Source of the DNA: Candidatus Methylomirabilota bacterium
Lineage (GTDB): Bacteria; Methylomirabilota; Methylomirabilia; Rokubacteriales; CSP1-6
Assembly (NCBI GenBank): GCA_036002485.1
Contig: DASYTI010000105.1
Location: 1 to 41,894 of the forward strand
Length of the DNA: 41,894 nt
Direction of reading: 5' to 3'
The notes beneath the pieces were generated by a model. The model had not been told where the DNA came from. It made no database searches and was given only the letters and a program-made list of their open reading frames with translations. Made by a program: the position numbers and the translations under genes. Below are positions 1 to 41,894 of the stretch, piece by piece (position 1 is the first letter of the stretch; every line of letters starts with the position of its first letter).

Positions 1-15
1 TCCCTCCGCGAAAGG

Positions 16-786
16 CTACGGCGTGGCCGTCAGCGGAAGGGCGGCGATGGATACTAGTCGCCCCTTGTCCCCTCGGCGATACGAGTAGAAGAGATCGTCC
101 CGGCAGCCGGTGCACAGGCGCGGATTGGCGATGCGGTCACCACGCATTCCCGCGTTTCGGAGCTGCTCTTCATTGGCCGCCCAGAGGTCGAGCATCCACT
201 TGCCGCCTCCCTTGCTCCTCACCCATGATCCCCAGCGCCCGGGAAAGGCAGCGTCCAGGCGGGCCACCACGGGCTTGTCCACCTCGTAACAGCAGGGCCC
301 GATGGAGGGTCCGATGGCCGCGAGGAAATGCTCGGGCTCGCCGCCGGCGCTCCTGAGCGCGTCCACCGCGGCCCGCGCGACGCCCTGTACCGTGCCGCGC
401 CAGCCGGCATGCACGGCGGCCACCCGGCGCCCCTCGGGATCATAGAGAAGCACAGGCACGCAGTCGGCGGAAAACACCGCGATGGGCAGCCCGGGCTTGT
501 CGGTCATCAGTGCGTCGGCCTGCCCGGCATGGCCTCCATCGCTCACGTGCGCCACGCTCGCTCCGTGCATCTGCTTGAGGAAGGCGGACGGCTGCACGGC
601 CAGCGCATTGGCCTCGAGGAGGACCTGGGCTCCGGCGCCAAGCGGCGGGCCGGGCTCCCTGAAAGCGCTGATACCGGGAAAGTGGCGCGTCGTGAAGAGA
701 TGCGGCAGTCCGGCCTCCTCGAGCAGCGAGCAGAGGTAGTGACTTGGCGGATCGCCGCGAAAATCGGGAGCGGTCATGACCCCCAT
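16..786 (-). CDS. pgeF: Laccase-domain (YfiH/DUF152) protein, peptidoglycan-editing factor family
   Basis: A 256-residue cytoplasmic protein of the family once called multicopper polyphenol oxidase. Members have been reported to act as zinc-dependent purine nucleoside phosphorylase/adenosine deaminase, and PgeF to guard peptidoglycan composition. The conserved metal-site residues are visible: His74 (HGAS), Cys109 (SADC) and His126 (VHAGWRG), followed by GPSIGPCCYEV and CTGC. Length fits the family (about 240-260). The frame stays open upstream to 1023, but that part is encoded by a palindromic repeat and the tail of mscL, so I start at ATG 786; ATG 777 is an alternative. It is the last gene of the dcw-linked block, a position where pgeF is often found. 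The family call is secure, the exact substrate is not. Confidence 0.9.
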   Translation of the reverse strand: MGVMTAPDFRGDPPSHYLCSLLEEAGLPHLFTTRHFPGISAFREPGPPLGAGAQVLLEANALAVQPSAFLKQMHGASVAHVSDGGHAGQADALMTDKPGLPIAVFSADCVPVLLYDPEGRRVAAVHAGWRGTVQGVARAAVDALRSAGGEPEHFLAAIGPSIGPCCYEVDKPVVARLDAAFPGRWGSWVRSKGGGKWMLDLWAANEEQLRNAGMRGDRIANPRLCTGCRDDLFYSYRRGDKGRLVSIAALPLTATP

Positions 787-823
787 TCTCTCACGGAGCC
801 CCGCACCCTTCGCGCAGCCAGAG

Positions 824-961
824 ACCTGCAGGCGGCTCAAAAAGGTCCAGATGCGAGGCGGCGAGGGCGGCGGCACCCCGAGGCGTACTCTCTGTACGTT
901 GAGCGGGTGCCGCCGCCCTCGCCAACGAAGCAGATGGGCCTTTTTCAGCCGCCTGCGACCT
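824..961. repeat. Large imperfect palindromic intergenic repeat
   Basis: The two arms (about 824-888 and 894-961) are imperfect reverse complements around the loop TCTCT, closed by CGTAC/GTACG. The left arm has GGCGGCTCAAAAAGG and GGCGAGGGCGGCGGCACCC, and the right arm carries their complements. The RNA would fold into one hairpin of about 65 bp with small bulges. It lies between pgeF and mscL, and its right arm contains the last codons and stop of mscL. I recall similar dispersed palindromes in other GC-rich genomes; copy number here is unknown. It could also act as a terminator or mRNA stabiliser. Confidence 0.8.
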
Positions 962-1379
962 GGGCGGTGCAGTGACCGCACCGCGTCGCCTTGACAGGGA
1001 TCGGCATGAGGCAGAGCGGACACGGTCGTGTCGTCACGGGAGCGGGAGCGGGTGGGAAGAGCCGGGTGACCTGCCTGATGAAAAGGAAGACGGCGAAGGC
1101 GACGATGACGAAGTCCACGATGGACTGCAGGAAGGCGCCATAGTTGAGCGTGGGGGCGCCCGCTGCCTTGGCCGCGGCCACCGTCGGATACTTCGTGCTC
1201 GTCAGACTGATAAAGAGGCTGGACACATCGGCCTGGCCCAGGAGCAGACCGATGGGCGGCATGAGAATATCGCCCACGAAGGACGCGACGATCTTGCCGA
1301 AGGCCGTGCCTATCACCACGGCGATGGCGAGCTCCACCACATTGCCCCGCATGATGAACTCTTTGAACTCTCTCAGCAT
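945..1379 (-). CDS. mscL: Large-conductance mechanosensitive channel MscL with C-terminal zinc ribbon
   Basis: A 144-residue inner-membrane channel that opens under membrane tension and releases solutes during hypo-osmotic shock. It starts MLREFKEF after a strong SD (GAGGAGGG). The MscL signature FIMRGNVVELAIAVVIGTAFGKIV forms the amphipathic N-helix and TM1 (residues 8-32), and TM2 is at about 85-104. In place of the usual short cytoplasmic helix the C-terminus carries a four-cysteine motif (Cys120, Cys123, Cys134, Cys137), a probable zinc ribbon. The last codons lie inside the palindromic repeat at 824-961. Identity is clear; the role of the metal-binding tail is unknown. Confidence 0.93.
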   Translation of the reverse strand: MLREFKEFIMRGNVVELAIAVVIGTAFGKIVASFVGDILMPPIGLLLGQADVSSLFISLTSTKYPTVAAAKAAGAPTLNYGAFLQSIVDFVIVAFAVFLFIRQVTRLFPPAPAPVTTRPCPLCLMPIPVKATRCGHCTAQVAGG

Positions 1380-1436
1380 GTGGCCCTCCTCTCGCGCGGG
1401 CAACGGGCTGGCCTGGATCATTCGCGAGACAACGCC

Positions 1437-1521
1437 ACCCTCACCCTGCCCTCTCCCTCTCCGAGGGAGAGGGATTCATTTTTATCCCTGCCCCCGAAGG
1501 GGGAGAGGGCAGGGTGAGGGG
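1437..1521. repeat. Nested inverted repeat between ftsZ and mscL
   Basis: The outer arms 1437-1457 and 1501-1521 match over 20 bases (GGGAGAGGGCAGGGTGAGGG and its complement). An inner hairpin, CCCTCTCC-GA-GGGAGAGGG, sits at about 1455-1473. With the short T-rich stretch ATTTTTAT between the inner hairpin and the right arm it could end transcription after ftsZ. Motifs of this CCCTCTCCC type are dispersed intergenic repeats in many GC-rich bacteria, from memory; I could not count copies here. Confidence 0.75.
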
Positions 1522-1561
1522 GAGGCCCGGATGCGGTACGCGCCCTCGTGAATGGTTTGCG

Positions 1562-2722
1562 CTAGTCGGCCTGCCTCCTCAAAAAAGCCGGAACATCCAG
1601 GTCCTCTTCGGTCGGCATGTCGGCATCGGCGCGGGCATCGGCCGGCACCCGCCGCCGCCAGTGATTGGCCGGGGCGGCGGCGCCGCTTCGGGGAGCGCGG
1701 GCCATGTCCACGACCTTCCCGGCGGGCTGGTTGGACTCCTTCCGCTCGATGAAGCCGGTGGCGATCACCGTGATCCGCACCTCGTCCTGGAGGCTCGGGT
1801 CGATGACGGCACCGAAGATGATGTGGGCCTCTTCGTGTCCCGCCTCCTGGACGATCCGCGCCGCCTCCTCCACCTCGTGCAGGGAGAGGTCGGGGCCGCC
1901 CGTGAAGTTCATGAGGATGCCGCGCGCGCCGTCTATCGAGGTCTCATCGAGGAGCGGGCTCGCCACGGCCTTCTGCGCGGCTTCGACCGCCCGGTGCTCG
2001 CCCTTGCCCACGCCCGTGCCCATGAGGGCCATGCCCATGCCCGCCATGATCGTGCGGACGTCGGCGAAGTCGAGGTTGATGAGCCCGGGCACGAGGATGA
2101 GATCCGAGATGCCCTGCACGGCCTGGAGCAGCACTGTGTCGGCGATCCTGAAGGCTTCGACGAGCGGGGTGCCGCGATCCACCACGGCGAGGAGCCGCTG
2201 GTTGGGAATCGTGATGAGCGTGTCCACCACGCCGCGCAGCTCGGTCAAGCCCGCCTCCGCCTGCTGCGCGCGGCGCCGGCCCTCGAAGGCGAAAGGCTTG
2301 GTGACGACGGCGACGGTGAGGATGCCCAGCTCCTTGGCCGTCGCGGCCACGATGGGCGCCGAGCCCGTGCCCGTGCCGCCCCCGAGGCCCGCCGTCACGA
2401 AGACCATGTCGGCGCCCTCGAGGAGCTTCTTGATCTGCTCGCGGTCTTCCAGAGCGGCATTCTTGCCGATCTCGGGATCGCTACCGGCGCCCAGCCCCTG
2501 GGTCAGTCGCGCCCCGAGCTGGAGCTTGATGGGAGCGGGCGAGGCGCGGAGGGCCTGCGAGTCCGTATTCGCCACGATGAACTCGACGCCGGTGAAGCGG
2601 GCCTCCATCATGCGGTTGATGGCGTTGGATCCGCCGCCGCCAAGTCCGATGACTTTGATCTTGGCGTTGTCCCTCGCCTCCTCGAGCTCGAATACCGGCC
2701 GCCCTGCCCGTGGATGCTCCAT
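1562..2722 (-). CDS. ftsZ: Cell division protein FtsZ
   Basis: A tubulin-like GTPase of 386 residues that polymerises into the Z ring at mid-cell. It shows the nucleotide-binding glycine stretch [10 protein letters not shown] near residue 26, the tubulin signature GGGTGTG at 114-120 and the T7 catalytic loop NLDFADV near 213-219. A linker rich in Ala and Arg leads to the conserved C-terminal peptide ([12 protein letters not shown]) that binds FtsA and other partners. The start MEHPRAG is set by the strong SD AAGGAGGAG; the frame extends upstream to 2830 without support. It follows ftsA by 94 bases, the largest gap in the core cluster, where I see no promoter. Confidence 0.98.
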
Positions 2723-2816
2723 CGGCTCCTCCTTGACCGACCTGCGTGAGTACTGTGGTCGGCCCCGCGGCAGCTGGAGGAAGAGCTCCCCCTGCCCCGG
2801 GGGCCTGGGCCCCTTG

Positions 2817-4061
2817 CTAGAAGAGTTCACCGAACCAGTCCCTCAGCCGTCGTCTCATGCCCGACCCTGAGGTCGCGCCTGCCTCCTCGGCGGCTCCGCC
2901 GGCGCGCCGCCCGCGAGCGCCGTAGAGAGCGAGCCCCACCCCCGTAGAGTGGATGGGGCTCTGGACCACATCGTGGAGCCCGCCGATGCCCGTGGGCAGC
3001 CCGCGCCGCACGGGCAGGTCGAAGATCTGCTCGGCCAGCTCGGGCACTCCCTGCATGATGGCGGTGCCGCCGGTGACGACGACGCCCGCCGCCGCCGCGT
3101 CCTCGAGGCCGGCCTTGGCGAGCTCCCGCGCCACCAGCGTGAAGATCTCCTCGACGCGCGGTTGGATGATCTCCGAGCAGATCTGGCGGGACAGCTCCCG
3201 CGCCTTGCGCCCGCCCACGGAGGGCACGCTGATCACCTCGTCCTCGCGGACGAGAGCGGTGAGGGCGCACCCATGGCGCTTCTTGAGCTCCTCGGCTTCC
3301 GCGGTGGGCGTGCGCAGGCCGACCGCGACATCGTTGGAGATGTGATCGCCGCCCAGGGGCAGGATGCCCGTGTACCACACGGCGCCATCGCGGAAGAGGG
3401 CCGCGTCGGTGGTGCCGCCGCCCAGATCGATGAGGAGGATGCCCAGCTCCTTCTCTTCCTCGGAGAGCACGGCCTCCGCGGAGGCGAGCGGCTCCAGCAC
3501 GATGTCCTGGACCTGCAGCCCCGCGCGGTTGACGCTCCGGACCACGTTTCTCACGGAGGAGGTGGCCCCGGTGACGAGGTGGACCTCCACCTCCAGGCGG
3601 ACGCCCGACATGCCGAGGGGCTCCTTGACGCCGTCCTGATCATCGACGAGATAGGTCTGCGGCAGCACGTGGATGATCTCGCGGTCCTGGGGCAGGTTGA
3701 TGGCGCGGGCGGCATCCAGGGCCCGCTCGACGTCGGCTTGGCTGACCTCTCGGTGCTTGCCCGAGACGGCGACCACCCCGCGGCTGTTGATGCCGCGGAT
3801 ATGCCCGCCCGCCACGCCCGCGATGACGCTCGCGATCTCGACTCCCGCCATCTCCTCCGCGTCACCCACCGCCTGCTTGATGCTCTCCACGGTCGAGTCG
3901 ATATTGACGACCACGCCCTTGCGCAGGCCCCGGGAGGGGCTCGTCCCCACCCCGACGATGTCGAGGGTTCCGATGGACGACCACTCCGCGATGACGCAGC
4001 AGATCTTGGTCGTTCCCACGTCGAGCCCCGCGATGAGCTGCCGTCCTCTCGATCTCGCCAT
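2817..4061 (-). CDS. ftsA: Cell division protein FtsA
   Basis: An actin-like ATPase of 414 residues that tethers FtsZ to the membrane and recruits later divisome proteins. The phosphate-binding loop [16 protein letters not shown] is near residue 13, the second phosphate motif is [15 protein letters not shown], and the adenosine motif VVTGGTA precedes the C-terminus. The last dozen residues ([12 protein letters not shown]) form the expected amphipathic membrane-targeting helix. The start follows an SD-like GGTAGGGAG. It sits just downstream of ftsQ (7-base gap) and upstream of ftsZ, the usual order. Nothing looks damaged. Confidence 0.97.
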
Positions 4062-4068
4062 GGGCTCC

Positions 4069-4938
4069 CTACCTCGCCGCCGTTCTCAGCACGACCTGAT
4101 CGCGGAAGCGCAGGTCGATGGACGCGACGGCCTGGTTGGTCGCGCGCAGCTGCGCGGCCACCCGCTGGAGGCGCCCGAGCCGGCCTTCCCAGTCGTCCCG
4201 GCCGAGCCTGACCTCGACGCCGTCCACCATGTAGAGCACGGGCCCCTCGGGCCGGCTGACGTCGACCTCGGAGATCTCGCTCAAGAGCGAGCTCTGCGCG
4301 CGCATGAGCGTACGTATGAGCGACAGTCCGGTGGCCATGCGGTCAGAGGGCACCCGGCCGATCGGCGCGAGGTCGGCGGGGCTCAGACCGGAAATCACGG
4401 GCGCCGCCACCACCACCGGGCGCGCCCCCGCCGACACCGCCACGCCGTGCTCGTCGACCCACACGAGCTTGCCCGCGGCCTGGACGAGCGTGAACGGGCG
4501 CCGCTCTTCGACGAGGAGGGTGACGCGGTTGGGAAAGGCGCGGATCAGCTCGACGTGGCGCACGAGCGGCAGGGCCTCGATGCCCGCCACGGCCCGGCGC
4601 GCGTCGAGCGTCCACAGATTCTGGCCCCGCGCGATACCCGAGGCCTTCACGATGGCGTCGGCGGAGAGATGCTCCTCCCCGATCACCTCCACGCGCTCCA
4701 CCGCGAACGGGGCCGCGCCCAGCAGCCATCGCGACTCCCATGCCGCCGCCACCACGAGGAGCGCCCCCAAGAGGCTGGCGCCGCACCACGCCCCGACGCG
4801 ACGCGCGCATCGGAGGGCGCGCTGGCGCTTTCGCTTGCGGTCGAGCCGCTGGCCGGTCATGGCGGCGAGTGGCTCCGCGAGGTCGCCGAGGCGCAGGGTC
4901 CCCCCGCGGGGCGAGAGGACGGCGCGACGGCCTCTCAT
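4069..4938 (-). CDS. ftsQ: Cell division protein FtsQ/DivIB
   Basis: A bitopic divisome protein of 289 residues that links early and late division proteins through FtsB/FtsL. It has a basic cytoplasmic N-tail (RLDRKRKRQRALR), one transmembrane segment at about residues 49-66, a POTRA domain beginning FAVERVEVIGEEHLSADAI, and then the FtsQ beta domain. ATG 4938 is used here; an internal ATG at 4860 is a possible shorter start. It lies between murB (13-base gap) and ftsA. FtsQ is poorly conserved, so the call rests on topology, POTRA pattern and position. Confidence 0.92.
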   Translation of the reverse strand: MRGRRAVLSPRGGTLRLGDLAEPLAAMTGQRLDRKRKRQRALRCARRVGAWCGASLLGALLVVAAAWESRWLLGAAPFAVERVEVIGEEHLSADAIVKASGIARGQNLWTLDARRAVAGIEALPLVRHVELIRAFPNRVTLLVEERRPFTLVQAAGKLVWVDEHGVAVSAGARPVVVAAPVISGLSPADLAPIGRVPSDRMATGLSLIRTLMRAQSSLLSEISEVDVSRPEGPVLYMVDGVEVRLGRDDWEGRLGRLQRVAAQLRATNQAVASIDLRFRDQVVLRTAAR

Positions 4939-4951
4939 GCCTCTCTCGATC

Positions 4952-5833
4952 TCACTTGTCCCCCATGATCCGGATCTCCGGCTCGAGGGTGAGGCCGAAG
5001 TGCGCCTGCACGCGCTCGCGGGTCATCTCCATCAGGGCCAGGATGTCCCCCGCCATGGCCCCACCCCGGTTGACGATGAAGTTGGCGTGCTTGGCCGAAA
5101 TCTCGGCGCCGTTGAACCGCTTGCCCTTCAAGCCGACCTTTTCGATCAGGCGGGCCGCCACCTCGCTCTGCGGGTTCTTCCACACGCATCCCGCGGAGGC
5201 GAGGGCCAAGGGCTGGGTCGCCTTCTTCACCTTGAGGCGCTGCCGCATGTCCTTCTGGATGTCGGCCTGGGGGCGACGGTGGAGCTGCAGCCGCGCCCCC
5301 ACCAGCACGGCTCCGGGAGGCGCGGAGAAGGCGCGGTGGCCGAAGCTGCCGTTGTTGGGCTTGAACTCGCCGAGGGTGCCGTCCGGATGCAGGAAGTACA
5401 CGGCGGAGATGAAGTCGCCGATCCAGCCATCGGGCGTGCCCGCGTTCATGGCCACGGCGCCCCCGATGGTGGCGGGAATGCCCACCAGGCACTCGATCCC
5501 GCCGAGGTTCAGGGCGGCCGCCTCCCGGATCAAGGCGGAGAGACCCACCCCGGCGCCCGCCACGGCCTCCTCGCCATTGAAGTCGGCGCGCCCGAGGCAA
5601 CCCTCGAGCTTGAGCACCACGCCACGGATGCCGCGGTCGCGGACCAGGAGGTTATTGCCGCCGCCCACGATCTCGACGGGCAGCTGCTCGCGCTCGGCGA
5701 AGCCCAGGGCCAGCCGGATGTCCTCGACGTCCTGGGGGACGATGAAGATGTCCGCGGGCCCCCCGATGCGCAAGGAGGTATGGAAGCTGAGGGGTTCCTT
5801 GAACCGCACCTCGCCCCGAATCTCTCCGAGCAT
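4952..5833 (-). CDS. murB: UDP-N-acetylenolpyruvoylglucosamine reductase
   Basis: An FAD enzyme of 293 residues that reduces UDP-GlcNAc-enolpyruvate with NADPH to UDP-MurNAc, the second committed step of peptidoglycan synthesis. The FAD-binding region includes HTSLRIGGPAD and VGGGNNLLVRD, and the substrate region has GIPATIGGAVAMNAG. The proton-donor position, Ser in E. coli MurB, is Cys here (SAGCVWKNP), a variant I recall in other bacteria. The ATG shares one base with the murC stop (TAATG), implying translational coupling. Position between murC and ftsQ is canonical when ddl is absent. Confidence 0.96.
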   Translation of the reverse strand: MLGEIRGEVRFKEPLSFHTSLRIGGPADIFIVPQDVEDIRLALGFAEREQLPVEIVGGGNNLLVRDRGIRGVVLKLEGCLGRADFNGEEAVAGAGVGLSALIREAAALNLGGIECLVGIPATIGGAVAMNAGTPDGWIGDFISAVYFLHPDGTLGEFKPNNGSFGHRAFSAPPGAVLVGARLQLHRRPQADIQKDMRQRLKVKKATQPLALASAGCVWKNPQSEVAARLIEKVGLKGKRFNGAEISAKHANFIVNRGGAMAGDILALMEMTRERVQAHFGLTLEPEIRIMGDK

Positions 5834-7233
5834 TAGCTCCTCCTGTTGGACGGGTCAGGCATGTCGCCCAGGCGCGCGAGCAGCTCCGCCCCGAGCTGGC
5901 CCACATCGCCAGCGCCGAGGGTGAGCACGAGATCGCCGGGACGCGTGGATTCGGAGAGATAGTTGACGATGCCGGCGCGGTCCCCATCCATGTAGAGCAC
6001 CTCGCGGTGTCCATGGGCGGCGATGCCGTCGGCGAGGTCGCGCGCATGGACGCCGGGAATCGGCGCCTCGCCCGCCGCGTAGATGTCCATCACGATCAGC
6101 ACGTCGGACTGGTAGAACGCGGTGAGGAACTCCTGCCGCAGGGCTTGGGTCCGTGAGTACCGGTGAGGCTGGAATACCGTGATGACGCGCCGGTCGAACC
6201 CGGCCTTGGCGGCGGCCAGGGTGGCGCGAATCTCGGCGGGGTGATGCCCGTAGTCATCCACCACGAGGACGCCCGCGGCATCGCCGCGGATCTGGAAGCG
6301 GCGCTGAACGCCCGCGAAGGCGCTCAGGGCCTGCTGGATGCGCTCGAAGGGCACCTCGAGATCGAGGCCGACGCCGACGGCGGCGAGGGCGTTGAGCACG
6401 TTGTGGCGGCCCGGCACCTGGATGGAGATCGGCCCCAGGGTGCGGCCGCGCTGCAGGACCTCGAACTGGGACTGCACGCCCGAGAACGAGAGGCGCCGGG
6501 CCGTGAGATCGGCCCCCGACTCGAGCCCGTAGGTGATCACACGCTTCTCGATCTGGGGGATCATCTGCTGGATATTGGGCTGGTCGAGGCAGAGCACGGC
6601 CGAACCGTAGAACGGCACCTTGTTGACGAAGGCCAGGAAAGCCGTCCGGATCGCCTCCAGATCGGCGTAGTGGTCAAGATGCTCGGCGTCCACCGTGGTC
6701 ACCACGGCGATGGTCGGCGTGAGCTTGAGGAAAGAGCCGTCCGACTCGTCGGCCTCGGCGACCAGAAACTCGCCGCGCCCGAGGCGGGCATTGGTGCCGA
6801 GCCCGTGGATACGACCGCCCACGACCACGGTGGGGTCGAGCCCCGCCGCGCCGAGCACCGCCGCCACCATGGAGGTGGTGGTGGTCTTGCCATGGGTACC
6901 CGCGATGGCGATGGCGTACTTGAGCCGCATCAGCTCCGCGAGCATCTCGGCCCGCGGGATGACGGGCACGCCGCGCTGCCTCGCCACCTGGACCTCGACG
7001 TTGTCGCGCGCCACCGCCGAGGAGTAGACGACCACGTGGGCGCCCTCGACATGGCTGGGCTCGTGGCTGACGAAGATCTTCGCCCCGTGTCGCTCGAGCC
7101 GCTCCACGATCTCGCCGCGCTTCAGATCGGAGCCGGTGACGCGATAGCCGAGGTTCAGCAGGACCTCGGCGATCCCGCTCATGCCGACGCCGCCGATGCC
7201 CACGAAATGAATCTGCTGGTACTTCTTGTACAT
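5833..7233 (-). CDS. murC: UDP-N-acetylmuramate--L-alanine ligase
   Basis: A cytoplasmic Mur ligase of 466 residues that adds L-Ala to UDP-MurNAc using ATP. The N-terminal Rossmann motif is [18 protein letters not shown], the ATP loop is GTHGKTTTT at about 112-120, and the central domain has EADESDGSF. The C-terminal domain contains [10 protein letters not shown] and FQPHRYSRT, both diagnostic of MurC. ATG 7233 is only three bases after the ftsW stop, so murG, normally between them, is missing. It overlaps murB by one base. Confidence 0.97.
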
Positions 7234-7236
7234 GGG

Positions 7237-8337
7237 TCAGGCCGTCCCCGTGTGCTGAGAGATGTTCAGCAGGATGCCCGTCGAGAAGAGCGTCATGGTC
7301 AGGGCCGAGCCCCCGAAGGAGATGAAGGGCAGCGGGAGCCCCTTGGTCGGCAAGAGGCCCGTCACCACCCCCAGGTTCCCGAGCGTCTGGGTGGCGAGCA
7401 TGACCGTGAGCCCGAGGGCGAGATAGGCGCCGAACGGCTCGGGCGCGCGGAGGCCGATGCGCAGGCCCCGCCAGACGAGGAGCGCGAAGAGCCCGACCAC
7501 GACGAGGGCCCCCCCCGCCCCCAGCTCCTCGCCGATGATGGCGAAGATGAAATCCGTGTGCGACTCCGGCAGGTAAAAGAGCTTCTGCTTGGACTCGCCC
7601 AGGCCGCGCCCGAACCAGCCGCCCGAGCCCAGGGCAAGGAAGGACTGGATGATCTGGAAGCCGGCGTTCTGCGGATCGTTCCATGGGTTCATGAAGGCGG
7701 CCATGCGCCGGAGGCGATACGGCTTCATGGCGACGGCGATGGCGACCAGGGGAAGGGCTGCGCCGGCGACCAGACCCATGTGCCATGGCCGCGCGCCGCC
7801 GAGATAGGCCAGGGCCAGCGTCAACACCATCAGCACGACGGCATTGCCCATGTCGGGCTGCATCATGGTCAGTCCGGCCATGACCCCCGCCATGATGAGC
7901 GGGGGGAGCAGGCCCCGCCCGAAGCTCGCCATCGTCTCGCCCCGGCGCGCGATGAAGGAAGCCAGGTAGAGCAGGAGCGAGAGCTTGGCGAGCTCCACGG
8001 GCTGGAAGGACACGGGCCCGAGGCGTAGCCACCGCCGGGTGCCATTGATCTCCTGGCCGAATGGCGGAATGAGCACCAGCACGAGCAGCACGAAGGACAG
8101 CACGAGAAGCGGGGCCACCACGCGCTCGAGCCTCCGGTAGTCGAAGCGGAGCCCCGCGAAGAGCGCGATCATCCCCAGGCCTGCCCACACGCCCTGCTTT
8201 TTCAAGAAGTGCCCCGGATCGTGGAAGCGGTCGGCGGCCATGATGGCCGAGGCCGAATAGACCATCACCACGCCGATCGAGACCAGCGCGAGGACGATGC
8301 CGAAGAGCCAGAGATCGGGCGTGAGTCGCCGCGGCAT
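7237..8337 (-). CDS. ftsW: SEDS peptidoglycan glycosyltransferase FtsW
   Basis: A polytopic inner-membrane protein of 366 residues of the SEDS family, which polymerises lipid II during septation with its partner FtsI. About ten hydrophobic segments are visible. Family motifs are FQPVELAKL, HTDFIFAIIGEELG and the C-terminal PTKGLPLPFISFGGS. The ATG overlaps the stop of a preceding 59-codon ORF by one base (TAATG). The gene order murD-ftsW-murC and the presence of ftsI upstream favour FtsW over RodA. Confidence 0.95.
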   Translation of the reverse strand: MPRRLTPDLWLFGIVLALVSIGVVMVYSASAIMAADRFHDPGHFLKKQGVWAGLGMIALFAGLRFDYRRLERVVAPLLVLSFVLLVLVLIPPFGQEINGTRRWLRLGPVSFQPVELAKLSLLLYLASFIARRGETMASFGRGLLPPLIMAGVMAGLTMMQPDMGNAVVLMVLTLALAYLGGARPWHMGLVAGAALPLVAIAVAMKPYRLRRMAAFMNPWNDPQNAGFQIIQSFLALGSGGWFGRGLGESKQKLFYLPESHTDFIFAIIGEELGAGGALVVVGLFALLVWRGLRIGLRAPEPFGAYLALGLTVMLATQTLGNLGVVTGLLPTKGLPLPFISFGGSALTMTLFSTGILLNISQHTGTA

Positions 8338-8516
8338 TAGGTTCGTCCGGAGCTGGGGGGGAGCGAGCGCCGGTTTTCTTGGGGGTTGGCTCGGCTCGCT
8401 GTCTTGCTGGTCGCCTCGCCTGCGGCTGCGGCTCCTCCCGCGGGCTGCGCCTCACATGGCAGCCCCAGACCCCCCCACCGGTTCGTGGGCATCGCAAGCA
8501 GGTCCATGGCGGTCAT
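8337..8516 (-). CDS. Small coupled ORF between murD and ftsW, function unknown
   Basis: A 59-residue reading frame fills the only sizeable gap in the mur block. Its ATG overlaps the murD stop (ATGA) and its stop TAA overlaps the ftsW ATG (TAATG), so translation could run through all three. GGAG lies eight bases before the ATG, inside murD. The product begins MTAMDLLAMPTNRWGG and then becomes Ala-, Gly-, Pro- and Ser-rich with no transmembrane segment or known domain. It may be a small protein, or merely a frame that keeps ribosomes moving towards ftsW. Low-complexity composition argues for caution. Confidence 0.35.
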   Translation of the reverse strand: MTAMDLLAMPTNRWGGLGLPCEAQPAGGAAAAGEATSKTASRANPQENRRSLPPSSGRT

Positions 8517-9898
8517 CCGGCGAGCTCCCGGACGACGTTCTTGAACACTTCGCCGCGATGCTCGTAGTTGTCGAACATGTCGAAGGAGGCGCAGGCCGGA
8601 GAGAGGAGCACGACGTCGCCGATGCGGGCGGCCTCCCGCGCGGCCGCCACCGCCTCCTGCATGGAGCCCGCATCCTGGCACGGCACGCCGGCCGGCTCGA
8701 GCACCGCGCGCATCTGGCCGCGATCCACGCCGATGAGCACCGCGCGCTTCACGCGGCCGCGGGCGGCCTCGGCCAGAGGGGCGAAGTCTTGCCCCTTGCC
8801 CTTGCCGCCCGCGATGAGGATGACCGGCTCGGAGAAGCTCTCGAGCGCCTTGATGGTCGAGGCGACATTGGTGCCCTTGGAGTCGTTGTAGTAGCTCACC
8901 CCGCGCTCATCGAGGACGCGCTCGATCCGGTGCACCACCGCGCGGAAGGCCGCGATACCGCGCCGGATGCTCTCGGGGCTCAAGCCCGTCCAGAGGGCGC
9001 ATGCGGTGGCGGCCAGCACGTTCTCGACATTGTGCTGCCCGCGGAGCGGGATGTCGGCGAGGGGGCAGATCTCCTCGACGTGGCCGTTCAGCTTGGCCAC
9101 GATGGCGTCCCTCCGGACGAAGACGCCGTGGTCGAGCGCCCGCTGCCGGCTGAACCAGAGGACGGCCGCGCGGGTGCGGGGGGCGAGGGATGCCGTGACC
9201 GGATCGTCGGCATTGAGCACGGCACAGTCCGCCGGCGTCTGGTTGGCGAAGATCCTCGCCTTGGCCTCGAGGTAGCGCTCGACGGTCCCGTGCCGGTCGA
9301 GGTGATCCGGGGTGACGTTGAGCACGACGGCCACGCGCGGCCGTAGGTGCTCGATGGCTTCGAGCTGGAAGCTCGACGCTTCGGCGACGATGAGGCCGTC
9401 GGCCGGGAACTCGAGCGCGCGGGCGGACAGGGGCGTGCCGATGTTGCCGCCCACGAGGACGGGTCTCACCGTCCCGCCCACGAGCTCGCCGGTGAGGGTC
9501 GTGGTGGTGGTCTTGCCATTGGTGCCGGTGATGGCGATGAGATCGGCTTCCATGACGCGCCAGCCGAGCTCGAGCTCGCTGATGACGGGTACGCCCCGGC
9601 CGCGCGCGGCCTCGAGCACGGGCAGCTCGAGGGGCACGCCCGGACTGACCACGACCAGCCGGGCGCCGTCGAACGCGGCCTCCGGATGACCGCCCACCCA
9701 GAGGCGGCAGCCGAGCGGCTCGAGCTCCTGGGCCTCGCGGGACAGCGACTCCCGAGGACCTGCGTCCGAGGCGAGGACACGGCCGCCGAGGCGCCGGATC
9801 AGACGCGCGGCGGCCACCCCGCTCCGCGCCAGCCCCACCACGGCCACGATGCTCTCGGCCAGCCACTGCCGGTAGCCCTGGCCCCGCTCGCCCGTCAT
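8513..9898 (-). CDS. murD: UDP-N-acetylmuramoyl-L-alanine--D-glutamate ligase
   Basis: A cytoplasmic Mur ligase of about 461 residues that adds D-Glu to UDP-MurNAc-L-Ala. It shows the Rossmann motif VAVVGLARSGVAAARL, the ATP loop GTNGKTTTTTL, LNVTPDHLDRHG in the central domain, and YYNDSKGTN and AGGKGKGQDF in the C-terminal half, all typical of MurD. I chose ATG 9898, which has GAGGA five bases upstream and gives the usual N-terminal length. A GTG at 9937, four bases after mraY, would add 13 residues. The stop overlaps the next small ORF. Confidence 0.96.
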   Translation of the reverse strand: MTGERGQGYRQWLAESIVAVVGLARSGVAAARLIRRLGGRVLASDAGPRESLSREAQELEPLGCRLWVGGHPEAAFDGARLVVVSPGVPLELPVLEAARGRGVPVISELELGWRVMEADLIAITGTNGKTTTTTLTGELVGGTVRPVLVGGNIGTPLSARALEFPADGLIVAEASSFQLEAIEHLRPRVAVVLNVTPDHLDRHGTVERYLEAKARIFANQTPADCAVLNADDPVTASLAPRTRAAVLWFSRQRALDHGVFVRRDAIVAKLNGHVEEICPLADIPLRGQHNVENVLAATACALWTGLSPESIRRGIAAFRAVVHRIERVLDERGVSYYNDSKGTNVASTIKALESFSEPVILIAGGKGKGQDFAPLAEAARGRVKRAVLIGVDRGQMRAVLEPAGVPCQDAGSMQEAVAAAREAARIGDVVLLSPACASFDMFDNYEHRGEVFKNVVRELAG

Positions 9899-9941
9899 GT
9901 GATCCTCGTCCGTCGCATCGGCCGTGAGCGCGATCACCGGC

Positions 9942-11021
9942 CTACCTCAGCTTGAGCGTCGTCAGGGCGAGAAGCGCCAGCATGAACGAGACGATCCAGA
10001 ACCGCACGATGATCTTGGGCTCGGGCCATCCCTGCATCTCGTAGTGATGATGGAGCGGGGCCATGCGAAAGAAGCGCTTGCCCGTGAGCTTGAAATAGAC
10101 GACCTGGATGATGACGGAGGCGGCTTCGACCACGTAGAGCCCGCCGATGAGCGGGAGAAGCAGCTCCGCCTTGGTCAGGACGGCGAGGGTCCCGATGGCG
10201 CCCCCGAGGGCCAGAGACCCGACGTCGCCCATGAAGACCTGGGCCGGGTAGCTGTTGAACCAGAGAAAGCCCACGGCCGCCCCCACCAGCGCGCCACAGA
10301 AGATGGTCAGCTCGCCCGTGCCCTTGACGTTCAGGATCTTGAGATACTCGGCCGCCCGGAAATTGCCCGTGAGATAGCAGATGACGGCGAAGGCCCCGCC
10401 CGCCATGACGATGGGACCCACGGCCAGCCCATCCAGACCGTCCGTGAGGTTGACGGCATTGGACGATCCCACGATCACGAGGAGGGCGAAGGGAATCCAG
10501 AGCCAGCCCAGGGTCAGGAGCCATCCTTTGAAGAAGGGAATGGCGAGTCCCGTGGTGAAGCCGTCGGGGGGCCAGAGATACAGCCATCCCATGAGCGCCG
10601 TGACCAGGACGATCTGAGCACCGAACTTCTGCTTGGCCGAGATGCCTTTCTTGGTCCGGAGCTTTCTCCAGTCGTCGAGGAGGCCGATCACCGCGAAGCC
10701 CGCCGTGGCCAGGATGAGCACCCAGACGTACCGGTTGTGGAGATTGGTCCACAAGAGGGTCGAGATCAGGAGCGCGGCCAGGATCACGAGCCCGCCCATG
10801 GTCGGCGTGCCCGCCTTGCTGCGATGCCGCTCCGGCGTGTCCTCGCGGATGGTCTCGCCGCCGTGCTGGAGGGCCCGCAGCCGCCTGATCAGCCAGGGGC
10901 CGAGGACGAAGGAGATCACGATCGCCGTCACCGTGGCCATGGCCGTACGGAACGTGATGTAGCGGAAGACGTTGAAGACGATGCTGTCCTTGGCCAGCGG
11001 CACGAGGAGGTCGTACAGCAT
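9942..11021 (-). CDS. mraY: Phospho-N-acetylmuramoyl-pentapeptide transferase
   Basis: An integral inner-membrane enzyme of 359 residues that transfers phospho-MurNAc-pentapeptide to undecaprenyl phosphate, making lipid I. About ten transmembrane helices are apparent. Signature motifs are PTMGGLVIL, NLTDGLDGLAVGP with the catalytic aspartates, FMGDVGSLALGG, and PLHHHYEMQGWPEPKI near the C-terminus. Length matches the family (about 360). The ATG shares one base with the murF stop. Because murG is absent from this cluster, the lipid II-forming step that follows MraY must be encoded elsewhere. Confidence 0.97.
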   Translation of the reverse strand: MLYDLLVPLAKDSIVFNVFRYITFRTAMATVTAIVISFVLGPWLIRRLRALQHGGETIREDTPERHRSKAGTPTMGGLVILAALLISTLLWTNLHNRYVWVLILATAGFAVIGLLDDWRKLRTKKGISAKQKFGAQIVLVTALMGWLYLWPPDGFTTGLAIPFFKGWLLTLGWLWIPFALLVIVGSSNAVNLTDGLDGLAVGPIVMAGGAFAVICYLTGNFRAAEYLKILNVKGTGELTIFCGALVGAAVGFLWFNSYPAQVFMGDVGSLALGGAIGTLAVLTKAELLLPLIGGLYVVEAASVIIQVVYFKLTGKRFFRMAPLHHHYEMQGWPEPKIIVRFWIVSFMLALLALTTLKLR

Positions 11022-12412
11022 CAGCCATCCTCCCCTCCGAAGCGGGCCATGAGGCTATCCACGACGCGCTCCATGCGCATGCCGCGCGAGCCCTTGATCA
11101 GCACGGCATCCCCCGGGGCCAGGCGCTTGAGGAGCAGCGCGACGGTGTCCTCGAAGGTCCCCGCGTGATGGCTCTCGCCGAGCCCCGCCTCGCGCGCCGC
11201 CTCGACCGCCGTCCCGCTCCAGGGTCCGAGCCCGATGAACTCGGCGGCGCCGGAGGCCGCCACGGCCCGGCCCATCTCCCGGTGCTCGACGGCGGCGATG
11301 GGTCCAAGCTCGAGCATGTCGCCCAGCACCACCACGCGGCGGCGGCCGCCCGCCGAAGCGTGGAGCGTCTCCAGGGCGGCCCGGACGGACACGGGATTGG
11401 CATTGTAGGTATCGTCGAGAATGCGCAGCGTCCCCGCGCGGCGCCACACACAGCGTCCCTTGACCGGCCGCGCCGCCTCGAGTCCGGCGGCGATCTTCTC
11501 GAGAGGAAGCCCGAGGGCGACGCCCACTCCGGCCGCGGCCAGGGCATTCGTGACATTGTGGCGCCCGGAGAAGCGTAGGCGAACCGGATGCCGTCCCTCC
11601 ACCGTCTCGAGCTCGAAGGCGACGCCCTCGGGCGACTCGCTGACCGGCCTTACCGCACGAACGTCGGCGGGGCCCCGGGCGCTCACCGTCCACACCCGAG
11701 CCCGGGTGAGCGCGGACATGGCGAGCACGCGCGGATCGTCGGCGTTCAGCACGGCGGCCCCCTCCGCGGGCAAGGCCCGGATGAGCGCGCTCTTCTCGAG
11801 CTGGACGTCATCGAGCGAGCCCAGGAACTCCGTGTGCGCGCTCGATACGGTGGTGACGGCGGCGATGGTCGGCCGGGCGATCTGGGCCAGGCCCGCGATC
11901 TCTCCGGGGTGATTCGTGCCGATCTCGAGGGCCGCCGCCTTGTGCTCCGCGGTGAGCTTGAGGAGCGTGAGGGGCAGGCCCCACTGATTGTTGAAGCTCG
12001 ACTCGGGCTTGAGCACCGGGCCCAGCGTCGCCAGCACGGCCGCCATCATCTCTTTGGTCGTCGTCTTGCCGTTGGAGCCGGTCACCGCGGCCACGGGGAG
12101 CGAGAAGCGCGCCCGGTGCCAGGCGCCCAGACGTCCCAGCGCCCGCGTCGTATCGTCCACGAGGACCACGGGCACGCCCGGCGGCAAGTCGTCGGACACC
12201 GTGTCGACCACGAGGCAGGACGCGCCTTTGCCAACGGCATCCCGCACAAACGCGTGGCCGTCGAGGCGCTCGCCCCGGATGGCGAAGAAGGCCTCGCCGA
12301 TGCCGAGGCCGCGGCTGTCTATCGACACGCCGCCCACGGCGATGCCGAGATCCCCACCGAGGAGCGCGCCCCCGGTGCCCCGGACGATGTCTTCCACGCT
12401 GAATGCCGGCAT
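11021..12412 (-). CDS. murF: UDP-N-acetylmuramoyl-tripeptide--D-alanyl-D-alanine ligase
   Basis: A cytoplasmic Mur ligase of 463 residues that adds D-Ala-D-Ala to the UDP-MurNAc-tripeptide. It has the Mur ligase N-domain with SIDSRGLGIGEAFFAIRGERLDGH, the ATP loop GSNGKTTTKEM, the central LEIGTNHPGEI typical of MurF, and the C-terminal DDTYNANPVSVRAAL and LGDMLELG motifs. ATG 12412 is eight bases after the murE stop. The supplier of D-Ala-D-Ala (ddl) is not in the cluster. No defects are seen. Confidence 0.97.
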   Translation of the reverse strand: MPAFSVEDIVRGTGGALLGGDLGIAVGGVSIDSRGLGIGEAFFAIRGERLDGHAFVRDAVGKGASCLVVDTVSDDLPPGVPVVLVDDTTRALGRLGAWHRARFSLPVAAVTGSNGKTTTKEMMAAVLATLGPVLKPESSFNNQWGLPLTLLKLTAEHKAAALEIGTNHPGEIAGLAQIARPTIAAVTTVSSAHTEFLGSLDDVQLEKSALIRALPAEGAAVLNADDPRVLAMSALTRARVWTVSARGPADVRAVRPVSESPEGVAFELETVEGRHPVRLRFSGRHNVTNALAAAGVGVALGLPLEKIAAGLEAARPVKGRCVWRRAGTLRILDDTYNANPVSVRAALETLHASAGGRRRVVVLGDMLELGPIAAVEHREMGRAVAASGAAEFIGLGPWSGTAVEAAREAGLGESHHAGTFEDTVALLLKRLAPGDAVLIKGSRGMRMERVVDSLMARFGGEDG

Positions 12413-12420
12413 GCGCTGTC

Positions 12421-13923
12421 CTATTTCCCGATCTCCCGGAGCACGGCCCGGGCGATGGCACGGTCGTCGAAGGGGAGGACCTCGGTGCCGACGATCTGAT
12501 ATGTCTCGTGGCCCTTGCCGGCGATGACGACCACGTCGCCAGCCCTGGCCCAGGCGAGGGCGCTGCGGATTGCGGCCTTCCTGTCGGGAATTGTCTCATG
12601 CCGGTCCACGACCAGGCCGCCCGGTATGCCAGCGGCGATCTCGGCGATGATGGCTTCCGGCCGCTCGGTGCGCGGATTATCGGAGGTGATCCACACGCGG
12701 TCACAGAGACGCGCGGCGATCCCCCCCATGAGCGGCCGCTTGCCTCGGTCGCGATCACCGCCGCAGCCGAACACCGCGCCCAGCCGTCCCCCGGGCGCGA
12801 CCAGCTTTCGCGCGGTCTCGAGCGTCCGCTCGAGCGCGTCAGGCGTGTGCGCGTAGTCGACCACCAGCAAGAATGCCTGTCCCGCCTCCACCCGCTCGAA
12901 GCGTCCGGGCACCGAGGTCACCGAGGCGAGCGCCGTGGCGATGCTGGCCGGGGCCACGCCGAGAGCCACCCCGACCCCCGTGGCCGCGAGCAGGTTCATC
13001 ACGTTGTGCTCGCCGACCAACGGTGAGGTGATCTCCACGTGGCCCACGGGCGTCCGCACGCTCATGCGGATGCCCTCGGCGCCGGAGGTCCAGCGCGCCG
13101 GGCGCACGTCGGCGCGCCCGCGGATGGCATAGGTCACGGTGCGCAGCGGCAGGTCGGCGACCATGGAGAGCCCGGCGGGGTCGTCGGCGTTGACGACGGC
13201 GGCGCGATCCCGCTTGCTGCCCGCGGCCACCAGCTCGAAGAGCCGGCGCTTCGCGTGCCGGTAGGCCTCCATGGTGACGTGAAAGTCCAGGTGATCCTGG
13301 GTGAGGTTCGTGAAGACCGCCACGTCGAACTCGGTGCCGTCGATGCGCGAGAGGGCCAGGGCGTGGGACGACACTTCCATGGCGAGGGCGGCGACCCCGA
13401 CGTCGAGCATCCGACGCATGAGGGACTGAAGCTCGACGGCTTCGGGGGTCGTCTGGCCGGCGGCCACGCGCTCGGCTCCGATCCGGTACTCGACGGTGCC
13501 GATGAGACCGGTCTCGAGCCCGCGCGCTCGCAGCAGGGCATCGACCATGAACGACGTCGTGGTCTTGCCATTCGTGCCCGTGATGCCGACGACGATCAGC
13601 GAGCCCGAGGGATGGCCGAAGTAGGCGTCAGCCAGGCGCGCGAGGGCCGCCCGGGAGGACGGGACGAGGACACGCCCCGTCGGCTTGCCTTCGAGCACGT
13701 CGGCGCCCTCGAGAACCACGGCGACCGCGCCGCGGGCCAGCGCATTTTCCACGAAGCGCCGGCCATCCTGCTTGAGTCCGGGGATGGCGACGAAGATGTC
13801 CCCGGGCACGACTTTTCGCGAGTCGTAGGCTACGCCGGAGACCGTGGGGGGCAGCGCGCCCCGCACTTGCTTCTCCGGCAGCGCGTCGAGGAGAGCCGTG
13901 ATGGGCACTTGGGCGGCCCTCAT
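12421..13923 (-). CDS. murE: UDP-N-acetylmuramoyl-L-alanyl-D-glutamate--2,6-diaminopimelate ligase
   Basis: A cytoplasmic Mur ligase of 500 residues that adds the third stem-peptide residue. The ATP loop GTNGKTTTSF is at about 116-125. The amino-acid recognition motif reads DNPR at 415-418, the form associated with meso-diaminopimelate rather than lysine, so the wall is probably DAP-type as in Gram-negative bacteria. N-domain VAYDSRKVVPGDIFVAIPG and GCGGDRDRGKRP are also characteristic. The start at 13923 overlaps the ftsI stop (ATGA); the frame continues upstream to 14010 inside ftsI without support. Confidence 0.97.
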   Translation of the reverse strand: MRAAQVPITALLDALPEKQVRGALPPTVSGVAYDSRKVVPGDIFVAIPGLKQDGRRFVENALARGAVAVVLEGADVLEGKPTGRVLVPSSRAALARLADAYFGHPSGSLIVVGITGTNGKTTTSFMVDALLRARGLETGLIGTVEYRIGAERVAAGQTTPEAVELQSLMRRMLDVGVAALAMEVSSHALALSRIDGTEFDVAVFTNLTQDHLDFHVTMEAYRHAKRRLFELVAAGSKRDRAAVVNADDPAGLSMVADLPLRTVTYAIRGRADVRPARWTSGAEGIRMSVRTPVGHVEITSPLVGEHNVMNLLAATGVGVALGVAPASIATALASVTSVPGRFERVEAGQAFLLVVDYAHTPDALERTLETARKLVAPGGRLGAVFGCGGDRDRGKRPLMGGIAARLCDRVWITSDNPRTERPEAIIAEIAAGIPGGLVVDRHETIPDRKAAIRSALAWARAGDVVVIAGKGHETYQIVGTEVLPFDDRAIARAVLREIGK

Positions 13924-15914
13924 GGCCTCGCGGCCGGCCGCTCGGGAAGGCCGGCCAGGACGAGCCGGCAGAGCGTGCCGGGTACGAGAGGGGTGCCGGG
14001 CTCCGGCCACTGAGCGACCACGGCCCCGCGACCGCTGACCTCGAGCGTCACGTCGAAGGAGGCCAGCGCGGCCATGGCCTGGCGAAGCGAGCGGCCCTCG
14101 AGCGCCGGCATGGCGCCCGGAGCGTCGGGAGCGGCGTCGAGGCCCACGCGTCTCACGGGCAGGCCCGCCGCGGCAGGCGACGGCGACTCCGCCTCCACGC
14201 GCAGGAGGTGCACGGGCATGGTGCCTCGCGGCGGCACGTTCAGGTGTCGCAGCGCCTCGCGGCCGATGGCCGAGAAGATGGGCGCGGCCGCCTCACTGCC
14301 CCACTTCTCGTTCTTGGGCTCGTCGAGCAAAACGATCATGGCGATGCGCGGATCATCCGCGGGGGCGAAGCCCACGAAGGAGAGGATGCCCGGAGCGTGC
14401 GAGTAGCGGCGGGTGTTCGGGTCCATCTTCTGGGCGGTGCCGGTCTTGCCGGCGACATCGTAGCCGGGGATGGCGGCATTGTGTCCGGTGCCCTCACGGA
14501 CCGCGGCCGTGAGGATGGTCGTGAGCTCGCGCGCCGTGTCGGGGGAGATGACCTGGCGGACGGCCTTGGGCTCGAAGGCGCGGACCTCGCGTCCATGGGC
14601 GTCCAGGAGCGCACGCACGATCTGCGGCTGCATGAGCCGTCCGCCATTGGCGATGGCCGCGAAGGCCGTGACCATCTGCACGGCCGTCACCGAGATCTCC
14701 TGGCCTATGGACATGGTAGCCAGCGACAGGGCCGACCACTGCGGGGGCGGGCGAAGCTGACCGCGGCTCTCCCCGGGCAGACCGAGTCCCACGGGCTGGC
14801 CGAAGCCGAAGCCGGTGATGTACTTGTAGTAGCGCTCCTGCCCCAGCTGGAGGCCCGCCTTGATGGAGCCGACATTGGAGGAGTTCTGCAGCACCTCGCT
14901 GAAGGTGAGCCAGCCGAAAGGCTTCCAGTCGCCGATCACCGCGGTGGCGATCTTGATCTTGCCGTTCTCGCCGTAGAAGCGGTCGGTGGGCCGGACCACG
15001 CCTTCCTCGAGCGCGCCCGCGGCCATGATCACCTTGAACGTGGAGCCCGGCTCGAAGGGATCGGTGATGGCGCGATTGCGGCGCTCCTCGTCCGTGGCCG
15101 CGCCGAAGGCGTTCGGATTGAACGTGGGCCGGATGGCGATGGCGAGGACCTCGCCCGTGCGCGGGTCCATCATCACGGCCATGGCGCCCTTCGCCCGGGT
15201 GCGACGCCACGCCGCCTCCACTTCCTTCTCGGCGATGTACTGCAGGGTGGCGTCGATGGTGAGGGCCACGCCCTGGCCGGGAACGGAGGGCTTGAGGACG
15301 ATCGGGGCGCCGGTGACGTCACGCCCGAGGGCGTCTCGCTCGACCAGCGCTTTGCCCTCGGCGCCGGCGAGATGGACGTCCCAGGCCTGCTCGATGCCGG
15401 AGAGACCTTTCCCATCGAGGCCCTCGAAGCCGACGACATGGGCGGCGAGCTCGCGGTTCGGGTAGAGACGCAGGCTTTCCTGCATGAAACCGAGCGTGGG
15501 CTCGTGGAGATCCTGGACCGCCTGGGCGGTCCGAGGGGGCAGCTTGCGCTTGACCCACACGAACCGCTTGTCGGGATCGAGACGCCGGGCGATGTCGGTC
15601 GCGGGCTCTGCCAGGATGGGCGCCAGCGCCGCGGCGACGCGGGCCGTGTCGCTCATGCGCGCCGGCAAGCCGAAGAGCGACTCCGCGACCGAGGATTCGG
15701 CCAGCACGAGGCCCGTGCGATCGACGATCGGGCCGCGCTTGGGACGGAGGGGAACGGTCTTGGCGCGCTGGGCTTCGGCCAGCCGCGAGTATTCGTCGTG
15801 CTTGAAGACCTGAAGATAGGCGAGCCGGCCCAGGATCCCGAGGAAGGCACAGGCGACCAACGCGGCAAAGATCAGCGTCCGGCTCCTCAGGGCCGTGGTC
15901 CGGAACTCCGTCAT
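13920..15914 (-). CDS. ftsI: Septal peptidoglycan transpeptidase (class B PBP, FtsI/PBP3) with PASTA domain
   Basis: A bitopic inner-membrane transpeptidase of 664 residues that cross-links septal peptidoglycan with FtsW. It has one N-terminal transmembrane helix (about 13-34), a dimerisation domain containing RPKRGPIVDRTG, and the transpeptidase domain with Ser291-xx-Lys294 (STFK), Ser345-Ser-Asn347 and Lys490-Thr-Gly. The last 50 residues or so match a PASTA domain (EGRSLRQAMAALASFDV, then PEPGTPLVPG). PASTA on a class B PBP is usual in Gram-positive bacteria (SpoVD/PBP2x) and less common in Gram-negative ones. It follows ftsL by 29 bases and overlaps murE. Confidence 0.96.
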   Translation of the reverse strand: MTEFRTTALRSRTLIFAALVACAFLGILGRLAYLQVFKHDEYSRLAEAQRAKTVPLRPKRGPIVDRTGLVLAESSVAESLFGLPARMSDTARVAAALAPILAEPATDIARRLDPDKRFVWVKRKLPPRTAQAVQDLHEPTLGFMQESLRLYPNRELAAHVVGFEGLDGKGLSGIEQAWDVHLAGAEGKALVERDALGRDVTGAPIVLKPSVPGQGVALTIDATLQYIAEKEVEAAWRRTRAKGAMAVMMDPRTGEVLAIAIRPTFNPNAFGAATDEERRNRAITDPFEPGSTFKVIMAAGALEEGVVRPTDRFYGENGKIKIATAVIGDWKPFGWLTFSEVLQNSSNVGSIKAGLQLGQERYYKYITGFGFGQPVGLGLPGESRGQLRPPPQWSALSLATMSIGQEISVTAVQMVTAFAAIANGGRLMQPQIVRALLDAHGREVRAFEPKAVRQVISPDTARELTTILTAAVREGTGHNAAIPGYDVAGKTGTAQKMDPNTRRYSHAPGILSFVGFAPADDPRIAMIVLLDEPKNEKWGSEAAAPIFSAIGREALRHLNVPPRGTMPVHLLRVEAESPSPAAAGLPVRRVGLDAAPDAPGAMPALEGRSLRQAMAALASFDVTLEVSGRGAVVAQWPEPGTPLVPGTLCRLVLAGLPERPAARP

Positions 15915-15943
15915 GGTGGAGGGATGGCCTCGCCTCGCATGTG

Positions 15944-16489
15944 TCAGCGAACCCGTTCCTGGACACCCGCGGCCGGGGGCGCCTGCGCGGTGCGCTCGCC
16001 GAGCCGGGCGGCGGACGCGGCGCTCGGGGCCGCGAACTCGCGGGCGAGCTGCACCTGCTGCTGGCTGGCCGCGACCATGCCGAGCCGGGTCCGAGCCTCG
16101 CCTTCGATACGGCCCAGCGAGGAGAGACTCGCCCGCTCCACGGACAGGCGCCGGTTCGCCTCCTCGAGCTCTGTCCGCGTCGTCCGGAGCGCATCGAGCC
16201 GGTAGGACAGCCGCACCTGCTGGACCTTGAGGCCGACCACGCCCAGCACGAGGGCGACGAGGAGGCCCGCGCCCACCACGGAGGCGGCCATGGCGCGAAG
16301 TCGGCGGCGGTCACTTTCCCGGTGGAAGCGCGCCACCTGCTGATCGGCGGTGGCCCGAAGTCCCAGCGAGAGCTGGAAGGGCATCGGCTGCCGGATCCTC
16401 TCAGCCCTCGCCTCACCGCTCTCCTCGCCTGCGGCTCGTCGGCAGCGTTTCGGCTCGAGAGACATTTCAGCCCTCGCCTCGCCGCTCAT
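15944..16489 (-). CDS. ftsL: FtsL-like cell division protein
   Basis: A small bitopic protein of 181 residues in the FtsL slot between rsmH and ftsI. It has a cytoplasmic N-tail, one transmembrane helix (about residues 69-89, ASVVGAGLLVALVLGVVGLKV), and then a heptad-rich coiled coil (LSYRLDALRTTRTELEEANRRLSVE in part) as in FtsL/DivIC. FtsL scaffolds FtsQ-FtsB-FtsL and activates FtsW-FtsI. The start overlaps the rsmH stop (ATGA) with GGAGG five bases upstream. The N-tail is partly built from a duplicated 21-base segment, so the true start could be the internal Met at about 16384. The call rests on topology and position rather than sequence similarity. Confidence 0.8.
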   Translation of the reverse strand: MSGEARAEMSLEPKRCRRAAGEESGEARAERIRQPMPFQLSLGLRATADQQVARFHRESDRRRLRAMAASVVGAGLLVALVLGVVGLKVQQVRLSYRLDALRTTRTELEEANRRLSVERASLSSLGRIEGEARTRLGMVAASQQQVQLAREFAAPSAASAARLGERTAQAPPAAGVQERVR

Positions 16490-17388
16490 GCCGCCTCCAG
16501 CCGCTCGAGCACACGGAGCTTGGCGCTCCGGGCTCTCGGGTTCTCTCCCACCTCGTCGCGCGAGGGTGCGACCGGCGAGGGCTCGAGCTCGGCGAAGCCG
16601 GCTGTCCGGAGCGCTCGGAAGGCGCGCTTGACCGCCCGATCCTCGCCCGAGTGGAAGGAGATGATCCCCAGCCTCCCCCCGAGGGCCAAGAGGGCCGGCG
16701 CGGCCGCGAGGACCTCGGCCAAGGCCTCGGGCTCCTCGTTGACGGCGATGCGCAGAGCCTGGAAGGTTCGCGTGGCGACATGGGTGCGCGAGGACCATGC
16801 CGCTCGGGGCACGCCCCGCTTCACCGCGTCCACGAGGTCGCCGGTCACGGTGAGCGGGCTCTGGCGTCGACGCTCGACGATGCGCCGGGCTATGCGCCGG
16901 GCGTGGCGCTCCCCCCCATACTCGAAGAGAAGGCGGGCGATCTCGACCTCGGGCAGCTCGGCGAGCAGCTCGGCGGCCGTGCGTCCTCGCGTCGGATCGA
17001 AGCGCATGTCGAGCGGCTCGCTCTTCTGGAAGGTGAAGCCACGGCCGGAGGCGTCGAGCTGGTAAGAGGAAAGGCCCAGGTCGAGGAGGATGGTGGCGGC
17101 GGGTCCGACGCCGGCCTCGCGGGCATGGGCTCCGATCTCACGGAAGCTCCCGTGGCGCAGGGTCACCCTGTCCCCGAAGCGGGCGAGCCGCTGGCCAGCG
17201 CGGGCGAGGGCCTCGGGATCAGCGTCCAGCCCGAGGAGGCGTGTGCCCTCGCCGCCTACTTCCAGCAAGCTCTCCGCGTGTCCGCCCATGCCTATGGTCC
17301 CGTCCACCACCCAGCCCCCTCGTCGGGGGCGCAAGAGAAACCTCACTTCGTCGGCAAGCACCGGGAGGTGCGCCACCTCCCGCTCCAC
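16486..17388 (-). CDS. rsmH: 16S rRNA (cytosine(1402)-N(4))-methyltransferase
   Basis: An S-adenosylmethionine-dependent methyltransferase of about 300 residues (formerly MraW) that methylates N4 of C1402 in 16S rRNA. Motifs are HLPVLADEV at the N-terminus, VDGTIGMGGH (SAM-binding loop), LGLDADPEAL, ILLDLGLSSYQLD, RGFTFQKSEPLDMRFD, and LGIISFHSGEDRAVKRAF. A GTG start at 17388, two bases after the mraZ stop, gives the normal family N-terminus. Placement right after mraZ is the standard dcw arrangement. Confidence 0.95.
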   Translation of the reverse strand: MEREVAHLPVLADEVRFLLRPRRGGWVVDGTIGMGGHAESLLEVGGEGTRLLGLDADPEALARAGQRLARFGDRVTLRHGSFREIGAHAREAGVGPAATILLDLGLSSYQLDASGRGFTFQKSEPLDMRFDPTRGRTAAELLAELPEVEIARLLFEYGGERHARRIARRIVERRRQSPLTVTGDLVDAVKRGVPRAAWSSRTHVATRTFQALRIAVNEEPEALAEVLAAAPALLALGGRLGIISFHSGEDRAVKRAFRALRTAGFAELEPSPVAPSRDEVGENPRARSAKLRVLERLEAA

Positions 17389-17390
17389 GT

Positions 17391-17837
17391 CTACACGCCC
17401 TTGTCGGCCAGCTTCTGCTCCACGTCCTCGATGGGCGCCCCGACCTTGTCCCGCTCGAAGTGCGTCCACCGCTCGGCGTTCCAGATCTCGAACTTCTCCT
17501 GCATGCCGATGATGGTCACGTCCTTGGTCAAGCTCTCGCTCTCGCGGATGTCGAGGGGAATCTGAATCCGGCCCTGCGGATCGAGGCTCACGTCCTGCCC
17601 TTTCGACAGATACTGGTACTGAAACGTGCGCCGAAACGAATCCAGGCGCGGCAGCCGACTGACACGCTCCTCGAGCTCCTTCCAGTTCCGCTCCGGATAC
17701 ACATCGAGCGCGCCTCGCCCATTCGGAACGATGACGAGCTTGTCTCCGAAGCCGTCGGCCAGTGCTTCCCGGAACTTGGCCGGGATGCTGAGCCGACCCT
17801 TCGGGTCGACGGTGTGCCTGAAATGCCCCCGAAACAC
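17391..17837 (-). CDS. mraZ: Transcriptional regulator MraZ
   Basis: First gene of the dcw cluster, 148 residues. MraZ is a DNA-binding protein built from two AbrB-like half domains. Both are visible as DPKGRLSIPAKFR (residues 11-23) and DPQGRIQIPLDIRE (about 86-99). In E. coli it represses its own operon by binding TGGGA repeats near the promoter. I start at GTG 17837 (VFRGHFRHTVDPKGR), because homologues begin at this point and GGGGAGAGGAC precedes it. The in-frame ATG at 17903 falls inside the putative operator and would add an atypical leader. Confidence 0.95.
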   Translation of the reverse strand: MFRGHFRHTVDPKGRLSIPAKFREALADGFGDKLVIVPNGRGALDVYPERNWKELEERVSRLPRLDSFRRTFQYQYLSKGQDVSLDPQGRIQIPLDIRESESLTKDVTIIGMQEKFEIWNAERWTHFERDKVGAPIEDVEQKLADKGV

Positions 17838-17857
17838 GTCCTCTCCCCGAGAGGACG
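17837..17857 (-). promoter_or_regulatory. Hairpin that would hide the mraZ ribosome binding site
   Basis: On the minus strand CGTCCTCTC and GAGAGGACG form a nine-base-pair perfect stem with a three-base loop. It contains the whole SD (GGGGAGAGGA) and touches the first base of the GTG start codon. Such a fold would lower translation initiation of mraZ unless opened. The complementarity is seen directly; a regulatory role is inference. Confidence 0.5.
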
Positions 17858-17892
17858 ATTTCCCCTCTCGCCTTGGCAAGCCAACCACTTCA

Positions 17893-17907
17893 TGGGATTT
17901 CATCCCA
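17893..17907. promoter_or_regulatory. Candidate MraZ operator (palindrome TGGGAT-N3-ATCCCA)
   Basis: A perfect 6+6 palindrome with a three-base centre lies just downstream of the -10 element, about +5 to +20 of the predicted mraZ transcript. Its half-sites contain TGGGA, the core bound by E. coli MraZ, separated by five bases. In E. coli the sites are direct repeats, whereas here they are inverted. Position and core suggest autoregulation. Confidence 0.5.
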
Positions 17908-17918
17908 CCTAGCGGGCT

Positions 17919-17947
17919 AATCTAGGAGGAATGCAGGGGGGTGTCAA
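17919..17947 (-). promoter_or_regulatory. Sigma70-type promoter of the dcw cluster
   Basis: The -35 TTGACA (17942-17947) is a consensus match. It is followed by a 17-base spacer and -10 TAGATT (17919-17924). The predicted start near 17912 gives a leader of about 75 bases before mraZ. No other promoter of this quality was seen inside the cluster, so it may drive most of it. Confidence 0.7.
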
Positions 17948-18048
17948 GCAAAAACTCCTATTTAGCTGGTATATCCGAGCCATCCGGCGAGGGCGACCCG
18001 TGGGGCCGGCCGGAAATGCCGGCTACCCTGGGTAGAGGACGGGGGCGA

Positions 18049-18831
18049 TCAGCGGGGCTTGTAGTACTGGAGGGCCTCCGGGAGCCAGCCCTCGATCTGG
18101 CGAATTCGGGTCGGGTCCGACGGGTGGGTGGAGAGGAATTCCGGCTGGCCGGCGCCCTTCTGCTGACTCATGCGCACCCACAGCTCGCGAGCGGCGCGCG
18201 GGTCATACCCTGCCTTCGCCATCAGGATGAGCCCGAGATGATCGGCTTCCGACTCCTGCTGGCGGCTCCACGGCAAGAGCACGCCGACCGCTGCCCCCGC
18301 TCCCAGAAGCGAGCCTACGGCCTGGACGGTGGCGGGATTGCCGCGGGACAGGGCTGCCATGGTCGTCTCGAGACCGACGTTCACGAGCAGCTGCTGGCTC
18401 ACGCGCTCCCCGCCGTGACGGGCCACGACGTGGCCAATCTCATGACCGAGGACAGCGGCCAGTCCGTTCTCGTCGCGGGTGACGGGCAGCATCCCCGTGT
18501 ACACCGCCACCTTGCCGCCCGGTAAGGCGAAGGCGTTCGCCGTCTTGTCGTTCTGGATGAGCCGGTATTCCCACTGGTACTCGGTGCGGCCGCTGACCGC
18601 GGCGATCCGCGATCCCACCCGCTTGACCATCTCTGTCGCCACGGGGTCGGACGACAGCTTCTCCTTGGCGAGGGTCTGCGTGTAGGCCTGGGCGCCCATC
18701 TGGACTTCCTGCTCCGCGGAGATGAGCTGAAGCTGCGACCGACCCGTATACGGCACCGTCTCGCAGGCCGCCCCCATGACCGGCGCCGCCAACGCGAGGA
18801 AGAGCCTTCGAGAGATGCGGGGATCGTGCAT
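18049..18831 (-). CDS. M48-family zinc metallopeptidase, LoiP/BepA-like, exported
   Basis: A 260-residue protein with an N-terminal export signal (about residues 8-22, RRLFLALAAPVMGAA) and a cysteine at 23, so it may be a lipoprotein although the lipobox is weak. The catalytic motif is His130-Glu131-Ile-Gly-His134, and Glu193 in ESEAD is the likely third zinc ligand. The conserved NAFALPGGKVAVYTG precedes the active site. Periplasmic M48 proteases degrade or refold misfolded envelope proteins. A possible leaderless start is noted separately, and no SD is present. It sits nine bases after a pilin-like gene. Substrate unknown. Confidence 0.9.
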   Translation of the reverse strand: MHDPRISRRLFLALAAPVMGAACETVPYTGRSQLQLISAEQEVQMGAQAYTQTLAKEKLSSDPVATEMVKRVGSRIAAVSGRTEYQWEYRLIQNDKTANAFALPGGKVAVYTGMLPVTRDENGLAAVLGHEIGHVVARHGGERVSQQLLVNVGLETTMAALSRGNPATVQAVGSLLGAGAAVGVLLPWSRQQESEADHLGLILMAKAGYDPRAARELWVRMSQQKGAGQPEFLSTHPSDPTRIRQIEGWLPEALQYYKPR

Positions 18832-18837
18832 GCCGGA

Positions 18838-18846
18838 ATTCTACCA
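18838..18846 (-). promoter_or_regulatory. Extended -10 element directly before the M48 gene
   Basis: TGG-TAGAAT ends six bases before the ATG at 18831, which would place the transcription start at the start codon. The TAG is also the stop codon of the preceding pilin-like gene. No SD is present. A leaderless mRNA is possible; read-through from the upstream gene is the alternative. Confidence 0.35.
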
Positions 18847-19386
18847 GACGGGCACATTCCTCAAGGTGACGACGGTGGCCATGATCGCTTCGGCCCTCGC
18901 GCGACCTGTCTCGAGCTCTATCCTCACCGACACCACCTGCCCGAGATCGGTCGTGGCGGCGCCCTCACGGTCGAGATAGGACAGGGCGAGGCGACGGACG
19001 CCCTCGGCGATGGGCTGAGCGCCCCCGCCGGCGTCGCGTCGCAGCGTGGTCTCGCCGGACCGCAGGAGGTAGGTGACCCGCTCGCGCGTCGGATCGATCA
19101 CGCCATTGCCGTTCAGGTCCCTCTGGAAGACGACCCGGGTCGGCTCGGCCACGAGCAAGACCTTGAAGCCCGCTCCGGTCGGATCATAGCCGGCCTCTTT
19201 GAGCTCGCGCGCCATGCGCTCGAGAGCCACCCGCGCGGACTGCTGCGCCTCGACGCGGCCCGCGCCCCAGCCCCAGGCGGCCAGCCCCGATTGCAGCAGC
19301 ATCGCCGTCGCCGCCATCACGAGGCCCAGGAGCCCGAGGGCCACGAGGAGCTCGGCCAGGGAGTAGCCCGCCGTTCGCCGCGCCAT
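18841..19386 (-). CDS. Type IV pilin-like protein (pseudopilin, PilW/GspJ-like)
   Basis: A 181-residue protein with a class III prepilin signal: a short basic leader MARRTAG, cleavage expected after Gly7, then YSLAELLVALGLLGLVMAATAML with Glu at mature position 5 and a hydrophobic helix. The globular part contains DLNGNGVID, a calcium-binding-like loop seen in PilW/GspJ-type minor pilins. I start at ATG 19386; an upstream TTG at 19422 is less likely. No prepilin peptidase, other pilin or assembly ATPase is nearby, so it stands alone here. It precedes the M48 protease by nine bases. Exact role (pilus, secretion or competence) cannot be set. Confidence 0.8.
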   Translation of the reverse strand: MARRTAGYSLAELLVALGLLGLVMAATAMLLQSGLAAWGWGAGRVEAQQSARVALERMARELKEAGYDPTGAGFKVLLVAEPTRVVFQRDLNGNGVIDPTRERVTYLLRSGETTLRRDAGGGAQPIAEGVRRLALSYLDREGAATTDLGQVVSVRIELETGRARAEAIMATVVTLRNVPVW

Positions 19387-19508
19387 GCCGGCAGACTGGC
19401 GCGCGCGTCCTGACGGCGTCAATGTCCAATATCGGTCGCGCCGCCACGCCGTGACACGTATCGCTCAGGAGTCGGGAAGGGCGCGCGCGAGGAGGCGCGC
19501 GGCCCGCT

Positions 19509-19528
19509 GCCCGCGACCCATCGCGGGC
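19509..19528 (-). terminator. Hairpin after the dehydrogenase gene, possible terminator
   Basis: A perfect eight-base-pair stem GCCCGCGA/TCGCGGGC with a CCCA loop begins three bases beyond the stop of the last gene in the operon. No T-run follows on the minus strand, so it may slow polymerase or protect the 3' end rather than act as a standard intrinsic terminator. Confidence 0.4.
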
Positions 19529-19531
19529 TAC

Positions 19532-20425
19532 TCAGTCGAGGATGGGCTTGGGCGGATCGGTCGAGTAGTCGTAGAAGCCGCGCCCCGTCTTCCGCCCCAG
19601 ATCGCCGCGCTTGACGCGCTTCTCGAGCTCGGCCGGGGGGTAGTCGTTGGGATTCTTCGTGACTTCGAAGGTCTCGAGACGGGCGTTGTAGCCGATATCG
19701 AGACCGGAGAGGTCGCCCAGCTTGAAAGGCCCGAGCGGATGATTCAGTCCCAGCTCGACGGCCTTGTCGATGTCGGCATGATTCGCCACGCCCTGCTCGA
19801 GACAGTAGTAGGCCTCGCGGACGAGGGCGCGGAGGATGCGGTTGACGAGGAACCCCGGGAGCTCTTTGCGAAGGGTGACGGGCTCCCGGCCACTGCGGCG
19901 CGTGACCTCGGCGGTGATCTCCAGGGTCTCCTCCGTCGTCCACTGCCCCTTGACGACCTCGACCAGCTTCATGACGAGAGGCGGATAGAAGTAGTGCATG
20001 TTGACGCACTTCTCGGGCCGCTTGGTCGACGGCGCGATCTGGGAGTTCATGAGGGTGGACGAGTTGGTGGCGAGAATGGTGTGGGGCGGGCAGAAGCGGT
20101 CGAGCTTGGCAAAGCACTCCTTCTTGGGCTCGAGGCGCTCGACGATGGCTTCGATGGCAAAGTCGGCATCGCGCGCGGCCTTCTCGAGATCGGGCTCGAG
20201 GCGAACGCGGGCGATGGCCTCTTCCATCTTGTCCTTGGTCATCTGGCCCTTCTGGACGCGGCGCTCGAGCTGCTTGCGGTTCCCGGCCATGCCCTTCTGC
20301 AGGAGCTCCATGGTGAGGTCGTTCAGGGTGATCTCGTACCCGTGGAGCGCGGACTGCATGGCGATCTGGGCGCCCATCTGCCCCGCCCCCACTACGAGAA
20401 TGCGTTTGACGTCATCGGCTTTCAT
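19532..20425 (-). CDS. 3-hydroxyacyl-CoA dehydrogenase family protein
   Basis: A 297-residue NAD-dependent dehydrogenase of the 3-hydroxyacyl-/3-hydroxybutyryl-CoA type. The Rossmann loop GAGQMG is at 13-18, followed by the acidic NAD ribose site (TLND). Ser122-Ser123, His144 (MHYFYPP) and Glu156 (KLVEVVKG) match the catalytic Ser, His and Glu of the family. The C-terminal domain has PGFLVNRI and GRKTGRGFYDY. The start MKADDVK follows AAGGAGG. It closes the operon, 23 bases after the amidase, and may oxidise a hydroxy-acid product of an imported compound. Exact substrate unknown. Confidence 0.9.
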   Translation of the reverse strand: MKADDVKRILVVGAGQMGAQIAMQSALHGYEITLNDLTMELLQKGMAGNRKQLERRVQKGQMTKDKMEEAIARVRLEPDLEKAARDADFAIEAIVERLEPKKECFAKLDRFCPPHTILATNSSTLMNSQIAPSTKRPEKCVNMHYFYPPLVMKLVEVVKGQWTTEETLEITAEVTRRSGREPVTLRKELPGFLVNRILRALVREAYYCLEQGVANHADIDKAVELGLNHPLGPFKLGDLSGLDIGYNARLETFEVTKNPNDYPPAELEKRVKRGDLGRKTGRGFYDYSTDPPKPILD

Positions 20426-20448
20426 GTCGCCTCCTTCGTGGTCATTGC

Positions 20449-21864
20449 TCAGTCGATGGGGGGTGTCAGGTGGGCCCAGGGCTGGGCCTTTTCGAAAGCG
20501 TGGGCGGCGCGGAGCACCGTCACGTCGTCGAAGCGCCGGCCGACGATCTGGAGGCCGACGGGCAGCTTGTCGGCGGTGAAGCCGGCGGGGATCGAGCAGG
20601 CCGGCTGCCCCGTCATGTTGAACGGATACGTGTACGGGATCCACTCGTAGCTATCGGCCGGCCGCCCGGCGATCTCGCCGGGGTTATCGAGGCCGACCTT
20701 GAAGGGCGGGCAGGCCACGGTGGGCGAGAGCATGAGGTCATACGTCTCGAAGAGTCGCCTCGGGTGATCCCACCAGGCCATGCGATCAAACCAGGCCTGC
20801 ACGTACGTCGTCGGTCCCCACGATAGGGTCTCGTCGATGAGGGCGGCCAGCCCCGCATCGATGTCGGCGCGCCGCTCGGGCAAGAAGGGCGCCAGGCGCG
20901 TGGCGATGCCGCCGCAGAAGATGGCCTTCCAGGGCTGCTTGGGCAAGGGCCACTTGGGATTGACTTCCTCCACGCGGCAGCCGAGCTCGCGAAAGCGCTT
21001 GGCCGCGCGCGCGCACACCGCCGTCACCTCGGGGTCCACCAGCTTGGCATAGCCGGGATCGGGCACCCAGGCGATGCGCAGCCCCTTCAGCGATCCCTTG
21101 AGGGCTTTCACGTAGTCCACTCGCTCGGCGGGGAGGGAGAACTGATCGCGCGAATCGGGGCCCGCGCACACGTTCATCATGAGCGCGGCGTCCGTCACCG
21201 TGCGGGTCATGGGTCCGATATGCGAGAGGCTCCACGCCGCGCTCGCCGGATAGGCGGGGATGCGCCCGAAGGACGCCTTGTGGCCGAAGATGCCCGCGAA
21301 GGACGCGGGAATGCGGATGGAGCCGCCCCCGTCCGTCCCGATGGCCAGCGGCCCCAGGCCCGCCGCCACCGCCGCGCTGGCCCCACCGCTCGAGCCGCCG
21401 GGCGTCCGGTCGAGGTTCCACGGATTTCGCGTGACGCCGAAGAGCAGATTGTGCGTGGCGCCGATCCAGCCCATGGTCGGCGTGTTGGTCTTGCCGAGCT
21501 GTATGGCCCCGGCCTCCACCAGGCGTTCCACCATGGGCGCGGTTTCGGTGGGGACATTGTCGGCATACAGCCGCGTCCCGAAGGTGGTCCGGATGCCCTT
21601 GGTGATGACGAGGTCCTTGGTCGAGAACGGCACGCCGTGCAGCGGCCCGAGCTTGGCCCCTCTCTTCATGACCGTGCGCTCGGCCGCCCGGGCCGCCCGC
21701 ATGGCCTGATCGGCCGTGATGGTGACGAAGGCGTTGAGGGTCGGGTTCAGCTTCTCGATGCGGGCGAGCACGGCCTTTATCACCTCGACCGGCGAGACCT
21801 TCCGGCGCCGGATGGCCGCGGCCATCTCCGAGGCCGGCATCCAGCAGAGCCCATCCGAAGCCAT
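20449..21864 (-). CDS. Amidase signature family hydrolase
   Basis: A cytoplasmic amidohydrolase of 471 residues. The Ser-cisSer-Lys triad is complete: Lys83 (PFSTKDL), Ser158 in GGSSGGAS and the nucleophile Ser182 in DGGGSIR, with the expected 24-residue spacing between the serines. It starts MASDGL behind GGAAGGAGG; the frame extends to 21933 without support. It lies 25 bases after a Dpp-type permease and before a hydroxyacyl-CoA dehydrogenase, so it probably hydrolyses an amide taken up by that importer. GatA is unlikely because gatB and gatC are absent and the context is catabolic. Substrate unknown. Confidence 0.93.
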   Translation of the reverse strand: MASDGLCWMPASEMAAAIRRRKVSPVEVIKAVLARIEKLNPTLNAFVTITADQAMRAARAAERTVMKRGAKLGPLHGVPFSTKDLVITKGIRTTFGTRLYADNVPTETAPMVERLVEAGAIQLGKTNTPTMGWIGATHNLLFGVTRNPWNLDRTPGGSSGGASAAVAAGLGPLAIGTDGGGSIRIPASFAGIFGHKASFGRIPAYPASAAWSLSHIGPMTRTVTDAALMMNVCAGPDSRDQFSLPAERVDYVKALKGSLKGLRIAWVPDPGYAKLVDPEVTAVCARAAKRFRELGCRVEEVNPKWPLPKQPWKAIFCGGIATRLAPFLPERRADIDAGLAALIDETLSWGPTTYVQAWFDRMAWWDHPRRLFETYDLMLSPTVACPPFKVGLDNPGEIAGRPADSYEWIPYTYPFNMTGQPACSIPAGFTADKLPVGLQIVGRRFDDVTVLRAAHAFEKAQPWAHLTPPID

Positions 21865-21889
21865 GGGAGCCTCCTTCCCGCCGGGCACC

Positions 21890-22801
21890 TCAGGCGCCCC
21901 GCAGTCGTGGATCGAGCGTGTCGCGAAGGGCATCGCCGAGGAGATTCGAGCCGAAGACGGCCAGACTGATGGCGATTCCCGGGAAGAGCACGAGGTGCGG
22001 CGCCTTCTGCGCGTACTCCGCGGCCGAGACGGAGAGCATGCGACCCCACGACGGGTATGGCTCGGGAACGCCCAGCCCCAGGAAGGACAGGGTCGCCTCG
22101 ACGAGAATGGCGCTGCCGAGCTGCGCGGTGGCCAGCACGATGAAAGGGCCGACGGTGTTGGGCAGGATGTGGCGGAAAGCGATCCGGAGATGGGTAACGC
22201 CGAGGGCGCGGGCGGCTTCCACGTACTGGAACTCGCGGATGCTGAGCACGCTCGCGCGGATGACGCGCGCGGCCCGCGGCATGATGGGGATCGAGATGGC
22301 CACGATCACGTTCTGGATGGAGGGGCCGAGGGCCGCGGACATGACGAGAGCGAGCACGAGGAGGGGCAGGCCCTGCAGGATGTCCATGACGCGCTGGACG
22401 ACGAGGTCGGTCTTGCCGCCGATATATCCCGAGAGGAGCCCGATGATGCCTCCCAAGAAGGAGGCGAGAATCGTGGAACCCACCCCGACCATCAGGGACA
22501 CGCGCGCGCCGTGGATGATGCGCGAGTAGATGTCGCGGCCCAGGTGATCGGTGCCCATCCAGTGCGCCGCGCTCGGGCGGGCCAGCGTGTCGGCGGCCTC
22601 GGTGGCGATCGGATCGTGGGTCTGGATGACGTCGGCGAAGATCGCCATGAGGACGATCACCAGCATGATGGCGGCCCCCCCCGCCCCCAGGGGCTTCTTG
22701 CGGCAGAAGCGCAGGATGGTGGGAAGGACTCCCTCGCGGCTGGCCCCCTGGCGCGCGGCAGTGGAGAGTCTGACCTCGACGGTGGCGGGCTCAGCTGCCA
22801 T
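21890..22801 (-). CDS. Dipeptide/oligopeptide-type ABC transporter permease, DppC-like
   Basis: An inner-membrane permease of 303 residues with the N-terminal OppC-type helix, a periplasmic loop with HWMGTDHLGRDIYSRIIHGAR typical of DppC/OppC, and about six transmembrane segments. The EAA loop that contacts the ATPase reads EAARALGVTHLRIAFRHILPN. The start MAAEPATVE overlaps the DppB-like stop by 11 bases. Only permeases and a binding protein are encoded in this operon, so the ATPase must come from another locus. Substrate specificity cannot be read from sequence; an amide or peptide is suggested by the amidase. Confidence 0.92.
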   Translation of the reverse strand: MAAEPATVEVRLSTAARQGASREGVLPTILRFCRKKPLGAGGAAIMLVIVLMAIFADVIQTHDPIATEAADTLARPSAAHWMGTDHLGRDIYSRIIHGARVSLMVGVGSTILASFLGGIIGLLSGYIGGKTDLVVQRVMDILQGLPLLVLALVMSAALGPSIQNVIVAISIPIMPRAARVIRASVLSIREFQYVEAARALGVTHLRIAFRHILPNTVGPFIVLATAQLGSAILVEATLSFLGLGVPEPYPSWGRMLSVSAAEYAQKAPHLVLFPGIAISLAVFGSNLLGDALRDTLDPRLRGA

Positions 22802-23744
22802 AGCGAACGCGCGGATCGAGGACGCCGTACAGCATGTCCACGGTGAGGTTGGACAGGATGACCACGATGGCGATGAACATGACCAGGTTCTGCACGATCG
22901 GGTAGTCGCGCCACGAGATGGCCTGGACGAGAAAGCGCGCCACGCCGGGGAGATTGAACACGGTCTCCGTGACCACGAGCCCTCCGATGAGGAAGGCGAA
23001 CTCGATGCCGATCACCGTCACCACGGGCAGGATCGCGTTCTTGAGGGCGTGGCTCCAGATCACCGTCTTCTCCGCCTGCCCCTTGGCGCGCGCCGTCCGG
23101 ATGTAGTCCTCACGCATGACTTCGAGGAGAGCGGAGCGGGTGATGCGCATCATGAGCGCCGAGGAGCGGTAACCGACGGCGAGGGCGGGGAGCAGGAACT
23201 GGATGGCGTGGAGCGGTAAGTTCTCCCACGGGGATACGTAGGTCACGGGGGGGATCCAGCCGATCCAGGCGACGAGAACCAGGATGATGACCATGGCCAA
23301 CCAGAAGGACGGCATGGAGAGCCCGGCCAGGCTGACGACGCGGAGGACGTAGTCGAGGGCGGTGTCCTGACGGACGGCGCTGATCACGCCCGTGGGCACG
23401 CCCAGGAGCACGGCGATGATGAGCGAGAGCACCGCGAGCTCCACGGTGACCGGGATGAGCGGCCGGATGATCTCCCAGGCCGGAAGATCGTAGCGGTACG
23501 ACTTGCCCAGATCGCCCACGAGGAGGCGTCGGATCCAGTCGAGGTACTGTACCCAGAGCGGCCGGTCGAGACCGAGCTCCTTCTCGATGGCCACTCGCTC
23601 GGACGGGTTGACGTACCCGCCCGTCGAGAACAGGATGTCCACGATGTCCCCCGGGGCCAGACGCAGGAGGACGAAGATCACCAGCGACATCCCGAACAGC
23701 GTCAGCGCCGCGATGCCGAGACGCTGGGCGAGATAGGTCTTCAC
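22791..23744 (-). CDS. Dipeptide/oligopeptide-type ABC transporter permease, DppB-like
   Basis: An inner-membrane permease of 317 residues. It begins MKTYLAQRLGIAALTLFGMSLVIF, the usual DppB/OppB first helix, followed by a long periplasmic loop (GLDRPLWVQYLDWIRRLLVGDLGKSYRY). The EAA-type loop is RTARAKGQAEKTVIWSHALKNAILP. Six transmembrane helices are expected. It starts ten bases after the binding protein gene and overlaps the DppC-like gene, fixing the order of a peptide-type importer. The DPRVRYGS terminus is conserved in the family. Confidence 0.92.
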   Translation of the reverse strand: MKTYLAQRLGIAALTLFGMSLVIFVLLRLAPGDIVDILFSTGGYVNPSERVAIEKELGLDRPLWVQYLDWIRRLLVGDLGKSYRYDLPAWEIIRPLIPVTVELAVLSLIIAVLLGVPTGVISAVRQDTALDYVLRVVSLAGLSMPSFWLAMVIILVLVAWIGWIPPVTYVSPWENLPLHAIQFLLPALAVGYRSSALMMRITRSALLEVMREDYIRTARAKGQAEKTVIWSHALKNAILPVVTVIGIEFAFLIGGLVVTETVFNLPGVARFLVQAISWRDYPIVQNLVMFIAIVVILSNLTVDMLYGVLDPRVRYGS

Positions 23745-23754
23745 GTCCCCGGGG

Positions 23755-25359
23755 CTACTTGTCCCGCCACACGTCAGTCATGCGGCCGAAGTTGTAGATG
23801 TTGTTGTGGGGGATCATGTTGTGGACGTGCGGCCACACCGTGAAGTAATCGAGCTTCCAGTCGAGGATGGGCCGCGCCGCCTCCTCCTCGAGCTTCTTCT
23901 GCAGGGCCGCGAGCATCTCGAGCCGCTTCTGGGGATTGAGCTCCTGCGACTGCTGGTCGATCATCTTCATCACGGTCTCGTTGCAGTACTGGCTATAGTT
24001 GCGCGGCGAGCCGCACGCGTAGTTCTCGTAGAAGTTGGCGTCGGGATCGTCCACGCCGAGACCCGTCAGGTTGGCCCCGATCTGGTAGTCGCCGCGCGTG
24101 GCCATGGCGTGCCACTGGGCCGTCTCCACCTGCTTGAGCGTCGCCTCGATCCCGATCTGCTTCAGCTCGTTGATCACGAAGGAGGCCATGTCCACGTAGA
24201 CGGCGATGGCGCGCGTGACGATCTCGACCTTGAGGGGCTTCTCGGGCGTGTGGCCGACCTCGGCCATGAGCTTCCGGGCCTTGTCCTTCATGTCGGCGGC
24301 CTTGCCATAACCGGGGAGGGCCAGGAGCCCCTGCTCGGCGATGCCCCAGACGCCCCAGGGCTTGGGGGCCAGCGAGGCGCCGAGGACGGCCCCGCCCTGG
24401 TGCACGGCCTGGATGAGGCCGCGACGGTCGATGCCGTAGCTCACGGCCAGACGGACCTTGGGATTGTCGAAGGGCGGCTTCTTGACGTTCATGATGATGT
24501 TGTCGCTGACCGTCTGCCCGACCGGCGTGACCACGAGCTGCGGCACCGCCTTCTTGAGCTGCTCGGAGGCGGTCTTGGTCGTCTCGCCCGGGAAGGACAC
24601 GTCGAGCTTGCCCGCCTGGAGGGCGGAGACGCGGGTGCCGCGGTTCTCGATCACCACGTAACGAAGAGTGTCGAGGTAGGGGCGGCCCTTGACGAAGTAG
24701 TCGGGGTTCTTCACGTAGTCGACGTACTCGCCCTTGCGCCACTCCTTGACCTTGAAAGGTCCCGTGCCGATGCAACCCGTGCGATAGCTCGCCGGGGGCA
24801 CGTGGGCGGCGTAGATGGGGGTGTAGCCCGAGGCCAGCATCAGGAGCAGCGAGGGCTGGGGGCGCTTGAGTCGGAAGACGACCGTGTGCGAATCGGCGGC
24901 CTCCACGGCCTCGATATTGGCGTACCAGTCCTTGCGCGGATTGATGCGAAGCTTGGCTTGGGCTTCGGGCGCCTCGCGCAGCATGTCGAACGTGAACTTG
25001 ACGTCGCGCGAGGTGAACGGCTTGCCGTCGTGCCACTTGACGTCTTTCCGGAGGAAGAAGACCAGGTTCCGGTAGTTGTCCTGCCAGGACCACTTCTCGG
25101 CCAGCTCGGGAAGAAGGGTCTCGAGGCTCTCCGTACGCTTCAGCTGGTCGAAAAAGACCAGGTTGTTGAAGCACGGCAGTGACGGATAGCTCGTGGAGAT
25201 GGTCGACGTCTCGTGCACCGCGAAGCCCTGGGACAGGTCCTCGCGCAGCATGATGTTGAGGTGTCCACCGGGCTTCGGTGCCTGAGCGTGCGCGGCGGAG
25301 GTGAAGCCGGTGACCGCCAGGACCAGCCACAGGAACGCGGCGACACGGAAACGCGTCAT
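23755..25359 (-). CDS. Family 5 extracellular solute-binding protein (DppA/OppA type)
   Basis: A 534-residue periplasmic binding protein with a clear signal peptide (MTRFRVAAFLWLVLAVTGF, probable cleavage after AHA at 23-25). The family-5 pattern is visible in EKWSWQDNYRNLVFFLRKDVKWHDGKPFTSRDVKFTFD and in GTGPFKVKEWRKGEYV. Such proteins bind peptides, nickel, opines or other small compounds for DppBC-type permeases. The start follows GGGAGGG; the frame extends to 25389. It is the first gene of a five-gene operon behind a strong promoter. The ligand cannot be assigned; the amidase suggests an amide-containing molecule. Confidence 0.93.
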   Translation of the reverse strand: MTRFRVAAFLWLVLAVTGFTSAAHAQAPKPGGHLNIMLREDLSQGFAVHETSTISTSYPSLPCFNNLVFFDQLKRTESLETLLPELAEKWSWQDNYRNLVFFLRKDVKWHDGKPFTSRDVKFTFDMLREAPEAQAKLRINPRKDWYANIEAVEAADSHTVVFRLKRPQPSLLLMLASGYTPIYAAHVPPASYRTGCIGTGPFKVKEWRKGEYVDYVKNPDYFVKGRPYLDTLRYVVIENRGTRVSALQAGKLDVSFPGETTKTASEQLKKAVPQLVVTPVGQTVSDNIIMNVKKPPFDNPKVRLAVSYGIDRRGLIQAVHQGGAVLGASLAPKPWGVWGIAEQGLLALPGYGKAADMKDKARKLMAEVGHTPEKPLKVEIVTRAIAVYVDMASFVINELKQIGIEATLKQVETAQWHAMATRGDYQIGANLTGLGVDDPDANFYENYACGSPRNYSQYCNETVMKMIDQQSQELNPQKRLEMLAALQKKLEEEAARPILDWKLDYFTVWPHVHNMIPHNNIYNFGRMTDVWRDK

Positions 25360-25426
25360 TGTGTTCCCTCCCTGCGAGTCTTTCGGCACTCTGCTAGTCC
25401 TCTGGTGGGAGAGAACCGCGGACGGT

Positions 25427-25443
25427 CGAGGAAGGATTCCTCG
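25427..25443 (-). promoter_or_regulatory. 5'-leader hairpin of the binding-protein operon
   Basis: CGAGGAA and TTCCTCG form a perfect seven-base-pair stem with a three-base loop within a few bases of the predicted transcript start. A hairpin at the very 5' end often protects abundant binding-protein mRNAs; that role is inferred. Confidence 0.4.
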
Positions 25444-25452
25444 GCACAGGGC

Positions 25453-25481
25453 AATATACGCGAAGGGACTCGCGCTCTCAA
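25453..25481 (-). promoter_or_regulatory. Sigma70-type promoter of the binding-protein operon
   Basis: -35 TTGAGA (25476-25481), a 17-base spacer and -10 TATATT (25453-25458), each one mismatch from consensus. The predicted start near 25446 leaves a leader of about 87 bases before the binding-protein ATG at 25359. Confidence 0.7.
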
Positions 25482-25563
25482 CCTCTATGCCCTGGCCAGA
25501 GCCGGCGGTGCCGGTGCCCTGGCCGGGGCCTAGGCATGTTACGCGCCGCGTTACTTCGTGGCG

Positions 25564-25911
25564 CTACGCGGCGCTCACCCCTGGAGACGAGAGCAGCCAC
25601 TTCACGCGGATCTCCATGGTGACCAGTTCCGGCCCGCGCTTTTCCTGAATCGCCTCCACCAGGTCGCCCACGCGGATCTCGGCAAGCGAGATGGGATAGC
25701 CATCGACGCCGAAGAGCGCGGTCGTCCCTTCGTCGATCTCGATGAGACCGGTGGCGTCTTCGGCCTCGAGGACGAGGCTGCCCCTTCGACCATCATTCTC
25801 CATGACAATGCCGCTGCGGCAGGTCGCGCTTGAATCGGCATCAAGGCGCCGAGCGCTCAGGGCGAGGAGGCCGGCGAAGGGCCAGCCCGCGACCAGCACG
25901 AGCCAGTTCAT
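25564..25911 (-). CDS. Small membrane-anchored hypothetical protein
   Basis: A 115-residue protein that I do not recognise. Residues 1-19 (MNWLVLVAGWPFAGLLALS) form a single N-terminal transmembrane helix. The rest is a small beta-rich domain with two parts: GSLVLEAEDATGLIEID and SLAEIRVGDLVEAIQ, then ELVTMEIRVKWLL. The pattern could fit an OB- or PilZ-like barrel, but I cannot support a family. Its ATG overlaps the stop of the zinc-finger gene (ATGA), so the two are translationally coupled. It is the last gene of the operon behind the sigma54-type promoter at 27098-27112. Confidence 0.6.
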   Translation of the reverse strand: MNWLVLVAGWPFAGLLALSARRLDADSSATCRSGIVMENDGRRGSLVLEAEDATGLIEIDEGTTALFGVDGYPISLAEIRVGDLVEAIQEKRGPELVTMEIRVKWLLSSPGVSAA

Positions 25912-26336
25912 GGGCTGCCCCGTCTCGTAGTCCGGCGCGCATCGCGCCGAGTCAACAGTTCCTCGAGCGCGACCGGGCGCGAGCCACCCCGCCGGCGGAG
26001 CTCCGGCTCGGCCACGATGGGGCGGCGCCGGATCCGTAGCGCCAACCCGCTGCGCACGGCGCGCTCGGCGTAGAAGCGGAGGAGCCAGCGGCACATGAGG
26101 GGCCGCCGGCGGTTGTAGCCGAAGCGTCGCTTGTACTCGGCCGCGGAGGTCTCGTGCCCCAGCAGGTGGGTATTGGTCAGCTGCCGGAACGCGCGGCCAC
26201 AGATGAGGCAGATGATGCGCTCCTCCTCGATGGCCTGGCGGGGATCCAGTTTGAGCGCGGCCAGCCATTCCGTCGATCGCGGCCGCGGGGTCGATAGGAG
26301 CGAAGGCGTCGGCAGGGCGGCGGCCAGGGGGCTCAT
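25908..26336 (-). CDS. MucR/Ros-type zinc-finger transcriptional regulator
   Basis: A 142-residue protein with a Ros/MucR-like zinc finger. Cys43-x2-Cys46 is followed by GRAF and His57-x3-His61, then the family-like helix AAEYKRRFGYNRRRPLMC. Ros/MucR proteins bind AT-rich DNA and act as repressors or nucleoid organisers in alphaproteobacteria. Here the N-terminus (about 1-40) is Pro/Ser-rich and unlike classical MucR, and the C-terminus is strongly basic. SD GGAGG precedes the ATG. The ATG overlaps the stop of a 25-residue ORF and the stop overlaps the next gene's ATG. A DNA-binding role is likely, targets unknown. Confidence 0.75.
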   Translation of the reverse strand: MSPLAAALPTPSLLSTPRPRSTEWLAALKLDPRQAIEEERIICLICGRAFRQLTNTHLLGHETSAAEYKRRFGYNRRRPLMCRWLLRFYAERAVRSGLALRIRRRPIVAEPELRRRGGSRPVALEELLTRRDARRTTRRGSP

Positions 26337-26410
26337 CTCATCGCCTCCGCGGCCCGTTCGGCGCGCATGAAGCCTCCCGCCATCATCATTCGGCGTTGCG
26401 TGTTCGTCAT
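26333..26410 (-). CDS. 25-residue ORF coupled to the MucR-like gene
   Basis: ATG 26410 is preceded by GGGGAG eight bases upstream. The frame encodes 25 residues (begins MTNTQRRMMMAGGF, ends AAEAMR) and its TGA overlaps the ATG of the MucR-like gene (ATGA). The product is basic and methionine-rich with no domain. It may be a small protein or a leader that couples translation to the regulator. The evidence is the SD and overlap only. Confidence 0.4.
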   Translation of the reverse strand: MTNTQRRMMMAGGFMRAERAAEAMR

Positions 26411-26469
26411 GACGTGCTCCCCTCGAACAACGTGTGAGCCTGCGACGCAGGGCGCGCAGGCGTGGTGCA

Positions 26470-27015
26470 CTACTGAACGGCGACGTTCGATGTCCGCTGT
26501 GCGCCCGCCCAGTGCTGAACGAACTCATCCACCCGGCCCATGGCCATCTCGTCACGCCCGGCCAGCTCGCGCGCGACGCGGACGCCCTGCTCGACCAAGT
26601 CGCGATCGCCGAGCCGCGCGAAGGCCTCGGTGACACGGAGCGTGCCCTCGAGGGAGTGGGCTTGGCGGGCCCGGACCATCGCGGAGAGATAGGCGCGGCG
26701 CGCCTCCGGCTCCATCGCGCGACGCCCCGGGCCTGCCTCGCCGAGCCGCAGCGCTCCATCACCCACGGCGAGGAACCCTTCCCAGCCCGGGCTGGCCAGC
26801 ACCGCGAGATCGGCCTTGTGGCGGGCCATCGTTGCCGCCGAGAAGTCGCCGCGCGCAAGAGCGTCGTCCATGTCGCGCAGAGGCGAGATCCACGGCGACT
26901 CCTGCTTCGCCGAGGGATCGCCCACTCGAGCGAGCGTCACCTCGAGGGCGGCGAGAACCGCTACCACCGCCATCACGAAATAGAAGACAATCCGTCGGAG
27001 CGTTTCGGCGTCCAT
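26470..27015 (-). CDS. Single-pass membrane protein of unknown function
   Basis: A protein of 181 residues that I do not recognise. MDAETLRR is followed by one transmembrane helix (about residues 9-29, IVFYFVMAVVAVLAALEVTLA). A largely alpha-helical domain then resembles a TPR-like or spectrin-like helical bundle (SPWISPLRDMDDALARGDFSAATMARHKA in part). The start chosen has GAGGGG seven bases upstream. The frame also opens at ATG 27084, only two bases from the transcription start predicted for the sigma54-type promoter, so a leaderless longer form is possible. First gene of the operon leading to the MucR-like regulator. Confidence 0.6.
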   Translation of the reverse strand: MDAETLRRIVFYFVMAVVAVLAALEVTLARVGDPSAKQESPWISPLRDMDDALARGDFSAATMARHKADLAVLASPGWEGFLAVGDGALRLGEAGPGRRAMEPEARRAYLSAMVRARQAHSLEGTLRVTEAFARLGDRDLVEQGVRVARELAGRDEMAMGRVDEFVQHWAGAQRTSNVAVQ

Positions 27016-27097
27016 GGCGTTCCCCTCGCGGGCGCTGAGCATCCCGCTCTCGACCGTTTCCGTGGGAGCCTTGCTCTGTCGCATGCCCCTACAGTTC

Positions 27098-27112
27098 GCA
27101 AGTGGGGTGCCA
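27098..27112 (-). promoter_or_regulatory. Sigma54 (RpoN)-type promoter core
   Basis: On the minus strand TGGCAC-CCCAC-TTGC matches the -24/-12 consensus exactly, with GG and GC ten bases apart. Transcription would start near 27086 and run into the membrane protein/MucR-like operon. A large protein with a sigma54-activator domain is encoded on the other side of the same intergenic region, starting at 28146. The match is seen; the functional link is inferred. Confidence 0.7.
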
Positions 27113-27142
27113 TGAAGAATCCGTTGCAGATCAATACGTTGT

Positions 27143-27203
27143 GGTGGTCAGGGTAGGTGGTCAGTGGTCAGAGTGGTAAGAAGCTGAGCAGCGATTTGAG
27201 CAG
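27143..27203. repeat. Cluster of short direct repeats upstream of the sigma54-type promoter
   Basis: GTGGTCAG occurs at 27144-27151, 27157-27164 and 27164-27171, a variant GTGGTAAG at 27173-27180, and TGAGCAG at 27185-27191 and 27197-27203. Spacings are 7-13 bases. The array lies about 55-115 bases upstream of the predicted sigma54 start, where enhancer sites of bacterial activators often sit. It may be the binding site of the adjacent regulator. Confidence 0.55.
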
Positions 27204-27303
27204 TAAGGGTACTCTAGCGGCGCTATCGATCCGCTCATCAGGAGCAGTAGCGAGCGGCCGCCTATGACGTTCTAAACGGCGGTCACCCTCAGGGAGGGCG
27301 TGC

Positions 27304-28116
27304 GTGAAAGCCCACAAGAAGGTCAAGCTCGGCAAGCACCCGCCTCGAATCGACTACCGAGCGTTCAGGCTTGCCGACTATGTCACCCGGAAGCTTCCGC
27401 CGCCGCCCCTGAAGGCAGATCTCACGGCCAAGGTAGACACCTGGCCCATGATGGGAAACGACGAGTACAACGATTGCGCGTTCGCCGCAGCCGGCCATCT
27501 CATCATGGAGTGGACGGCGAATACCGGACGTCCCGTCACTCCGGGCGAGAAATCCATTCTCGCCGCGTATTCGGCCGTGACGGGCTTCGTCAAGAAGAAG
27601 GGTGGGCACGGGCCCGGGGCGGTCGTACTCGATGTGCTCAATCACTGGAGGCAGCGCGGCATTGCCGGACATCGGATCGCCGCCTTCCTCTCCCTCACCC
27701 TCAAGGATCGCGAGGAGATCAGGGAGGCCGTAGCCCGGTTCGGAGGATGCTATCTCGGTCTGAATTTCACCAGGGAGCGCAAGGATTTTCCGCTCGTATT
27801 GTCAAAGGCGAATCTCTGGCGCGTTCGCCCCGGAAAGCGCGGAGGCCCGGGAAAGCCCAATCCGAACAAGGGGCATGTGGTCGCCGTCGTGGGCTACGAT
27901 CCGCGAGCCCTCACCTGCGTCTCCTGGGAGGACACGTACCAGATGACCTGGAAATTCTGGGAACGATATGCTGACGAAGCCTTCGCGATCATCAGTCCCG
28001 ACTGGCTCAGGGGCAAGAGGCTGCCCGTCGAATTCAATCTGCCCGCGGTGCTGGCTGACTTGAAAAAAGTGAAGAGATTGAAGAGGCAGAGAAGGGCGAT
28101 GAGCGGAACGAACTGA
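27304..28116 (+). CDS. Papain-like (C1-fold) cysteine peptidase-related protein
   Basis: A 270-residue protein without a signal peptide, with a papain-like arrangement of key residues. Cys58 lies in NDEYNDCAFAAAGHLI, with Asn52 six residues before it in the oxyanion position usually held by Gln. His191 lies in KGHVVAVVGYDP, and the following SWEDTYQMTWKFW occupies the place of papain's Asn-Ser-Trp stretch, here with Glu/Asp. There is no propeptide and the ends are basic. GTG 27304 follows AGGGAGGG. It precedes the large regulator by 29 bases on the same strand. It could be a peptidase, transglutaminase-like enzyme or pseudoenzyme. Confidence 0.65.
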   Translation: MKAHKKVKLGKHPPRIDYRAFRLADYVTRKLPPPPLKADLTAKVDTWPMMGNDEYNDCAFAAAGHLIMEWTANTGRPVTPGEKSILAAYSAVTGFVKKKGGHGPGAVVLDVLNHWRQRGIAGHRIAAFLSLTLKDREEIREAVARFGGCYLGLNFTRERKDFPLVLSKANLWRVRPGKRGGPGKPNPNKGHVVAVVGYDPRALTCVSWEDTYQMTWKFWERYADEAFAIISPDWLRGKRLPVEFNLPAVLADLKKVKRLKRQRRAMSGTN

Positions 28117-28145
28117 GTCCGGAGCGCCCCTGACAATCTGCTGTC

Positions 28146-31100
28146 GTGGATCCCATGGACCCGCTGGCTGAGCTTCTCGGAGAGAGCGCGGCGATGGAGG
28201 CCGTCCGCGAACAGATCCGGCGGCTGCTCACCCGCCGCGAAACGGGGCGCCGGCTGCCCTCCATCCTCATCACTGGCGACACGGGCACGGGCAAGGGCCT
28301 GATTGCGCGCTCCATCCATCGGGCCGGTCCCCGGGCCGCCGGCCCGTTCGTGGACGTCAATTGTGCCGCGATCCCCGAGACGCTGATGGAGGCCGAGCTC
28401 TTCGGTTTCGAGCGCGGCGCCTTCACCGATGCGCGGCGGGCCAAGCCTGGGCTGTTCCAAGCCGCGCACCGCGGCACGATCTTTCTGGACGAAGTCGGAC
28501 TCCTGCCCGAAGCGCTCCAGGCCAAGCTGCTCAAGGCGCTCGAGGAGCGCGCGGTCCGCAGACTCGGCGCCACCACCGCCGATCCCGTGGACGTCTGGAT
28601 CGTCAGCGCGACCAACGCCGATCTTCAGGCCGCGGTCCGCCAGCGCGCCTTCCGCGAAGACCTCTATCATCGCCTCGCCGTCCTGACCCTCAGGCTTCCC
28701 CCCCTCCGCGAGCGCGGTCGCGACGTTCTCATCCTCGCCGAGCGATTCCTCGCGCGCGTCTGCGCGGACTACGCACTGCCGCCGAAGCGCTTTGCCCCCG
28801 ACGCCGAGGCAACCCTGAGCGCCTATTCCTGGCCCGGGAACGTCCGCGAGCTCGGCAACGTGATCGAGCGGGTAGCCCTCCTCGCCGACGGCGATCTCGT
28901 GACCGCCGACATGCTCGACCTCCAGACCGGCCCCGTCGAGGGGCGAGCCACGGTGCCGCCGCCTGCCCCCGTCGCCGTCTCGCTCGACCACGCCATGCGC
29001 GAGCATCTTCTTGCCGCGCTGACCCAGACTCGGTGGAACATCTCGCGCACCGCCGCCCTGCTGGGCATCTCACGCAACACCCTGCGGGGGCGAATCGAGA
29101 AATTCGGCTTGAGAGAGACGGGCAGCGCCCGCGCGGCCGCGCGGCCCGCCGCGCGGCGCAGCCCGCCCCCCGCACCATCGATCACGCCCGAGAACCGTCC
29201 CGCTCAGGTGCCCTCCACCGTCCGCTGGGAGCAGCGCCGGATCACGCTCCTCCGGGCCGCCCTCGTGGTTCCCGCGGAGACGGACGCGTTGTCGGGCACC
29301 AGCCGCGCGCTGGATGTGCTCATCGACAAGGTCAAGGTCTTCGGGGGCCGGGTCGAAGAGATCAGCCCGGCCGGACTCCTGGCCTCATTCGGCCTCGAGC
29401 CGGTCGAAGAGGCCCCCCGGAGAGCCACCCACGCGGCCCTCGCGATGCAGAAGGTGGCGGACCGAGCCCGACGGGATGACCCGCTCTCCCCGCGCCTGCG
29501 GGTGGGGATTCATGTCGCGGAGGTTCGCATTGGACAGGGCAATGACTTCGTGAAGCTGGACAGCGATGACGAGCGCGTCCATCGTGCGACGATCGCGGCA
29601 CTGCTGGAATCGGCGGGGGCCGACGACATAGTGGTCAGCGCCACCGCCCTGCCGTTTCTCGCGCGACAATTCGAACTGGCTCCCGCGCCCCGGGCGGGGC
29701 TCGAGATGCAGGCGTACCGGGTGACGGGCCATGAACGGAAAGGGTTCGAGGTCCTGGGCCGGGTGGGCGCCTTCGTCGGGCGGAGACATCAGTTGGACCT
29801 CCTCGACAGCCGCCTGGGATCCGCGGTCGGTGGACACGGGCAGGTGGTGGCTCTGGTCGGAGAGCCGGGCATGGGCAAGTCTCGTCTCGTCTGGGAGTTC
29901 ACGCGCTCCCGCGGGAGCGCCGTGGGACTCCTGCTGGAGGCATCGGGCGTGTCCCATGGGAGGTCCGCGCCGTTTCTGCCGATCACCGATCTCCTGAGAC
30001 GGTACTTCCAAATCCAGGAAATCGACAGCGTGGAGCAGATCGCGACCAAGGTCACCATGGCCGTCCGTCGCCTGGACGAGGGGCTCCTGTATTCCCTTCC
30101 CGCGATCCAGGCCCTTCTCGATGTCCCCGTGGACGATCCGCGGTGGGGCAAGCTCGACCCGCCGCAGCGGCGCCAGCAGACCCTTGACGCCCTCAAGGGT
30201 ATCCTGATGCGGGAGAGCCGGCAGCGACCGCTCCTGCTCCTCTTCGAGGATTTGCACTGGATCGATACCGAGACCGCAGCGCTGCTGGACACCCTGATCG
30301 AATCCATACCGGCGGCTCGCATGATGCTGCTCGTCACCTATCGTCCGGAATTTCGTCATGCCTGGGGAGGCAGGAGCTTCTACGCCCAGCTGAGCCTCGA
30401 GCCCCTATCCACGGAGAGCGCCGGGGACCTTCTTGACGCGCTCCTCGGTCGCGATCCCGGTCTCGGGCCGGTCAAGTCGAGCCTCATCCAGTGGGCCGAA
30501 GGCAACCCGTTCTTCCTGGAGGAAAGCGGCCGAACCCTCGTGGAGACCGGCGTATTGGTGGGCGAGCGGGGCGCTTATCGTCTCTCGAAGCCGGTCAAGC
30601 ATGTGGAGGTCCCTCCCACCGTCGAGGAGATGCTGGCCGCGAGGCTGGCGCGCCTGCCCTCGGAAGAGAGAGACCTTCTCGACTGCGCCGCCGTCATCGG
30701 GAAGGACGTCCCCCTGCCCCTCCTTCACGCGGTCACCGATCTGGCGGACCTGGACGTATTCTCGCGGATGCGACAACTGCAAGGGGCCGAGCTGCTCTAC
30801 GAGACAGGCAGCTTCCCCAAGGTCGAGTACACCTTCAAGCACGCCCTGACCCACGAGGTCACGTACCGGACGATTCCCCCGGAGCGTCGACGCGACCTCC
30901 ACGGCAGAGTAGTTGCGGCGCTCGAGCGGCTGTCGCCCGAGGCCATCCAGCAGCTCGGATACCACGCGTTCAGGGCCGAACGATGGTCACAGGCGCTCCC
31001 CTATCTCCGCCAGGCCGGGATCAAGGCGGCGGCTCAGGCCGCCAACCGGGAAGCGGTAGTCTGCTTCGAGCAGGCCTTGTTCGCCCTCGATCACGTTGCC

Positions 31101-32270
31101 GAGAGCCGCGAGCGGATCGAGCAGGCCGTCGATCTCCGATTCGACCTGCGGACCGCCCTCCTGCCCCTCGGCGAGTTCGCCGCCATGATGTCGCATCTGG
31201 GCACGGCTCAGGAGCTGGCGGAGTCTTTGGCTGACCAGGAGCGGCTGGGACGCGTCCACGCATTTCTCGCGGATTATTTCCGGCAGATCGGCCAGTACAG
31301 GGAGGCGATCGAGACGGGCCGGCGAGGCCTCGCCATTGCCCTCGCCCTCGGCGATCTCCCGCTCCAGGTGGCGACGCAGATGTACATGGGTCATGCCTTC
31401 CACGACCTCGGCGACTACCGGCGCGCGAGCGATCTGTTCAGGGAGAACGTGACGGCCATCGCGCCACCGCTCAGGGGCAAGCGGTTGGGGCTCCCCTACG
31501 TGGCATCCGTGCACTCGCGCACGTGGCTCGTCTTGTGCCTCGCCGAGCTGGGTCAGTTCGCTGAGGGCGCCGCCCTCGCGCGGGAAGCTCTGGAGATCGC
31601 CGAGTCCGCAGACGAGGTCGCGACTCTCATCTCCGCCTGCTACGGGCTGGGGCGGCTTCACCTTCGGCGGGCCGACTTTCCCCAGGCCATTCCCGTGCTC
31701 GAGCGTGGGCTCGAGCTCACCCGCGCCTGGAACATCCGCCTCTGGTCCGCCGTGCTCGCGGAGGACCTCGGCTCCGCGCACGTCCGGTCCGGGCGGATCC
31801 ACGAAGGCATTTCCCTGCTGGGGGAAGCCATCGAGCTCCACCGCGCCATGCGGGGAACAGCGGGGCAGTCACGCCGCCTGACCTCGCTCGGCGAGGCCTA
31901 CCTCGCCGCCGGTCGAGCGGAAGAGGCGGCCGCCCTCGCGGAACGTGCCCTCGAGCTCTCGCGCGCACACCAAGAGCGCGGTAACGAAGCCTGGGCGCTC
32001 CGCCTTCAAGGCGACCTTGCCGCGCGCCCGGGCTCCGCGGGGCTCGCGCGCAGCGACGCCGCCTACCGGGACGCGCTCGCCCTGTCCCGAGAACTCGGCA
32101 TGCGCCCGCTCGAAGCGCAGTGTCAGCTCGGGCTCGGCCGGCTTCAGCGGATGCTCGGGCAGCGCGACGTCGCCCTCGAGAACCTTGCCGCCGCCCTGGC
32201 GGCCTTTGGCGAGCTCGAGATGGAACTCCACCGGGGCCAGGCTCAGGCAGAGCTTGGCGCCTTAGGTTAG
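28146..32270 (+). CDS. Sigma54-activator AAA+/Fis-HTH fused to cyclase-like, P-loop ATPase and TPR-like domains
   Basis: A 1374-residue regulator. Residues about 7-260 form a bacterial enhancer-binding AAA+ domain: Walker A GDTGTGKG 44-51, L1 loop GAFTDA 91-96 (consensus GAFTGA), Walker B TIFLDEVG 111-118 and SWPGNVREL 228-236. A Fis-type HTH follows (about 284-322). Residues about 360-530 resemble a class III nucleotide cyclase (RVGIHVAEVRIG) but lack the metal-binding aspartates, so it is probably not catalytic. A second, STAND/AAA-type ATPase has Walker A GEPGMGKS 572-579 and Walker B LLLLFEDLHWID 696-707. The rest, from about 940, is helical and TPR-like. No N-terminal receiver is present, so sensing probably lies in the C-terminal half. 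GTG 28146 or ATG 28155 may start it; no clear SD. Confidence 0.88.
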   Translation: MDPMDPLAELLGESAAMEAVREQIRRLLTRRETGRRLPSILITGDTGTGKGLIARSIHRAGPRAAGPFVDVNCAAIPETLMEAELFGFERGAFTDARRAKPGLFQAAHRGTIFLDEVGLLPEALQAKLLKALEERAVRRLGATTADPVDVWIVSATNADLQAAVRQRAFREDLYHRLAVLTLRLPPLRERGRDVLILAERFLARVCADYALPPKRFAPDAEATLSAYSWPGNVRELGNVIERVALLADGDLVTADMLDLQTGPVEGRATVPPPAPVAVSLDHAMREHLLAALTQTRWNISRTAALLGISRNTLRGRIEKFGLRETGSARAAARPAARRSPPPAPSITPENRPAQVPSTVRWEQRRITLLRAALVVPAETDALSGTSRALDVLIDKVKVFGGRVEEISPAGLLASFGLEPVEEAPRRATHAALAMQKVADRARRDDPLSPRLRVGIHVAEVRIGQGNDFVKLDSDDERVHRATIAALLESAGADDIVVSATALPFLARQFELAPAPRAGLEMQAYRVTGHERKGFEVLGRVGAFVGRRHQLDLLDSRLGSAVGGHGQVVALVGEPGMGKSRLVWEFTRSRGSAVGLLLEASGVSHGRSAPFLPITDLLRRYFQIQEIDSVEQIATKVTMAVRRLDEGLLYSLPAIQALLDVPVDDPRWGKLDPPQRRQQTLDALKGILMRESRQRPLLLLFEDLHWIDTETAALLDTLIESIPAARMMLLVTYRPEFRHAWGGRSFYAQLSLEPLSTESAGDLLDALLGRDPGLGPVKSSLIQWAEGNPFFLEESGRTLVETGVLVGERGAYRLSKPVKHVEVPPTVEEMLAARLARLPSEERDLLDCAAVIGKDVPLPLLHAVTDLADLDVFSRMRQLQGAELLYETGSFPKVEYTFKHALTHEVTYRTIPPERRRDLHGRVVAALERLSPEAIQQLGYHAFRAERWSQALPYLRQAGIKAAAQAANREAVVCFEQALFALDHVAESRERIEQAVDLRFDLRTALLPLGEFAAMMSHLGTAQELAESLADQERLGRVHAFLADYFRQIGQYREAIETGRRGLAIALALGDLPLQVATQMYMGHAFHDLGDYRRASDLFRENVTAIAPPLRGKRLGLPYVASVHSRTWLVLCLAELGQFAEGAALAREALEIAESADEVATLISACYGLGRLHLRRADFPQAIPVLERGLELTRAWNIRLWSAVLAEDLGSAHVRSGRIHEGISLLGEAIELHRAMRGTAGQSRRLTSLGEAYLAAGRAEEAAALAERALELSRAHQERGNEAWALRLQGDLAARPGSAGLARSDAAYRDALALSRELGMRPLEAQCQLGLGRLQRMLGQRDVALENLAAALAAFGELEMELHRGQAQAELGALG

Positions 32271-32465
32271 GCCTTTGCCCTCGCGCTTTCTCTCTATGCT
32301 CACCGGACCGACCTTGAGGGCGTATCGGCTCGCGAGGAGCTCCAGCTCGAGCCTGACCGCTTCCGCCTCGAGCCGACCGAGCTCGGCGGAGATCTCGAAT
32401 CCGACCACGGCTCGGCTCCGGTGCCGTCGATGCCGCTCGCGCGGTCCCCTGGCCTGGCCTGCCAT
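32262..32465 (-). CDS. Small basic helical protein, unknown
   Basis: A 67-residue protein. A very basic N-tail (ARGPRERHRRHRSR) leads into a predicted helix, FEISAELGRLEAEAVRLELELLA, with leucines spaced as in a coiled coil, and a basic end. I know no family. ATG 32465 lies seven bases after the stop of the preceding small gene, with a weak SD (AGGCAGGG). Its stop overlaps the 3' end of the large regulator on the other strand by nine bases. The coiled-coil pattern and spacing support it as a real gene, but only moderately. Confidence 0.5.
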   Translation of the reverse strand: MAGQARGPRERHRRHRSRAVVGFEISAELGRLEAEAVRLELELLASRYALKVGPVSIERKREGKGLT

Positions 32466-32472
32466 GCCCTGC

Positions 32473-32691
32473 CTATCTTCCGCGGCCCTTCTTGCGCTTC
32501 TTCGCCGTCGCCCCGGCCCTGCGCGGCTTAGGATGGTAGCGAATCGAGACCACCCTGGCCCGGATGCCTTTATGCTTCTTGAGGAACGCGACCATGTCCT
32601 TCTTGAAACGCTCCCATTGCCTCGGCGACGTCGGACCATGCACCACCATCTGCAACGTTTGCATCTCACCCACTCCCAAATGTTGAGCCAT
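32473..32691 (-). CDS. Small lysine/arginine-rich protein, unknown
   Basis: A 72-residue protein with an ordered part (LQMVVHGPTSPRQWERFKKDMVAFLKKHKGIRARVVSIRY in pieces) suggesting a beta-alpha-beta unit and a strongly basic tail (KPRRAGATAKKRKKGRGR). ATG 32691 has GAGGAG seven bases upstream; an internal Met at 32664 also has an SD-like sequence. It lies 46 bases after the ATP-grasp gene and before another small basic gene, so the three may form one transcript. The tail suggests nucleic-acid or anionic-partner binding; family unknown. Confidence 0.6.
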   Translation of the reverse strand: MAQHLGVGEMQTLQMVVHGPTSPRQWERFKKDMVAFLKKHKGIRARVVSIRYHPKPRRAGATAKKRKKGRGR

Positions 32692-32737
32692 CACAGCTCT
32701 CCTCATCCCCGAAGGGATCGGCGGTGCGCAGCAGTCC

Positions 32738-33853
32738 CTACCCTCTCGCGTCCTCAATGCCCTCGAACACGTCCACACCTCTGAAGATCTCCGCCGGCGT
32801 GTCGAGATCTCGCGCCATGTAGTAGCCCTCCGTCGCGTCGTAGGGATCGGCAATGTCCACCCGCTCGCCGAGCGCCAGACGCACGTGGGTCAAGGCCATG
32901 TTGTGCTTCCCCGCGAGGTCGAAAATGGGAGTGCCCGATAGCATGCGGCCGACATTGATCTCGGTCACGCAGGGCTCGCCGTCCGTGTTCTCCTTGAGGT
33001 CGACGCTGAAGGCGCCGGAGGCATCGGGGTCGACGGCACGGACGGCCGCCGCGCTGACCTCCGCGACCCGGGGCTCGCGCACGGTCTTGTGCACTCCACC
33101 CACGGAGGAGACGCCGCTCGGCGTGTGGCCGCCCCCGAAGTATGAGAGCCGCTCGGTGGTCTTGATGAGGACGAGCGAGCCGTCCATCCAGAGACTCTGG
33201 CAAGCGTAGTCCCGCCCGGGAAGGTACTCCGACAGGGTGAAGGCATCATGCGGCACTCCGCGCATCTCCTGCCAGTAGCGAATCCAGCCGCGGGCGTGCT
33301 CGGAAGTTCTCACCGGGGTTGCCGCCACGGACCCGGCACCCTTGCGAATGCGGCACCACACGATCGAGTGGAGAGCCAGCTTCTCGAATGCTTCCTCGAC
33401 GGTGGCTAAGCTCTCGACGGGGACGGTGGCCGGGACGGGCACGCCCCGAGAGGCCAGGCGGCAGGTCAGCGAGTACTTGTCCTGACAGAGATCGATCACC
33501 CTGTCCGCGGGAAGGAAAACGTGGCAGGGCAGCTCGTGGCGCAGTCGGGAGATCGTCTTGACGTCCTCGTCCGTGTTCGGGATCACGAGATCGACCCGGG
33601 CCTTGGCGACGACGCGGCGGAGACTCGAGGCAAACCCACGCTCGTCCGGTCGACACACAAGATAGTTGCGATCGGCCGTGGATTTTCTCAAGGAGAACAC
33701 GTCGTGGTGACAGCCGACCACGACGAGGGAGCGATCTCCAGCCTTGAGACTGCGGATGAGATTGTTGGTCGCGCCCGTGCCGGCCCGGAGAACAAGGACG
33801 GTCCGCCTGGCCCGTTTTGGCCGACTCCTCCGCTTGCTCGTACCCTCGGGCAC
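32738..33853 (-). CDS. ATP-grasp domain carboxylate-amine ligase-like protein (CPSase/PylC-like)
   Basis: A 371-residue cytoplasmic protein. The N-terminal Rossmann-like part (VLVLRAGTGATNNLIRSLKAGDRSLVVVGC) resembles the pre-ATP-grasp domain of carbamoyl-phosphate synthase-like ligases. It is followed by DKYSLTCRLASRGVPVPAT (ATP-grasp entry), EYLPGRDYACQSLW, and the metal-site region SVDLKENTDGEPCVTEINVGRM with the conserved acidic and Asn residues. Such enzymes join a carboxylate to an amine through an acyl-phosphate. The start is GTG 33853 with no SD, seven bases after a -10 element, so it is probably leaderless. Two small basic genes follow. Substrates unknown. Confidence 0.82.
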   Translation of the reverse strand: MPEGTSKRRSRPKRARRTVLVLRAGTGATNNLIRSLKAGDRSLVVVGCHHDVFSLRKSTADRNYLVCRPDERGFASSLRRVVAKARVDLVIPNTDEDVKTISRLRHELPCHVFLPADRVIDLCQDKYSLTCRLASRGVPVPATVPVESLATVEEAFEKLALHSIVWCRIRKGAGSVAATPVRTSEHARGWIRYWQEMRGVPHDAFTLSEYLPGRDYACQSLWMDGSLVLIKTTERLSYFGGGHTPSGVSSVGGVHKTVREPRVAEVSAAAVRAVDPDASGAFSVDLKENTDGEPCVTEINVGRMLSGTPIFDLAGKHNMALTHVRLALGERVDIADPYDATEGYYMARDLDTPAEIFRGVDVFEGIEDARG

Positions 33854-33859
33854 GGCGGG

Positions 33860-33889
33860 AGTCTAGTGGATGGAGAAAGAGCGTGTCAA
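33860..33889 (-). promoter_or_regulatory. Promoter of the ATP-grasp gene, leaderless start
   Basis: -35 TTGACA (33884-33889) is a consensus match, followed by an 18-base spacer and -10 TAGACT (33860-33865). Six bases separate the -10 from the GTG start at 33853, so the transcript would begin at the start codon. No SD precedes it. Confidence 0.6.
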
Positions 33890-33952
33890 GCCGCCGGCGT
33901 ATGACGCCATGTCTCTCTCGACCCGTGTGGACCCGCGCCCGCCAGAACGCGA

Positions 33953-33961
33953 TGCTATACT
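33953..33961 (+). promoter_or_regulatory. Extended -10 promoter of the CPBP gene, near-leaderless
   Basis: TGC-TATACT, an extended -10 with one mismatch from TATAAT, ends eight bases before ATG 33970. Transcription would start within about two bases of the ATG. No SD is present and no good -35 is seen, as is usual for extended -10 promoters. Confidence 0.5.
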
Positions 33962-33969
33962 GCCGCGGC

Positions 33970-35415
33970 ATGTCCGGCCTCGAGTCCGACGGATCACCGC
34001 TTCCGCCCGAGCCTGCGCCCGGAGCGCCCCGCCCGTTCTTCCATCCAAAGCTCACCTGGCTCAACACGGCCCTCGTTCTGCTCATCACCGGCTATCTCCT
34101 GCACCTCAGCGGCGGCGGGCCCCTGGAGCACCTCCGCTCGCCGGAGGACTCTCTCGAGCGCCTGACGGAGCGAGAGATGGACGCGAGGGCGGCGCTGGCC
34201 CGCGCAACCCCTTTCGAACGCCGCCTCTACGCCGCGCTGTCGAGCGGTGACGAAGGGCTCGAGGACTGGATTCGCTGGCACGACGAGCTGGCCCAGCGGG
34301 TGGACTCTCCCGAAGTCGAGCTCGAGCGCTTCGTCCTGCTCGGCGAGGCCAAGCAGACCGACGCGCTCCGTGAGGGAATCGAACACTGGGAGCGCTCGGG
34401 TGACGAGGTCGCGCGCATGAAGGAATGGCTCGCCGCCGCCTATCTCGTCCCGGCCATCGACCGATCGACCGCGCGGGCCCTCATGGCCGAGGTGCGGGAC
34501 ACCCTCCCCGCGGGCTGGTTCGCCGACACCCTGGTGGCGCGTATCGCCCAGCGCGCGGGAGACGCGGTGGCGCGAGCGCAGGCGGAGTCGGCCACGGTGA
34601 CGCGAGGGACCGCTCTCCTGCGGCGGTGGCTCGTGCTCGAAGCGGGCGGGCTCGTGCTCGTCGTGGCCGGGCTCGCGGGGCTCACGGCCATGCTCGTCAC
34701 GCGCGTGGACCTGCGCATCGCGAATGCGCGCATGCCGGCAGACTTCTCGCTCCTCGAGGGCTACGGTCTCTTCATCCGTGGCGCCCTGGGCTTCCTTCTC
34801 GCGGGCATCGTGCTGGGCATCACCATCCCTCCGGACAGCGGGCTCGAAGTCGTGACGGGGCCGGCGACGGCCGCGCCGATCGTGCTCCTCACCCTCTGGT
34901 ACGTGCGCTCGCGCGGGCTCGCGCTCACGGAGGCCCTCGGCCTGCGGCCGGCGGTCCACGACCTGCCCAAGCTCGCCTGGGTCAGCTTCACCCTCGTCGG
35001 CGTGGCCATCGCGGGGGAGGCCGCGGCAACCTTCGCCCTGGACGCGCTCCACCTGAGCGCCCACTGGGCCGACGGCCTCCAGGAAAACCTCATCTGGGGC
35101 TCATGGGGCATGGTGGCGAGAGAAACGGTGGACAGCGTATTCTGGGCCCCCCTCGCGGAGGAGATCGGATTTCGCGGCGTGCTCTACCCGGCCCTCCGCA
35201 CGCGGTGGGGCGCGGGGGCGGCGGCCGCGATGACGGCGGCGGTCTTCGCCGCCGCCCACGGCTACGGGGTAGCGGGTTTCGCGGCCGTCTTCTGGAGCGG
35301 CATCCTGTGGGCGTGGGCCTACGAGCGGACAGGAAGCATTCTGCCGAGCCTGGCCGCCCACGCCTTCAGCAATGCGGCGGCCACCGCCGGAGTGGTTCTC
35401 CTCCTCCGCCTCTAG
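33970..35415 (+). CDS. CPBP-family intramembrane metalloprotease (CaaX protease and bacteriocin-processing/Abi type)
   Basis: An inner-membrane protein of 481 residues. The CPBP motifs are all present near the C-terminus: EEIGFRG at about 396-402, FAAAHGYG with His430, and HAFSNAAA with His464. These supply the two glutamates and two histidines of the Rce1-like active site. A first helix at about 25-45 is followed by about 160 residues of soluble, helix-rich sequence before the remaining membrane segments (from about 215). That is a long inserted N-terminal domain for this family. The start at 33970 fits a leaderless promoter; the frame is open from 33817. Substrate unknown. Confidence 0.88.
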   Translation: MSGLESDGSPLPPEPAPGAPRPFFHPKLTWLNTALVLLITGYLLHLSGGGPLEHLRSPEDSLERLTEREMDARAALARATPFERRLYAALSSGDEGLEDWIRWHDELAQRVDSPEVELERFVLLGEAKQTDALREGIEHWERSGDEVARMKEWLAAAYLVPAIDRSTARALMAEVRDTLPAGWFADTLVARIAQRAGDAVARAQAESATVTRGTALLRRWLVLEAGGLVLVVAGLAGLTAMLVTRVDLRIANARMPADFSLLEGYGLFIRGALGFLLAGIVLGITIPPDSGLEVVTGPATAAPIVLLTLWYVRSRGLALTEALGLRPAVHDLPKLAWVSFTLVGVAIAGEAAATFALDALHLSAHWADGLQENLIWGSWGMVARETVDSVFWAPLAEEIGFRGVLYPALRTRWGAGAAAAMTAAVFAAAHGYGVAGFAAVFWSGILWAWAYERTGSILPSLAAHAFSNAAATAGVVLLLRL

Positions 35416-35852
35416 CCCTTCAGCGAAGCTACGAAGGCGGCGATACCTGCCTCGCCCACCTGGGTATCCTGCTCGCCCGTGCCTCCGCTGATCCCCACGC
35501 CGCCGACGACATCACCTTCGACCTCGATGGGGAAGCCGCCCACGAAGATGGCGAACTTGCCGGGGTGCATGGCGTGGATGCCGAAGGCCTCGTTCCCGGG
35601 CAGGGCGGGACCGGATGGCGGCGCGTTGAACTTGTGGGTGGCGCGACGGTGTCCGGCCGCGGTGAAAGCCTTGGCCATGGCAATCTCGACGCCCGTGATG
35701 CGGGCCCCCGTCATCCGGTGCAGCGCGATGGGATGCCCCCCGTCGTCACAGACGCAGATCGTCTCCGTCACCCCGATGACCTTGGCCTTGGCTTCGGCCG
35801 CCTCCAGAATGATGCGCGCGTCCTCGAGCGTCAGCCGCTTGACCGTGATCAT
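35412..35852 (-). CDS. GlcG/HbpS family (DUF336) protein
   Basis: A 146-residue protein of the GlcG/HbpS-like fold. The family pattern begins TLEDARIILEAAEAKAKVIGV, continues CVCDDGGHPIALHRMTGA and AKAFTAAGHRRAT, and ends in GGFPIEVEGDVVGGVGISGGTGEQDTQVGEAGIAAF. HbpS from Streptomyces binds heme extracellularly, and other members are linked to glycolate or corrinoid/diol utilisation. No signal peptide is visible, so it is probably cytoplasmic. ATG 35852 has a distant SD (GAGGGA). It lies 25 bases after the Rieske gene. It shares the four-base CTAG with the convergent CPBP gene, each using TAG as stop. Confidence 0.88.
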   Translation of the reverse strand: MITVKRLTLEDARIILEAAEAKAKVIGVTETICVCDDGGHPIALHRMTGARITGVEIAMAKAFTAAGHRRATHKFNAPPSGPALPGNEAFGIHAMHPGKFAIFVGGFPIEVEGDVVGGVGISGGTGEQDTQVGEAGIAAFVASLKG

Positions 35853-35877
35853 CCGTGCCGTCCCTCGTGGGCGCGGT

Positions 35878-36186
35878 TCATGGCAGGTCCACCCAGATTT
35901 CGCCCGACTCGACCCGGACGGGATAGGTGGCAATCGCGGTCCCGCGGGCCGGCAACAGGCACTGCCCCGAGCGCACGTCGTACATCCACCCGTGCCAGGG
36001 ACAGGTCAGCCTCGTCCCCTTGAGCACCCCCTCGCCGAGCGGACCGCCTTGGTGCGAACACGTGCTGCCGCAGGCGTAGACCTGGTCGCCCACACGCGCG
36101 AGCACCACCGAGTTTCCCCCTACCTCCACGAGCTTGCAGCCGCCCGCCGGGAGATCGGTGAGCGCGGCGGCGTGATGCTCGGCCAC
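35878..36186 (-). CDS. Rieske [2Fe-2S] ferredoxin
   Basis: A stand-alone Rieske protein of 102 residues. The cluster ligands are Cys43-x-His45 (TCSHQGGPL) and Cys62-x2-His65 (TCPWHGW), the pattern of Rieske-type ferredoxins from oxygenase systems. Such proteins carry single electrons to oxygenases. GTG 36186 with AGGAG upstream is the only suitable start. It begins 11 bases after the diiron-type oxidase gene and precedes the GlcG-like gene, suggesting that it supplies electrons to the former. No reductase gene is seen. A NirD-type small subunit is less likely from context. Confidence 0.9.
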   Translation of the reverse strand: MAEHHAAALTDLPAGGCKLVEVGGNSVVLARVGDQVYACGSTCSHQGGPLGEGVLKGTRLTCPWHGWMYDVRSGQCLLPARGTAIATYPVRVESGEIWVDLP

Positions 36187-36197
36187 GCCGCTCCTGC

Positions 36198-36884
36198 CTA
36201 GAGGTCTTCCTTCAGCACGTAGGCGCGGTGCAGGCCGCTCATGTACTGCCAGCGCATCTCCGTGGCCTGGCGCACCTGCTCGACGGCTTCGGCCTGCTTC
36301 TCCGGCGTGGTGCTGTGACCCTCGACGATCTGATAGCCACGCTCGCCGTGCACCTCGTCGGCCTCGATGTGGATCGCGAAGAACTCGACCTCGTGGTCGC
36401 TGAACCCGTAGTGCGTCTTCAGGGGCGGCAGGTTGCGCTGGTAGATGCCGGGTACCTGGGACTCGAGCCCGACGAGCAGGCCGGCGGCGGCGATGTGGAA
36501 GGGCCGCTGGGAGGTCTCGTAGCACCAGGCGGTGAGGGCCCGGGTCGTGGGCAGCTGCGTGGCCGTCTCCACCTGCGTGCGGCTGACCCCGCAGGCCTCG
36601 GCGAAGCGGATCAGGAGATCGACGTGCTTCACGCCTGATTCTTCTTCCACGATGTTCTCGAGCAGGAAGTCGCGGGCATCCGAGTCCGGACACTCGGCGT
36701 AGACGGCCGCGCACCACCGCGCGAACTGCGAGACGTACTGGTAGTGCTGGCACGCCCACGCGCCAAGCTGCGCGCGCGACAGCTCGCCCTTCACCCATTT
36801 CTCCGTGAAGGGGTTCATCCGGCTGTGCTTCGCGGCCACGGCGCCTTCCAGGCGCTGGCGGAAGGGACTCTTGCTCTCGCTCAT
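36198..36884 (-). CDS. Heme-oxygenase-like diiron oxidase/oxygenase (PqqC/TenA/CADD-like)
   Basis: A 228-residue all-helical protein of the TenA/PqqC/CADD superfamily. The six residues that bind the two metals in CADD-like enzymes can be aligned with the right spacing: Glu80 and His87 in VEEESGVKHVD, Glu141 in GLESQVPG, His172, Asp176 and His179 in IHIEADEVHG. This points to a diiron oxygenase rather than a thiaminase. CADD makes p-aminobenzoate from its own Tyr27; the matching position here appears to be Thr27 (NPFTEKW), so that chemistry is doubtful. SD GGAGG precedes the ATG. It lies 16 bases after dppF and 11 before a Rieske ferredoxin. Substrate unknown. Confidence 0.85.
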   Translation of the reverse strand: MSESKSPFRQRLEGAVAAKHSRMNPFTEKWVKGELSRAQLGAWACQHYQYVSQFARWCAAVYAECPDSDARDFLLENIVEEESGVKHVDLLIRFAEACGVSRTQVETATQLPTTRALTAWCYETSQRPFHIAAAGLLVGLESQVPGIYQRNLPPLKTHYGFSDHEVEFFAIHIEADEVHGERGYQIVEGHSTTPEKQAEAVEQVRQATEMRWQYMSGLHRAYVLKEDL

Positions 36885-36900
36885 GGTGGCCTCCTGTGGG

Positions 36901-37875
<975 letters not shown>

Positions 37876-37903
37876 GGGGGCGAGGGGCTTCCTTTAATTA
37901 GGG

Positions 37904-38884
37904 CTAGATAGGGCGTTCGGAGGCCAGCCAGCACCGTGCGTGATGCGCGACGGCAACCCGGACTTCCGGGGGAGCCTCGGCGCGACACCGCTCCACGACC
38001 AGCGGGCAGCGGGGGTGAAAGGCGCAGCCAGGGGGGAGGGCGGCGGGATCGGGCGGTTGCCCGCCTATGGCCGTGAGCCGCGCCGTGGGGTCACCCAGGC
38101 GCGGAATGGACTCGATGAGCGCCCGCGTGTAGGGATGCGCGGGGGCGTCGAAGATGCGGCGCACGGGGCCGAACTCGACGAGACGGCCAGCATACATGAC
38201 GGCCACGTCATCGCACATCTTGGCCACGATGCCGAGGTTGTGGGTGATGAAGATCAAGGCGAGGTCGCGCTCGCGCTGGATCTCGCGCAGCAGCTGCAGG
38301 TACTGGGCCTGGATGGTCAGGTCCAGGCTCGTGGTGGGCTCGTCGGCGATGAGGAGCTTGGGCTCGCAGGAGATGGCGATGGCGCCCACCACACGCTGGC
38401 GCATCCCGCCCGACATCTCGTGCGGGTATTCGCCCACCCGCCGTTCGGGCACCGCGATGCGGACGGCCGCGAGCAGGTCGCGCGCGCGCGTCCACGCCCC
38501 GCGCCTCGGCATCTGCTCGTGCGCGCGCAAGGTCTCGGCGATCTGGTCGCCCACGGTGAAGAGCGGGTTCAGCGAGGCCATGGGGTCCTGGAGGATCATG
38601 GCCATCCGCTTGCCGCGAATCGCGCGCATCTCGCTGTCGCTCTTCGTGAAGATGTCCTCGCCCTCGAAGCGCACCGACCCCCCGGCGATCCGCGCTCCCG
38701 GGGGCAGGAGACGCATGAGGGTCAGGGCCAGCGTGGTCTTGCCCGACCCCGATTCCCCCACGATGCCGAGCGTGCGCCCGGCCTCGAGCGAGAACGACAC
38801 GTCCTCGACGGCCCGGGTGACGCGCGTGCCGCGCGCGGCGACATAGTGGGTCGACAGACCAGAGACTTCGAGGAGCGTGGTCAC
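37904..38884 (-). CDS. Dipeptide/oligopeptide-type ABC transporter ATPase, DppD-like
   Basis: An ABC ATPase of 326 residues with Walker A GESGSGKTTLAL, MILQDPMASLNPLFTVGDQI, signature MSGGMRQRVVGAIAI and Walker B LLIADEPTTSLD, as in DppD/OppD. The C-terminal extension has CAFHPRCPLVVERC. GTG 38884 overlaps the DppC-like stop (GTGA), and the frame upstream to 39181 is a shadow within dppC. It pairs with the DppF-like ATPase downstream to power the importer. Confidence 0.94.
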   Translation of the reverse strand: MTTLLEVSGLSTHYVAARGTRVTRAVEDVSFSLEAGRTLGIVGESGSGKTTLALTLMRLLPPGARIAGGSVRFEGEDIFTKSDSEMRAIRGKRMAMILQDPMASLNPLFTVGDQIAETLRAHEQMPRRGAWTRARDLLAAVRIAVPERRVGEYPHEMSGGMRQRVVGAIAISCEPKLLIADEPTTSLDLTIQAQYLQLLREIQRERDLALIFITHNLGIVAKMCDDVAVMYAGRLVEFGPVRRIFDAPAHPYTRALIESIPRLGDPTARLTAIGGQPPDPAALPPGCAFHPRCPLVVERCRAEAPPEVRVAVAHHARCWLASERPI

Positions 38885-39783
38885 AGCTGGCGGAGCTGGG
38901 GGTCGAGCTTGACGCGGAGCCAGTCGCCCAGGAGATTGGCCGAAAGCACCATGAACATGATGCAGAGGCCGGGGAGCACGGTCAGCCACCAGTAGCCCGC
39001 CATGAGGCCCTTCTTGCCGTCGGCGAGCATGAGTCCCCAGGCGGGCTTGGGCGGCGGGACGCCCACCCCCAGGAAGGACAGCGAGGCCTCGGTGACGATG
39101 ACCACCCCCAGCATGAGCGTGCCCAGCACGATGGCGGAGTTCAGCACATTGGGCAGGATGTGGCGCCGCATGATCGTCCACTTCGAGCAGCCCGCGACCA
39201 CGGCCAGCCGCACAAAGTCGCGCTCCCGCAACGAGAGCACCTCACCGCGGATGACGCGCGCGTACCGTGTCCAGTACACCGCGCTCAAGATGATGACGAT
39301 ATTCATCACGCTTGGGCCGTAAATGGCCGCCAGGAAGATGGCGAAGGTCAGACCGGGCACGGCCAGCCACGTGTCGGTGAGACGCATGATGACCTGATCC
39401 AGCCAGCCACCCAGGTAGCCCGCGAGGATGCCGAGCGTGGTGCCGATAGCCCCCGCGACGATGACGGCGAGGAAGCCCACCACGATCGATACCCGCGCGC
39501 CGAAGATCAGCCGGGAGAGGACGTCGCGGCCCACATGGTCAGTGCCGAGCAGATGGGCCCGGCTGCCGCCGTCGACCCAGGCGGGCGGCTTGAACCGGTC
39601 GGTGAGCGTGCCCACCTCCGGGTCCGAGGGCGCGAGCACATCGGCGAAGATCGCGGTCAGGATCAGAATGCCAAGGATGGCGATCGGGAGCACCGGCAGG
39701 TTGCCGCTCCGGAGCCCGGACCAGCGGCCCGGCAGGGGGAGCACCTCTGCCTGAACAGTGGGAAGAACGCGGCTATCGCTCAT
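38881..39783 (-). CDS. Dipeptide/oligopeptide-type ABC transporter permease, DppC-like
   Basis: An inner-membrane permease of 300 residues. LLGTDHVGRDVLSRLIFGARVSIVVG is the DppC/OppC periplasmic motif, and the EAA-type loop reads RLAVVAGCSKWTIMRRHILPN. About six transmembrane helices follow an N-terminal anchor. I start at ATG 39783 (MSDSRVLP), which has GAGGA upstream and overlaps the DppB-like gene by 11 bases; the frame opens at 39822. The same 11-base permease overlap occurs in the other importer at 22791, although in reverse functional pairing of ATPases. Confidence 0.93.
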   Translation of the reverse strand: MSDSRVLPTVQAEVLPLPGRWSGLRSGNLPVLPIAILGILILTAIFADVLAPSDPEVGTLTDRFKPPAWVDGGSRAHLLGTDHVGRDVLSRLIFGARVSIVVGFLAVIVAGAIGTTLGILAGYLGGWLDQVIMRLTDTWLAVPGLTFAIFLAAIYGPSVMNIVIILSAVYWTRYARVIRGEVLSLRERDFVRLAVVAGCSKWTIMRRHILPNVLNSAIVLGTLMLGVVIVTEASLSFLGVGVPPPKPAWGLMLADGKKGLMAGYWWLTVLPGLCIMFMVLSANLLGDWLRVKLDPQLRQL

Positions 39784-40693
39784 AACGGATCCTCGGATCG
39801 ATGACGGCGTAGAGCACGTCAATGATCAGGTTGACGGCCACGATCATGATGCCGCTGAGCAGCACGGTGGCCTGCACCACGGGAAAGTCGCGGAAGGTTA
39901 TCCCTTCAAAGAGAAGGCGACCTATGCCCGGCCAGGCGAACACCGTCTCGACGACCACCGATACATTGACCATGAGCACGAGATTGATGCCGGCCAGCGT
40001 GAGCACCGGGATGAGCGCGTTCTTGAACGCGTGCTTGGCGATGACCAGCGCCTCGGGCAGCCCCTTCAGCCGGGCGAGCTTGACGTACTCCGAGCCCAGC
40101 ACCTCGAGCATGGAAGATCGCGTGAGCCTCATGTGCGCCGCCGCGAAGTACCACCCCAACGCGAAGGCCGGCATGAGCAGGTGGAGCGGGGTCCCGGACC
40201 CCGACGAGGGCAGCCAGCCGAGGTAGACGGAGAAGAAAAGAATGAGGAGGAGGCCTGTCCAGAAGGACGGCAGCGAGAGCCCGAGGAGGGCGAAGAGCTT
40301 TCCCGCGCTGTCCCACCAGCTGTTCACCCGCACCGAGGCCAGGATCCCGCTCGGGATGCCGATGAGGAGCGAGAACGTCATGGCCGCCACCGCCAGCATG
40401 AGAGAGTTGGGCAGGCGGGAGAGATAGAGCTCGAACACGGGTGTGCGGTAGTAAAAGGACTGGCCGAGGTCGCCCCGCGCGAGGTCGGCCATGAAGCTGC
40501 CGAACTGCGCGATGAGCGACCGGTCGAGACCGAGGCGGGCCCGCATGGCCTCGACGTCGCCCTTGGCGGCGCCCGGCTCGACCAGCAGTACCGTCGGGTC
40601 GCCCGTGAGGCGAACGAAGAGGAAGATGATCAGACAGAGCAGCAGGAGCGAAAGGGCCGCATAGCCTATCCTTCGCAAGATGAAGCGCCGCAT
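39773..40693 (-). CDS. Dipeptide/oligopeptide-type ABC transporter permease, DppB-like
   Basis: An inner-membrane permease of 306 residues beginning MRRFILRRIGYAALSLLLLCLIIF, the DppB/OppB first helix. A periplasmic loop with MRARLGLDRSLIAQFGSFMADLARGDLGQSF follows, and the EAA-type loop is RLKGLPEALVIAKHAFKNALIP. ATG 40693 follows GGAGG at seven bases. It is the first gene behind a strong promoter at 40756-40783. The operon contains two permeases and two ATPases but no solute-binding protein, unlike most Dpp systems. Confidence 0.94.
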   Translation of the reverse strand: MRRFILRRIGYAALSLLLLCLIIFLFVRLTGDPTVLLVEPGAAKGDVEAMRARLGLDRSLIAQFGSFMADLARGDLGQSFYYRTPVFELYLSRLPNSLMLAVAAMTFSLLIGIPSGILASVRVNSWWDSAGKLFALLGLSLPSFWTGLLLILFFSVYLGWLPSSGSGTPLHLLMPAFALGWYFAAAHMRLTRSSMLEVLGSEYVKLARLKGLPEALVIAKHAFKNALIPVLTLAGINLVLMVNVSVVVETVFAWPGIGRLLFEGITFRDFPVVQATVLLSGIMIVAVNLIIDVLYAVIDPRIRYER

Positions 40694-40755
40694 CGTTTGT
40701 CCTCCGCTGCGCTGCGACAAGGACCAGGAACGCTCGCAGACCGCGAGGTTGCCCG

Positions 40756-40783
40756 ATTATCCCTGAATCCCCCGCCCTGTCAA
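40756..40783 (-). promoter_or_regulatory. Sigma70-type promoter of the second importer operon
   Basis: -35 TTGACA (40778-40783), a 16-base spacer and -10 GATAAT (40756-40761). The predicted start near 40749 gives a leader of about 56 bases. Gaps of 28 bases or less between the next seven genes suggest one transcript from here to the GlcG-like gene. Confidence 0.7.
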
Positions 40784-40872
40784 TCCCGCGCTATTGTCGT
40801 GAGCTCTTTGCCTGTGCTAGGGATCTATCCAAGGAATCCAATGTCCTCGCGCCGAGGAATGTTCCGCTTCGA

Positions 40873-40938
40873 GCGCCGGCTTCGCCGGCGCAATCTGTCC
40901 GGGGGGAGGCTTCGGAAGGGGGGCGGAGCCCCCCTCCG
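40873..40938. repeat. Two GC-rich hairpins upstream of the metallo-beta-lactamase-fold gene
   Basis: The first hairpin pairs GCGCCGG (40873-40879) with CCGGCGC (40885-40891). The second pairs GGGGGGC (40918-40924) with GCCCCCC (40928-40934), extended by CGGA/TCCG outside a bulged A. Neither is followed by a T-run. They fill the space between the two divergent genes and sit just before a -10-like element. They may be dispersed repeats. Confidence 0.6.
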
Positions 40939-40941
40939 AGC

Positions 40942-40947
40942 TATCTA
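40942..40947 (+). promoter_or_regulatory. Possible -10 element for a leaderless metallo-beta-lactamase-fold gene
   Basis: TATCTA ends six bases before ATG 40954, the same spacing as in the ATP-grasp gene. No SD lies upstream and no -35 is recognised, because that position is occupied by a G-rich hairpin. Support is weak. Confidence 0.3.
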
Positions 40948-40953
40948 GCCCAC

Positions 40954-41894
40954 ATGGGCGACGTGCTCGATCTCGCGGAGCGCTTCTGGCGTGGGGAGGT
41001 CCCGCGCCGCGATCTCTGGCGCCCCACCGGCAAGCACGAGGAGCTGGTCCCGGGGCTGGTCTTCTTCCACATTTGGGCCAATGTCACCGCCCTGCGCACG
41101 GAGGCAGGGCTCGTGCTCGTGGACACCGGCAATTTCGCCTCCCGGGACCGCACCTTCGCCGCGGTGCGCGCCGTCGATCCCGCACCGGTAGCCGTCGCCG
41201 TGTACACCCATGGCCATGTCGACCATGCCTGCGGCCTGCCCCCCTTTCTCGCCGAGGCGCGGGAAAAGAAGTGGCCGGAGCCCGGCATCATTGCCCACCG
41301 GAATGTGGCCGCGCGCTTCGACCGATACCGGATGACGGCGCCGTGGAACGGGCTCATCAACTCGCGCCAATTCTCGAGGGCCGCCACCTGGCCGACCGAG
41401 TACCAGTACCCCCAGACGGTCTACGACACCACGCATGCCCTCGAGGTCGGGGGCGTCAGGCTCGAGCTCACGCACGCGCGCGGCGAGACCGACGACCACA
41501 CGTGGCTGTGGTGGCCGGCGCGGCGCATCCTCTTCACCGGCGATCTCTTCTTCTGGGTGGCGCCGAACGCGGGCAATCCGCAAAAGGTCCAGCGCTATGC
41601 CGCCGAGTGGGCGCAGGCTCTCCGCGCCATGGCGGATCGCGGCGCCGAGCTCTTGATCCCGGGGCACGGGGCGCCCGTGGTGGGGGCGGCGCGCATACAT
41701 CAGGCGCTCACCGACACCGCGCTCTGGCTGGAGACCTTGGTCGCCGAGACGGTGGCGCGGATGAATGCCGGACTCACGCTCGAGGACATCCTGGCCGAGG
41801 TCAAGCCTCCCGCGCATCTGAGCGAGCGGCCGTACCTCCAGGCCGTCTACGATGAGCCCGACTACGTCATCCGGAACATCTGGCGGCTCTACGG
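40954..41894 (+). CDS. Metallo-beta-lactamase-fold hydrolase, alkylsulfatase-like (3' end outside window)
   Basis: At least 313 residues, cut by the window end. The dinuclear zinc motif is THGHVDH (His86, His88, Asp90, His91), with Glu178 in ARGETDDHTW, Asp197 in FTGDLFF and His238 in LIPGHG. The pattern THARGETDDHTWLWWP resembles alkyl sulfatases of the SdsA/BDS1 type more than class B beta-lactamases or glyoxalases. No signal peptide is seen at the N-terminus. ATG 40954 is used because the frame is blocked upstream by TAG at 40946-40948 or by lack of a start. It diverges from the importer operon, so the two may share a substrate or regulator. Confidence 0.82.
   Translation, partial: MGDVLDLAERFWRGEVPRRDLWRPTGKHEELVPGLVFFHIWANVTALRTEAGLVLVDTGNFASRDRTFAAVRAVDPAPVAVAVYTHGHVDHACGLPPFLAEAREKKWPEPGIIAHRNVAARFDRYRMTAPWNGLINSRQFSRAATWPTEYQYPQTVYDTTHALEVGGVRLELTHARGETDDHTWLWWPARRILFTGDLFFWVAPNAGNPQKVQRYAAEWAQALRAMADRGAELLIPGHGAPVVGAARIHQALTDTALWLETLVAETVARMNAGLTLEDILAEVKPPAHLSERPYLQAVYDEPDYVIRNIWRLY

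Follow-up and report, generated by a model that had tools for sequence, protein, structure and literature searches.

A predicted sigma54 promoter conserved ahead of an envelope-type operon in a Methylomirabilota bacterium, and its probable divergent activator

The motif TGGCAC-N5-TTGC at positions 27098-27112 of the 41,894-nt stretch of DNA analysed here (the window) is best explained, on the sequence, as a working enhancer-dependent sigma54 promoter that would drive an operon headed by the gene TPM (26470-27015), with the product of 28146-32270 as its most likely activator. We consider this reading very probable. The locus would belong to a recurring unit in which a large and unusual activator, its likely DNA site and the promoter lie side by side before a cell-envelope operon. 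The features of the promoter region and its surroundings are as follows.

27082-27084, minus strand: near-leaderless ATG at +3, in frame with the ATG at 27015
27098-27112, minus strand: sigma54 -24/-12 core TGGCAC-N5-TTGC (TGGCACCCCACTTGC), predicted +1 at about 27086, conserved in 37 of 41 loci
27129-27141, minus strand: IHF-like box CAACGTATTGATC, one mismatch to YAAN4TTGATW, 29 bp before the TGG
27156-27170, minus strand: TGACCAC direct repeats in the sequence adjoining the dyad, additional to it
27173-27191, minus strand: presumed enhancer dyad CTGCTCAGCTTCTTACCAC, 79 bp before the TGG, 5 of 16 positions mismatched to the family dyad
27184-27203, minus strand: repeated CTGCTCA sequence element, overlapping the dyad
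27304-28116, plus strand: 270-aa ORF between promoter region and activator, an apparent insertion
28146-32270, plus strand: candidate activator with a sigma54 AAA+ domain (GAFTDA), Fis HTH, degenerate cyclase domain, AAA_16 and TPRs

The sigma54 element and its conservation

A first-pass annotation of this DNA had described TGGCAC and TTGC as exact matches with ten bases between GG and GC. Both statements are confirmed on the minus strand at 27112-27098, where GG occupies 27111-27110 and GC 27099-27098. The fuller sigma54 consensus is TGGCACG-N4-TTGCW; the window core agrees with it at 10 of the 12 specified bases, having a C at position 7 and a G at the last position. A single match in one window is not decisive because the count is close to chance (two matches with up to one mismatch in the 42 kb, versus 1.73 expected); conservation in relatives decides. 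Genome-wide (4.45 Mb) there are 19 exact matches, as compared to 4 for the reversed pattern. The window site is overlapped by a 240-aa ORF on the opposite strand; since 17 of the 19 exact sites overlap an ORF of at least 100 aa, ORF overlap has no power to single it out. The RpoN DNA-binding domain (Sigma54_DBD) scores above cut-off in the same genome, in 3' gene parts only, at or near two contig ends. These two rpoN C-terminal parts (loci L114 and L115, on contigs C106 and C19) are nearly identical and could stem from an assembly effect, from variation between strains or from a second copy of the gene.

TPM is present in three of five genomes of the genus, the window's own (G000) included; no TPM match was found in the other two genomes searched. 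Both other TPM-bearing genomes retain the sigma54 element (TGGCACCCGACTTGC in G001 and TGGCATCGCGCTTGC in G003), and in an alignment of the three genomes that runs from the upstream repeats as far as the start codon, the block TGGCA(C/T)-N5-CTTGCGAACTGTAG is nearly unchanged. With a profile built from the three same-genus proteins, TPM homologues were found in 42 of 57 genomes of the family, the window's included, with 79 places listed. Forty stretches around such places, together with the window, made up a set of 41 loci. In each, the 300 bp before the first TPM match and the first 30 bp of that match were searched for sites that depart from TGGYAY-N5-TTGC at no more than one position, GG and GC being required. 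Such a site is found in 37 loci and is exact in 26. The corresponding means in 200 dinucleotide shuffles are 0.62 (largest 3) and 0.03 (largest 1), and both the other strand and the reversed sequence yield 0. The first-pass annotation had named lack of conservation in close relatives as grounds for abandoning the promoter; retention in G001, in G003 and in most family loci speaks the other way. As for the four misses, L064 carries TGGCATCAGGGTTGCG just beyond the 300-bp limit, L068 is without upstream DNA, in L077 a profile match lies before a preceding MucR gene, and L093 is without explanation.

A profile built on 23 of the 37 promoter regions finds matches in at least 54 of the 57 genomes at E values up to 0.05; many weak ones span the promoter part only and need not belong to an activator of the 28146-32270 type. 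In the window genome, the sole strong match is the window's own site. Altogether, as far as sequence allows, 27098-27112 is almost certainly a real sigma54 promoter, and as such it is of a known and ordinary kind.

The upstream elements and the divergent activator

The usual divergent neighbour of this promoter in the family is an enhancer-binding protein of about 1,370 residues, with the same domain set as the product of 28146-32270. The window ORF is open through 1,374 codons and encodes a Sigma54_activat AAA+ domain (PF00158, 7.8e-60) and a Fis-type HTH (HTH_8, 6.4e-11). GAFTDA replaces the GAFTGA loop in all 21 aligned activators; that of L065 has a different C-terminus and that of L090 is cut short. 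The middle domain is cyclase-like, a profile of 18 members matching adenylate cyclases in the PDB (best 3.5e-05). Class III nucleotide cyclases have two metal-binding aspartates; because these were not seen, as judged by eye, at the expected places in the aligned activators, we do not class the domain as an active cyclase. A second activator of the same architecture, with an AAA+ region 74% identical, is found in the same genome on contig C35 (L113, 2918-2933 and 3081 onward), where a divergent sigma54-like site, TGGCCCGTCGCTTGCT, identified by eye, precedes the gene of a CheY-like receiver protein.

The activator is divergent from TPM in 18 loci, with 105-571 bp between the two matches. In the window it lies 1.1 kb from the promoter, behind the 270-aa ORF whose presence accounts for the distance and for which no match was found in Pfam, NCBIfam or PDB sequences. 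The bases just past the UAS still resemble the 5' start of the G001 activator gene, as if the insertion had split an activator gene near its first codons; a search for shared words of at least 7 bases across the edges of the insertion found none. An activator remnant directly adjoins the promoter in G001, where the neighbouring activator gene is broken, and at the G003 locus the promoter is kept with no activator found within the 14 kb fetched. Adjacency of the activator is therefore not needed.

The same association was surveyed from the activator side. In the family, the middle-domain profile gave 68 matches of at least 120 bits, a threshold that we set, and 58 of these were tested, leaving out nine too near contig ends and one with too little DNA. 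Allowing one mismatch, 38 of the 58 activators have a divergent sigma54 site no more than 500 bp from their estimated start, and 25 of these sites are exact; the remaining 20 activators have no divergent site within that distance. Mononucleotide shuffles for the 58 gave 1.57 (largest 5) with at most one mismatch and 0.10 exact, the same-direction control 5 and 1, and the reversed control 3 and 0. Eighteen of the 58 correspond to TPM loci already counted, 17 of them positive, and the window is the lone miss because of its insertion. The remaining 40 activators include 21 positives. Within the phylum, the middle domain occurs in 41 of the 95 genomes and 23 of the 33 genera searched (at 1e-30); four of these genomes lie outside the family, two elsewhere in the order and two elsewhere in the class.

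The family dyad is the inverted repeat GTGTTCAA-N3-TTGACCAC. It was scored in the 20 loci having both a site and an activator AAA+ match in the fetched stretch; its best match starts 77-82 bp before the TGG in these loci, being exact in eight, with one mismatch in five and with eight mismatches in L061. Several of the 17 loci without an activator match show no recognisable dyad. The degenerate window dyad, with 5 mismatches, equals the best reversed-sequence control, and so its assignment rests on position and conservation within the genus, not on score. Between dyad and promoter lies the predicted IHF-like box, YAAN4TTGATW being the complement of the IHF consensus; the window copy departs from it at one of nine specified positions. 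A box with at most two mismatches is found 29-31 bp before the TGG in 21 of 37 loci. If the best match anywhere in 160 bp is taken, in either orientation, at most two mismatches are found in 27 of the 37, versus about 12.6 in mononucleotide shuffles. The genome contains four HU/IHF-type genes, one above the IHF-beta cut-off and one just below that for IHF-alpha.

HTH type and UAS type covary in most of 26 cases, some from closely related loci and with the HTH not read in L165, L173 and L175. A TGACCA UAS goes with an RAR or KAR HTH in 14 of 16 cases, a CCACCACCACC UAS with RYR in three of four (L167 being unclear) and a TTACCA UAS with RSR or RGR in three of three. The window activator has an RGR HTH and a TTACCA-type UAS, like two RSR cases; L155 and L113 break the pairing.

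The sequences show the motif and its conservation, how the upstream elements are spaced in relatives, and which genes adjoin. For the use of sigma54, the binding of the 28146-32270 protein, the bending by IHF, the start site and the extent of the operon, we infer the following. RNA polymerase carrying RpoN would bind 27098-27112 as a closed complex. An activator bound some 80 bp upstream, at 27173-27191 and the surrounding repeats, would reach the polymerase, helped by an IHF-type bend at 27129-27141, and would spend ATP to open the complex. The transcript, from about 27086, would then carry TPM, MucR and probably a peptide-type ABC transporter. The most likely activator would be the divergent one-component enhancer-binding protein of 28146-32270; its presumed sensor, made up of a degenerate cyclase fold, an AAA_16/STAND-type ATPase and TPRs, is C-terminal to the DNA-binding domain. 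That this protein activates the promoter seems likely to us.

Competing explanations and known systems

The strongest competitor retains a real sigma54 promoter and gives it a different activator, for example the C35 paralogue or another AAA+ protein; the 28146 protein would, once the insertion had occurred, have given up its target or moved to another. Candidates exist, as the genome has 15 AAA+ domain matches, the C35 one at 74% identity among them. Furthermore, the insertion separates activator and promoter, the window dyad is degenerate, and G001 and G003 have kept their promoters with no intact neighbouring activator in the fetched stretch. However, the activator ORF has stayed open over its 1,374 codons, its RGR HTH still pairs with a UAS of the TTACCA type, which the two RSR cases share, and divergent pairing of activator and site is common in the family; we thus judge this alternative unlikely.

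A different idea is that the upstream repeats, with the sigma54 core beneath them, are sites for another regulator, for instance the operon-encoded MucR acting as a feedback repressor. In its favour, the operon of all three same-genus genomes includes a MucR homologue, MucR homologues also follow a site in both G034 and G002, and the TGACCAC direct repeats exist beyond the dyad. Yet the dyad is also found at TPM loci without a MucR match in the fetched stretch, and its type mostly tracks the activator HTH, which makes this proposal improbable. The last alternative, a functionless chance match to the sigma54 consensus, could appeal to the non-significance of one match in 42 kb and to the modest genome-wide excess (19 versus 4), but since 37 of 41 loci keep the site in the corresponding position, against 0.62 in shuffles and none on the other strand, it is extremely improbable and we reject it.

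The preferred reading, a sigma54 promoter served by the 28146-32270 protein, has a parallel in Desulfovibrio vulgaris. There, DVU2106 carries GAFTDA (PMC4641369) and the orp operons are regulated through DVU2106 palindromic sites, IHF sites and sigma54 promoters (PMC3897727). The likeness of the window extends to a predicted sigma54 promoter, presumed palindromic activator sites upstream, a predicted IHF site in between and a candidate GAFTDA activator encoded beside its targets. The comparison covers these features, and the phylum and the genes are different. A NorR variant with the same change as GAFTDA, G266D, still yields open complexes and is freed from control by its sensor domain (PMC2941729). 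The two precedents mean that GAFTDA activators can work. The outcome with VfmH, a GAFTDA protein that failed to pull down sigma54 (PMC10714721), would by analogy count against use of sigma54 by a GAFTDA activator.

Like NtrC, NorR and PspF, the window activator has a Sigma54_activat AAA+ domain followed by a Fis-type HTH. A regulatory domain at the N-terminus is the common plan of enhancer-binding proteins, as described in PMC7175178; unlike that plan, the window protein has no domain before the AAA+ domain, and its HTH is followed by about 1,000 residues of cyclase-like/AAA_16/TPR sequence. Its residues 378-1328 match positions 310-1262 of TIGR03903 (TOMM system kinase/cyclase fusion protein), although at 300.8 bits against a cut-off of 705.75, and AAA+ and HTH domains stand where TIGR03903, by its name, has a kinase. 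Its second-best NCBIfam match, TIGR02915 (PEP-CTERM-box response regulator), covers the AAA+-HTH part at 294.7 bits, below the cut-off of 502.6, and the window protein is without a receiver domain.

In the open-licence PMC literature we found no paper that brings together sigma-54 with Rokubacteria or Methylomirabilota, or enhancer-binding with Rokubacteria, and the domain order of the activator was not found there by title or abstract start. As far as these searches reach, the cassette of activator and promoter appears to be a variant not yet described. We give even weight to the broader proposal that Rokubacteria and their relatives possess an undescribed class of one-component sigma54 activators, with a C-terminal pseudo-cyclase/STAND-type ATPase/TPR sensor and a natural GAFTDA loop. 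Their genes would tend to lie next to, and point away from, a UAS-IHF-sigma54 promoter of their own, and their targets would be operons for the envelope, lipids and peptide transport, in many of which the first start codon is no more than a few bases from the transcript start. For a group that has been little studied, the cassette provides a regulatory unit ready for testing; it offers a natural test of the role of the GAFTDA loop and a first handle on a sigma54 regulon in that group. A STAND/TPR-type sensor behind a sigma54 activator, if true, would widen the known modes of activator control.

The transcript start and the downstream genes

The geometry of the core bears out the start predicted by the first-pass annotation: taking the C of TTGC as -12 places +1 at 27086. 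Also as claimed there, the ATG at 27084 is then at +3 and the ATG at 27015 at +72, with an SD-like GAGGGG before it. Across the 23 codons from 27084 to 27015, differences between the window genome and G001 number 3, 2 and 1 at the three codon positions, versus 19, 17 and 64 in the TPM gene. This stretch shows no sign of coding constraint within the genus and was rejected as a conserved protein, so that the ATG at 27015 is favoured as the main start in the genus. Of 36 related loci from nine genera (the 37 with a site, L089 being skipped), 18 have an in-frame ATG or GTG at +2 to +7 and 4 have one that is out of frame or blocked. This count points the other way, and both findings hold. We read the near-leaderless start as a probable family tendency, with the ATG at 27015 as the likely main start here. 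The G001 TPM leader (L026/L057) contains an 81-base tandem repeat after the first ATG.

The genes downstream of the promoter are the following.

26470-27015, minus strand: TPM, 181 aa, an N-terminal membrane-length helix and seven helices, weakly TPR-like
26333-26410, minus strand: putative small ORF of 25 codons, its stop overlapping the MucR start
25908-26336, minus strand: ROS/MucR-type regulator (PF05443, 1.8e-12)
25564-25911, minus strand: small conserved protein, no family assigned
23755-25359, minus strand: ABC transporter solute-binding protein SBP_bac_5, start codon chosen by eye
22791-23744, minus strand: OppB-type permease (BPD_transp_1)
21890-22801, minus strand: OppC-type permease (BPD_transp_1, OppC_N)

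The earlier description of a membrane-protein/MucR-like operon holds, given the membrane-length helix, the MucR match and the co-oriented ABC transporter genes. The order TPM, MucR, small protein, SBP_bac_5, OppB and OppC, all co-oriented, is common to the three same-genus genomes. The gap of about 200 bp before SBP_bac_5 (25564-25359) leaves room for another promoter.

TPM was rejected as a member of a known family. It has no NCBIfam match; a Pfam scan of 40 of the 60 listed members gave one weak TPR_16 and one weak FCD match; its profile matches mostly designed helical proteins in the PDB; and in Foldseek the best E value is 0.016, with none at or below 0.001. The structural model (pLDDT 76.5) has one predicted membrane-length helix, at the N-terminus, and the designation TPR-like is weak. 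TPM genes are often in tandem, with up to three in a row in L074 (4961-6509).

The ORFs downstream of 31 further promoter-profile sites were read by eye, without family searches. They include CDP-alcohol phosphatidyltransferase-, acyltransferase- and fatty-acid-hydroxylase-like genes, and MucR with the same ABC transporter follows a site in G034 and G002; other ORFs look unrelated to the envelope. Envelope- and lipid-type genes would fit, by analogy, the published view that sigma54 serves the cell exterior (PMC3162934). In four genomes (L150, L153, L154 and L166) the same promoter type lies ahead of a conserved lipoprotein (TYDGQLAMETFGRG or close to it), and in three of these four phospholipid-type genes follow.
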